Shown here one piece after another: positions 1 through 27,444 of a DNA stretch of 27,444 nt (the first letter of the stretch is position 1; every line of letters starts with the position of its first letter). The notes beneath the pieces were generated by a model that had not been told where the DNA came from, did no database searches, and was given only the letters and a program-made list of their open reading frames with translations. A program made the position numbers and the translations under genes. The DNA comes from a virus. The stretch is from positions 1-27,444 of the IMG/VR virus record IMGVR_UViG_3300043446_002485. One strand, 5' to 3'.

Positions 1-99
1 GATGTGAATACTCGTAAAGATTTGATGACCAAGTGGGTTCATTCTGCCTTCTTGACGGGTTATAATACTGGGAGATGCACCAAGACCGATGAGGATTGA
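1..99 (+). CDS. C-terminal end of an unknown gene (partial)
   Basis: An open frame runs in from the left edge and stops at TGA 97-99, giving 32 residues ending in TGYNTGRCTKTDED. Its end overlaps the next start by 11 bases, the same tight packing seen through the following 5 kb. The family is not recognised. The segment AFLTGYNTG loosely resembles GFQAGYEAG in the protein that begins at 267, but this is too short to argue for paralogy. Confidence 0.6.
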   Translation, partial: DVNTRKDLMTKWVHSAFLTGYNTGRCTKTDED

Positions 100-274
100 A
101 ATTACTTATACTCCACATCCTACGAAGGGATATACTGCTACAATATGGGATGGTCCAGATGGGGTGGATGAAGATAGTTTTGTTTGTCGCAATCTTGGGG
201 AATGTTTTGAGCAGATTATAATGTGGAGAACACTAAACGCACAACAGTATGTTGGAGAAACTGAAAATGACTGA
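89..274 (+). CDS. Small conserved unknown protein, paralog A of a duplicated pair
   Basis: A 61-residue protein beginning MRIEITYTPHPTKGY. It is nearly identical to the 57-residue product of 1319-1492: 48 of the first 51 residues match, with V/I, N/S and I/V changes. Most of the 22 base differences over that stretch are silent, so both copies look to be under selection as proteins. It overlaps both neighbours, so it belongs to one operon. Two Cys (CRNLGEC) are kept in both copies. Function unknown. Confidence 0.8.
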   Translation: MRIEITYTPHPTKGYTATIWDGPDGVDEDSFVCRNLGECFEQIIMWRTLNAQQYVGETEND

Positions 275-1322
275 ATTTCAACCAAAACCACAAACACCAG
301 AACAAGTTGCCGATGGACTTCGTAATGCTTTTAGACAAGCAATGAAAGATGGTGTGATGGATGCTACTCCTTACTTGAAACAAATGACTTTTAACACAGA
401 TATTGAAAAGACAGAAGCAGAAATCAAAGTGCTTCAAGCAAAATTAGAACTCCTCAAAGAGATTGAAACACATAAATCTCAACCAAGAATGAACCTTCAA
501 TATACTGTTAAGGGTGAGGTTGTCTCTTATAATGATGAGGTTTATTATCGTCTTGACTTTGCTGGTATGAACCACAATTGGTATAAGAAAAAAACTGATA
601 ATGGTGTGATTTTGGTAAAAATTACTGATGGTGAAACTCATCGTTTGCTTGAAGGTGTATGGTTTAATGATGTGAAGAAGGGGAAGTATGATGATGTGGT
701 TGATGAACACAAATCACCAGTAGCAGAAGCATATAAAGATTGGTGGGGACAATATCCTGAATTGGAAACTGACTCCGAGTATGATGAAATGAGGTGGCAG
801 GGTTTCCAAGCAGGTTATGAGGCAGGACAAGTAAAAGCAGTTCCACCTGATGAACCATATTGTCCCGATGAACCTCTTGAATATGATGAGGTTGAGCACG
901 ATATTAGTGAAAATGTAGAAAACAAAACAATCCGTCAGGTGATAGACCGATGGTGGATGGATACATTCACATCTAAAAATATGTGGTCTGTGAATGAATG
1001 TATTGACGACCTTGCCGACCAAATTGAATTTTGGATTTTGAGGAATAATAAAAAAGTCTTAACAGAAGAACCCACAAAACCTAGAAGTCCTTTGGATGAA
1101 ATAGTTGATAAGTTGATAAAAGAACGTCAAGCACAAAAACTCTGGAACATTATGAGAGACAAACTTGGTTTCTCTATTGATATGTGTGATGAGATCGTAG
1201 ATGCTGTTGAAGAATGGTTGCCTGATCAACAATCTGCTGCTGGTTCGCAGAATGTAGATGTTGAATTACTTGTGGATGGTTTCAACGATTGTTTGCGTAA
1301 AATGAAGGAGATGTTGCGATGA
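267..1322 (+). CDS. Unknown 351-residue acidic protein
   Basis: The start at ATG 267 is chosen because it sits in an ATGACTGA overlap with the upstream stop and has GGAG about nine bases before it; an in-frame ATG at 249 is possible. The predicted protein has a Glu/Lys/Leu-rich helical stretch near residues 43-66 that could be a coiled coil. A Trp-rich acidic middle follows (KDWWGQYPELETDSEYDE), then a helical C-terminal third with WLPDQQ. No enzyme motif was seen. It is flanked on both sides by the MRIEITYTP paralogs, as if one gene-plus-neighbour unit had been duplicated. Family not recognised. Confidence 0.75.
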   Translation: MTEFQPKPQTPEQVADGLRNAFRQAMKDGVMDATPYLKQMTFNTDIEKTEAEIKVLQAKLELLKEIETHKSQPRMNLQYTVKGEVVSYNDEVYYRLDFAGMNHNWYKKKTDNGVILVKITDGETHRLLEGVWFNDVKKGKYDDVVDEHKSPVAEAYKDWWGQYPELETDSEYDEMRWQGFQAGYEAGQVKAVPPDEPYCPDEPLEYDEVEHDISENVENKTIRQVIDRWWMDTFTSKNMWSVNECIDDLADQIEFWILRNNKKVLTEEPTKPRSPLDEIVDKLIKERQAQKLWNIMRDKLGFSIDMCDEIVDAVEEWLPDQQSAAGSQNVDVELLVDGFNDCLRKMKEMLR

Positions 1323-1492
1323 GAATTGAAATCACTTATACACCTCATCCAACCAAAGGATATACTGCTACAATCTGGGATGGACCTGATGGTATTGATG
1401 AGGACAGTTTTGTTTGTCGTTCTCTTGGAGAATGTTTTGAACAGATTGTAATGTGGAGAACACTTAACGCAAGGAAATACACAGATGACTGA
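1319..1492 (+). CDS. Small conserved unknown protein, paralog B of a duplicated pair
   Basis: A 57-residue protein starting at an ATGA overlap with the upstream stop. It is a paralog of 89-274: the first 51 residues differ at three conservative positions, and only the tail differs (RKYTDD instead of QQYVGETEND). Third-position differences dominate at the DNA level, arguing for a real, selected gene and a duplication that is not recent. Function unknown. Confidence 0.8.
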   Translation: MRIEITYTPHPTKGYTATIWDGPDGIDEDSFVCRSLGECFEQIVMWRTLNARKYTDD

Positions 1493-1664
1493 CACCTGGA
1501 AGAAGTGGACTATCTGGACTTCCATTTATCTCTTTGAGTATTGTGTGTATTCTTGGAGAGATTATATGTGGATGCATTTGGATGGATTTACAGATGAAGA
1601 AAGAATGAGAGAACTGTTCTGGCATTATCTAAACTACGGAAACACGAACACTTATTATGACTAA
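1485..1664 (+). CDS. Trp-rich small protein (FWxxL[NS] family, member 1)
   Basis: A 59-residue protein starting MTDTWKKWTIW, overlapping the preceding stop by eight bases and the next start by eight. It contains seven Trp. FWHYLN at residues 45-50 matches the motif FWxxL[NS] also found in the products of 3365, 3586 and 4508, and the W-x(2-3)-W opening is shared with 3365 and 4508. I infer a small paralogous family. Role unknown. Confidence 0.7.
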   Translation: MTDTWKKWTIWTSIYLFEYCVYSWRDYMWMHLDGFTDEERMRELFWHYLNYGNTNTYYD

Positions 1665-1848
1665 CCGAAACTTTGAGAAAGAACTTTCCTATTCTAGATA
1701 TATTGATATGGAGGATGGGAATGATACTGAAACCATTTGCTATCCTTCTTTGATTTGTATTATCACCGAGTTGTGTGATAGGATTGAGAAACTTGAAAGA
1801 AAGTTAGAACAGCAGGAAGAGTATGCTATGGAGCAAAATGAACGATGA
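1657..1848 (+). CDS. Unknown small protein with C-terminal coiled coil
   Basis: A 63-residue protein. The start lies in an ATGACTAA overlap with the upstream stop. The last 25 residues (CDRIEKLERKLEQQEEYAME) have heptad-like spacing of Ile/Leu and alternating charge, suggesting a short coiled coil for oligomerisation. No other motif. Family not recognised. Confidence 0.7.
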   Translation: MTNRNFEKELSYSRYIDMEDGNDTETICYPSLICIITELCDRIEKLERKLEQQEEYAMEQNER

Positions 1849-2410
1849 AATGCCGTGGGTTAATCTCACACAAGAGGAAGTAGAAGAACTCCGCAACAAA
1901 AAACACGAACTCACTGAATACGGCAAACAGAGGTTGAGAGAACTTATCTACAAAGAGGATATGCGAAAAATGGAAGATGCCGCAAAAGACCTTTATGGAC
2001 CATATCCAGATGAAATGTTTGAGGAAGCTGAGCGTCGTGAAGCAGAACGAAAGGCACTTGATGCCGTTGATAAACTCTACAAAGAGAATGGTAATGAGTT
2101 GCTAAAACTTGCTGAAATTGAAAAAGAAGAATGGGAACGCAAAGTGAGAAGTGATCGTATTCTTGAACGATACAACTCTTACCATAATCTTGAAACCTCT
2201 GGACTTCCTCACGGCACACCAATCACAGCAGAACAACAACAAATGATTGCGTTTCGTTCTATGATTGATGCCTTTAAGTGTGACCATCTCAACCAAGAAT
2301 ACACTCATATTGCGATTGATGATATTGAGAATTTGATTGAGGGTCTTTATCAACAATCTATTGCTTTCTTGGATAGAGTTAAAAAATCAAGGTATAATGC
2401 AAATGACTGA
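1838..2410 (+). CDS. Unknown charged helical protein
   Basis: 190 residues from ATG 1838, chosen for a GGAG five to six bases upstream and a short overlap with the upstream stop; ATG 1823 is an in-frame alternative. Residues 10-110 are very rich in Glu, Lys and Arg and look helical. The C-terminal half is less charged (PITAEQQQMIAFRSM). It resembles a structural or adaptor protein more than an enzyme. Family not recognised. Confidence 0.7.
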   Translation: MNDEMPWVNLTQEEVEELRNKKHELTEYGKQRLRELIYKEDMRKMEDAAKDLYGPYPDEMFEEAERREAERKALDAVDKLYKENGNELLKLAEIEKEEWERKVRSDRILERYNSYHNLETSGLPHGTPITAEQQQMIAFRSMIDAFKCDHLNQEYTHIAIDDIENLIEGLYQQSIAFLDRVKKSRYNAND

Positions 2411-2708
2411 ACCATTTTATCGTTTCTTTGTGATTGATTACCTTGCAACTGGTGAGGGTAGATCTTTCTGGTTGATGATTTGTCGTAATTACAAATCATA
2501 CGATGGTAAAGACAGAGAAAAAGAAAAGTTTGTAAATTTTATTGGTATGAGTGCTAGTTATTATATGCAAGGATTTGAAGAACTTACAGAAGAAGAATTC
2601 TTTAAACGTTATGATAATCTCATTCCAGAACGTGTTAGAATGATGGTTGAAAAACGTGACCAACCAATCTTTACTTGGCAAACACACTATCATTTTAATT
2701 ACTCATGA
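2403..2708 (+). CDS. Unknown small protein
   Basis: 101 residues from the ATGACTGA overlap at 2403; ATG 2397, two codons earlier, has an AAGG at better spacing and is an equal candidate. The protein begins MTEPFYRFFVIDYL and is aromatic-rich, ending WQTHYHFNYS. The downstream gene starts inside its stop (ATGA). No family recognised. Confidence 0.7.
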   Translation: MTEPFYRFFVIDYLATGEGRSFWLMICRNYKSYDGKDREKEKFVNFIGMSASYYMQGFEELTEEEFFKRYDNLIPERVRMMVEKRDQPIFTWQTHYHFNYS

Positions 2709-2890
2709 GTAGATTCCAAGAAAACCCAGACGAAATTGTTCTACAAGATATTGCGATGTTTCACCTGGAAAGTATGAATGAACGCAGCCTGTGGATTGGC
2801 ATTTATGGTGAAAACGACAAAATCTACCACTTGAATATTCACGCAGATGGTGATAGACTACGTTATTATTGGAGCAACGAAACCCCGTGA
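2705..2890 (+). CDS. Unknown small protein
   Basis: 61 residues starting MSRFQENPDEIVLQ, coupled to the upstream gene by a four-base ATGA overlap. Its middle (SLWIGIYGENDKIYHLNIHA) reads as alternating beta strands. No motif or family recognised. Confidence 0.7.
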   Translation: MSRFQENPDEIVLQDIAMFHLESMNERSLWIGIYGENDKIYHLNIHADGDRLRYYWSNETP

Positions 2891-3096
2891 CTTACGATCA
2901 ACTCTATGAGCACATCGTTCATTATGTTGCTCATCCTCATACTACCATTCTGGAACACGACAAGAAACGTGCTTGTCTGATTCTTGGTGCCTTTATGGAG
3001 TTTATCCTTGACTGCCAAGATGAAGGTGTGGATGTGAATAAGATTGATATTACTGACTTTGTGAATGAGAAACTTGATGAGTTAGAGGAAAAATGA
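2887..3096 (+). CDS. Unknown small protein (GTG start)
   Basis: 69 residues. GTG 2887 lies in a GTGA overlap with the preceding stop, the same coupling style as the neighbouring genes; TTG 2869 is an in-frame alternative nearer a GGAG. The sequence is acidic and probably helical, ending DFVNEKLDELEEK. It ends in an ATGA overlap with the next gene. No family recognised. Confidence 0.65.
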   Translation: MTYDQLYEHIVHYVAHPHTTILEHDKKRACLILGAFMEFILDCQDEGVDVNKIDITDFVNEKLDELEEK

Positions 3097-3368
3097 ACCT
3101 GATTAAACTTGCCTTTGAAATCTCACTTCCTATTGATAGGTATGACCACATCTATGAGAAAACCTGGGCAACTCCATTCAAAAATAAGTATGTTCAGGTA
3201 AATGCCTATCAAAGAAATGGTCTTTTCAATTTTTATATGGAATGGTCAATCAAAGAAGACCACGCAGGATTTATGTTAGAGTTTGACCTTTTTGGATTTG
3301 GTGCCTCTATTTGTCTTTATGATTGTAGACACTGGGATTATGAGAATGATTGTTGGGAGGAAAAATGA
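3093..3368 (+). CDS. Unknown small protein
   Basis: 91 residues, starting at an ATGA overlap with GAGG just upstream. The middle alternates aromatic and polar residues (FNFYMEWSIKEDHAGFMLEF), suggesting a beta-sheet fold. The C-terminus (CLYDCRHWDYENDCWEEK) carries three Cys and a His, but their spacing matches no zinc motif I know. Family not recognised. Confidence 0.7.
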   Translation: MNLIKLAFEISLPIDRYDHIYEKTWATPFKNKYVQVNAYQRNGLFNFYMEWSIKEDHAGFMLEFDLFGFGASICLYDCRHWDYENDCWEEK

Positions 3369-3595
3369 CCTGGAAAGAATACTGGCAGATGACTAAATGG
3401 GAGTGGTTCTGTGAAGGATTCCGCATCATCCCATATATCATAGATTGTTACACCACACAATATCCTTATGGGGGTGATGACTTCTGGGAAGCATTATCAT
3501 GGGGTTGGTGTTGCGAATACATCTATCCTTATGATGATCCTTATGATCCTCGTATGTCACCTGAACGCAAGTTGAGGTTGGGAAGATGGAGTTAA
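3365..3595 (+). CDS. Trp-rich small protein (FWxxL[NS] family, member 2)
   Basis: 76 residues from ATG 3365, which has a strong GGGAGG ribosome-binding site and an ATGA overlap. It opens MTWKEYWQMTKWEW and carries FWEALS at residues 40-45, the motif shared with 1485, 3586 and 4508. A Tyr/Pro/Asp-rich stretch (YPYDDPYDPRM) precedes a basic tail. It is adjacent to member 3 of the family, as in local gene duplication. Role unknown. Confidence 0.72.
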   Translation: MTWKEYWQMTKWEWFCEGFRIIPYIIDCYTTQYPYGGDDFWEALSWGWCCEYIYPYDDPYDPRMSPERKLRLGRWS

Positions 3596-3936
3596 TCAAC
3601 AAATGGATTATCTCAAATAGATTGCTCCGTTATACTCCATTCTGGTGGTGGTATAGGTTGATGTCTCATCAAGGTTTTCGCTTTGATGATTATCACGTTT
3701 GGGGAGAGTTTTGGAGTTCTCTGAATGGTGGATGGTTGGATATGAACTATAAGTGCGAGTTTGAAAAGTTCTGGGGTAAAGGTGCAAAACCTGAGCGTAT
3801 TGTATTACCTGCAAAGGATTATGATGCCCTTGTAGAACGCTTGAATGAACCACCAGATCCAAAAGCAGTAGAAAGATTAAAAGAGATTATGAACCGTAAA
3901 GCACCGTGGGATGATGACTATGAAAGTTCCAAGTAA
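3586..3936 (+). CDS. Trp-rich protein with antitoxin-like C-terminal tail (FWxxL[NS] family, member 3)
   Basis: 116 residues. The N-terminal half is Trp-rich (FWWWYR at 19-24, FWSSLN at 42-47), matching the local Trp-rich family. Residues about 69-109 (PERIVLPAKDYDALVERL, then PPDP and NRKAPW) resemble from memory the end of DUF1778/TacA-type antitoxins, where a RIVLS-type strand leads to a helix and a toxin-binding tail. No acetyltransferase toxin gene lies beside it. If the resemblance holds, it would be an orphan antidote-like domain; this is an inference. The start overlaps the upstream stop by 10 bases. Confidence 0.7.
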   Translation: MELINKWIISNRLLRYTPFWWWYRLMSHQGFRFDDYHVWGEFWSSLNGGWLDMNYKCEFEKFWGKGAKPERIVLPAKDYDALVERLNEPPDPKAVERLKEIMNRKAPWDDDYESSK

Positions 3937-4102
3937 AGCAGAACTCCTTCACTTTAGGATGCAAGCAGCAATTCGTGAGAATGTATTTGACGAAACTCAA
4001 TTTCATTATTTGGGGGAACGTAACGGCCAATACTGGTATTTTATTGGTGGGTATGAAGTATCCTGTGATCAACTCAATGAGTTTGAGGTAGTTGATGAAT
4101 GA
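3920..4102 (+). CDS. Unknown small protein
   Basis: 60 residues from ATG 3920. ATG 3911 and 3914 are in frame and also possible; none has a clear ribosome-binding site. The end (QYWYFIGGYEVSCDQLNEFE) looks like a beta hairpin plus helix. It overlaps the upstream gene by 17 bases. No family recognised. Confidence 0.65.
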   Translation: MKVPSKAELLHFRMQAAIRENVFDETQFHYLGERNGQYWYFIGGYEVSCDQLNEFEVVDE

Positions 4103-4130
4103 AAATCTATATGAAAGGGTGATGATTATT

Positions 4131-4138
4131 AATAAATA
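4131..4138 (+). promoter_or_regulatory. Late-promoter-like box
   Basis: AATAAATA in the context TTAATAAATAC closely matches the T4-type late promoter consensus TATAAATA. It lies 13 bases before ATG 4152, inside an otherwise uninterrupted operon, so it would give this one gene separate late expression. The resulting leader would be only about eight bases long. Confidence 0.5.
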
Positions 4139-4151
4139 CTTTCAAAAAATC

Positions 4152-4352
4152 ATGATTACTTTCAAACAATTTCTAGAAGAAGCAAAGAAAAAAGAAATTG
4201 AAAAAATAAAATCTAAAAAAGGTAAACTCTCAAAAAAACAAGTAATGAAAATTTTGAATTCTCAAGGTGGGATTGGTGGAGATGCCGTAAGAAAATATCA
4301 TGAAAATAATCCAAGCAGGGGTCCTAGAACTTATACTTTAAGTGAACGCTAA
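4152..4352 (+). CDS. Candidate internal head protein with capsid-targeting-like N-terminus
   Basis: 66 residues starting MITFKQFLEEAKKKEIEK. This resembles the T4 capsid targeting sequence of internal proteins (MKTYQEFIAEA). The first ten residues align as M-x-T-[YF]-x-x-F-[IL]-x-E followed by Ala, and L-E-E before Ala fits the [LI]xE cleavage rule of the T4 prohead protease gp21. The remainder is strongly basic (KSKKGKLSKK), as expected for a DNA-bound, packaged protein. The start at 4152, rather than an upstream in-frame ATG at 4095, is supported by the late-promoter-like box just before it. Known: T4 internal proteins are packaged, cut and injected. Inferred: this one behaves likewise. Confidence 0.65.
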   Translation: MITFKQFLEEAKKKEIEKIKSKKGKLSKKQVMKILNSQGGIGGDAVRKYHENNPSRGPRTYTLSER

Positions 4353-4515
4353 ATCTAAAATCTTCTACAACATTTGGTGCTGTGCTTACCAACGACGCTG
4401 GATGTATCGTGGAACACCACGCGAAGAGCGGGAACATACTACAATACGCATGTGCCTAGATATGAAAGACGTTAAGTTCTATCAGTTTGATACGGAGAAA
4501 CCCCATTATGTTTAG
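4342..4515 (+). CDS. Unknown small basic protein (GTG start)
   Basis: 57 residues from GTG 4342, overlapping the previous stop by 11 bases and the next start (4508) by eight. It fills what would otherwise be a 155-base gap in a fully packed operon. It is basic and Cys/aromatic-rich at the N-terminus (IWCCAYQRRWMYRG). No family recognised; a real gene is likely because of the overlaps at both ends. Confidence 0.55.
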   Translation: MNAKSKIFYNIWCCAYQRRWMYRGTPREEREHTTIRMCLDMKDVKFYQFDTEKPHYV

Positions 4516-4891
4516 CACACTAGTTAGAGGAACAGCACCAAAGAAAAATAAAACCACTCTTAATTGGTGGGAGTATTGGATTGGTCACTGTTGGATGACA
4601 GGATGGCAGAGTATCCGATCTACCTTCCGTATTTGGGGAGATCTTATGACATCGAATTATGCTGGTTATGCTCTTATGAAAGAGGATGATCCAGAAGCAG
4701 AATGTCTTGATTGGTTTTGGGCATCACTTAACGAAGATGATGTATACCCAAAAGAGTTTCTTGAACATTTACTGCAAATGGTAGATGATATTGAAACGGG
4801 TAAAGAAAAACTCATTCCTCTTGATGAGCATTTTTTTGATAGATTAAAAGACCTTACTGATGAGGTAGAATTAAATGATGACGAAGTTTGA
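4508..4891 (+). CDS. Trp-rich protein (FWxxL[NS] family, member 4)
   Basis: 127 residues from ATG 4508, with GGAG about 11 bases upstream. NWWEYWIGHCWM at 19-30 and FWASLN at 70-75 match the motifs of the three other Trp-rich proteins (1485, 3365, 3586). The C-terminal 50 residues are acidic (PLDEHFFDRLKDLTDEVEL). It is the largest member of the family. Role unknown. Confidence 0.72.
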   Translation: MFSTLVRGTAPKKNKTTLNWWEYWIGHCWMTGWQSIRSTFRIWGDLMTSNYAGYALMKEDDPEAECLDWFWASLNEDDVYPKEFLEHLLQMVDDIETGKEKLIPLDEHFFDRLKDLTDEVELNDDEV

Positions 4892-5069
4892 TTATTTGCA
4901 CGATGAACGCCATTATGGTTGGGTTGTAGATAAACGCTATGACTGGATTAATATGCTTTCTAAAATGCAAAAGAGTAATCCAAGGCGGTTTAAAGAGTTT
5001 CAATACTCACAAGAGACCATTTATCATCACTTAGATAGATTGAACCAAGAGCAAAACCTTTACGACTGA
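4875..5069 (+). CDS. Unknown small protein
   Basis: 64 residues. ATG 4875 and ATG 4878 are adjacent possible starts, and both overlap the upstream gene. Mixed charge and rich in Tyr and His (YSQETIYHHLDRLNQEQ), probably helical. It overlaps the next start by one base. No family recognised. Confidence 0.68.
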   Translation: MMTKFDYLHDERHYGWVVDKRYDWINMLSKMQKSNPRRFKEFQYSQETIYHHLDRLNQEQNLYD

Positions 5070-5230
5070 TGAATTTTACACCCGAACAATATAAACTCAT
5101 TTATACCGCAGTTCGACGGTATCAGTTGGAAAAAACTGCTCTCAATGGTCAGGACTATCAAAACTGCAATGAGATACTTGACGAACTATTTGATTTGGTC
5201 TATACTCAACACATTGAACAACCAACATGA
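5069..5230 (+). CDS. Small helical protein of a cyanophage-type family
   Basis: 53 residues starting MNFTPEQYKLIYTAVRRYQ, in a one-base stop-start overlap at its beginning and an ATGA overlap at its end. The opening resembles, from memory, small conserved proteins of cyanomyoviruses. It is predicted all-helical, with an acidic second half (NEILDELFDLVY). Function unknown. Confidence 0.68.
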   Translation: MNFTPEQYKLIYTAVRRYQLEKTALNGQDYQNCNEILDELFDLVYTQHIEQPT

Positions 5231-5412
5231 TTAAACCAATTAAAGAAGAATTTCCACATTCTGGATTTCCAATCAAAGTTGTCCATAAAGACGGGAAAGA
5301 TTTAAAGGATAAAAAAACATGTTACTTCCAATGTGAAGCACATGCTAAAAAATACATAGAACGTTGTAAATTCAAAAAGAAAGACTATACTATTTCGTAC
5401 AAGGAGGATTGA
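5227..5412 (+). CDS. Unknown small basic protein
   Basis: 61 residues with many Lys. The segment TCYFQCEAHAKKYIERCKFK has three Cys and one His, but in no zinc-finger order that I recognise. It ends two bases before the GTG of the dehydratase gene and contains that gene's ribosome-binding site (AAGGAGG), so the two are probably co-expressed. Confidence 0.7.
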   Translation: MIKPIKEEFPHSGFPIKVVHKDGKDLKDKKTCYFQCEAHAKKYIERCKFKKKDYTISYKED

Positions 5413-5413
5413 A

Positions 5414-6442
5414 GTGTCTAACAGAGTTTTAATTACTGGTGGAGCGGGGTTTATTGCTCATCATTTGATCGGTCAAATTTTAAAAACAACTGATTGGGAA
5501 GTTGTAACACTAGATCGTCTTGATTATAGTGGTAATCTTAATCGTCTTCACGACCTAATGCTTTCATTTGATTCTGAAGTTCGCAAACGTGTGAAAGTTG
5601 TTCATCATGATCTTAAAGCAGAACTCAATCCTCTTGTACGTTCTGAAATTGGTCAAGTTGACTATATTCTTCATCTTGCTGCTGGTTCTCACGTTGACCG
5701 TAGTATTGAATATCCTATGGAGTTTGTTCTTGATAATGTAGTTGCAACATGCAATATTCTTGAATTTGCACGTCTTCAAAAAAATAATCTTAAAAGATTT
5801 GTATATTTCAGCACCGATGAAGTATTTGGACCTGCACCAAATGGCATCAAATACAAAGAGAATGATCGCTATAATTCCACTAATCCATATAGCGCAACTA
5901 AAGCAGGTGGTGAAGAACTTGCTGTAGCATATGAGAATACCTATGGTCTTCCCATTTACATTACTCATACTATGAATGTATTTGGTGAGCGCCAGCATCC
6001 AGAAAAATATATTCCAATGTGCATTAAGCGCATTCGTGATAATGAAACTGTAACTATTCATAGTGACTCAACTAGAACTATTCCTGGGTCACGTCATTAT
6101 ATTCATGCTGAAGATGTTGCATCTGCTGTTTTATTTTTGGTAAATTATGAGGGTGAGTTTGAACCTACTTGGGGTAACGCTAAATGCCCTAAGTTTAACA
6201 TTGTTGGATCGGAAGAACTCAACAACTTGGAGTTGGCACAAATCATTGCCGAAGCCCAAGGAAAAGAATTAAATTATGAACTTGTAGATTTTCATTCGTC
6301 ACGTCCAGGTCATGACTTGCGTTATGCTTTATGTGGTGATAAAATGAAAGAACTGGGGTGGGTTCCTGCCAAATCTGTTCGGGAACGTATCGCAGAAGTA
6401 ACTAAATGGACTCTTGAAAACGAACGCTGGATTACTCTATGA
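5414..6442 (+). CDS. dTDP-glucose 4,6-dehydratase-like SDR enzyme
   Basis: 342 residues of the extended short-chain dehydrogenase fold, close to the usual RmlB length. GTG 5414 follows a perfect AAGGAGG. The NAD-binding loop GGAGFIAHH is at 9-17. HVDRSI is at 93-98. The RmlB catalytic triplet TDE is at 134-136 in YFSTDEVFG, and YSATK supplies Tyr159 and Lys163. The TDE triplet favours a 4,6-dehydratase over an epimerase or GDP-mannose dehydratase. Known reaction: dTDP-glucose to dTDP-4-keto-6-deoxyglucose, a step toward rhamnose and other deoxysugars of surface polysaccharide. Here it is probably an auxiliary metabolic gene that alters host envelope sugars or modifies a phage glycan. No partner nucleotidyltransferase is visible in the window. 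Confidence 0.88.
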   Translation: MSNRVLITGGAGFIAHHLIGQILKTTDWEVVTLDRLDYSGNLNRLHDLMLSFDSEVRKRVKVVHHDLKAELNPLVRSEIGQVDYILHLAAGSHVDRSIEYPMEFVLDNVVATCNILEFARLQKNNLKRFVYFSTDEVFGPAPNGIKYKENDRYNSTNPYSATKAGGEELAVAYENTYGLPIYITHTMNVFGERQHPEKYIPMCIKRIRDNETVTIHSDSTRTIPGSRHYIHAEDVASAVLFLVNYEGEFEPTWGNAKCPKFNIVGSEELNNLELAQIIAEAQGKELNYELVDFHSSRPGHDLRYALCGDKMKELGWVPAKSVRERIAEVTKWTLENERWITL

Positions 6443-6603
6443 CATTACGCACTTTTGTTGATAAAAACGGAAACTCTTGGGAGTGGGAAGAAACTCCTGA
6501 GACTGTTAAAGCAGTAACAGAACTTGCAAAGTTTGCAGGTAATTATAATGGGCCTTTATATGCACCTCATCCAGATTTGAAGAATGGAAAAGAAACTAAT
6601 TGA
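6439..6603 (+). CDS. Unknown small protein
   Basis: 54 residues starting MTLRTFVDKNGNSWEWEET, coupled to the dehydratase gene by an ATGA overlap. A short beta-hairpin-like opening is followed by a helix (ETVKAVTELAKFAG). It overlaps the next gene by 20 bases. No family recognised. Confidence 0.65.
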   Translation: MTLRTFVDKNGNSWEWEETPETVKAVTELAKFAGNYNGPLYAPHPDLKNGKETN

Positions 6604-6790
6604 TGATTGCTTTTACGTTGAGCAAAAAAGATATGGACTCTGGGATTCGACGGATCTTGAAGGAAATGGGATTATCACATCTCTCACTGAAGAGCAGTGT
6701 ATCGCAGCAACCCGTTTTTATCTTAAAGGACGGCAGGAAGGTTTCCCTCAATCCCAAGGTTATGAGGGAACTGTAGGTGGAAAACTCTGA
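6584..6790 (+). CDS. Unknown small protein
   Basis: 68 residues, acidic N-terminal half, then SLTEEQCIAATRFYLKGRQE (helical) and a Gly-rich tail. It overlaps both neighbours. No family recognised. Confidence 0.68.
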   Translation: MEKKLIDDCFYVEQKRYGLWDSTDLEGNGIITSLTEEQCIAATRFYLKGRQEGFPQSQGYEGTVGGKL

Positions 6791-6941
6791 TTATCCATAT
6801 CATGAACTAGATCCTACTACTCCTTGGTATGAGTGGTTATGTTATTGTGAGATTTGCCATCAGTTGGAGATTAAAGATCAACCCAAACTTGGTAGATTTA
6901 TGGCATATCGTCGATATCTTAAATCAGTTGGAATATTATGA
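6777..6941 (+). CDS. Unknown small Cys/Trp-containing protein (GTG start)
   Basis: 54 residues from GTG 6777, overlapping the upstream gene by 14 bases and joined to the next by ATGA. The segment PWYEWLCYCEICHQLEIK has three Cys and a His close together, possibly half of a zinc site. The basic tail RFMAYRRYLK could bind nucleic acid. The evidence for the gene is the exact fit between neighbours. Family not recognised. Confidence 0.6.
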   Translation: MENSDYPYHELDPTTPWYEWLCYCEICHQLEIKDQPKLGRFMAYRRYLKSVGIL

Positions 6942-7177
6942 AATTTAGAACTATTCGTATATTATTATGGCAAATAGTTTCTGATTTGGAACAACGTCTG
7001 TATCCTTATGAAGATGAGGATACGGGCGATTATTATTATACGGTAAAAAATGATGAAACTGGTGAGTCCTTTATGATCATTGAATGGATTAAATCGTTTG
7101 ATGAACGTATTCAAAGACTTCAAGACGAAATGTTGTATGTTCAAAGTGTATTGAGGAGTATGAGAAATGATAGTTAA
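6938..7177 (+). CDS. Unknown protein with coiled-coil C-terminus
   Basis: 79 residues with an ATGA start overlap. Residues 52-75 (FDERIQRLQDEMLYVQSVLR) show heptad spacing typical of a coiled coil. The middle is an acidic Tyr-rich stretch. The neighbouring gene at 7167 also encodes a coiled coil, so the two may pair; this is an inference. Confidence 0.68.
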   Translation: MKFRTIRILLWQIVSDLEQRLYPYEDEDTGDYYYTVKNDETGESFMIIEWIKSFDERIQRLQDEMLYVQSVLRSMRNDS

Positions 7178-7418
7178 GTTTATTAGTTGGTTATTTTCTC
7201 CAACTCAAAAACCAATTGTAGAAACTAATAACATTTACGATAAATTAATTGAATTAGAAGAAAAATATAATGGTCTTCTTCTTGATGTAAAAAGATTAGA
7301 AGAAGAAAATATAGAAACTTCCAATATTCTTTATGAACTTATGAATTCTATTGAGGCAGTAGATAGACGTATAGATATTATTGCAGATAATCCATGGAAG
7401 GAGCAATTTGATGTATGA
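7167..7418 (+). CDS. Unknown coiled-coil protein with hydrophobic N-terminus
   Basis: 83 residues. MIVKFISWLFSP is a short hydrophobic N-terminus, too short for a certain membrane helix. It is followed by a long predicted coiled coil (YDKLIELEEKYNGLLLDVKR onward) with regular Leu/Ile spacing. It overlaps both neighbours. Family not recognised. Confidence 0.68.
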   Translation: MIVKFISWLFSPTQKPIVETNNIYDKLIELEEKYNGLLLDVKRLEEENIETSNILYELMNSIEAVDRRIDIIADNPWKEQFDV

Positions 7419-7590
7419 ACTTGACAATTTTGAAAAGGCATTAGCACATTTTGGAAGTAGAGTTGATGTTATTTGTGCATTAGAAATGGGAGGAAAAATT
7501 GATGCTGAAACAGCTTATAAAAATATTAAATTGGAACTCAAAGAACTCAAACGAGTCAGAAAACACACAAAAAAAGAACAGGATCTGTGA
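7411..7590 (+). CDS. Small helical protein, possibly the N-terminal half of a zinc-ribbon protein
   Basis: 59 residues from ATG 7411, with a strong GGAAGGAG upstream. Helical and ending LKRVRKHTKKEQDL. Its last codons cross a run of seven A (7569-7575). A shift to the +1 frame at that run would join it to the zinc ribbon encoded at about 7577-7696, giving a protein of about 94 residues. As written, it stops at TGA 7588-7590. Confidence 0.6.
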   Translation: MYELDNFEKALAHFGSRVDVICALEMGGKIDAETAYKNIKLELKELKRVRKHTKKEQDL

Positions 7591-7696
7591 TAAGTGTGGC
7601 GTAGAAAAACCACTTATTGAAGAAAATTTTCAAAAGGTAAAGTATTTTAGAGATGGATACTCATATTACTGTAATGAATGTAACAGACCAAAATAA
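7502..7696 (+). CDS. Zinc-ribbon protein, start uncertain (possible frameshifted continuation of 7411)
   Basis: The C-terminal 39 residues form a clear zinc ribbon: CDKCG, about 25 residues, then CNEC, as in the N-terminal zinc domain of many HNH-type phage proteins. The in-frame ATG nearest upstream (7502) would force an 89-base overlap with the 7411 gene and yields an unconvincing N-terminus. The better model may be that the ribbon is the end of the 7411 product, reached by a +1 shift or a miscounted A at 7569-7575. No HNH catalytic residues are present. Confidence 0.5.
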   Translation: MLKQLIKILNWNSKNSNESENTQKKNRICDKCGVEKPLIEENFQKVKYFRDGYSYYCNECNRPK

Positions 7697-7967
7697 AGAG
7701 ATAATTAGTTCCGACAGGATAATTCATCCAAAATATCCTGGTTTGAGTATTTTAAGAATTATTGGAAATACTTTTTTTATTTTTGGTTATGCAGTAATTC
7801 TTTTCAATAGTGTAAAACTTGGTATTCTTTTCCGAATGATTGGAAATTTGATGTCGTTTCCATACTTTTATAAAGTTAAAATGTGGGATATGATGACAGT
7901 CAGATCATTCTTTGCTATTATTGAAATTGTTAAAATGATTCAAATAATATTCTTTGGCGGCAGTTAA
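7653..7967 (+). CDS. Small integral membrane protein
   Basis: 104 residues from ATG 7653, with ATG 7674 an equally possible start that shortens the overlap. Two to three hydrophobic segments: IIGNTFFIFGYAVILF, LGILFRMIGNLMSFPYF, and FAIIEIVKMIQIIFF near the end. Similar small membrane proteins occur in cyanomyovirus genomes as far as I recall. Probably in the host inner or thylakoid membrane. Function unknown. Confidence 0.7.
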   Translation: MDTHITVMNVTDQNKEIISSDRIIHPKYPGLSILRIIGNTFFIFGYAVILFNSVKLGILFRMIGNLMSFPYFYKVKMWDMMTVRSFFAIIEIVKMIQIIFFGGS

Positions 7968-7969
7968 AT

Positions 7970-8134
7970 ATGGAAGACAGTCTTAAAGTAACACAAAATG
8001 AGGATGGGTCGTTCACGATGGACTGGGACCCACAAGACCCAAAATGGTCTTGGATGAATGGGTTGACACAGAAGGAAATTCAGGTTATTATGGAACAAGC
8101 AATCAAAGACTACCTCAATGACCTCCAATCTTGA
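7970..8134 (+). CDS. Small conserved cyanophage-type protein
   Basis: 54 residues: a short strand segment with MDWDPQDPKWSWMN and then an amphipathic helix (TQKEIQVIMEQAIKDYLNDL). I recall similar short proteins from cyanomyovirus genomes but know no function. It overlaps the next gene by 17 bases. Confidence 0.68.
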   Translation: MEDSLKVTQNEDGSFTMDWDPQDPKWSWMNGLTQKEIQVIMEQAIKDYLNDLQS

Positions 8135-8738
8135 TTATAAAAAGTATTCTCTTGGTAAACTCAAAGAATGGGTGCATGATGCTCTGAATACTAGTGAAGC
8201 ATCACCGCATGAAATTTATTCCACAATTCGTGAAGCAGTTCGTGAAGACTACTATTGCTATAAAGATTGTGCCAGTCGTGCTTATGGTCTTCTTGAACTA
8301 TTGAGTGGAAATCGCCCCGTTAAAGACAATACAATTCTTCAGTGTGATAAAGATGACCCATCTCCAGAGTGTAAAAAGTCTTGGGATAGTTTTTGGGAAG
8401 ACCGTGATGATGGTATGCGTCCTTGGGGGCATAGTGATTTAGAATATAAAGGTTCAACTGTGAGTAGTGTAAAGCAAGATAAAGTTGTAAGGTGGCAACT
8501 TCCAGTTGAAGAAGTTAGAGATGAAGACACTGGAGAAGATGAATATTGTGTAACATTCCCCGATGATTTGTTAGAAGCGGCAAACTTAAAAGAAGGTGAT
8601 GTTATTGAATGGGTGGATCAAGGTGATGGATCTTATCTACTCAAAAAAGTTCAAAAACAAATGACTCACGATGAAGCAATTGCTGCTGGGTGGGAAATGA
8701 CTGCTGACGGATTCTGGATTAAAGAAAATCGTGATTGA
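8118..8738 (+). CDS. AbrB/SpoVT-like fold protein with phage-specific N-terminus
   Basis: 206 residues. Residues about 126-177 (WQLPVEEV, then YCVTFPDDLLEAANLKEGD and VIEWVDQGDGSYLLKKV) have the swapped-hairpin AbrB/MazE pattern: a strand, a P-x-x-L-L-x-A-x-x-L-x-x-G-D loop, and a return strand. This fold usually binds DNA as a dimer. Residues 1-70 are helical, and 71-120 are acidic with several Cys. A C-terminal motif MTHDEAIAAGWEMTADGFW follows. Possible roles are regulator of phage or host genes, or antitoxin-like protein. No toxin gene is adjacent. Confidence 0.68.
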   Translation: MTSNLDYKKYSLGKLKEWVHDALNTSEASPHEIYSTIREAVREDYYCYKDCASRAYGLLELLSGNRPVKDNTILQCDKDDPSPECKKSWDSFWEDRDDGMRPWGHSDLEYKGSTVSSVKQDKVVRWQLPVEEVRDEDTGEDEYCVTFPDDLLEAANLKEGDVIEWVDQGDGSYLLKKVQKQMTHDEAIAAGWEMTADGFWIKENRD

Positions 8739-8754
8739 AACTTTGTTATGTGGA

Positions 8755-8760
8755 TATAAT
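8755..8760 (+). promoter_or_regulatory. Perfect -10-like hexamer TATAAT directly before a start
   Basis: TATAAT abuts ATG 8761. No -35 at proper spacing was seen, and a transcript begun here would start inside the 8761 gene. If active, it more likely serves the exported-protein gene at 8889. Confidence 0.25.
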
Positions 8761-8892
8761 ATGTTCTGCCACGTAAAAAATGTGGTAGAATATCAAAAAC
8801 CACAAGTACCTGTGGTAAAATACTACGAAGCAGGTAAATCCTGTTATGTAAATGGAATTTTTTATACTAAATGCGAGGACCGATTAAAATGA
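8761..8892 (+). CDS. Unknown 43-residue protein
   Basis: A short protein starting MFCHVKNVVEYQKPQVPVV with three Cys. It overlaps the next gene's ATG by four bases (ATGA), as its neighbours do. The alternative is that the stretch is untranslated leader for 8889. No family recognised. Confidence 0.45.
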   Translation: MFCHVKNVVEYQKPQVPVVKYYEAGKSCYVNGIFYTKCEDRLK

Positions 8893-9326
8893 TTAACAAC
8901 ATTCTTATTGCTGCTGCTGTAACTATCCCTGTTACACCCTTATGTGCCCCTATTCTTGCTGAAGAGATTACTTCTCCCAAACCAACTCCAGTATTATCTT
9001 CTAGTCCTACTCCCAAATCTACTTCATTTGGTTTTATGGCAGGTGCTCTTGGTAATAGTGGTGGTTCCGAAACCATGCCTCCTTCTATGTCTCTTGGTGT
9101 ACGTGCAATTACAAATAATATTTCTTGCCGAAACACTGCCCGATCTAAATTTTTTGAACTGGGTGCCCGTGATATGTCTCCAAGTGATAGCAATTCCCAG
9201 TGGGCAACAATTGGAAACATGAAAGCAATTGTATGGTGCCGTGACAGTCAGGCAGTTATTTCTGTTGCTGGATATAGTTATGACTCCGTAACTGAAGTTC
9301 GTGATGTTCTTGGAAAAGCATTCTGA
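8889..9326 (+). CDS. Exported protein with signal peptide
   Basis: 145 residues from ATG 8889, preceded by GAGGA. Residues 1-25 (MINNILIAAAVTIPVTPLC to PILAEE) form a signal peptide with cleavage likely after ILA. A Pro/Ser/Thr-rich linker (PKPTPVLSSSPTPKS) leads to a mature domain with two Cys (ISCRN, VWCRD) that could form a disulfide in the periplasm. Likely exported to the host periplasm. Function unknown. Confidence 0.72.
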   Translation: MINNILIAAAVTIPVTPLCAPILAEEITSPKPTPVLSSSPTPKSTSFGFMAGALGNSGGSETMPPSMSLGVRAITNNISCRNTARSKFFELGARDMSPSDSNSQWATIGNMKAIVWCRDSQAVISVAGYSYDSVTEVRDVLGKAF

Positions 9327-9328
9327 TT

Positions 9329-9556
9329 ATGGCACTCTCTGAAAGCGTAGAAACAAGTCTTAAAGAAGCAGAAGCAAGTTTGCGTAATGCTCTTGCATAT
9401 GCTGCACGTCAAGAACGTCCTATGGTTTGTAGTGTGATCGCAGATCTAATCAGTCGTATTGAATCTCTTCAAACAACTGATAGTTTACTTGATAAGTTAG
9501 AGGGTAGGAAATCTGGTGATTCTGGATTCTTTGGACCGTTCTTCAATAAAGATTAA
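9329..9556 (+). CDS. Small conserved cyanophage-type helical protein
   Basis: 75 residues: MALSESVETSLKEAEASLRN and then a second amphipathic helix, with a short tail ending SGFFGPFFNKD. It resembles small conserved cyanomyovirus proteins I recall; function unknown. It starts two bases after the preceding stop. Confidence 0.72.
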   Translation: MALSESVETSLKEAEASLRNALAYAARQERPMVCSVIADLISRIESLQTTDSLLDKLEGRKSGDSGFFGPFFNKD

Positions 9557-9644
9557 GTAATGTAACATGATCCCAAAGAAAACATTAAGTTTATAGATAA
9601 TCATATATTGGAATGCTAACATTGGGACACATCGCAAAAAACCT

Positions 9645-9851
9645 ATGACTCTTGCAAAAACTGGCACCGACGTTCTTACAAATGAAGAATGGGATGAATT
9701 AGTAGCACTGAAAGATGCTATTACTTATCGCCCAGCATCAGTTTCTGCAGAAAAAATGGAAAAGTTTGCAGAATTAATGGTTCGTTCACTAGAAGGCAAA
9801 TGTGCCGACCCACCGCCAAAGAATTGGAGAGGTGGTGCATTAAGCGAATAA
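9645..9851 (+). CDS. Small conserved cyanophage-type protein
   Basis: 68 residues with LTNEEWDELVALKDAITYRP and KMEKFAELMVRSLEGK, two helices with a short proline turn. It belongs, from memory, to a small family common in cyanomyoviruses. An 88-base gap precedes it, in which I see no clear promoter. Function unknown. Confidence 0.72.
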   Translation: MTLAKTGTDVLTNEEWDELVALKDAITYRPASVSAEKMEKFAELMVRSLEGKCADPPPKNWRGGALSE

Positions 9852-9853
9852 AA

Positions 9854-9861
9854 AATAAATA
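9854..9861 (+). promoter_or_regulatory. Late-promoter-like box upstream of CP12
   Basis: AATAAATA, in the context AAAAATAAATATTATC, matches the T4-type late consensus at seven of eight positions. It lies 21 bases before the CP12 ATG, a sensible distance for a short leader. A host-type -10 could also be read in this AT-rich stretch. Confidence 0.4.
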
Positions 9862-9882
9862 TTATCATCACGTTACAAAACT

Positions 9883-10095
9883 ATGGATAACATCGACCAA
9901 CACATTCAAAAGGATAGGGCAATTCTTGATGATCCACAAACATCCCCACAGGCGCGGAGACATACTGAAGAAGAACTTCATGCATTAGAAACTTATAAAG
10001 TGAATCATCCAAATGATGAGCATGATCCAACATCACTAGAACTTTATTGTGATACGCATCCTGATGCACTTGAGTGTAGAGTTTATGATGACTGA
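9883..10095 (+). CDS. cp12: CP12, Calvin-cycle inhibitor (auxiliary metabolic gene)
   Basis: 70 residues. The C-terminus, from SLELYCDTHPDALECRVYDD, is the CP12 C-terminal module: Cys56 and Cys65 with the canonical eight-residue spacing and the ECRVYDD end that enters GAPDH. The N-terminal half is a charged helical region without the N-terminal Cys pair of full-length plant CP12. Known: CP12 bridges GAPDH and phosphoribulokinase and shuts down the Calvin cycle. Cyanophage CP12 is thought to divert carbon to the pentose phosphate pathway for NADPH and nucleotides. This gene is the clearest sign of a cyanobacterial host. A stem-loop follows at once. Confidence 0.9.
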   Translation: MDNIDQHIQKDRAILDDPQTSPQARRHTEEELHALETYKVNHPNDEHDPTSLELYCDTHPDALECRVYDD

Positions 10096-10097
10096 TA

Positions 10098-10153
10098 CCA
10101 GTTACTAAACTGGCACACAGGGTCTTCCAATTTCTTGGGAGACCTTTTATAAT
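10098..10153 (+). promoter_or_regulatory. Stem-loop plus promoter cassette (terminator of CP12, promoter of 10176)
   Basis: Three elements in 56 bases. A small hairpin CCAGTT-acta-AACTGG (10098-10113) runs into the shared tag ACTGGCACACAGG. A ten-pair stem GGTCTTCCAA/TTGGGAGACC (10121-10144, one G-T pair) with loop TTTC is followed by TTTT, a good intrinsic terminator. A perfect TATAAT lies at 10148-10153. This is the arrangement of the PeSL cassettes described for T4-type phages. Because TATAAT overlaps the first possible ATG (10152), the downstream gene more likely starts at 10176. Confidence 0.7.
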
Positions 10154-10175
10154 GTTAAAGTACAATTTTCCAATC

Positions 10176-10757
10176 ATGTTTGAACCAGTAATTCCATTTA
10201 TCAAACAATATATTACAAAACACCACGAACTTTATAGTGGTCAATGTAAGGCAGAATATTGGGAGGAAATTCTTGCACGTTCTCTAAAAGAATCTGGGTT
10301 AGGTAGTGACTGGAAACCAGATTTTAATCATAAGTCTGGCGTTGATCAAACTATGAACAATGGAATAAGAATTAGTAATAAAGGTGGATCAATTGATAAA
10401 AATATTATTTCTTTTAGTGGATCCCGTCTGACAAAGTATAAAACATTAAACGAAAAACTTGAATTTTTGAGTGATAAAAAAGAAGATTATATTCTTTGTC
10501 TTGCAACAGATAAAGATGAATGGAAGAAAGGATCTAAACGATATTATTTTGTTGTAATTAATTCCAATACTTTAAATTATCACGAACAAGAATGGGAAGA
10601 AACATACGGACAACGGACAAATATTGGTCAACTTAATGGATGGAAGTGTTCTTCTGAAGTATTTGATGCTAAAATTATCAGATCTAACTCCGATCAACTC
10701 TGGACTGAAATGAAACTTGATTACTACGAAGAATTTTATGAAATTAATATTGGGTGA
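10176..10757 (+). CDS. Candidate type II restriction endonuclease
   Basis: 193 residues from ATG 10176; ATG 10152 lies inside the -10 box and is less likely. An N-terminal helix with Glu30/Glu31 is followed by HKSGVDQ with Asp57. The strand IRISNKGGS places Lys69 in an S-x-K version of the PD-(D/E)XK core (E...D-x9-S-N-K). Then come SFSGSRLTKYKTLNEKLEFL and the strand DYILCLA, a layout I associate with small type II restriction enzymes. The strongest support is context: it overlaps the methyltransferase gene by 20 bases. The Ser in place of the usual Glu is unusual. Alternatives are a phage protein of the same fold with another role, or an inactive relic. Confidence 0.5.
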   Translation: MFEPVIPFIKQYITKHHELYSGQCKAEYWEEILARSLKESGLGSDWKPDFNHKSGVDQTMNNGIRISNKGGSIDKNIISFSGSRLTKYKTLNEKLEFLSDKKEDYILCLATDKDEWKKGSKRYYFVVINSNTLNYHEQEWEETYGQRTNIGQLNGWKCSSEVFDAKIIRSNSDQLWTEMKLDYYEEFYEINIG

Positions 10758-11502
10758 TTGTTTAGATATTTTACCAACACTTGCAGATAATTCTGTAGAT
10801 ATGGTTCTATGTGACCTCCCTTACGGAACCACCGCATGTAAGTGGGATTCTATTATTCCCCTTGATAAATTGTGGGAACAGTATAATCGTATTTGTAAGG
10901 AAGATACTGCCATGGTATTCACTGCAGCACAACCATTTACTACTATACTGGCAGCATCAAATCTTGAGAACTTTCGGTATGAATGGATTTGGGAAAAACC
11001 ACAAGGAACAAATCCTATGAATTCAAAGGTTATGCCTTTGAAATCTCATGAAAATGTCTTGGTGTTCTATCGTAAGAAGTGTATTTATAATCCTCAAATG
11101 TGGCATTCCACTCCCTATAGTGGGTTTTCATCAAATGTTAGTAAAATTGGTGAAGTTTATGGTAGTGCTCAATCAAAACATCGCCACAACCCAGAGGGTT
11201 CTAGATATCCCAAAACAATTTTGAAATTTAAACAAGAGAAAGGATTACATCCTACACAAAAACCAGTTGCACTCATGGAATATTTAATTAAAACATATAC
11301 AAATCCTGGAGATATGGTATTAGATAATACTATGGGTAGTGGAACCACTGGAGTTGCTGCAGTTCAAACTGGACGTAATTTTATTGGTATTGAAATGGAT
11401 GAAACATACTATAAAATTGCAAAACAACGTATTGAAAGTGCTGTGCCAGTTGCCGAACTGGACCAAAACACCTCAAATCCCCTGGTAGATGCCCTATACT
11501 AA
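10738..11502 (+). CDS. DNA methyltransferase (beta-class, N6-adenine or N4-cytosine)
   Basis: 254 residues from ATG 10738, inside the end of the upstream gene. The catalytic motif IV is CDLPYGTTACKWD (Asp26-Leu-Pro-Tyr29, a DPPY variant). The conserved HPTQKPVAL is at 171-179, and the SAM-binding motif I is LDNTMGSGTTG at 195-205. The order IV before I defines the beta class. The target-recognition segment lies between, about 85-165. Length and motifs fit phage and type II methyltransferases. The 20-base overlap implies translational coupling to the candidate endonuclease. It could serve in self-protection of a restriction pair or in shielding phage DNA from host enzymes. Sequence specificity cannot be read from the protein. 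Confidence 0.9.
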   Translation: MKLILGDCLDILPTLADNSVDMVLCDLPYGTTACKWDSIIPLDKLWEQYNRICKEDTAMVFTAAQPFTTILAASNLENFRYEWIWEKPQGTNPMNSKVMPLKSHENVLVFYRKKCIYNPQMWHSTPYSGFSSNVSKIGEVYGSAQSKHRHNPEGSRYPKTILKFKQEKGLHPTQKPVALMEYLIKTYTNPGDMVLDNTMGSGTTGVAAVQTGRNFIGIEMDETYYKIAKQRIESAVPVAELDQNTSNPLVDALY

Positions 11503-11515
11503 CAAGGTACTCAAG
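11495..11515 (+). promoter_or_regulatory. Promoter/leader module, third copy (TATACT...ACAAGGTACTCAAG)
   Basis: TATACT at 11495-11500 is followed by AACAAGGTACTCAAG, a variant of the leader found after TATAAT at 16510 and 19005. The start of the next gene, GTG 11526, lies 25 bases past the hexamer. No convincing -35 was seen, so another activator or an early-promoter type is implied. Confidence 0.45.
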
Positions 11516-11525
11516 CAAACCACTT

Positions 11526-11774
11526 GTGGATCTCACCGAAGAAAACTATTGTGATCAAAAATCAGTCACAATGGAGTTTACCTTTGAAGAACATGATCTT
11601 TTCAATGATATTTTGAATCATGCTCTTGAAACAATTGATTTTGCAATTGGATCAACTTTGATCTTTGATGCTTATGAACTTGATAAAGCATCCGAAATTC
11701 GTCAACGTTATGAAATGATTGAAAAAATGAAAAAGCGTTCTTACGAACTTTGGTCCAAACGATTCGGCAATTGA
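11526..11774 (+). CDS. Unknown acidic helical protein (GTG start)
   Basis: 82 residues if it begins at GTG 11526; ATG 11571 is a shorter alternative. The GTG is favoured because it is spaced from the upstream -10/leader module like the other module-driven genes. Rich in Glu/Asp (TFEEHDLFNDILNHALETID), with a basic helical tail. No family recognised. Confidence 0.62.
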   Translation: MDLTEENYCDQKSVTMEFTFEEHDLFNDILNHALETIDFAIGSTLIFDAYELDKASEIRQRYEMIEKMKKRSYELWSKRFGN

Positions 11775-11776
11775 TT

Positions 11777-12064
11777 ATGAAATTTTCTGATCTTGATTTT
11801 CACCCACACGGTAATTTTCCAGATGGTATTGCAGCAAAACACTTCTTCCCGAATGGATATGGTGTAAGTGTTGTGCGTTTTAATAGTCCTTCTGGATTTG
11901 GTGGTTCTTATGGTGTTGAAGAGGGACTTTATGAAGTAGCAATTATCAAAGGACTTGAAGAAGACTGGGAAATCTGCTATGATACTTCCATCACAAGCGA
12001 TGTTCTTGGACATCAATCCCCTGAAGATATTGACAATCTTCTCTCACAAGTTGAATCTCTTTAA
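11777..12064 (+). CDS. Conserved phage protein of unknown function
   Basis: 95 residues from ATG 11777. MKFSDLDFHPHGNFPDGIAA and NGYGVSVVRFNSPSGFGGSY resemble a widespread small phage family I recall in T4-like and other cyanophages. Predicted beta-rich with a C-terminal helix (SPEDIDNLLSQVESL). It starts two bases after the previous stop. Function unknown. Confidence 0.7.
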   Translation: MKFSDLDFHPHGNFPDGIAAKHFFPNGYGVSVVRFNSPSGFGGSYGVEEGLYEVAIIKGLEEDWEICYDTSITSDVLGHQSPEDIDNLLSQVESL

Positions 12065-12066
12065 TT

Positions 12067-12597
12067 ATGACTCAAAACAACTTTAATGTTGGTGATATTG
12101 TCATCAAACAATATGGTAAAAAACCTGCCAAGATTACTCACATACATTACTCCAATTACTATAGTTGTTCGTATCTTCACTCTAAACAATCTTTTTGTGC
12201 TTACGGACAAGATCTTAAACTTTACGATGAGGAAACTGAAATGACTGCTGATACTAAAACTCTTTATTCTTTCACTGTTGATGGTGTGATTGCCTATGGT
12301 ATTCACATCGGTACTAACAGTAGCAACCAATATTTGATTGAAGAAAAGGGCACTGGTAAAATTCATGTTTTTGATAAGAAAGACCTGGAAGAAGTTGTAC
12401 CTTATACTTTCAGTGCATCTATTGGCGGTAAAGAAACCCATTATGTTGGTGCTCCTGGTGCTCTGAACAAAGGTGATGTGCTACTCTACACTGGTTCCAG
12501 CACTCCTCAAGTTGCTGTGGTGACTGGTGTGGATACAAAGAACAAAAGTGCCCGATCCAAGTTCAAGGGTGCTAAACTGGTGACTGAGGCAATCTGA
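12067..12597 (+). CDS. Unknown beta-rich protein
   Basis: 176 residues. The N-terminus FNVGDIVIKQYGKKPAKITH looks like a small SH3-like barrel (VGDxV opening). The middle repeats strand patterns (YSFTVDGVIAYGIHIGTN), and a Gly-rich segment follows. Possibly two beta domains. No catalytic motif. It sits in a run of closely spaced genes ending at the terminator at 13194. Confidence 0.68.
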   Translation: MTQNNFNVGDIVIKQYGKKPAKITHIHYSNYYSCSYLHSKQSFCAYGQDLKLYDEETEMTADTKTLYSFTVDGVIAYGIHIGTNSSNQYLIEEKGTGKIHVFDKKDLEEVVPYTFSASIGGKETHYVGAPGALNKGDVLLYTGSSTPQVAVVTGVDTKNKSARSKFKGAKLVTEAI

Positions 12598-12599
12598 AC

Positions 12600-12788
12600 A
12601 TGAAAACTACTACTGCTCTTGGTGTTGTATTTGGTGTAATTGTTCTTGCAACTGCTGGACTTCTGTTTGAAGCATGGTTGCTTGGACTAATTCTGTCCTG
12701 GTTTGGTGTATCCTTGACCTTCGGGCAGAACTTTGCTATTATCTTTCTTGCTAACCTTATCTTCAAATCTAACGTATCTACAAAATGA
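12600..12788 (+). CDS. Small membrane protein
   Basis: 62 residues, almost wholly hydrophobic. Segment one is about residues 5-25 (TALGVVFGVIVLATAGLLFE), segment two about 27-55 (LLGLILSWFGVSLTFGQNFA). Two membrane helices with few charges. It overlaps the start of the band-7-like gene by four bases, so the two may act together in the host membrane. Confidence 0.7.
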   Translation: MKTTTALGVVFGVIVLATAGLLFEAWLLGLILSWFGVSLTFGQNFAIIFLANLIFKSNVSTK

Positions 12789-13189
12789 CACAAGATAACA
12801 CTGTCCGTAATTTGACCATTATTGGTGGATCTTTTTTTGCATCGTTGATTATCATCAACGCTGTGGTTGGTCCTCTCTACAACGTATGGGCACAATCTCT
12901 GCAAGGTAAAGCAGAACTGCAAAAGGCAGAATATACTCGGCAGGTGGCAGTTCTTGAAGCACAAGCAAAGAAAGATAGTGCTCAACAACTTGCTGATGCT
13001 GAAGTAATTCGTGCTCAAGGTGTTGCCAAGGCAAATCAAATCATCGGTAACTCGCTGAAAGATAATCGTGAATATCTTCAGTATCTGTATATCACTGGAC
13101 TGGAAGAAGGTTCCAACAAAGGTAATGTGACGATTTATGTTCCCACTGAAGGTGGTATGCCTGTTCCAACTCTACAGATGAATAAGTGA
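12785..13189 (+). CDS. Membrane-anchored SPFH/band-7-like protein
   Basis: 134 residues. An N-terminal membrane helix (IIGGSFFASLIIINAVVGPL) is followed by an Ala/Glu/Gln-rich helix (residues about 40-90) and NREYLQYLYITGLEE, then a strand ending IYVPTEGG. The second half matches the end of SPFH/prohibitin-type proteins, where a coiled coil full of Ala, Glu and Gly precedes the L..N..YL.Y pattern and a VP end. The core band-7 domain is missing, so this is a miniature. Known relatives scaffold membrane proteases such as FtsH. A role in guarding photosystem proteins or blocking FtsH is speculation. Confidence 0.6.
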   Translation: MTQDNTVRNLTIIGGSFFASLIIINAVVGPLYNVWAQSLQGKAELQKAEYTRQVAVLEAQAKKDSAQQLADAEVIRAQGVAKANQIIGNSLKDNREYLQYLYITGLEEGSNKGNVTIYVPTEGGMPVPTLQMNK

Positions 13190-13193
13190 TTTG

Positions 13194-13222
13194 AAGGGGA
13201 GGGTAAAACCTCCCCTTTTTTT
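13194..13222 (+). terminator. Strong intrinsic terminator
   Basis: Perfect nine-pair stem AAGGGGAGG/CCTCCCCTT with loop GTAAAA, ending in seven T. It lies four bases after the stop of the 12785 gene and closes the operon. Confidence 0.92.
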
Positions 13223-13229
13223 CTAAATA
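13222..13229 (+). promoter_or_regulatory. Late-promoter-like box
   Basis: TCTAAATA directly follows the terminator and lies 20 bases before ATG 13250. It matches the T4-type TATAAATA late box at six of eight positions. It suggests that the large downstream gene is transcribed late and apart from the upstream operon. Confidence 0.45.
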
Positions 13230-13249
13230 ATTTTAAAAGCGTTGGAAAA

Positions 13250-15193
13250 ATGCATAAAAGTTATACTACTAATACTTTTAATCAAGAGATACTCCAGTGT
13301 GCTGCTCTTGCATTTTTCATAAACATGCCAAATGCATCTAATGGTGATTTTATTGATTACCTTGAAAACTTTTATAATGGTCAAGATCCAGAAAATATTT
13401 TAGATTCAATAAAAGCACAGTATAATATAAAAACTCATCTTGGTGTATTTCATACTTCTTCTGATGCTGGAAGAAGTTGGGTTAGATCTGCAATTGACAT
13501 TGCAAGATTTTTAATTAATAAATTGCATTTAAATACAAACTTTCAAATTCATCATCAGAAATCTAAATTTGGGTATTTCATAAAAGATGAATGTACTAAA
13601 AAAATATACACAGCATTAGATACTAAAAACATATCAAATAAACCAGATGTTTACAACCCAACAGATCTTTGGATTGTTAATAAAAACTATGAGAGAACAA
13701 TAAGAAAAGAACTTGGCACATATATCATTAGTAAGAAAGCAAATATAGTTGGCAATTATGCAACAAATCAGCATACTTATAAGTCAATATTAGATAAGTA
13801 TTATGAAAATGATCAACTCTTTCAAATTTCATTAAAGAAAGCAAAAGGATCTACTATTTCTATTGATGAAGATTACCGAAATAGAACAACTGCAACGGGT
13901 TTAAGTGTTGGATACAAAATTGTTGGAACTTTGATGAAATTTCAGCAAAGAAAAGCAGATATTGATCCATATACAAAGTTTCTTCTTGCATTTGATCAAG
14001 TTCTAACTGAAGGTAATAAACCAAATATATTAAAGTTTATTAATGATCTTGTAGATATAAAGAAGATTAACTATAGAGATGAAACTCTTCAACCAAATCT
14101 AATTTTTGAGTTAAATTATGAAGGAGTAAATATTGAAGATGGTGGCACAGAAAGATGGAAATTAGATACTCCAGGTGACACATTTAATATGCAAAAGTCT
14201 GGTGGAACTGCATGGTCTGGTGGTTTAAACACTAACGGAATACACCAAATATTAACAAACTATTCAGATTACAATCAAATATTTAAAGAAGTTCAAACTC
14301 TTCGTAAAGGTGCTTTTATGGAAATCTATAAAGGATTGACAAATGAAAGTAATATGCCAGGGGAGATTAAAACTATTTTTGAAAAATCTGAAATCATTTA
14401 TATGCAAAAAGATTTGATGAAAATTAAACAGTATTTAAATAATGATGCATACATTAGATTTCTAGTGCGTGCAGTTGAGAATTTATCAAGACCATATAGA
14501 GGTGAATTGGCAAAATATGGGATACATGGAGAGAATGAAGCACTTCAACTCACTAAAAAAGAAAAAACCGTAACTATTACTAAAGGTGGTGCAGAAAAAG
14601 AAGTTACTAAAACTGTAAGTACACTTAAGAAGGGTCAAACAATAACAAAATTGAGAACGAAACGTTTAATTGCTAGATCCACAGAAATAGAATATGATAG
14701 TATTATTAAAGGTAAAGTTGGTGATATTAAACCAAATGATTACATATTCATCACTGATAAGAATGGTAAACTTGAAAGTGGAACTAGAATAGAAAAAATA
14801 GATATTAGAAAAAGAGTTATTACTTTATCTGCACCATTAAAAGGTGGAACTGATTCAAAATCACCCGCAGCAACTGCTTTAATTTTGAATCCATGGCAAA
14901 CTAATGTGGTTTCTTCTCAAGATTTGGCAACAATTAGGGGAGTAAGAAGTCAAAAATATCTTGAAGAGAAGTTTTCTAAACTTCAGGCATTTTATATGTT
15001 TATGAGAGGTGGTAAACAGAGATTAAACGTTGTGTTAAAGAAACAAATAGTTTTGACCATATATGGATTAGTTTCCAAAAAAGGCGGAAAACTGTTTGAT
15101 CCTAACCTAACAAAGACTGTTATGGACAAAGTCTTTTCAAAAAATGCCATTTCAGATTACGTCATACCATCTTTCCTTATTGTTGGTGATTGA
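13250..15193 (+). CDS. Large late protein of unknown function with nuclease-like motif
   Basis: 647 residues, by far the longest unknown here, AT-rich in codon use, standing alone between a terminator and a promoter. Residues 131-143 (KPDVYNPTDLWIV) followed 50 residues later by LFQISLKKAKG (Lys196) recall a PD-(D/E)XK core in which Ser stands two before Lys; the candidate restriction enzyme at 10176 shows the same S-x-K. The middle has Gly/Ser/Thr-rich loops (SGGTAWSGGLN), and residues about 450-545 look beta-rich. The last 50 residues are helical. It could be a packaged or structural protein, or a nuclease. The fold assignment is an inference and weak. Confidence 0.75.
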   Translation: MHKSYTTNTFNQEILQCAALAFFINMPNASNGDFIDYLENFYNGQDPENILDSIKAQYNIKTHLGVFHTSSDAGRSWVRSAIDIARFLINKLHLNTNFQIHHQKSKFGYFIKDECTKKIYTALDTKNISNKPDVYNPTDLWIVNKNYERTIRKELGTYIISKKANIVGNYATNQHTYKSILDKYYENDQLFQISLKKAKGSTISIDEDYRNRTTATGLSVGYKIVGTLMKFQQRKADIDPYTKFLLAFDQVLTEGNKPNILKFINDLVDIKKINYRDETLQPNLIFELNYEGVNIEDGGTERWKLDTPGDTFNMQKSGGTAWSGGLNTNGIHQILTNYSDYNQIFKEVQTLRKGAFMEIYKGLTNESNMPGEIKTIFEKSEIIYMQKDLMKIKQYLNNDAYIRFLVRAVENLSRPYRGELAKYGIHGENEALQLTKKEKTVTITKGGAEKEVTKTVSTLKKGQTITKLRTKRLIARSTEIEYDSIIKGKVGDIKPNDYIFITDKNGKLESGTRIEKIDIRKRVITLSAPLKGGTDSKSPAATALILNPWQTNVVSSQDLATIRGVRSQKYLEEKFSKLQAFYMFMRGGKQRLNVVLKKQIVLTIYGLVSKKGGKLFDPNLTKTVMDKVFSKNAISDYVIPSFLIVGD

Positions 15194-15221
15194 TTCATAA
15201 AATACACTAATCAAAAGTGGG

Positions 15222-15250
15222 TTGACATGCCATGGTGTGCTTGCTATAGT
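15222..15250 (+). promoter_or_regulatory. Consensus sigma70-type promoter
   Basis: TTGACA (15222-15227, perfect -35), a 17-base spacer, and TATAGT (15245-15250, five of six). Transcription would begin near 15257, giving a leader of about 18 bases to ATG 15275. It is the best host-type promoter on the + strand of the window, so the gene is probably early. Confidence 0.85.
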
Positions 15251-15274
15251 ATGTGTGTTCAAAGGTTCACCACC

Positions 15275-15445
15275 ATGGCAACCAAAAAACCCCTTCAGTT
15301 CTACGCAAACGTTTTTGACAAGCAAGGCAATCTAGTTGCAGAAAACGTTTACGTTGGTAAGTACAAAACCAACACATGGGCGATGCACAAGGCATGTGCC
15401 ATGTACCCAAACTACCACAACATCGACGTGTTTGTGAAGAACTGA
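15275..15445 (+). CDS. Small basic early protein
   Basis: 56 residues starting MATKKPLQFYANVFDKQGN. The start is set at 15275 because an in-frame ATG at 15227 lies inside the -35 element, upstream of the transcription start. Two or three strands and a helix, basic overall, with two Cys-free halves joined by WAMHKACAMYP. Early expression and small size fit a host-takeover protein, but no function is recognised. Confidence 0.72.
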   Translation: MATKKPLQFYANVFDKQGNLVAENVYVGKYKTNTWAMHKACAMYPNYHNIDVFVKN

Positions 15446-15455
15446 CACCTCACAA

Positions 15456-15499
15456 ACTGGCACACAGGCACTTCACAGGCACCTGTGTGCCTTTATAAT
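15456..15499 (+). promoter_or_regulatory. Stem-loop plus promoter cassette
   Basis: The tag ACTGGCACACAGG (15456-15468) is identical to the one at 10109. A hairpin AGGCAC-ctgt-GTGCCT (15477-15492) follows, then TATAAT (15494-15499), 21 bases before ATG 15521. Same order of parts as the CP12/10176 junction: tag, stem, -10 box, short leader. Confidence 0.65.
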
Positions 15500-15520
15500 A
15501 GGTACATACGCAATCAACCC

Positions 15521-15973
15521 ATGAGCACCACCTTCGCTGATTATGCTGCCCAGCAAGAGGCACGGCAGAGCATCGCAGATGCTGTTCTGCTGCATACCTA
15601 CACTCTTTGTGAGGCACTCAAGCACAATTATGTTGAGTATGCCATTCGTGGGCATAAACGTTCATTTACTACTGCTGACTGTGATGAAAGTCTTGCTTAT
15701 CATGCAACTAAAATTGATGAACTCAAGAATAATGAATGCCCAATAGACTTCATTATTGAGAGTGGACGTAAGTACCACAAAATCATCTTTATTGATGGTG
15801 GTGGGCAACGCTCTGTTCATGCATTTGTTGATAAGCAAACTGGTGAGGTTTACAAATCTGCCAGTTGGAAAGCACCTGCCAAAGGTGTGCGTTATGATCT
15901 GCGTTTGATTGAGCAACGTGAATGGTTGTTTGAGAATGCTGATTGGGCAGGTGGTTATTTGTACGCAAAGTGA
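15521..15973 (+). CDS. Conserved phage protein of unknown function
   Basis: 150 residues from ATG 15521; frames extending upstream would run through the promoter. The N-terminus is helical. The C-terminal half, KYHKIIFIDGGGQRSVHAFV then GEVYKSASWKAPAKGVRYDL, is a pattern I recall from many phage proteins of unknown role in T4-like and other marine phages. Predicted alpha plus beta. Confidence 0.74.
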   Translation: MSTTFADYAAQQEARQSIADAVLLHTYTLCEALKHNYVEYAIRGHKRSFTTADCDESLAYHATKIDELKNNECPIDFIIESGRKYHKIIFIDGGGQRSVHAFVDKQTGEVYKSASWKAPAKGVRYDLRLIEQREWLFENADWAGGYLYAK

Positions 15974-15975
15974 TT

Positions 15976-16110
15976 ATGACATCAACTGACAAACTCATCT
16001 TCATTTCTTCGTTCATTTGGTTTTTGCACTGGGGTCAATGTCTTACATCACGCATTCTGGATACGGTTATTCTAAACGCCTCTGTGAGGACGTTTCCGTT
16101 TGGTTTTTAG
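15976..16110 (+). CDS. Possible small membrane peptide
   Basis: 44 residues starting two bases after the preceding stop. KLIFISSFIWFLHWG (6-20) is hydrophobic enough for a short membrane helix. It overlaps the protease gene start (16038) by 73 bases, far more than usual here, and the C-terminal part may be a by-product of that gene's sequence. Weakly supported. Confidence 0.35.
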   Translation: MTSTDKLIFISSFIWFLHWGQCLTSRILDTVILNASVRTFPFGF

Positions 16111-16514
16111 ATAGGTTCTTTCCACGTTATAAAATCACAGTAGAAATCCTGCATCGTGGTTTGAAACGTGAAGGTGTGAATGGTTATTGTGATATGGTTG
16201 GTGATCAATATCGCCCTCGTGAGTTTCTGATTGAATTGGATACTTATATGGATGAGGAGTTGTATATACAAACTCTTTTGCATGAACTGGTTCACCTGCG
16301 ACAATGGGTGATGGGTTCGCTGCGCCTTCGTTATGGAAAATTGTGTTATTCTAAAGAACCAGTCGAAAAGTATGAGTATTGGTTTCAACCACACGAAATA
16401 GAGGCACGGGAACAGGAAGAAACACTATATCTAGAGTACCTGTTTGAGAAGAATCGGTGGACGGTTCAGCAAGTGGCACAGTTCTTCCCCAACCGCTTGA
16501 TGCAGGCAGTATAA
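16038..16514 (+). CDS. SprT/zincin-like metalloprotease domain protein
   Basis: 158 residues from ATG 16038. The zinc-binding motif HELVH is at 82-86, in TLLHELVHLRQW, with His119 or Glu120 in FQPHEIEAREQE a likely third ligand. This is the layout of small phage and bacterial zincins. The N-terminal third is beta-rich and contains a basic patch (HRGLKREG). Possible roles are processing of a phage or host protein. The end overlaps the next promoter module by five bases. Confidence 0.75.
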   Translation: MSYITHSGYGYSKRLCEDVSVWFLDRFFPRYKITVEILHRGLKREGVNGYCDMVGDQYRPREFLIELDTYMDEELYIQTLLHELVHLRQWVMGSLRLRYGKLCYSKEPVEKYEYWFQPHEIEAREQEETLYLEYLFEKNRWTVQQVAQFFPNRLMQAV

Positions 16515-16540
16515 TTACAAGGTAATCAAGAGAACACCCG
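16510..16540 (+). promoter_or_regulatory. Promoter/leader module, first copy (TATAATTACAAGGTAATCAAG)
   Basis: Perfect TATAAT at 16510-16515, followed by TACAAGGTAATCAAG and GAACACCC, ending at ATG 16541. The module is almost base-for-base the same as 19005-19035 (two differences) and partly as 11495. No -35 was seen. The conserved part extends into the transcribed leader, so it may act in RNA or as a protein-binding site as well as a promoter. Confidence 0.6.
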
Positions 16541-16702
16541 ATGATCTCCGACACCACCACCGACGCCCAACTGCGCCGCACTATTCAAAAAACGATTGAG
16601 CAGGAAATGCCTCTGCGTTTGCTGAAGCGTATTGTTTATGAGGTGCGCTGCGAAGAAATGGGTATTCTCCCTGATGGTTGGAAACTCTATCCTGAAGACT
16701 GA
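16541..16702 (+). CDS. Small early-type protein
   Basis: 53 residues: MISDTTTDAQLRRTIQKTIE and a second half ending GILPDGWKLYPED. Helical and amphipathic. It is driven directly by the module at 16510 and coupled to the next gene by a one-base overlap. No family recognised. Confidence 0.68.
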   Translation: MISDTTTDAQLRRTIQKTIEQEMPLRLLKRIVYEVRCEEMGILPDGWKLYPED

Positions 16703-16875
16703 TGATCCGATTTCTACTAAATCTCACACCAGTTAGATACGGATCTTATTCTGTTGAGAATAATAAGATCCGAAGGACATTTTCAAATGGTTTCAGTTAC
16801 ATCGCATCTGAATGTAAATCACCACAAGAAGCACAACGCATCACAAACGATCTGAACCAACTCTCAGGCAAATGA
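16702..16875 (+). CDS. Small protein of unknown function
   Basis: 57 residues: RYGSYSVENNKIRRTFSNGF and a C-terminal helix (SPQEAQRITNDLNQL), resembling a tiny beta-hairpin-plus-helix fold. It overlaps both neighbours (one base and four bases). Family not recognised. Confidence 0.65.
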   Translation: MIRFLLNLTPVRYGSYSVENNKIRRTFSNGFSYIASECKSPQEAQRITNDLNQLSGK

Positions 16876-17159
16876 CTGAAAACAAAACCTATCCCTATCT
16901 CAAATACATTCCACATTTTGTTGCAATTCGGTTAATTGTACTTGGTCCAGTTGCAATTGCACATGCAACATCAGAGTTTATTTCCAACTTTCTTGAGAAA
17001 TTCATGTATAAACTTGATGAATTTCTTCCACCACCCTATATTGAAACACGAGTAGAATGGGATCAATTACCCAAACGCAATCAACAAGCAATTGAGGAAC
17101 TTGCAAAAGCACGGGACACTACCAAAGAACGAATTCTTATTCAAACTGTGAAACCATGA
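16872..17159 (+). CDS. Probable membrane-associated protein
   Basis: 95 residues. FVAIRLIVLGPVAIAHATSE (16-35) is a possible membrane helix. It is followed by an amphipathic helix and a soluble charged tail (KRNQQAIEELAKARDTTKER). Start by ATGA overlap. No family recognised. Confidence 0.65.
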   Translation: MTENKTYPYLKYIPHFVAIRLIVLGPVAIAHATSEFISNFLEKFMYKLDEFLPPPYIETRVEWDQLPKRNQQAIEELAKARDTTKERILIQTVKP

Positions 17160-17359
17160 AACTCTCTAACACTTCTGTTTCCAAGATTGCCGATGCACTC
17201 AAACCAGCAGTGCTCAATTACATTTATGAAGATCCAGAGTATGCAGAATACATGCAAACTGCTGTGATTGAAGGTATTCGTTCTGCCATGGGTGACATGG
17301 ATGATGATTTGCTTTTTGAAATTGGTATGCTAGTATTTGATCGTATTGAATTGAGTTAA
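17156..17359 (+). CDS. Small acidic helical protein
   Basis: 67 residues, helical, with an acidic middle (YIYEDPEYAEYMQTAVIEG). ATGA overlap with the previous gene and a one-base overlap with the RlpA-like gene. No family recognised. Confidence 0.66.
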   Translation: MKLSNTSVSKIADALKPAVLNYIYEDPEYAEYMQTAVIEGIRSAMGDMDDDLLFEIGMLVFDRIELS

Positions 17360-17670
17360 TGATTGGACTTATTGCTGGACTTACATGTGGCATCGCAACA
17401 TTCTATGGTGTTGGTGATGGATTTCATGGACAAACCACTGCAAATGGAGAACGCTTTGATGCTTATCGTTGGACTGCTGCTCACCCTTACTTACGTATGG
17501 GAAGCAAAATTAGAGTCACAAATCAAGATAATGGAAAACAAGTAATTGTTCGTGTGAATGATCGTGGTCCATATTCTCATGCTGATTTGGATCTTTCTTA
17601 TGGTGCCTTTGCTCATATTGCTTCTCCACGTAAGGGGAATGCTGTTGTGTGTTGGAGAGTCATCGGGTGA
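17359..17670 (+). CDS. RlpA-like double-psi beta-barrel protein
   Basis: 103 residues that are almost entirely one RlpA-type double-psi beta-barrel: IATFYG, GQTTANGERFDAYRWTAAHP, MGSKIRVTN, and VIVRVNDRGPYSHADLDLSY. These are the standard RlpA landmarks (SWYG, TANGE, TAAH, VRVNDRGP, DLS). Known RlpA proteins are septal lytic transglycosylases acting on denuded peptidoglycan. The short hydrophobic N-terminus (MIGLIAGLTCGIA) could act in export but is not a clear signal peptide. The SPOR domain of cellular RlpA is absent. A role in wall breakdown at entry or lysis is likely; the next genes encode a membrane peptide and a secreted protein, which fits an envelope module. Confidence 0.85.
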   Translation: MIGLIAGLTCGIATFYGVGDGFHGQTTANGERFDAYRWTAAHPYLRMGSKIRVTNQDNGKQVIVRVNDRGPYSHADLDLSYGAFAHIASPRKGNAVVCWRVIG

Positions 17671-17795
17671 ACAAAGATAAGATCTATCTCACTATCACCC
17701 TTGCAGTATTTTTTCTACTTGACATTGCCATTATAGTTGGTATATTATTGCATGGTAAGGCAAATTTCTCCGAATTAATCAAACACCTCAAATGA
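17667..17795 (+). CDS. Small single-pass membrane protein (GTG start)
   Basis: 42 residues from GTG 17667 in a GTGA overlap with the RlpA-like gene. YLTITLAVFFLLDIAIIVGI (7-26) is a clear membrane helix with a basic tail. It overlaps the secreted-protein gene by four bases. Size, topology and position resemble a holin- or spanin-like component, but nothing diagnostic is present. Confidence 0.62.
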   Translation: MNKDKIYLTITLAVFFLLDIAIIVGILLHGKANFSELIKHLK

Positions 17796-18178
17796 AAAAG
17801 TTTCTTCCCATTCTTTTCCTTCTGTTTTCTTCTCCTGCTTTTGCACAAACACAAACTGTAGTGCAAAAGAAAGAGTATCGTCCATTTCGTTATGAAACTC
17901 CATGTGCTCTTGAAACCAAGCAAGAGTTTATGATGGACAATTGTGTTGTGATTGAAACACGCGAAACTGGTGGTGCTCTTCGCACTCGGAACATCTATGC
18001 GAATCGGTTTCAACTAACAGTCAAGGGACGATTTGATAAAGAAAAGGGATATATGACCTGGGACAGTTACAACAAATATGAATATAAATGGGAGTATAAG
18101 GTTGGTGGAGTTGATGGACTTGGAACATGGACTTATGTGATGCCTGGAGTTCTGCTTCAAAATGTTAGTTGGGATTGA
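17792..18178 (+). CDS. Secreted protein with signal peptide
   Basis: 128 residues. MKKFLPILFLLFSSPAFA followed by Gln is a textbook signal peptide with AFA cleavage. The mature part has two Cys (PCAL, DNCV) spaced for a disulfide and a beta-rich body rich in Tyr and Trp (YMTWDSYNKYEYKWEYKV). Probably periplasmic. It follows the RlpA-like and membrane genes in a coupled run, suggesting a host-envelope role. Family not recognised. Confidence 0.75.
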   Translation: MKKFLPILFLLFSSPAFAQTQTVVQKKEYRPFRYETPCALETKQEFMMDNCVVIETRETGGALRTRNIYANRFQLTVKGRFDKEKGYMTWDSYNKYEYKWEYKVGGVDGLGTWTYVMPGVLLQNVSWD

Positions 18179-18183
18179 AGTTT

Positions 18184-18789
18184 ATGGATATAAAATGCCA
18201 AGACATTGGATTTCCATACATAGAGATAGAAAATTTTTATACCTCTGATGAATTAAATTTAATATGGGAAGAAATAGAATTTTTATATTATGATCATAAA
18301 ATTGAAAGATCAGTTGGATCTGCTAAGATAAATGGAAAACCATTAAAAAATAATAGGTGTATATATTTGGATAAATTATATGGTCAAAATAGAAATTTAT
18401 CTAATATATTAACCGTAAATAGAAAATTATATTCCAACAACTTTAAAATATTTAAAAATCATAAATCTTGGTTTTTCCAATCAGTTCAAGGAACTTCTGA
18501 TTACACAGCATTTTCATTTTATGAAAATGGAGATCATTATTTACCTCATAAAGATGCTTATTACATAACTTCTTTGTTTTGGACTTTTAAAAAACCAAAG
18601 AAATTTGTTGGTGGAGATTTTGTGTTTTCTCAATATGATCATAAAATTGAAATTAAAAATAATAAAATGCTAATCTTTCCATCTCAAATTACTCATCACG
18701 TAACTCCAGTGTTAATGAGTGACCAATATCATAATCAAAAAATGGGAAGGGTTTGCATATCCCATTTCTTACAAGTAGTAAAAAACTAG
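18184..18789 (+). CDS. 2OG-Fe(II) oxygenase (first of three)
   Basis: 201 residues from ATG 18184. The iron triad reads His122-x-Asp124 (PHKDAY) and His171/172 (THHVTPV), with Arg189 in GRVCISHFL as the likely 2-oxoglutarate anchor. FSFYENGDHYLPHKD and GGDFVFS are the usual flanking strands. Known family reaction: hydroxylation of protein side chains, nucleobases or small molecules, coupled to decarboxylation of 2-oxoglutarate. Codon use is much more AT-rich (ATA, AGA, TTA) than in flanking genes, suggesting separate acquisition. It lies about 2.5 kb before the collagen-like gene. Confidence 0.82.
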   Translation: MDIKCQDIGFPYIEIENFYTSDELNLIWEEIEFLYYDHKIERSVGSAKINGKPLKNNRCIYLDKLYGQNRNLSNILTVNRKLYSNNFKIFKNHKSWFFQSVQGTSDYTAFSFYENGDHYLPHKDAYYITSLFWTFKKPKKFVGGDFVFSQYDHKIEIKNNKMLIFPSQITHHVTPVLMSDQYHNQKMGRVCISHFLQVVKN

Positions 18790-18798
18790 TATTTACTT

Positions 18799-19002
18799 AT
18801 GACTGAAACAACTGTAAATCTAAATGTGCATGAGATGGGAATTATCTTGTCTGCGCTCCAAAATTTAGAAAATATTGATCAAATTCGCCTTGCCAGAGAA
18901 TATGGTAGTGTTCCAGCACTGTACAACAAACTCTATACTGTGTTTGAGCAGATGGACAGTTCACAAACTGGACTGCGATACGACGTGGTGCCCTCGTTCT
19001 GA
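18799..19002 (+). CDS. Small conserved cyanophage-type protein
   Basis: 67 residues: TVNLNVHEMGIILSALQNLE and REYGSVPALYNKLYTVFEQM, two or three helices. I recall similar short proteins in cyanomyoviruses (REYGSVPALYN pattern). Function unknown. The next promoter module begins three bases after its stop. Confidence 0.72.
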   Translation: MTETTVNLNVHEMGIILSALQNLENIDQIRLAREYGSVPALYNKLYTVFEQMDSSQTGLRYDVVPSF

Positions 19003-19004
19003 CC

Positions 19005-19035
19005 TATAATTACAAGGTAATCAAGGGAACACCCC
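19005..19035 (+). promoter_or_regulatory. Promoter/leader module, second copy
   Basis: TATAAT at 19005-19010, then TACAAGGTAATCAAGG and GAACACCCC up to ATG 19036. It differs from the 16510 copy at only two of 31 positions while the genes on either side are unrelated, so the module itself is conserved or has been copied. Confidence 0.6.
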
Positions 19036-19296
19036 ATGCAGATGCCTCAACTCACCAGCAAGGACGGCAACATGGTTGTTGACTTTTATCCTGTGAAAAC
19101 TCCCTATGGTGATATTTCTGAAACTTGGGTTCTTCGTGCAGTTACCTTTGCTCCTCATGGTCAAGTGTCCAAGAAGTTTCTCAATAAGGTAGAAATGCTG
19201 CTTGATATTCGTGAGCGTATTGCATATGGTTACACGCAAACAGGTGACAACTCCAATCTCCCTCAACTCGGTAATCCTATGGCAGGTGCTTGCTAA
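19036..19296 (+). CDS. Small protein of unknown function
   Basis: 86 residues. A beta-rich first half (NMVVDFYPVKTPYGDISETW) and a helical second half (FLNKVEMLLDIRERIAYG). Driven by the module at 19005. It ends one base into the next gene's ATG. No family recognised. Confidence 0.68.
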   Translation: MQMPQLTSKDGNMVVDFYPVKTPYGDISETWVLRAVTFAPHGQVSKKFLNKVEMLLDIRERIAYGYTQTGDNSNLPQLGNPMAGAC

Positions 19297-19442
19297 TGAA
19301 AACTTATCACTGGTTCTTTCTTGTGATTGCCATTCTCATGTGGAATGGTATGATGATCAAACGTGATCAAGAACTATTCAAAGCACATGATGCATGTGCT
19401 CATTTTACTCATCATCCCGATTGCCCTTACAACAAAAAATGA
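19296..19442 (+). CDS. Small membrane-anchored protein
   Basis: 48 residues starting MKTYHWFFLVIAILMWNGMM, a signal anchor. The tail HDACAHFTHHPDCPYNKK has two Cys and four His, which could bind metal or form a disulfide outside the membrane. Coupled to both neighbours by one- to four-base overlaps. Function unknown. Confidence 0.68.
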   Translation: MKTYHWFFLVIAILMWNGMMIKRDQELFKAHDACAHFTHHPDCPYNKK

Positions 19443-19651
19443 ACAAAGACGACATCAAACAATTTATCAAAGCATTTATTGATTTCAGCAAACATGCAGA
19501 AGTTCAGGAAATGTACCATGATGCCAAACAGGAATATCTGCAATATGAAATGCGTAAACAGGAGTCTAAAATGATTCTTGAAAGTGAACTTGAAAGAAAA
19601 GCAGCAGAACTGGAAGTGACTGTTGATTACTATCTTGCGGAGTTTGTATGA
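19439..19651 (+). CDS. Small charged helical protein
   Basis: 70 residues from ATG 19439 (ATGA overlap). Almost wholly helical, with coiled-coil character: YHDAKQEYLQYEMRKQESKM and SELERKAAELEV. No family recognised. Confidence 0.68.
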   Translation: MNKDDIKQFIKAFIDFSKHAEVQEMYHDAKQEYLQYEMRKQESKMILESELERKAAELEVTVDYYLAEFV

Positions 19652-19767
19652 TTACGTTTCTATTTGCATTTAGTGGTGCTATGATTGGTGGTATTATAAT
19701 CAATTATATTTTGAATGCAAACAATCCAAATTGGGAAGAACCAATTGATCATGAACCAAAAGACTAA
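19648..19767 (+). CDS. Tiny membrane protein
   Basis: 39 residues, MITFLFAFSGAMIGGIIINY then a short acidic tail. A single membrane helix with a GxxxG-like pattern (GAMIGG). ATGA overlap at its start; it overlaps the next gene by 17 bases. Confidence 0.6.
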   Translation: MITFLFAFSGAMIGGIIINYILNANNPNWEEPIDHEPKD

Positions 19768-19921
19768 ACTAATTCTAGCACTGCAACAGATTGATAATCT
19801 TACCTCTCTGATAGATGGTAATGAATATCAATCTTTTCTGTATTCACATTTAATCAGTATGAAATGTGAACTTCAACGTCAATTGACAAATCTTGCACAT
19901 TCCTCTACAATTAAGAAGTAA
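19751..19921 (+). CDS. Small conserved cyanophage-type protein
   Basis: 56 residues from ATG 19751: MNQKTKLILALQQIDNLTSL, then DGNEYQSFLYSHLISMKCEL and a basic end. It resembles a small helical protein I recall in cyanomyoviruses; function unknown. Confidence 0.68.
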   Translation: MNQKTKLILALQQIDNLTSLIDGNEYQSFLYSHLISMKCELQRQLTNLAHSSTIKK

Positions 19922-19934
19922 TTTAAAACAACAA

Positions 19935-20165
19935 ATGAAGTATCTTTACATCGTAAACTACTGGGTCCCTTTCCCTTCTTCCGAATATGGTGGAACGGTG
20001 AGTTTGATTGCAGAATCTGATACAGAGGCATTTGAGATTCTTGCAGAATGTGATGATTTTGATGATCGTTATACTGACCGTATCATGGAACGTGTGGTAA
20101 ATGCACATAAGTTTGCACTTGTTGATGAAGAGAACTCACGTATTGTTGATGTGTTCATTACGTGA
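19935..20165 (+). CDS. Small conserved cyanophage-type protein
   Basis: 76 residues from ATG 19935: MKYLYIVNYWVPFPSSEYGG, a helix with SDTEAFEILAE, and a C-terminal strand. A ferredoxin-like small fold is plausible. I recall similar sequences in cyanomyoviruses without known function. The next gene starts three bases after its stop. Confidence 0.72.
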   Translation: MKYLYIVNYWVPFPSSEYGGTVSLIAESDTEAFEILAECDDFDDRYTDRIMERVVNAHKFALVDEENSRIVDVFIT

Positions 20166-20168
20166 ACC

Positions 20169-20411
20169 ATGAAATACATTCCACACGTTAATGATTATGT
20201 AAAATGGAATGATGGTAAGGGCGTAGAAGGTTGGGTCTATTTTAAATGCAAAGATTACATTACAATAGAACAATTTGTACGCCTTAAAGATTGTGAAAAT
20301 TATGAAGCATGTTGCCTTCATGCGAATGATAGACTGCTTGTTTTGTGCTATGCAAATCAGTGGAATCAATTAGAATATGTTAAATCAAGAGAATCAATTT
20401 ATGAAACCTAA
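20169..20411 (+). CDS. Small conserved cyanophage-type protein
   Basis: 80 residues: HVNDYVKWNDGKGVEGWVYF suggests a small SH3-like barrel (a DYVKW...GWV pattern), with strands to the end and two adjacent Cys (EACCLH). I recall this type from cyanomyoviruses. Function unknown. Confidence 0.7.
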   Translation: MKYIPHVNDYVKWNDGKGVEGWVYFKCKDYITIEQFVRLKDCENYEACCLHANDRLLVLCYANQWNQLEYVKSRESIYET

Positions 20412-20637
20412 AAGTCCATGGAGATGGTGGGCAAAAGCACTTGGTGAAAAAGCATCTAAATGTGATAAAGAGTCTGATAAAGTTGCACTGATCCGAACTG
20501 TGATCTTTGCAACTTATTTGATTACTAACTGTTTTATTATTGCTGGTGTCATACGACACTGGAATGATGAAACACAAATTGAAATTTTTATTGAAAGTTC
20601 TTATAATAGCAATAGTGAAAAGTATACTGAAATGTAA
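20401..20637 (+). CDS. Small membrane protein
   Basis: 78 residues from ATG 20401. A basic N-terminus (MKPKSPWRWWAKALGEKASK) precedes one membrane helix (VIFATYLITNCFIIAGVI), with a polar acidic tail. Topology probably inside-out by the positive-inside rule. Conserved-looking, function unknown. Confidence 0.7.
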   Translation: MKPKSPWRWWAKALGEKASKCDKESDKVALIRTVIFATYLITNCFIIAGVIRHWNDETQIEIFIESSYNSNSEKYTEM

Positions 20638-20645
20638 TTTTAATT

Positions 20646-21296
20646 ATGAGTAAATATCAGAAACAACTATTTCCTATTAATATTTTTCATAATTCTGTAA
20701 AAGATAATGAAAAAATAAAGAGTCTTTTAATTCCTAGCATTGAAAAATATAAAAATCAGTTATCTTCACCACCAAAAGGATGGTTAACGACTAAAATTAT
20801 TACATCCTTTGAAAATGAGAAAGTAAATTCTATTTTTGAAAAGGAAGAATTATCAGCAGAGATTAAATCGCAATATGCAAAAGTATTAGAGTCATTTTTT
20901 GATAAACAATGGCAAATGATTATGGGTTCAATATGGTTTAATTACTATGAAAATGGTGAATATCAAGAACCACATACTCATCTTGGATCTTCTATGAGTC
21001 CTATCCATTTCTCATGTGTTCATTTTTTATCATTTGACTCTTCTGTACATACAAATCTTTGTTTTATAGATCCTAATCGTAAACTAAGAAGTCATTATTT
21101 AGAATTTGATTCAAATCATTATAATGAAATATATGAAATGAATGTTAATGAAGGTGATTTAATCATGTTTCCATCTTATTTGGAGCATTTTGTTAGACCT
21201 GGTATTTCAACACCAGGGAATCCAAGAATTACAATTTCTTTTAATATTAGAATTTTAAAATATGGTGATGATATTTTTTGCAATATGTCTAAATAA
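20646..21296 (+). CDS. 2OG-Fe(II) oxygenase (second of three)
   Basis: 216 residues. NYYENGEYQEPHTHLGSSMS supplies His110 and His112 (an HxH version of HxD). FLSF and CFIDPN strands follow, then DLIMFPSYLEHFVRPG with His181 and Arg194 in PRITISFN. This is the pattern of the small uncharacterised 2OG-Fe(II) oxygenases found near tail and fibre genes in cyanophages. AT-rich codon use as in 18184. It ends 30 bases before the collagen-like gene, so co-expression is likely. The substrate could be a phage structural protein. Confidence 0.8.
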   Translation: MSKYQKQLFPINIFHNSVKDNEKIKSLLIPSIEKYKNQLSSPPKGWLTTKIITSFENEKVNSIFEKEELSAEIKSQYAKVLESFFDKQWQMIMGSIWFNYYENGEYQEPHTHLGSSMSPIHFSCVHFLSFDSSVHTNLCFIDPNRKLRSHYLEFDSNHYNEIYEMNVNEGDLIMFPSYLEHFVRPGISTPGNPRITISFNIRILKYGDDIFCNMSK

Positions 21297-21326
21297 TTTT
21301 ACTTACAGGTAAAGCGTCATATAAAA

Positions 21327-23288
21327 ATGAGCGTTTCAAATATTACTAGTGTTTTATTTAAAACAGGTCCAATAAAATTTAAAGATTTGCGTTCTAATTT
21401 TAAAAAAAATGCTGATGGAACTGTAATAGATGGACCAATAAAAGCTAGTGAATTATATCGTGAAACAAATATAACAGTAACAAATCCAATTGTTCCAGAT
21501 GCTGATGAGAATGAAAATATTCCAGCAATTAATTCTGGAAACAATATATTTTTATCTAATTTTAGAAATAGTGTAAAGCAACTTATTTTACGTCAGTCTG
21601 GAACAGATGAAAATTTATATGGAGATTCATATTCGGATTGGGGTGGTAATTTAAATAGAAATGTTCAAAAAATACTGAGGGTAGCTGGATTAGTAGGATC
21701 TGATGATAATACTTTAGCATCTTTTAATTGGTCTGGAGATGCAAGAAATGTAAATGTTGAAGTTACTGGCACAATAGTCGGAACTGCTGGTGTTGGTGGA
21801 ACTTTGGATGATCCCCCTGGTGGTGATGGTGGAGATGCAATAAATCTTGATGCCAATCATAAATTAAGGTTTATAGTAAAAGCAAATGGAAAGATAAGAG
21901 CTGGTGGTGGTGGTGGAGAAGCAGGAGTAACTGGTGATCCAGGATCACCAGGATCACCAGGATCACCAGGTGATTCTGGATCACCAGGAGAAAAAGGTGC
22001 AGATGGCGCTCAAGGACCTGATGGTGCTCCTGGACCTAATGGTGCTCCTGGTGCTAATGGAAAATGTCAAGAACTTGTAGATAAACAATCTCCAGACAAC
22101 TGTGGTGATCCTAAAGGATGTAATGATTGCCCTAATGGATGGGAAACTATGGGATGTTATTTTGCTCCTGCTGGTGGATGTGGTAGTTGGTGGGATCGCA
22201 GATCAGTTAGAGAATCATATTGTTGGAAATACAACAAATATACAATATTTGGTGGTGATGGTGGAGCAGGAAGTGATGGTGGCGTAGGTGGTGCTGGTGG
22301 CGCAGGTGGTGCTGGTGGCGCAGGTGGTGCTGGTGGAAAAGGTGGTTATGGTGGTGCTGGTGGAAAAGGTGGTTCTGGTGGAAAAGGTGGAAAAGGAAAA
22401 GGTTATTATAATTCTACCAATGCTGGTCAAGCTGGTGCTGCTGGTCAAGCTGGTGCTGCAGGCGCAACAGCAGATAAAGGATCAGCAGGATCACAAGGTC
22501 AAGCTGGTGCATCGGGGCAATCGGGTGGTTATGCTGCATATGCACAAGAAGGGCAAGAAGCTGAAAGTTGCGTTGGTGCGAATACTTTAGAGTATGCACA
22601 AGACGGACAAGATGGTTCTAAAGGTCAACAAGGTTTTAAAGGTCAACAAGGTGCTCAAGGTCAAGCTGGTGCTCCTGGATCACCAGGTCAAAATGGCGGA
22701 CCTGGCGGACCTGGTGAAAATGGTGAGGATGGTGGTGCTGGCGGAGATTATGGCGGTCCTGGAGAATCAACACCAAATAGTGGAAAAGGTGGAAAAGGTG
22801 GAATTGCGATCAAAGGTGGATCTGGAATGTATCATGTAATTATTGAACCTGCAGATTCAACTTATCCTTCTGGAGAAGTTTCTGGTCCATATGCACAAAA
22901 TACAACTGATGTTACAAGTGGAGCAGCAACTTCATTTATATTTCCAGCATTTCCCACTTATTCGGTTGCTAAGGATAAACCTTCTATCACAGAAGGGGAG
23001 ACAATTGCATTTACGATAACAACAACAAATGTAGATAACGGAACAGATTTATTCTATACTTTGGATGCATTTGATATTGCAGAATATGATTTCCAAGAAA
23101 ATCCAAGTGGAAATAGACTTTGGGGATATGTTACAATTAATAGTGGAACTGCCTCATTCAATGTAACTGCGGCAACGGATGATGTTTCAGAAGATGCCAA
23201 AGAAATTATTGTTGCGATCCGAACAAATGATCAGACTGGAACTATAGTTGCTTATACAACATTTACCCTTTTAAAAAATATAACATAA
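21327..23288 (+). CDS. Collagen-like, glycine-rich tail fibre/adhesin-type protein
   Basis: 653 residues. 1-120: a phage structural N-terminus (IKFKDLRSNF, GPIKASELYR). 121-200: a beta-rich neck. 203-245: fourteen Gly-X-Y triplets with Pro mostly in Y (GDP, GSP, GAP). 247-299: an insert with seven Cys. 309-360: GGAGGAGGAGG-type polyglycine. 366-400: AGQAGAAGQAG. 427-475: a second Gly-X-Y block (GSKGQQGFKGQQ, GAPGSPGQN). 551-650: a Calx-beta-like strand domain (PSITEGETIAFTITTT onward). Known analogues are phage collagen-like fibres and polyglycine-sandwich adhesins. Likely a distal fibre or adhesin. The Y-position Pro and Lys are those that prolyl and lysyl hydroxylases modify, and hydroxylase-type genes flank it. 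Confidence 0.85.
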   Translation: MSVSNITSVLFKTGPIKFKDLRSNFKKNADGTVIDGPIKASELYRETNITVTNPIVPDADENENIPAINSGNNIFLSNFRNSVKQLILRQSGTDENLYGDSYSDWGGNLNRNVQKILRVAGLVGSDDNTLASFNWSGDARNVNVEVTGTIVGTAGVGGTLDDPPGGDGGDAINLDANHKLRFIVKANGKIRAGGGGGEAGVTGDPGSPGSPGSPGDSGSPGEKGADGAQGPDGAPGPNGAPGANGKCQELVDKQSPDNCGDPKGCNDCPNGWETMGCYFAPAGGCGSWWDRRSVRESYCWKYNKYTIFGGDGGAGSDGGVGGAGGAGGAGGAGGAGGKGGYGGAGGKGGSGGKGGKGKGYYNSTNAGQAGAAGQAGAAGATADKGSAGSQGQAGASGQSGGYAAYAQEGQEAESCVGANTLEYAQDGQDGSKGQQGFKGQQGAQGQAGAPGSPGQNGGPGGPGENGEDGGAGGDYGGPGESTPNSGKGGKGGIAIKGGSGMYHVIIEPADSTYPSGEVSGPYAQNTTDVTSGAATSFIFPAFPTYSVAKDKPSITEGETIAFTITTTNVDNGTDLFYTLDAFDIAEYDFQENPSGNRLWGYVTINSGTASFNVTAATDDVSEDAKEIIVAIRTNDQTGTIVAYTTFTLLKNIT

Positions 23289-23325
23289 TTTAAATATATA
23301 AACATGTAGACTTTAGAAATATACT

Positions 23326-23850
23326 ATGAGAAATCCGTCTAAATTCTTAAAATCATATATTAATAAGTTTAAATCGTTTGAGTTAACTCCTCTTGAAAAG
23401 GAGAAATTCACTGAAATGGTACGCATATTATCCAATGTAGAAACTTATAAACTTGAGTTTTCTGATGTAGATTCGGAAATTTCCGAAAAAAGATTTAAAA
23501 TATGCCAGGCTTGTGAACATATTAGCATTGATAAAAAAAAGTATAATAATCTAGATGAACATTGTGCTCTTTGTAATTGCAATTTACAAGGAAAAGTTAA
23601 ACGACCTTATGAACAATGTCCTTTGCGTAAATGGGTAAATGATGATAGACTAATGAAAGAACACATAGATCAGGCAGAAAAAATCATTAATGATTTGTCA
23701 AATGATTCATCGTGGATTAATTTATTGAGTGCCGAAGAGCAATTTGAAGTAAATTATAAAGAAGCAATTGAAAGACTTGAAAAAGACTCAAGCACTGATT
23801 TGGTAAATGAACTAATTAAACAATCTGAGAGCACAGAAGAAAATGAGTGA
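23326..23850 (+). CDS. Zinc-cluster protein (CxxC/CxxCxC type), longer twin
   Basis: 174 residues. The metal-binding core is Cys60-x2-Cys63, Cys80-x2-Cys83-x-Cys85, then Cys98-Pro. The same layout, with identical 12-residue spacing to the last Cys, occurs in the next gene. Helical N- and C-terminal extensions flank it. I recall such small Cys-cluster proteins behind fibre genes in cyanophages; function unknown. The AT-rich gap before it holds AAATATATAAACATG, a possible late-promoter-like stretch. Confidence 0.74.
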   Translation: MRNPSKFLKSYINKFKSFELTPLEKEKFTEMVRILSNVETYKLEFSDVDSEISEKRFKICQACEHISIDKKKYNNLDEHCALCNCNLQGKVKRPYEQCPLRKWVNDDRLMKEHIDQAEKIINDLSNDSSWINLLSAEEQFEVNYKEAIERLEKDSSTDLVNELIKQSESTEENE

Positions 23851-24127
23851 AGAACAACAGTATCCTTCAATTCCAGATCAGGCAAAGAACATTGTAAATC
23901 TGGTACAGGATGCAATTACTGATGTATTAAAGGGTAATCAGTTATTTGTATCCGAAGAAGAGCAAAATAGAAGAATGGGCATTTGTAATCAGTGCGAATA
24001 CTTTTCCCAAGAAGATATAAGATGTAAACAATGTGGTTGTTTTTTAAAGCAGAAAGTTTCTTTTACCGCATCCAAGTGCCCAATTAATCGTTGGGAAAAT
24101 AACGAAACAGGTGCTTCTTGGTTCTAA
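23843..24127 (+). CDS. Zinc-cluster protein (CxxC/CxxCxC type), shorter twin
   Basis: 94 residues. Cys48-x2-Cys51, Cys61-x2-Cys64-x-Cys66, 12 residues, Cys79-Pro, then INRWE. Paralogous to the upstream protein, from which it differs mainly in the shorter first loop. Overlaps that gene by eight bases. Its stop overlaps the convergent minus-strand gene by four bases, with no visible terminator between them. Confidence 0.74.
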   Translation: MSEEQQYPSIPDQAKNIVNLVQDAITDVLKGNQLFVSEEEQNRRMGICNQCEYFSQEDIRCKQCGCFLKQKVSFTASKCPINRWENNETGASWF

Positions 24128-24867
24128 CCATAATACCAATAGAAACCTCTGAAACTGTAGCGTCCAGGATGATTTAAACTCTTAATGAGTCCCATACCTC
24201 TACCTGCACCACGTAATTGTCTTAAACCTTCGGCAACACTTTCATAACGGGGACCTAATCTCTCCGTTTTTTTGTGTATGCCAAAGATGGATCTATTTCT
24301 AGTATTCTCTTCAATCATTGACCATTTGTATCCATAACATCTATAACAATTACGGGCGCAGGATAATATATTTGAATTCTTTCTTGCATTACCAGTAACT
24401 TCTATTGCTGCTTCTGATGCCGAATTCCATAATTTAATTTCACCAGTTTCAACATTCTTTCCTTGTACTTTACATCCAATACGTTTACTTTTACTTCTAT
24501 CTTCATCCGTAAATACATGTAAAGAAGTTGATTTTTTAATTTCAAGTGGTACTATAATTTCATCATCTTCATCGTCTTCATCTTCTTCAAAGATACGATA
24601 GTTATATCCTTGATTGTAACTGTTATAATATTCAATCCAATTTTTCTTTTTATCTTCAAATTCTCTTTCATCACAGTCTTCAATCTCTTGTATACCAAAC
24701 CGATGTATTCCGTATTGACGAAATGCTCTGTGTAATGGTTCGGATGACATCTTATTTGCTTTTTGTATGTGAGATTGCCATTCCTTATTCATGGGTTGTA
24801 GAGTATAATCCACAAACTTGAATCCATTCTCTTTGTTGATGATTAAGTAAATGATACCTCGTGCCAT
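24124..24867 (-). CDS. GIY-YIG-like protein with degenerate active site
   Basis: 247 residues. GIIYLIINKENGFKFVDYT corresponds to the GIY...YIG strands of GIY-YIG endonucleases. PLHRAFRQYGIHRFGIQEIE and WIEYYNSYNQGYNY match the family's later helices and its Glu. The second motif reads FVD instead of YIG/YVG, and the usual catalytic Arg position is unclear (MNKEWQSHI), so cleavage may be lost. An acidic linker (EDEDDEDDE) is followed by a NUMOD-like DNA-binding segment (WNSASEAAIEVTG, then GYKW). Relatives are homing endonucleases. It is two bases downstream of the oxygenase gene on the same strand, so the two are probably one transcript. Confidence 0.7.
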   Translation of the reverse strand: MARGIIYLIINKENGFKFVDYTLQPMNKEWQSHIQKANKMSSEPLHRAFRQYGIHRFGIQEIEDCDEREFEDKKKNWIEYYNSYNQGYNYRIFEEDEDDEDDEIIVPLEIKKSTSLHVFTDEDRSKSKRIGCKVQGKNVETGEIKLWNSASEAAIEVTGNARKNSNILSCARNCYRCYGYKWSMIEENTRNRSIFGIHKKTERLGPRYESVAEGLRQLRGAGRGMGLIKSLNHPGRYSFRGFYWYYG

Positions 24868-24868
24868 A

Positions 24869-25486
24869 TTATTTAAATCTAGGACCCATTACCCAACCAA
24901 CTAAACTCTTACGCACACCTGATTTAATTGTTCTAACTCTATGTTTTATTCTTGAATCAAATATAATGAGTGATCCCTGACTTTTTGGTGCGAAATATGT
25001 ATTATCGTTATTATCTAAAAATTGAATGTCACCACCTGTATAAGATTCTGGATCTGATAATTGCAATGTAAATGATAATTTTCTAATATACTGTCCTTGT
25101 ATTGTATTTAAATCTTCTTTTATATTAGTTGCTTGTGATGGTATTAATGATGGTTTGTGATATGTATCTAATCCTTGATCCACGTGCCATCCATAATATG
25201 ATCCTTCATCATATTTTGTATATTGAATACATTGACCATCAATTCCAGTGATGTCATAATAAAAGTTTTCGGCATTTGCTCTTTGAATGTAGTGCCATAG
25301 AAAACCACCAATCCAGTGTGTTGTTGGTATCCATACGTTTTTACTATTTCTTTTTTGTTTATCAATTTTATTTTCTATGAGTGTTGAATCTTGCATATGA
25401 GAATCAAACTTTTGAATGTCTTCAATAAGTATATTCACAATCTCTTGTGGTAGATGTGTTTCGTACCATGTTGTTAGAAATGCCAT
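24869..25486 (-). CDS. 2OG-Fe(II) oxygenase, prolyl-4-hydroxylase-like (third of three)
   Basis: 205 residues. YYGWHVDQ gives His101-x-Asp103. SRIKHRV gives His182. VRKSLVGWVMGP supplies Arg192 for 2-oxoglutarate. GQYIRKLSFTLQLSDPESYTGGDIQF is the P4H/PiuC-type core. It is the closest of the three to prolyl 4-hydroxylase-like enzymes. It is encoded opposite to the collagen-like gene, with its start 2.2 kb from that gene's end, and is transcribed from the divergent region at 25487-26029. Candidate substrate: Y-position Pro of the collagen-like protein (inference). Confidence 0.85.
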   Translation of the reverse strand: MAFLTTWYETHLPQEIVNILIEDIQKFDSHMQDSTLIENKIDKQKRNSKNVWIPTTHWIGGFLWHYIQRANAENFYYDITGIDGQCIQYTKYDEGSYYGWHVDQGLDTYHKPSLIPSQATNIKEDLNTIQGQYIRKLSFTLQLSDPESYTGGDIQFLDNNDNTYFAPKSQGSLIIFDSRIKHRVRTIKSGVRKSLVGWVMGPRFK

Positions 25487-25640
25487 ATTTTATAGTGTTT
25501 AATATACTAATTATAGTGTTATATATACCTTTCTAATTGTGTGCTTTTTTGCGATGTGTGAGAATGCCAATAATGAGAAAAAATCTGTTATTGTGTGATA
25601 TAATGATAGTATTATGTTGTGAAATAGTCTTATAATATCT

Positions 25641-25730
25641 TTAAATGCCTCTAATACCTTATAAATGTCTCTAAATGCTTGTAAATGCTTGTAAATGCTT
25701 GTAAATGCTTGTAAATGCTTGTAAATGTGT
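25641..25730. repeat. Nine-unit 10-bp tandem repeat, consensus GTAAATGCTT
   Basis: Units start every ten bases from 25641. The first four are divergent (TTAAATGCCT, CTAATACCTT, ATAAATGTCT, CTAAATGCTT), the next four (25681-25720) are identical GTAAATGCTT, and the last is GTAAATGTGT. The period is close to one DNA helical turn. It lies in the leader of the leftward transcript. Confidence 0.9.
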
Positions 25731-25751
25731 CCGAGTCTTGTGAGGTTGGCG

Positions 25752-25780
25752 AGCATAGCATAAAACGCGCAGTTTGTCAA
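25752..25780 (-). promoter_or_regulatory. Leftward sigma70-type promoter
   Basis: On the minus strand, perfect TTGACA (25775-25780), 17-base spacer, and TATGCT (25752-25757). Transcription would start near 25745, run through the tandem repeats and reach the oxygenase and GIY-YIG-like genes with a leader of about 260 bases. Confidence 0.75.
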
Positions 25781-25810
25781 GTTTTACCCCGCCGCCCCCA
25801 TAAAACTGTT

Positions 25811-25989
25811 ACGAGATCCTCACGAGATCAGACATCCTTATAAGACTACGAGATCTGCACGAGATCGCATTACGAGATCTTATAATATCAGCATATCTTA
25901 ACATTACGAGCATTATATGCATATATAACAGTATCATAATCTGGTACGAGATCTGGGCGAGCACAAGGGCTTGCAGTTCCTACGAGATC
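25811..25989. repeat. Cluster of seven ACGAGATC boxes (candidate operators)
   Basis: Exact ACGAGATC begins at 25811, 25822, 25848, 25859, 25872, 25946 and 25982; an eighth copy lies in the gene at 26107. Two pairs are spaced 11 bases apart, about one helical turn. The last copy lies inside the spacer of the rightward promoter. Shorter ACGAG copies occur at 25916 and 26023. Placement suggests repressor or activator sites. Each box contains GATC. Confidence 0.8.
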
Positions 25990-25999
25990 GTGATACAAT
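25971..25999 (+). promoter_or_regulatory. Rightward promoter of the acidic mini-gene
   Basis: TTGCAG (25971-25976), 17-base spacer, TACAAT (25994-25999) with an extended TGA just before it. An ACGAGATC box occupies the spacer (25982-25989). Transcription start near 26006, leader about 24 bases to ATG 26030. Confidence 0.75.
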
Positions 26000-26029
26000 A
26001 TACACACGTTCATCAAACTACTACGAGTT

Positions 26030-26185
26030 ATGTACGACGACTACGAGAGCGATTATTACGGGAATGATTGTAGCCTCGATGAAGATTCGTACTACGAGAA
26101 TCATGTACGAGATCTGCACGAGGATGATGATTATGCACGTGATGGGCAAGATTATCAAGATCTTGCATATCGCCACTATGCATGA
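26030..26185 (+). CDS. Extremely acidic, Tyr-rich 51-residue protein (DNA-mimic-like)
   Basis: Starts MYDDYESDYYGNDCSLDEDS. 13 Asp, 4 Glu and 10 Tyr among 51 residues, against three Arg and no Lys; net charge about -14. Known DNA-mimic inhibitors such as T7 Ocr are similarly acidic, but there is no sequence similarity I can claim. It has its own promoter with an operator-like box. No strong ribosome-binding site is seen. Its reading frame itself holds copies of the ACGAG motif. Possible roles: inhibitor of a host DNA-binding or restriction protein, or a regulator. The 8761 gene is the only other protein this small with such isolated control. Confidence 0.62.
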   Translation: MYDDYESDYYGNDCSLDEDSYYENHVRDLHEDDDYARDGQDYQDLAYRHYA

Positions 26186-26191
26186 TACAAT
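26163..26191 (+). promoter_or_regulatory. Twin rightward promoter for the second mini-gene
   Basis: TTGCAT (26163-26168), 17-base spacer, TACAAT (26186-26191), lying across the end of the acidic gene. The stretch TGATACAATA and the following CACAC match the promoter at 25971. The two look like a duplicated promoter unit. Confidence 0.7.
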
Positions 26192-26215
26192 ACTCACACA
26201 CCGCAGGAGATACAC

Positions 26216-26365
26216 ATGATCGCACAAAAACGCAAGGTAAGTGTCACTCTGTACATTGAGTGTTATGATGATCTAGATCTAGAAGATCTCAATTGGAGAG
26301 AAATATTAGACTTGCAGGGTGATGAAGAAGTCTATTCTACCATCAGAGATCACGATCCGTATTGA
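26216..26365 (+). CDS. Unknown 49-residue protein
   Basis: Starts MIAQKRKVSVTLYIECYDDL with a good CAGGAG seven bases upstream and its own promoter. A basic beginning is followed by an acidic body (DLDLEDLNWREILDLQGDEE). Strand-then-helix layout. No family recognised. Probably made early along with the acidic gene. Confidence 0.66.
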   Translation: MIAQKRKVSVTLYIECYDDLDLEDLNWREILDLQGDEEVYSTIRDHDPY

Positions 26366-26368
26366 TGG

Positions 26369-26449
26369 TGTGCCAGTTCTTATAGTGGCACAAGTATCAT
26401 AATATTATATCACGATGGTGTTATGTGTGCCACTATAAGAACTGGCACA
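26369..26449. repeat. Perfect 24-bp inverted repeat with 33-base loop
   Basis: Arms 26369-26392 and 26426-26449 are exact reverse complements. The arm ends TGTGCCA and TGGCACA are themselves complementary, so each arm can also fold alone. The right arm contains AACTGGCACA, the tag shared with the stem-loop cassettes; the left arm carries it reversed. The loop is AT-rich. It lies four bases after a stop, so a bidirectional terminator or protein-binding cruciform are the likely options. Confidence 0.88.
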
Positions 26450-26510
26450 GTGTTGCCTTGAAGCACCCCGAAGAGGGTTTATGTTGGTTCTGTTCAACAC
26501 ACAACGCCCC

Positions 26511-26714
26511 ATGGTTTTCATCACTGTTCCTGATCACGGTTGTGTATATACTCTCTCCCAAGAAGATGGTGATGAATTGTATTATGCTCCGATCTACACG
26601 AATGGTACAATTAATCTTGAAGAATTTGCACCTGTAGATCTTGATTCTGCAGATATGGATGAGATGGAATTGTTTGACATTCGCAATCGGTTGAGTGCCA
26701 TGTGCCAATTCTGA
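26511..26714 (+). CDS. Small acidic protein of unknown function
   Basis: 67 residues from ATG 26511, preferred over in-frame ATG 26481 because the ACGCCCC-ATG context matches the ACCCC-ATG starts at 19036 and 27240. It starts MVFITVPDHGCVYTLSQEDG and continues with LEEFAPVDLDSADMDEME. Beta-rich N-terminus, acidic helical end. No family recognised. Confidence 0.66.
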   Translation: MVFITVPDHGCVYTLSQEDGDELYYAPIYTNGTINLEEFAPVDLDSADMDEMELFDIRNRLSAMCQF

Positions 26715-26715
26715 T

Positions 26716-26760
26716 ACTGGCACACACCCCCTTGCGCTTCTGGTGCTGGGGGGTTAAATT
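26716..26760 (+). promoter_or_regulatory. Stem-loop plus promoter cassette
   Basis: The tag ACTGGCACA begins two bases after a stop. Then comes a stem ACCCCC/GGGGGT (26726-26731 with 26749-26754) and a -10-like TAAATT (26755-26760), followed by ACATTCGTTC, which matches the cassette at 27170 (ACATTTGTTC). The start ATG 26787 follows. Confidence 0.55.
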
Positions 26761-26786
26761 ACATTCGTTCACCTGAAACACCATCC

Positions 26787-27167
26787 ATGGCAACTCGCTC
26801 ACGTATTGGCATTCAACTTGCCGATGAATCTGTGCTCTCGGTGTATCATCACTGGGATGGATATCCTGAATGGTTGGGTCGTATTCTCACCACACATTAT
26901 AACAGCAAAGAACTTGCTGCCGAACTGATTGACGGTGGTGATATGTCTACCTGCTGGGGTGAAGATAAGGAACCCGAATATTATAGTGCCCGTGGTGAGG
27001 ATTGCCCTCCTTATCATGATGCTTCACTGGAAGAGTATCTCTCCGATGGTGAAGAGTTTGCCTATCTGTTCACAAATGGTGAATGGGTATGCTACAACAT
27101 GCACCAGTTTGAAGATGACCAATCTCCCGAACTGGTAGAGATTCCTGCTGGTGCGCTGGCAGTTTGA
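26787..27167 (+). CDS. Conserved protein of a phage/cyanobacterial family (MATRSRIGI type)
   Basis: 126 residues. MATRSRIGIQLADESVLSVY, then HHWDGYPEWLGRILTTHYNS, belongs to a widespread uncharacterised family in phages and bacteria in which xTRxRIGI and Y.HWDGYP are the hallmarks. The second half is acidic (YLSDGEEFAYLFTNGEWVCY). Function unknown. Confidence 0.78.
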   Translation: MATRSRIGIQLADESVLSVYHHWDGYPEWLGRILTTHYNSKELAAELIDGGDMSTCWGEDKEPEYYSARGEDCPPYHDASLEEYLSDGEEFAYLFTNGEWVCYNMHQFEDDQSPELVEIPAGALAV

Positions 27168-27169
27168 GA

Positions 27170-27214
27170 ACTGGCACATCGGGTGCCCCACGGCACCCTC
27201 AACCCTGCTACATT
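27170..27214 (+). promoter_or_regulatory. Stem-loop plus promoter cassette
   Basis: The tag ACTGGCACA begins two bases after a stop (27170-27178). A perfect stem GGGTGCC-ccac-GGCACCC follows (27181-27198), without a T run. A -10-like TACATT lies at 27209-27214, followed by ACATTTGTTC and then ATCACCCC-ATG. Same arrangement as 26716. Confidence 0.6.
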
Positions 27215-27239
27215 ACATTTGTTCTTGAGGGATCACCCC

Positions 27240-27444
27240 ATGCTCAAAGGCACCGAACTCATCTCCAAAGTGACCGAAATGCAGGCACAAGAACCGCCTG
27301 CCAAAATGTCTGAAATCGTTCGGGCATGTGGTTATGAGGTGGAAGGCAAACTGCACTACACTCAGTTTTATACTGAACTGTTGAATGCAAAGGGTTTGCT
27401 GAACAAAACTGAACCTGCAGATATTTCTGATGAGAATCAGGAAA
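27240..27444 (+). CDS. Cyanobacterial AbrB-like regulator (partial, cut by window end)
   Basis: 68 residues visible from ATG 27240. MLKGTELISKVTEM, SEIVRACGYEVEGKLHYTQF and YTELLNAKGL follow the N-terminal pattern of the cyanobacterial AbrB family (LTGKxLLxKVxEL ... RACGY ... FxxALLxAKG). Known members regulate nitrogen, carbon and stress genes. A phage copy could mimic or compete with the host regulator. The C-terminus is not visible. Confidence 0.68.
   Translation, partial: MLKGTELISKVTEMQAQEPPAKMSEIVRACGYEVEGKLHYTQFYTELLNAKGLLNKTEPADISDENQE

What the first reader, a model, noticed from the sequence alone, without database searches (positions are those of the whole stretch)
10098..11502. 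Possible phage-borne type II restriction-modification pair next to CP12
Seen: a 193-residue protein with a D57...S-N-K69 core, overlapping by 20 bases a beta-class DNA methyltransferase with intact DLPY and GSGTTG motifs, both behind one terminator-promoter cassette. Known: type II restriction genes often overlap their methyltransferase. Inference: a functional pair in a lytic cyanophage could destroy host or rival DNA and protect phage DNA. The Ser in the E/Q position of the core is unusual, so this could be a new subclass or a dead enzyme.
Basis: partly seen in the sequence, partly recalled or inferred. Interest (0 to 1): 0.85.

Follow-up and report, generated by a model that had tools for sequence, protein, structure and literature searches.

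The report
Phage restriction-modification pair with swappable nuclease
A cyanobacterial virus carries two overlapping genes that very probably make a DNA-cutting enzyme of an undescribed family and the methyltransferase that shields the virus's own DNA from it, and related viruses have repeatedly exchanged this cutter for a different one beside the same methyltransferase.

Summary
R (10176-10757, 193 aa) overlaps M (10738-11502, a beta-order DNA methyltransferase) by 20 nt.

R matches no Pfam, NCBIfam, PADLOC, PHROG or PDB sequence family. A confident AlphaFold model (pLDDT 91) matches PD-(D/E)XK restriction enzymes over its whole length (ThaI Z 9.8; 49 of the top 50 entries are nucleases). 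Helix E30/E31, D57 and K69 are invariant in 23 aligned relatives. The acidic residue before K69 is Ser or Gly throughout, so this is a family trait (PD-SxK), not decay; dN/dS is 0.14-0.22.

Of 31 evaluable contigs with R, 28 have a methyltransferase within 60 nt or overlapping and two more just behind an inserted HNH gene. The partners belong to four methyltransferase types. Conversely, all 80 closest M relatives have a nuclease gene at the same upstream slot: R in 15, another PD-(D/E)XK family (alt-R) in 65. On the M tree the two exchanged at least 5-8 times, cleanly at gene borders.

Best reading: a working type II restriction-modification pair of a new enzyme family. Cleavage, recognition site and biological role are untested.

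In passing: 13 related phages carry an invariant TTAG insertion that breaks M's frame after DLPYG.

The parts
9883..10095 (+). CP12-like gene (70 aa), upstream neighbour, context only
10098..10153 (+). Two hairpins (10098-10113, 10119-10146) followed by TATAAT (10148-10153): terminator/promoter-like cassette, recurrent in this phage
   Evidence: consensus scan negative
10176..10757 (+). R: predicted type II restriction endonuclease, PD-(D/E)XK fold with D57...S67-N-K69 and helix E30/E31, 193 aa
10738..11502 (+). M: beta-order DNA amino-methyltransferase (DLPY 26-29; NTMGSGTTG 197-205), 254 aa, overlaps R by 20 nt

Best explanation
R and M form a phage-borne type II restriction-modification pair. 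M methylates a short DNA site; R, a PD-(D/E)XK endonuclease whose core reads D57-x9-(S/G)67-x-K69 with an acidic helix (E30/E31) in place of the usual second acid, cuts that site when unmethylated. Phage DNA is protected; unmethylated DNA in the same cell (host chromosome, or a co-infecting phage without the system) is cut. Shown here: intact conserved reading frames, fold, conserved catalytic residues, purifying selection, near-obligate linkage of R to methyltransferases, and repeated in-place exchange of R for a second nuclease family beside the same M. Inferred: cleavage, recognition of one common site by R, alt-R and M, metal binding by the helix acids, and the biological role.
For: Fold: model pLDDT 91.4, pTM 0.85; VIA-align ThaI 3ndh Z 9.8 over 160 residues, Eco15I 8.2, NhoI 8.1, EcoRV and HinP1I 7.1; only the last of the 50 listed entries is a non-nuclease, at Z 4.6. 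Catalytic residues: K25, E30, E31, D57, K69, R84 and T86 invariant in 23 aligned sequences down to 28% identity. Selection: dN/dS of R 0.14-0.22, of M 0.09-0.13. Linkage: 28 of 31 evaluable R contigs have a methyltransferase within 60 nt or overlapping, two more have M behind an HNH gene; control ORFs on the same contigs 21 of 312. Four methyltransferase types serve as partner. Converse: all 80 nearest M relatives carry a nuclease gene directly upstream, R in 15 and alt-R in 65. Alt-R matches a PADLOC type II restriction enzyme model (E=2.4e-10) and has the PD-(D/E)XK fold with D69...E78-I-K80. Exchange: 8 changes on the M tree, at least 5 forced by well-supported branches; in L061/L067 and P-SSM7/L026 flanks are collinear at 81-95% identity and break at the ends of the nuclease gene.
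Against: No biochemical data; recognition site unknown. The (D/E) of the motif is absent, and active-site geometry could not be measured. One R contig (L011/L027, 464 kb) has no methyltransferase within about 5 kb, though four lie elsewhere on it. Alt-R occurs in the isolates S-SSM4, ACG-2014f and S-BM3 without an orthologue of M, so nuclease and M are not strictly inseparable in that family. Several R-linked M genes are interrupted (HNH, TTAG). Palindrome depletion gave no site.
Confidence: 0.82

Rival explanations
1. R and alt-R are free-standing homing endonucleases of the PD-(D/E)XK fold (I-Ssp6803I-like) that lodged beside methyltransferase genes, and the clean replacements reflect homing.
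For: I-Ssp6803I is among the structural matches: Z 6.4 for R, Z 9.6 and Foldseek rank 1 for alt-R. Cyanomyoviruses carry many homing endonucleases (PMC3037559), and an HNH gene has entered this same module.
Against: A homing gene has no reason to sit beside four different methyltransferase types in 30 of 31 contigs, nor should all 80 M relatives carry one of two nucleases in the same slot. ThaI and other restriction enzymes match R better.
Confidence: 0.08
2. R is a catalytically dead relic or has another DNA-processing role (resolvase-like), and M works alone as anti-restriction methylation.
For: The acidic residue before K69 is missing; Hjc-type resolvases share the fold at lower Z.
Against: Invariant D57/K69/E30/E31 and dN/dS 0.14-0.22. 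M is never found without an adjacent nuclease among its 80 nearest relatives.
Confidence: 0.06
3. R is a modification-dependent nuclease (like DpnI, NhoI, Eco15I) directed at methylated host or rival DNA, and M protects against something else.
For: NhoI, Eco15I and DpnI are among the closest folds.
Against: The tight coupling with several methyltransferases points to a protecting partner; ThaI, a nuclease of unmodified DNA (own knowledge), ranks highest, and EcoRV and HinP1I score at DpnI's level.
Confidence: 0.04

Closest known systems
ThaI, a type II restriction endonuclease (PDB 3ndh)
   Same: PD-(D/E)XK fold over the full length, Z 9.8 over 160 of 193 residues; similar size
   Different: 13% identity, no sequence-level match; recognition site of R unknown
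alt-R family (T4-GC 685; PSSM7_054, S-BM3 'restriction endonuclease'; PADLOC PDLC03515 REase_II)
   Same: Same slot upstream of the same methyltransferase, PD-(D/E)XK fold, aligned helix K-x-E and D of the core
   Different: No significant sequence similarity (hhalign P 0.07 and 0.23); canonical E-I-K instead of S-N-K
Chlorovirus and marseillevirus restriction-modification pairs (CviAI, CviJI; melbournevirus mel_015/mel_016)
   Same: Lytic-virus type II pairs, adjacent genes, proposed to degrade host DNA or exclude rival viruses (PMC7019647, PMC7253447)
   Different: Eukaryotic hosts, biochemically studied; marseillevirus pairs do not degrade host DNA; no relation to R was tested
Prochlorococcus phage P-SSM7 dam-like gene PSSM7_055
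   Same: Orthologue of M, 80% identical
   Different: Upstream gene is alt-R, not R; annotated only as hypothetical protein plus DNA adenine methylase

Membership tests
Type II restriction-modification system | Adjacent endonuclease and methyltransferase genes | tested here: met
   20-nt overlap in the window; 28 of 31 evaluable contigs adjacent, 30 of 31 in one module
Type II restriction-modification system | Intact DNA methyltransferase motifs | tested here: met
   DLPY, HPTQKP, NTMGSGTTG; PF01555 E=1.5e-31; PADLOC MTase_II E=2.2e-83
Type II restriction-modification system | Endonuclease cuts a specific site and M protects that same site | not testable with these tools
   Needs cleavage assay and methylome; in-place exchange of two nucleases beside one M is indirect support
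PD-(D/E)XK nuclease superfamily | Alpha-beta core of the restriction endonuclease fold | tested here: met
   Model pLDDT 91; 49 of the top 50 VIA entries are nucleases of this fold
PD-(D/E)XK nuclease superfamily | Catalytic Asp and Lys of the core | tested here: met
   D57 and K69 invariant in 23 sequences, placed just before strand 58-59 and in strand 65-74; distances not measured
PD-(D/E)XK nuclease superfamily | Acidic residue two before the Lys (the D/E of D/E-x-K) | tested here: not met
   Ser or Gly in all members. Variants with Ser here exist in solved enzymes such as Cfr10I and NgoMIV (own knowledge, not tested); fold membership does not rest on this residue
Catalogued restriction enzyme families (Pfam, NCBIfam, PADLOC models) | Sequence match above threshold | tested here: not met
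   No hit for R nor for its relatives; REBASE was not available
Homing endonuclease (PD-(D/E)XK type, I-Ssp6803I) | Mobile gene at varied sites, no obligate partner | tested here: not met
   R is tied to methyltransferases of four types
Homing endonuclease (PD-(D/E)XK type, I-Ssp6803I) | Fold similarity | tested here: inconclusive
   I-Ssp6803I Z 6.4, below ThaI 9.8

The most novel reading that the evidence does not exclude
R founds a virus-restricted family of PD-SxK type II restriction enzymes, and in cyanophages the nuclease slot beside one methyltransferase is an exchange site where two unrelated nucleases of the same specificity replace each other gene for gene. In some of these modules M itself is made by recoding (+1 shift at GGU UAG C), coupling protection to a translational switch.
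Probability: 0.3. Interest if true: 0.8.

Novelty: new variant of a known kind. Interest (0 to 1): 0.62.

Why it matters
Complete restriction-modification pairs in lytic viruses are well documented in algal and amoebal viruses; for marine and freshwater cyanophages they are little described in the papers reachable here. If right, widespread cyanophages carry a weapon against host or rival DNA together with its antidote. The natural exchange of two nucleases beside a constant methyltransferase also gives a ready test of whether two unrelated enzymes converged on one site, and R would add an undescribed restriction enzyme family with a variant active site.

Tried and rejected
Sequence searches of R against Pfam, PHROG, NCBIfam, PADLOC, PDB, INPHARED phages and PLSDB plasmids: nothing significant. 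Bacterial and archaeal genomes: none by two pattern scans; all 21 hits of the looser pattern fail the R profile; the scans depend on exact motifs, so distant cellular relatives are not excluded. Palindrome frequencies to infer the site: nearly all 4-bp palindromes are depleted in both R and alt-R phages, no discrimination. Profile-profile link of R to alt-R: the alignment matches helix and Asp but is not significant. BFVD match A0A482IIW3 (TM 0.85, 32% identity) carries no name in the tables. Structure comparison was limited to Foldseek's own candidates; unlisted families are not excluded. Literature searches found no description of this pair; the library lacks most subscription papers.

Full report
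OBSERVATION. All stated features are present. R starts at ATG 10176 and ends at 10757 (193 aa). M starts at 10738 and ends at 11502 (254 aa). They overlap by 20 nt. D57, S67-N68-K69, DLPY (26-29) and GSGTTG (200-205) are as described. A CP12-like gene lies at 9883-10095. Between it and R stand two hairpins and TTTTATAAT (fold z -4.9); stem sequences differ but still pair in relatives, and similar elements recur in the window, so the cassette is general to this phage. DNA matches point to Synechococcus phages S-SRM01, DSL-LC03 and S-CREM1. The record is a 27-kb virus fragment, so a lytic lifestyle is inferred.

WHAT R IS. R has no match in Pfam, PHROG, NCBIfam, PADLOC or PDB sequences that reaches significance. 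Relatives exist in IMG/VR, from 97% to about 28% identity. AlphaFold from 16 sequences gave pLDDT 91.4. VIA-align placed ThaI first (Z 9.8, 160 residues, model range 1-193), then Eco15I, NhoI, EcoRV, HinP1I, DpnI and SwaI; the first non-nuclease row is the 50th entry at Z 4.6. Foldseek E-values are modest (best 1.7e-3), so the fold call rests on the consistency of the list and on the catalytic pattern. Invariant in 23 sequences: K25, W29, E30, E31, W46, N51, H52, G55, D57, K69, R84, T86, K94 and W140. Three members found later (L182, partial; L189; L191) include deviations at W29 or N51, while L189 and L191 keep D57 and S-N-K. Position 67 is Ser or Gly, never acidic. dN/dS between the window and three relatives is 0.14-0.21 for R and 0.09-0.13 for M. 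The missing acid is therefore a stable family trait. That E30/E31 replace it is inferred from conservation and from the position of the helix.

R KEEPS COMPANY WITH METHYLTRANSFERASES. Thirty-three contigs were classified. Two are cut at the contig end. Of the other 31, 28 have a methyltransferase ORF overlapping or within 60 nt, two (L024, L025) have M behind an HNH-like gene, and one (464-kb contig) has none nearby. Other ORFs on the same contigs show such a neighbour in 21 of 312 cases. Partners are of four types: M itself; a motif I-before-SPPY enzyme (L017, L034, L129, L140); a DPPYNIGKDFGN beta type (L118, L127, L142, L145); and a TSPPYN type upstream of R (L029-L031, L146).

M KEEPS COMPANY WITH NUCLEASES. 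Of the 80 nearest M relatives, 15 have R and the other 65 have one other family, alt-R, at the same place, usually overlapping M's start codon. Alt-R matches a PADLOC type II restriction enzyme model, has D69...E78-I-K80, and its own model (pLDDT 90) gives PD-(D/E)XK matches. An isolate, P-SSM7, has alt-R next to an 80% identical M. R and alt-R are not significantly similar by profile comparison.

EXCHANGE IN PLACE. On a tree of 59 M sequences, R- and alt-R-linked M interleave: 8 changes, at least 5 forced by well-supported branches. The sister pair L061 (alt-R) and L067 (R) is collinear at 88-95% DNA identity around the module, interrupted there from the nuclease start codon to just inside M; P-SSM7 and L026 show the same. 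In the window itself R and M have different histories: against L002, dS is 0.11 for R and 0.47 for M. The simplest reading is that either nuclease is usable with the same M, so both should cut the site M protects. Several isolates carry alt-R without an M orthologue, a caution against treating alt-R as strictly dependent on M.

MECHANISM AND ROLE. Shown: genes, conservation, fold, linkage, exchange. Inferred: M methylates a short site (adenine N6 is likely from D-x-P-Y in beta-order enzymes, own knowledge); packaged phage DNA arrives methylated; R cuts unmethylated DNA. Two roles remain open. Chlorovirus enzymes are thought to degrade host DNA (PMC7019647); marseillevirus pairs do not degrade host DNA and are proposed to exclude rivals (PMC7253447). 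Nothing here separates the two.

NOVELTY. The kind (virus-borne type II pair) is known. New here, as far as these libraries and papers show, are the R family with its PD-SxK core, its apparent absence from sampled cellular genomes (pattern scans only), and the repeated gene-for-gene exchange of nucleases beside one methyltransferase.

A SIDE FINDING THAT DESERVES ITS OWN LOOK. In M relatives of 13 contigs an extra TTAG stands after DLPYG: GGT TAG C. A pattern that allowed any four inserted bases returned only TTAG (with for the sequences). Both halves stay open over long divergence, although the upstream part is much less diverged than the downstream part in several pairs (for example dS 0.07 against 1.6), which suggests spread by gene conversion. 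A +1 shift at the stop would give DLPYG-S-TTACKWD. Split gene, homing scar and recoding remain possible. The window's M has the normal sequence.

Noticed in passing
L121, L125, L179, L180, L181, L182, L183, L184, L187, L189, L190, L191, L131 (and L188, a more distant methyltransferase): Invariant 4-nt TTAG insertion right after the DLPYG codons of M-family methyltransferases (GGT TAG C), breaking the frame; upstream and downstream parts both stay open. A pattern allowing any 4-nt insertion finds only TTAG.
   Followed up: partly
L012:5659-6309, L024:6590-7390, L179, L190: HNH homing-endonuclease-like gene inserted between the nuclease and M; the adjoining N-terminal part of M is a divergent version with low dS between phages, suggesting co-conversion.
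   Followed up: partly
L024:904-5943: About 25 tRNA genes and a permuted cyanobacterial-type tmRNA directly upstream of the R-M module in a phage contig.
   Followed up: no
window 26361-26447: Near-perfect long inverted repeat (TGCCAGTTCTTATAGTGGCACA ... TGTGCCACTATAAGAACTGGCA), noticed while looking for cassette copies.
   Followed up: no
window 10098-10153, 15455, 26440, 26717, 27169: Recurrent AACTGGCACA-type plus hairpin elements, some followed by TTTATAAT, at gene borders.
   Followed up: partly
L169, L170, L168 (ACG-2014f, S-SSM4, S-BM3): Isolated cyanophages carry the alt-R nuclease without an M orthologue; each has one other, distant N6/N4 methyltransferase elsewhere.
   Followed up: partly
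L011:5001-5582 (464-kb contig): R relative with no neighbouring methyltransferase, but four methyltransferases elsewhere on the contig.
   Followed up: partly
window 13250-15193: 647-aa ORF without any PHROG match.
   Followed up: no
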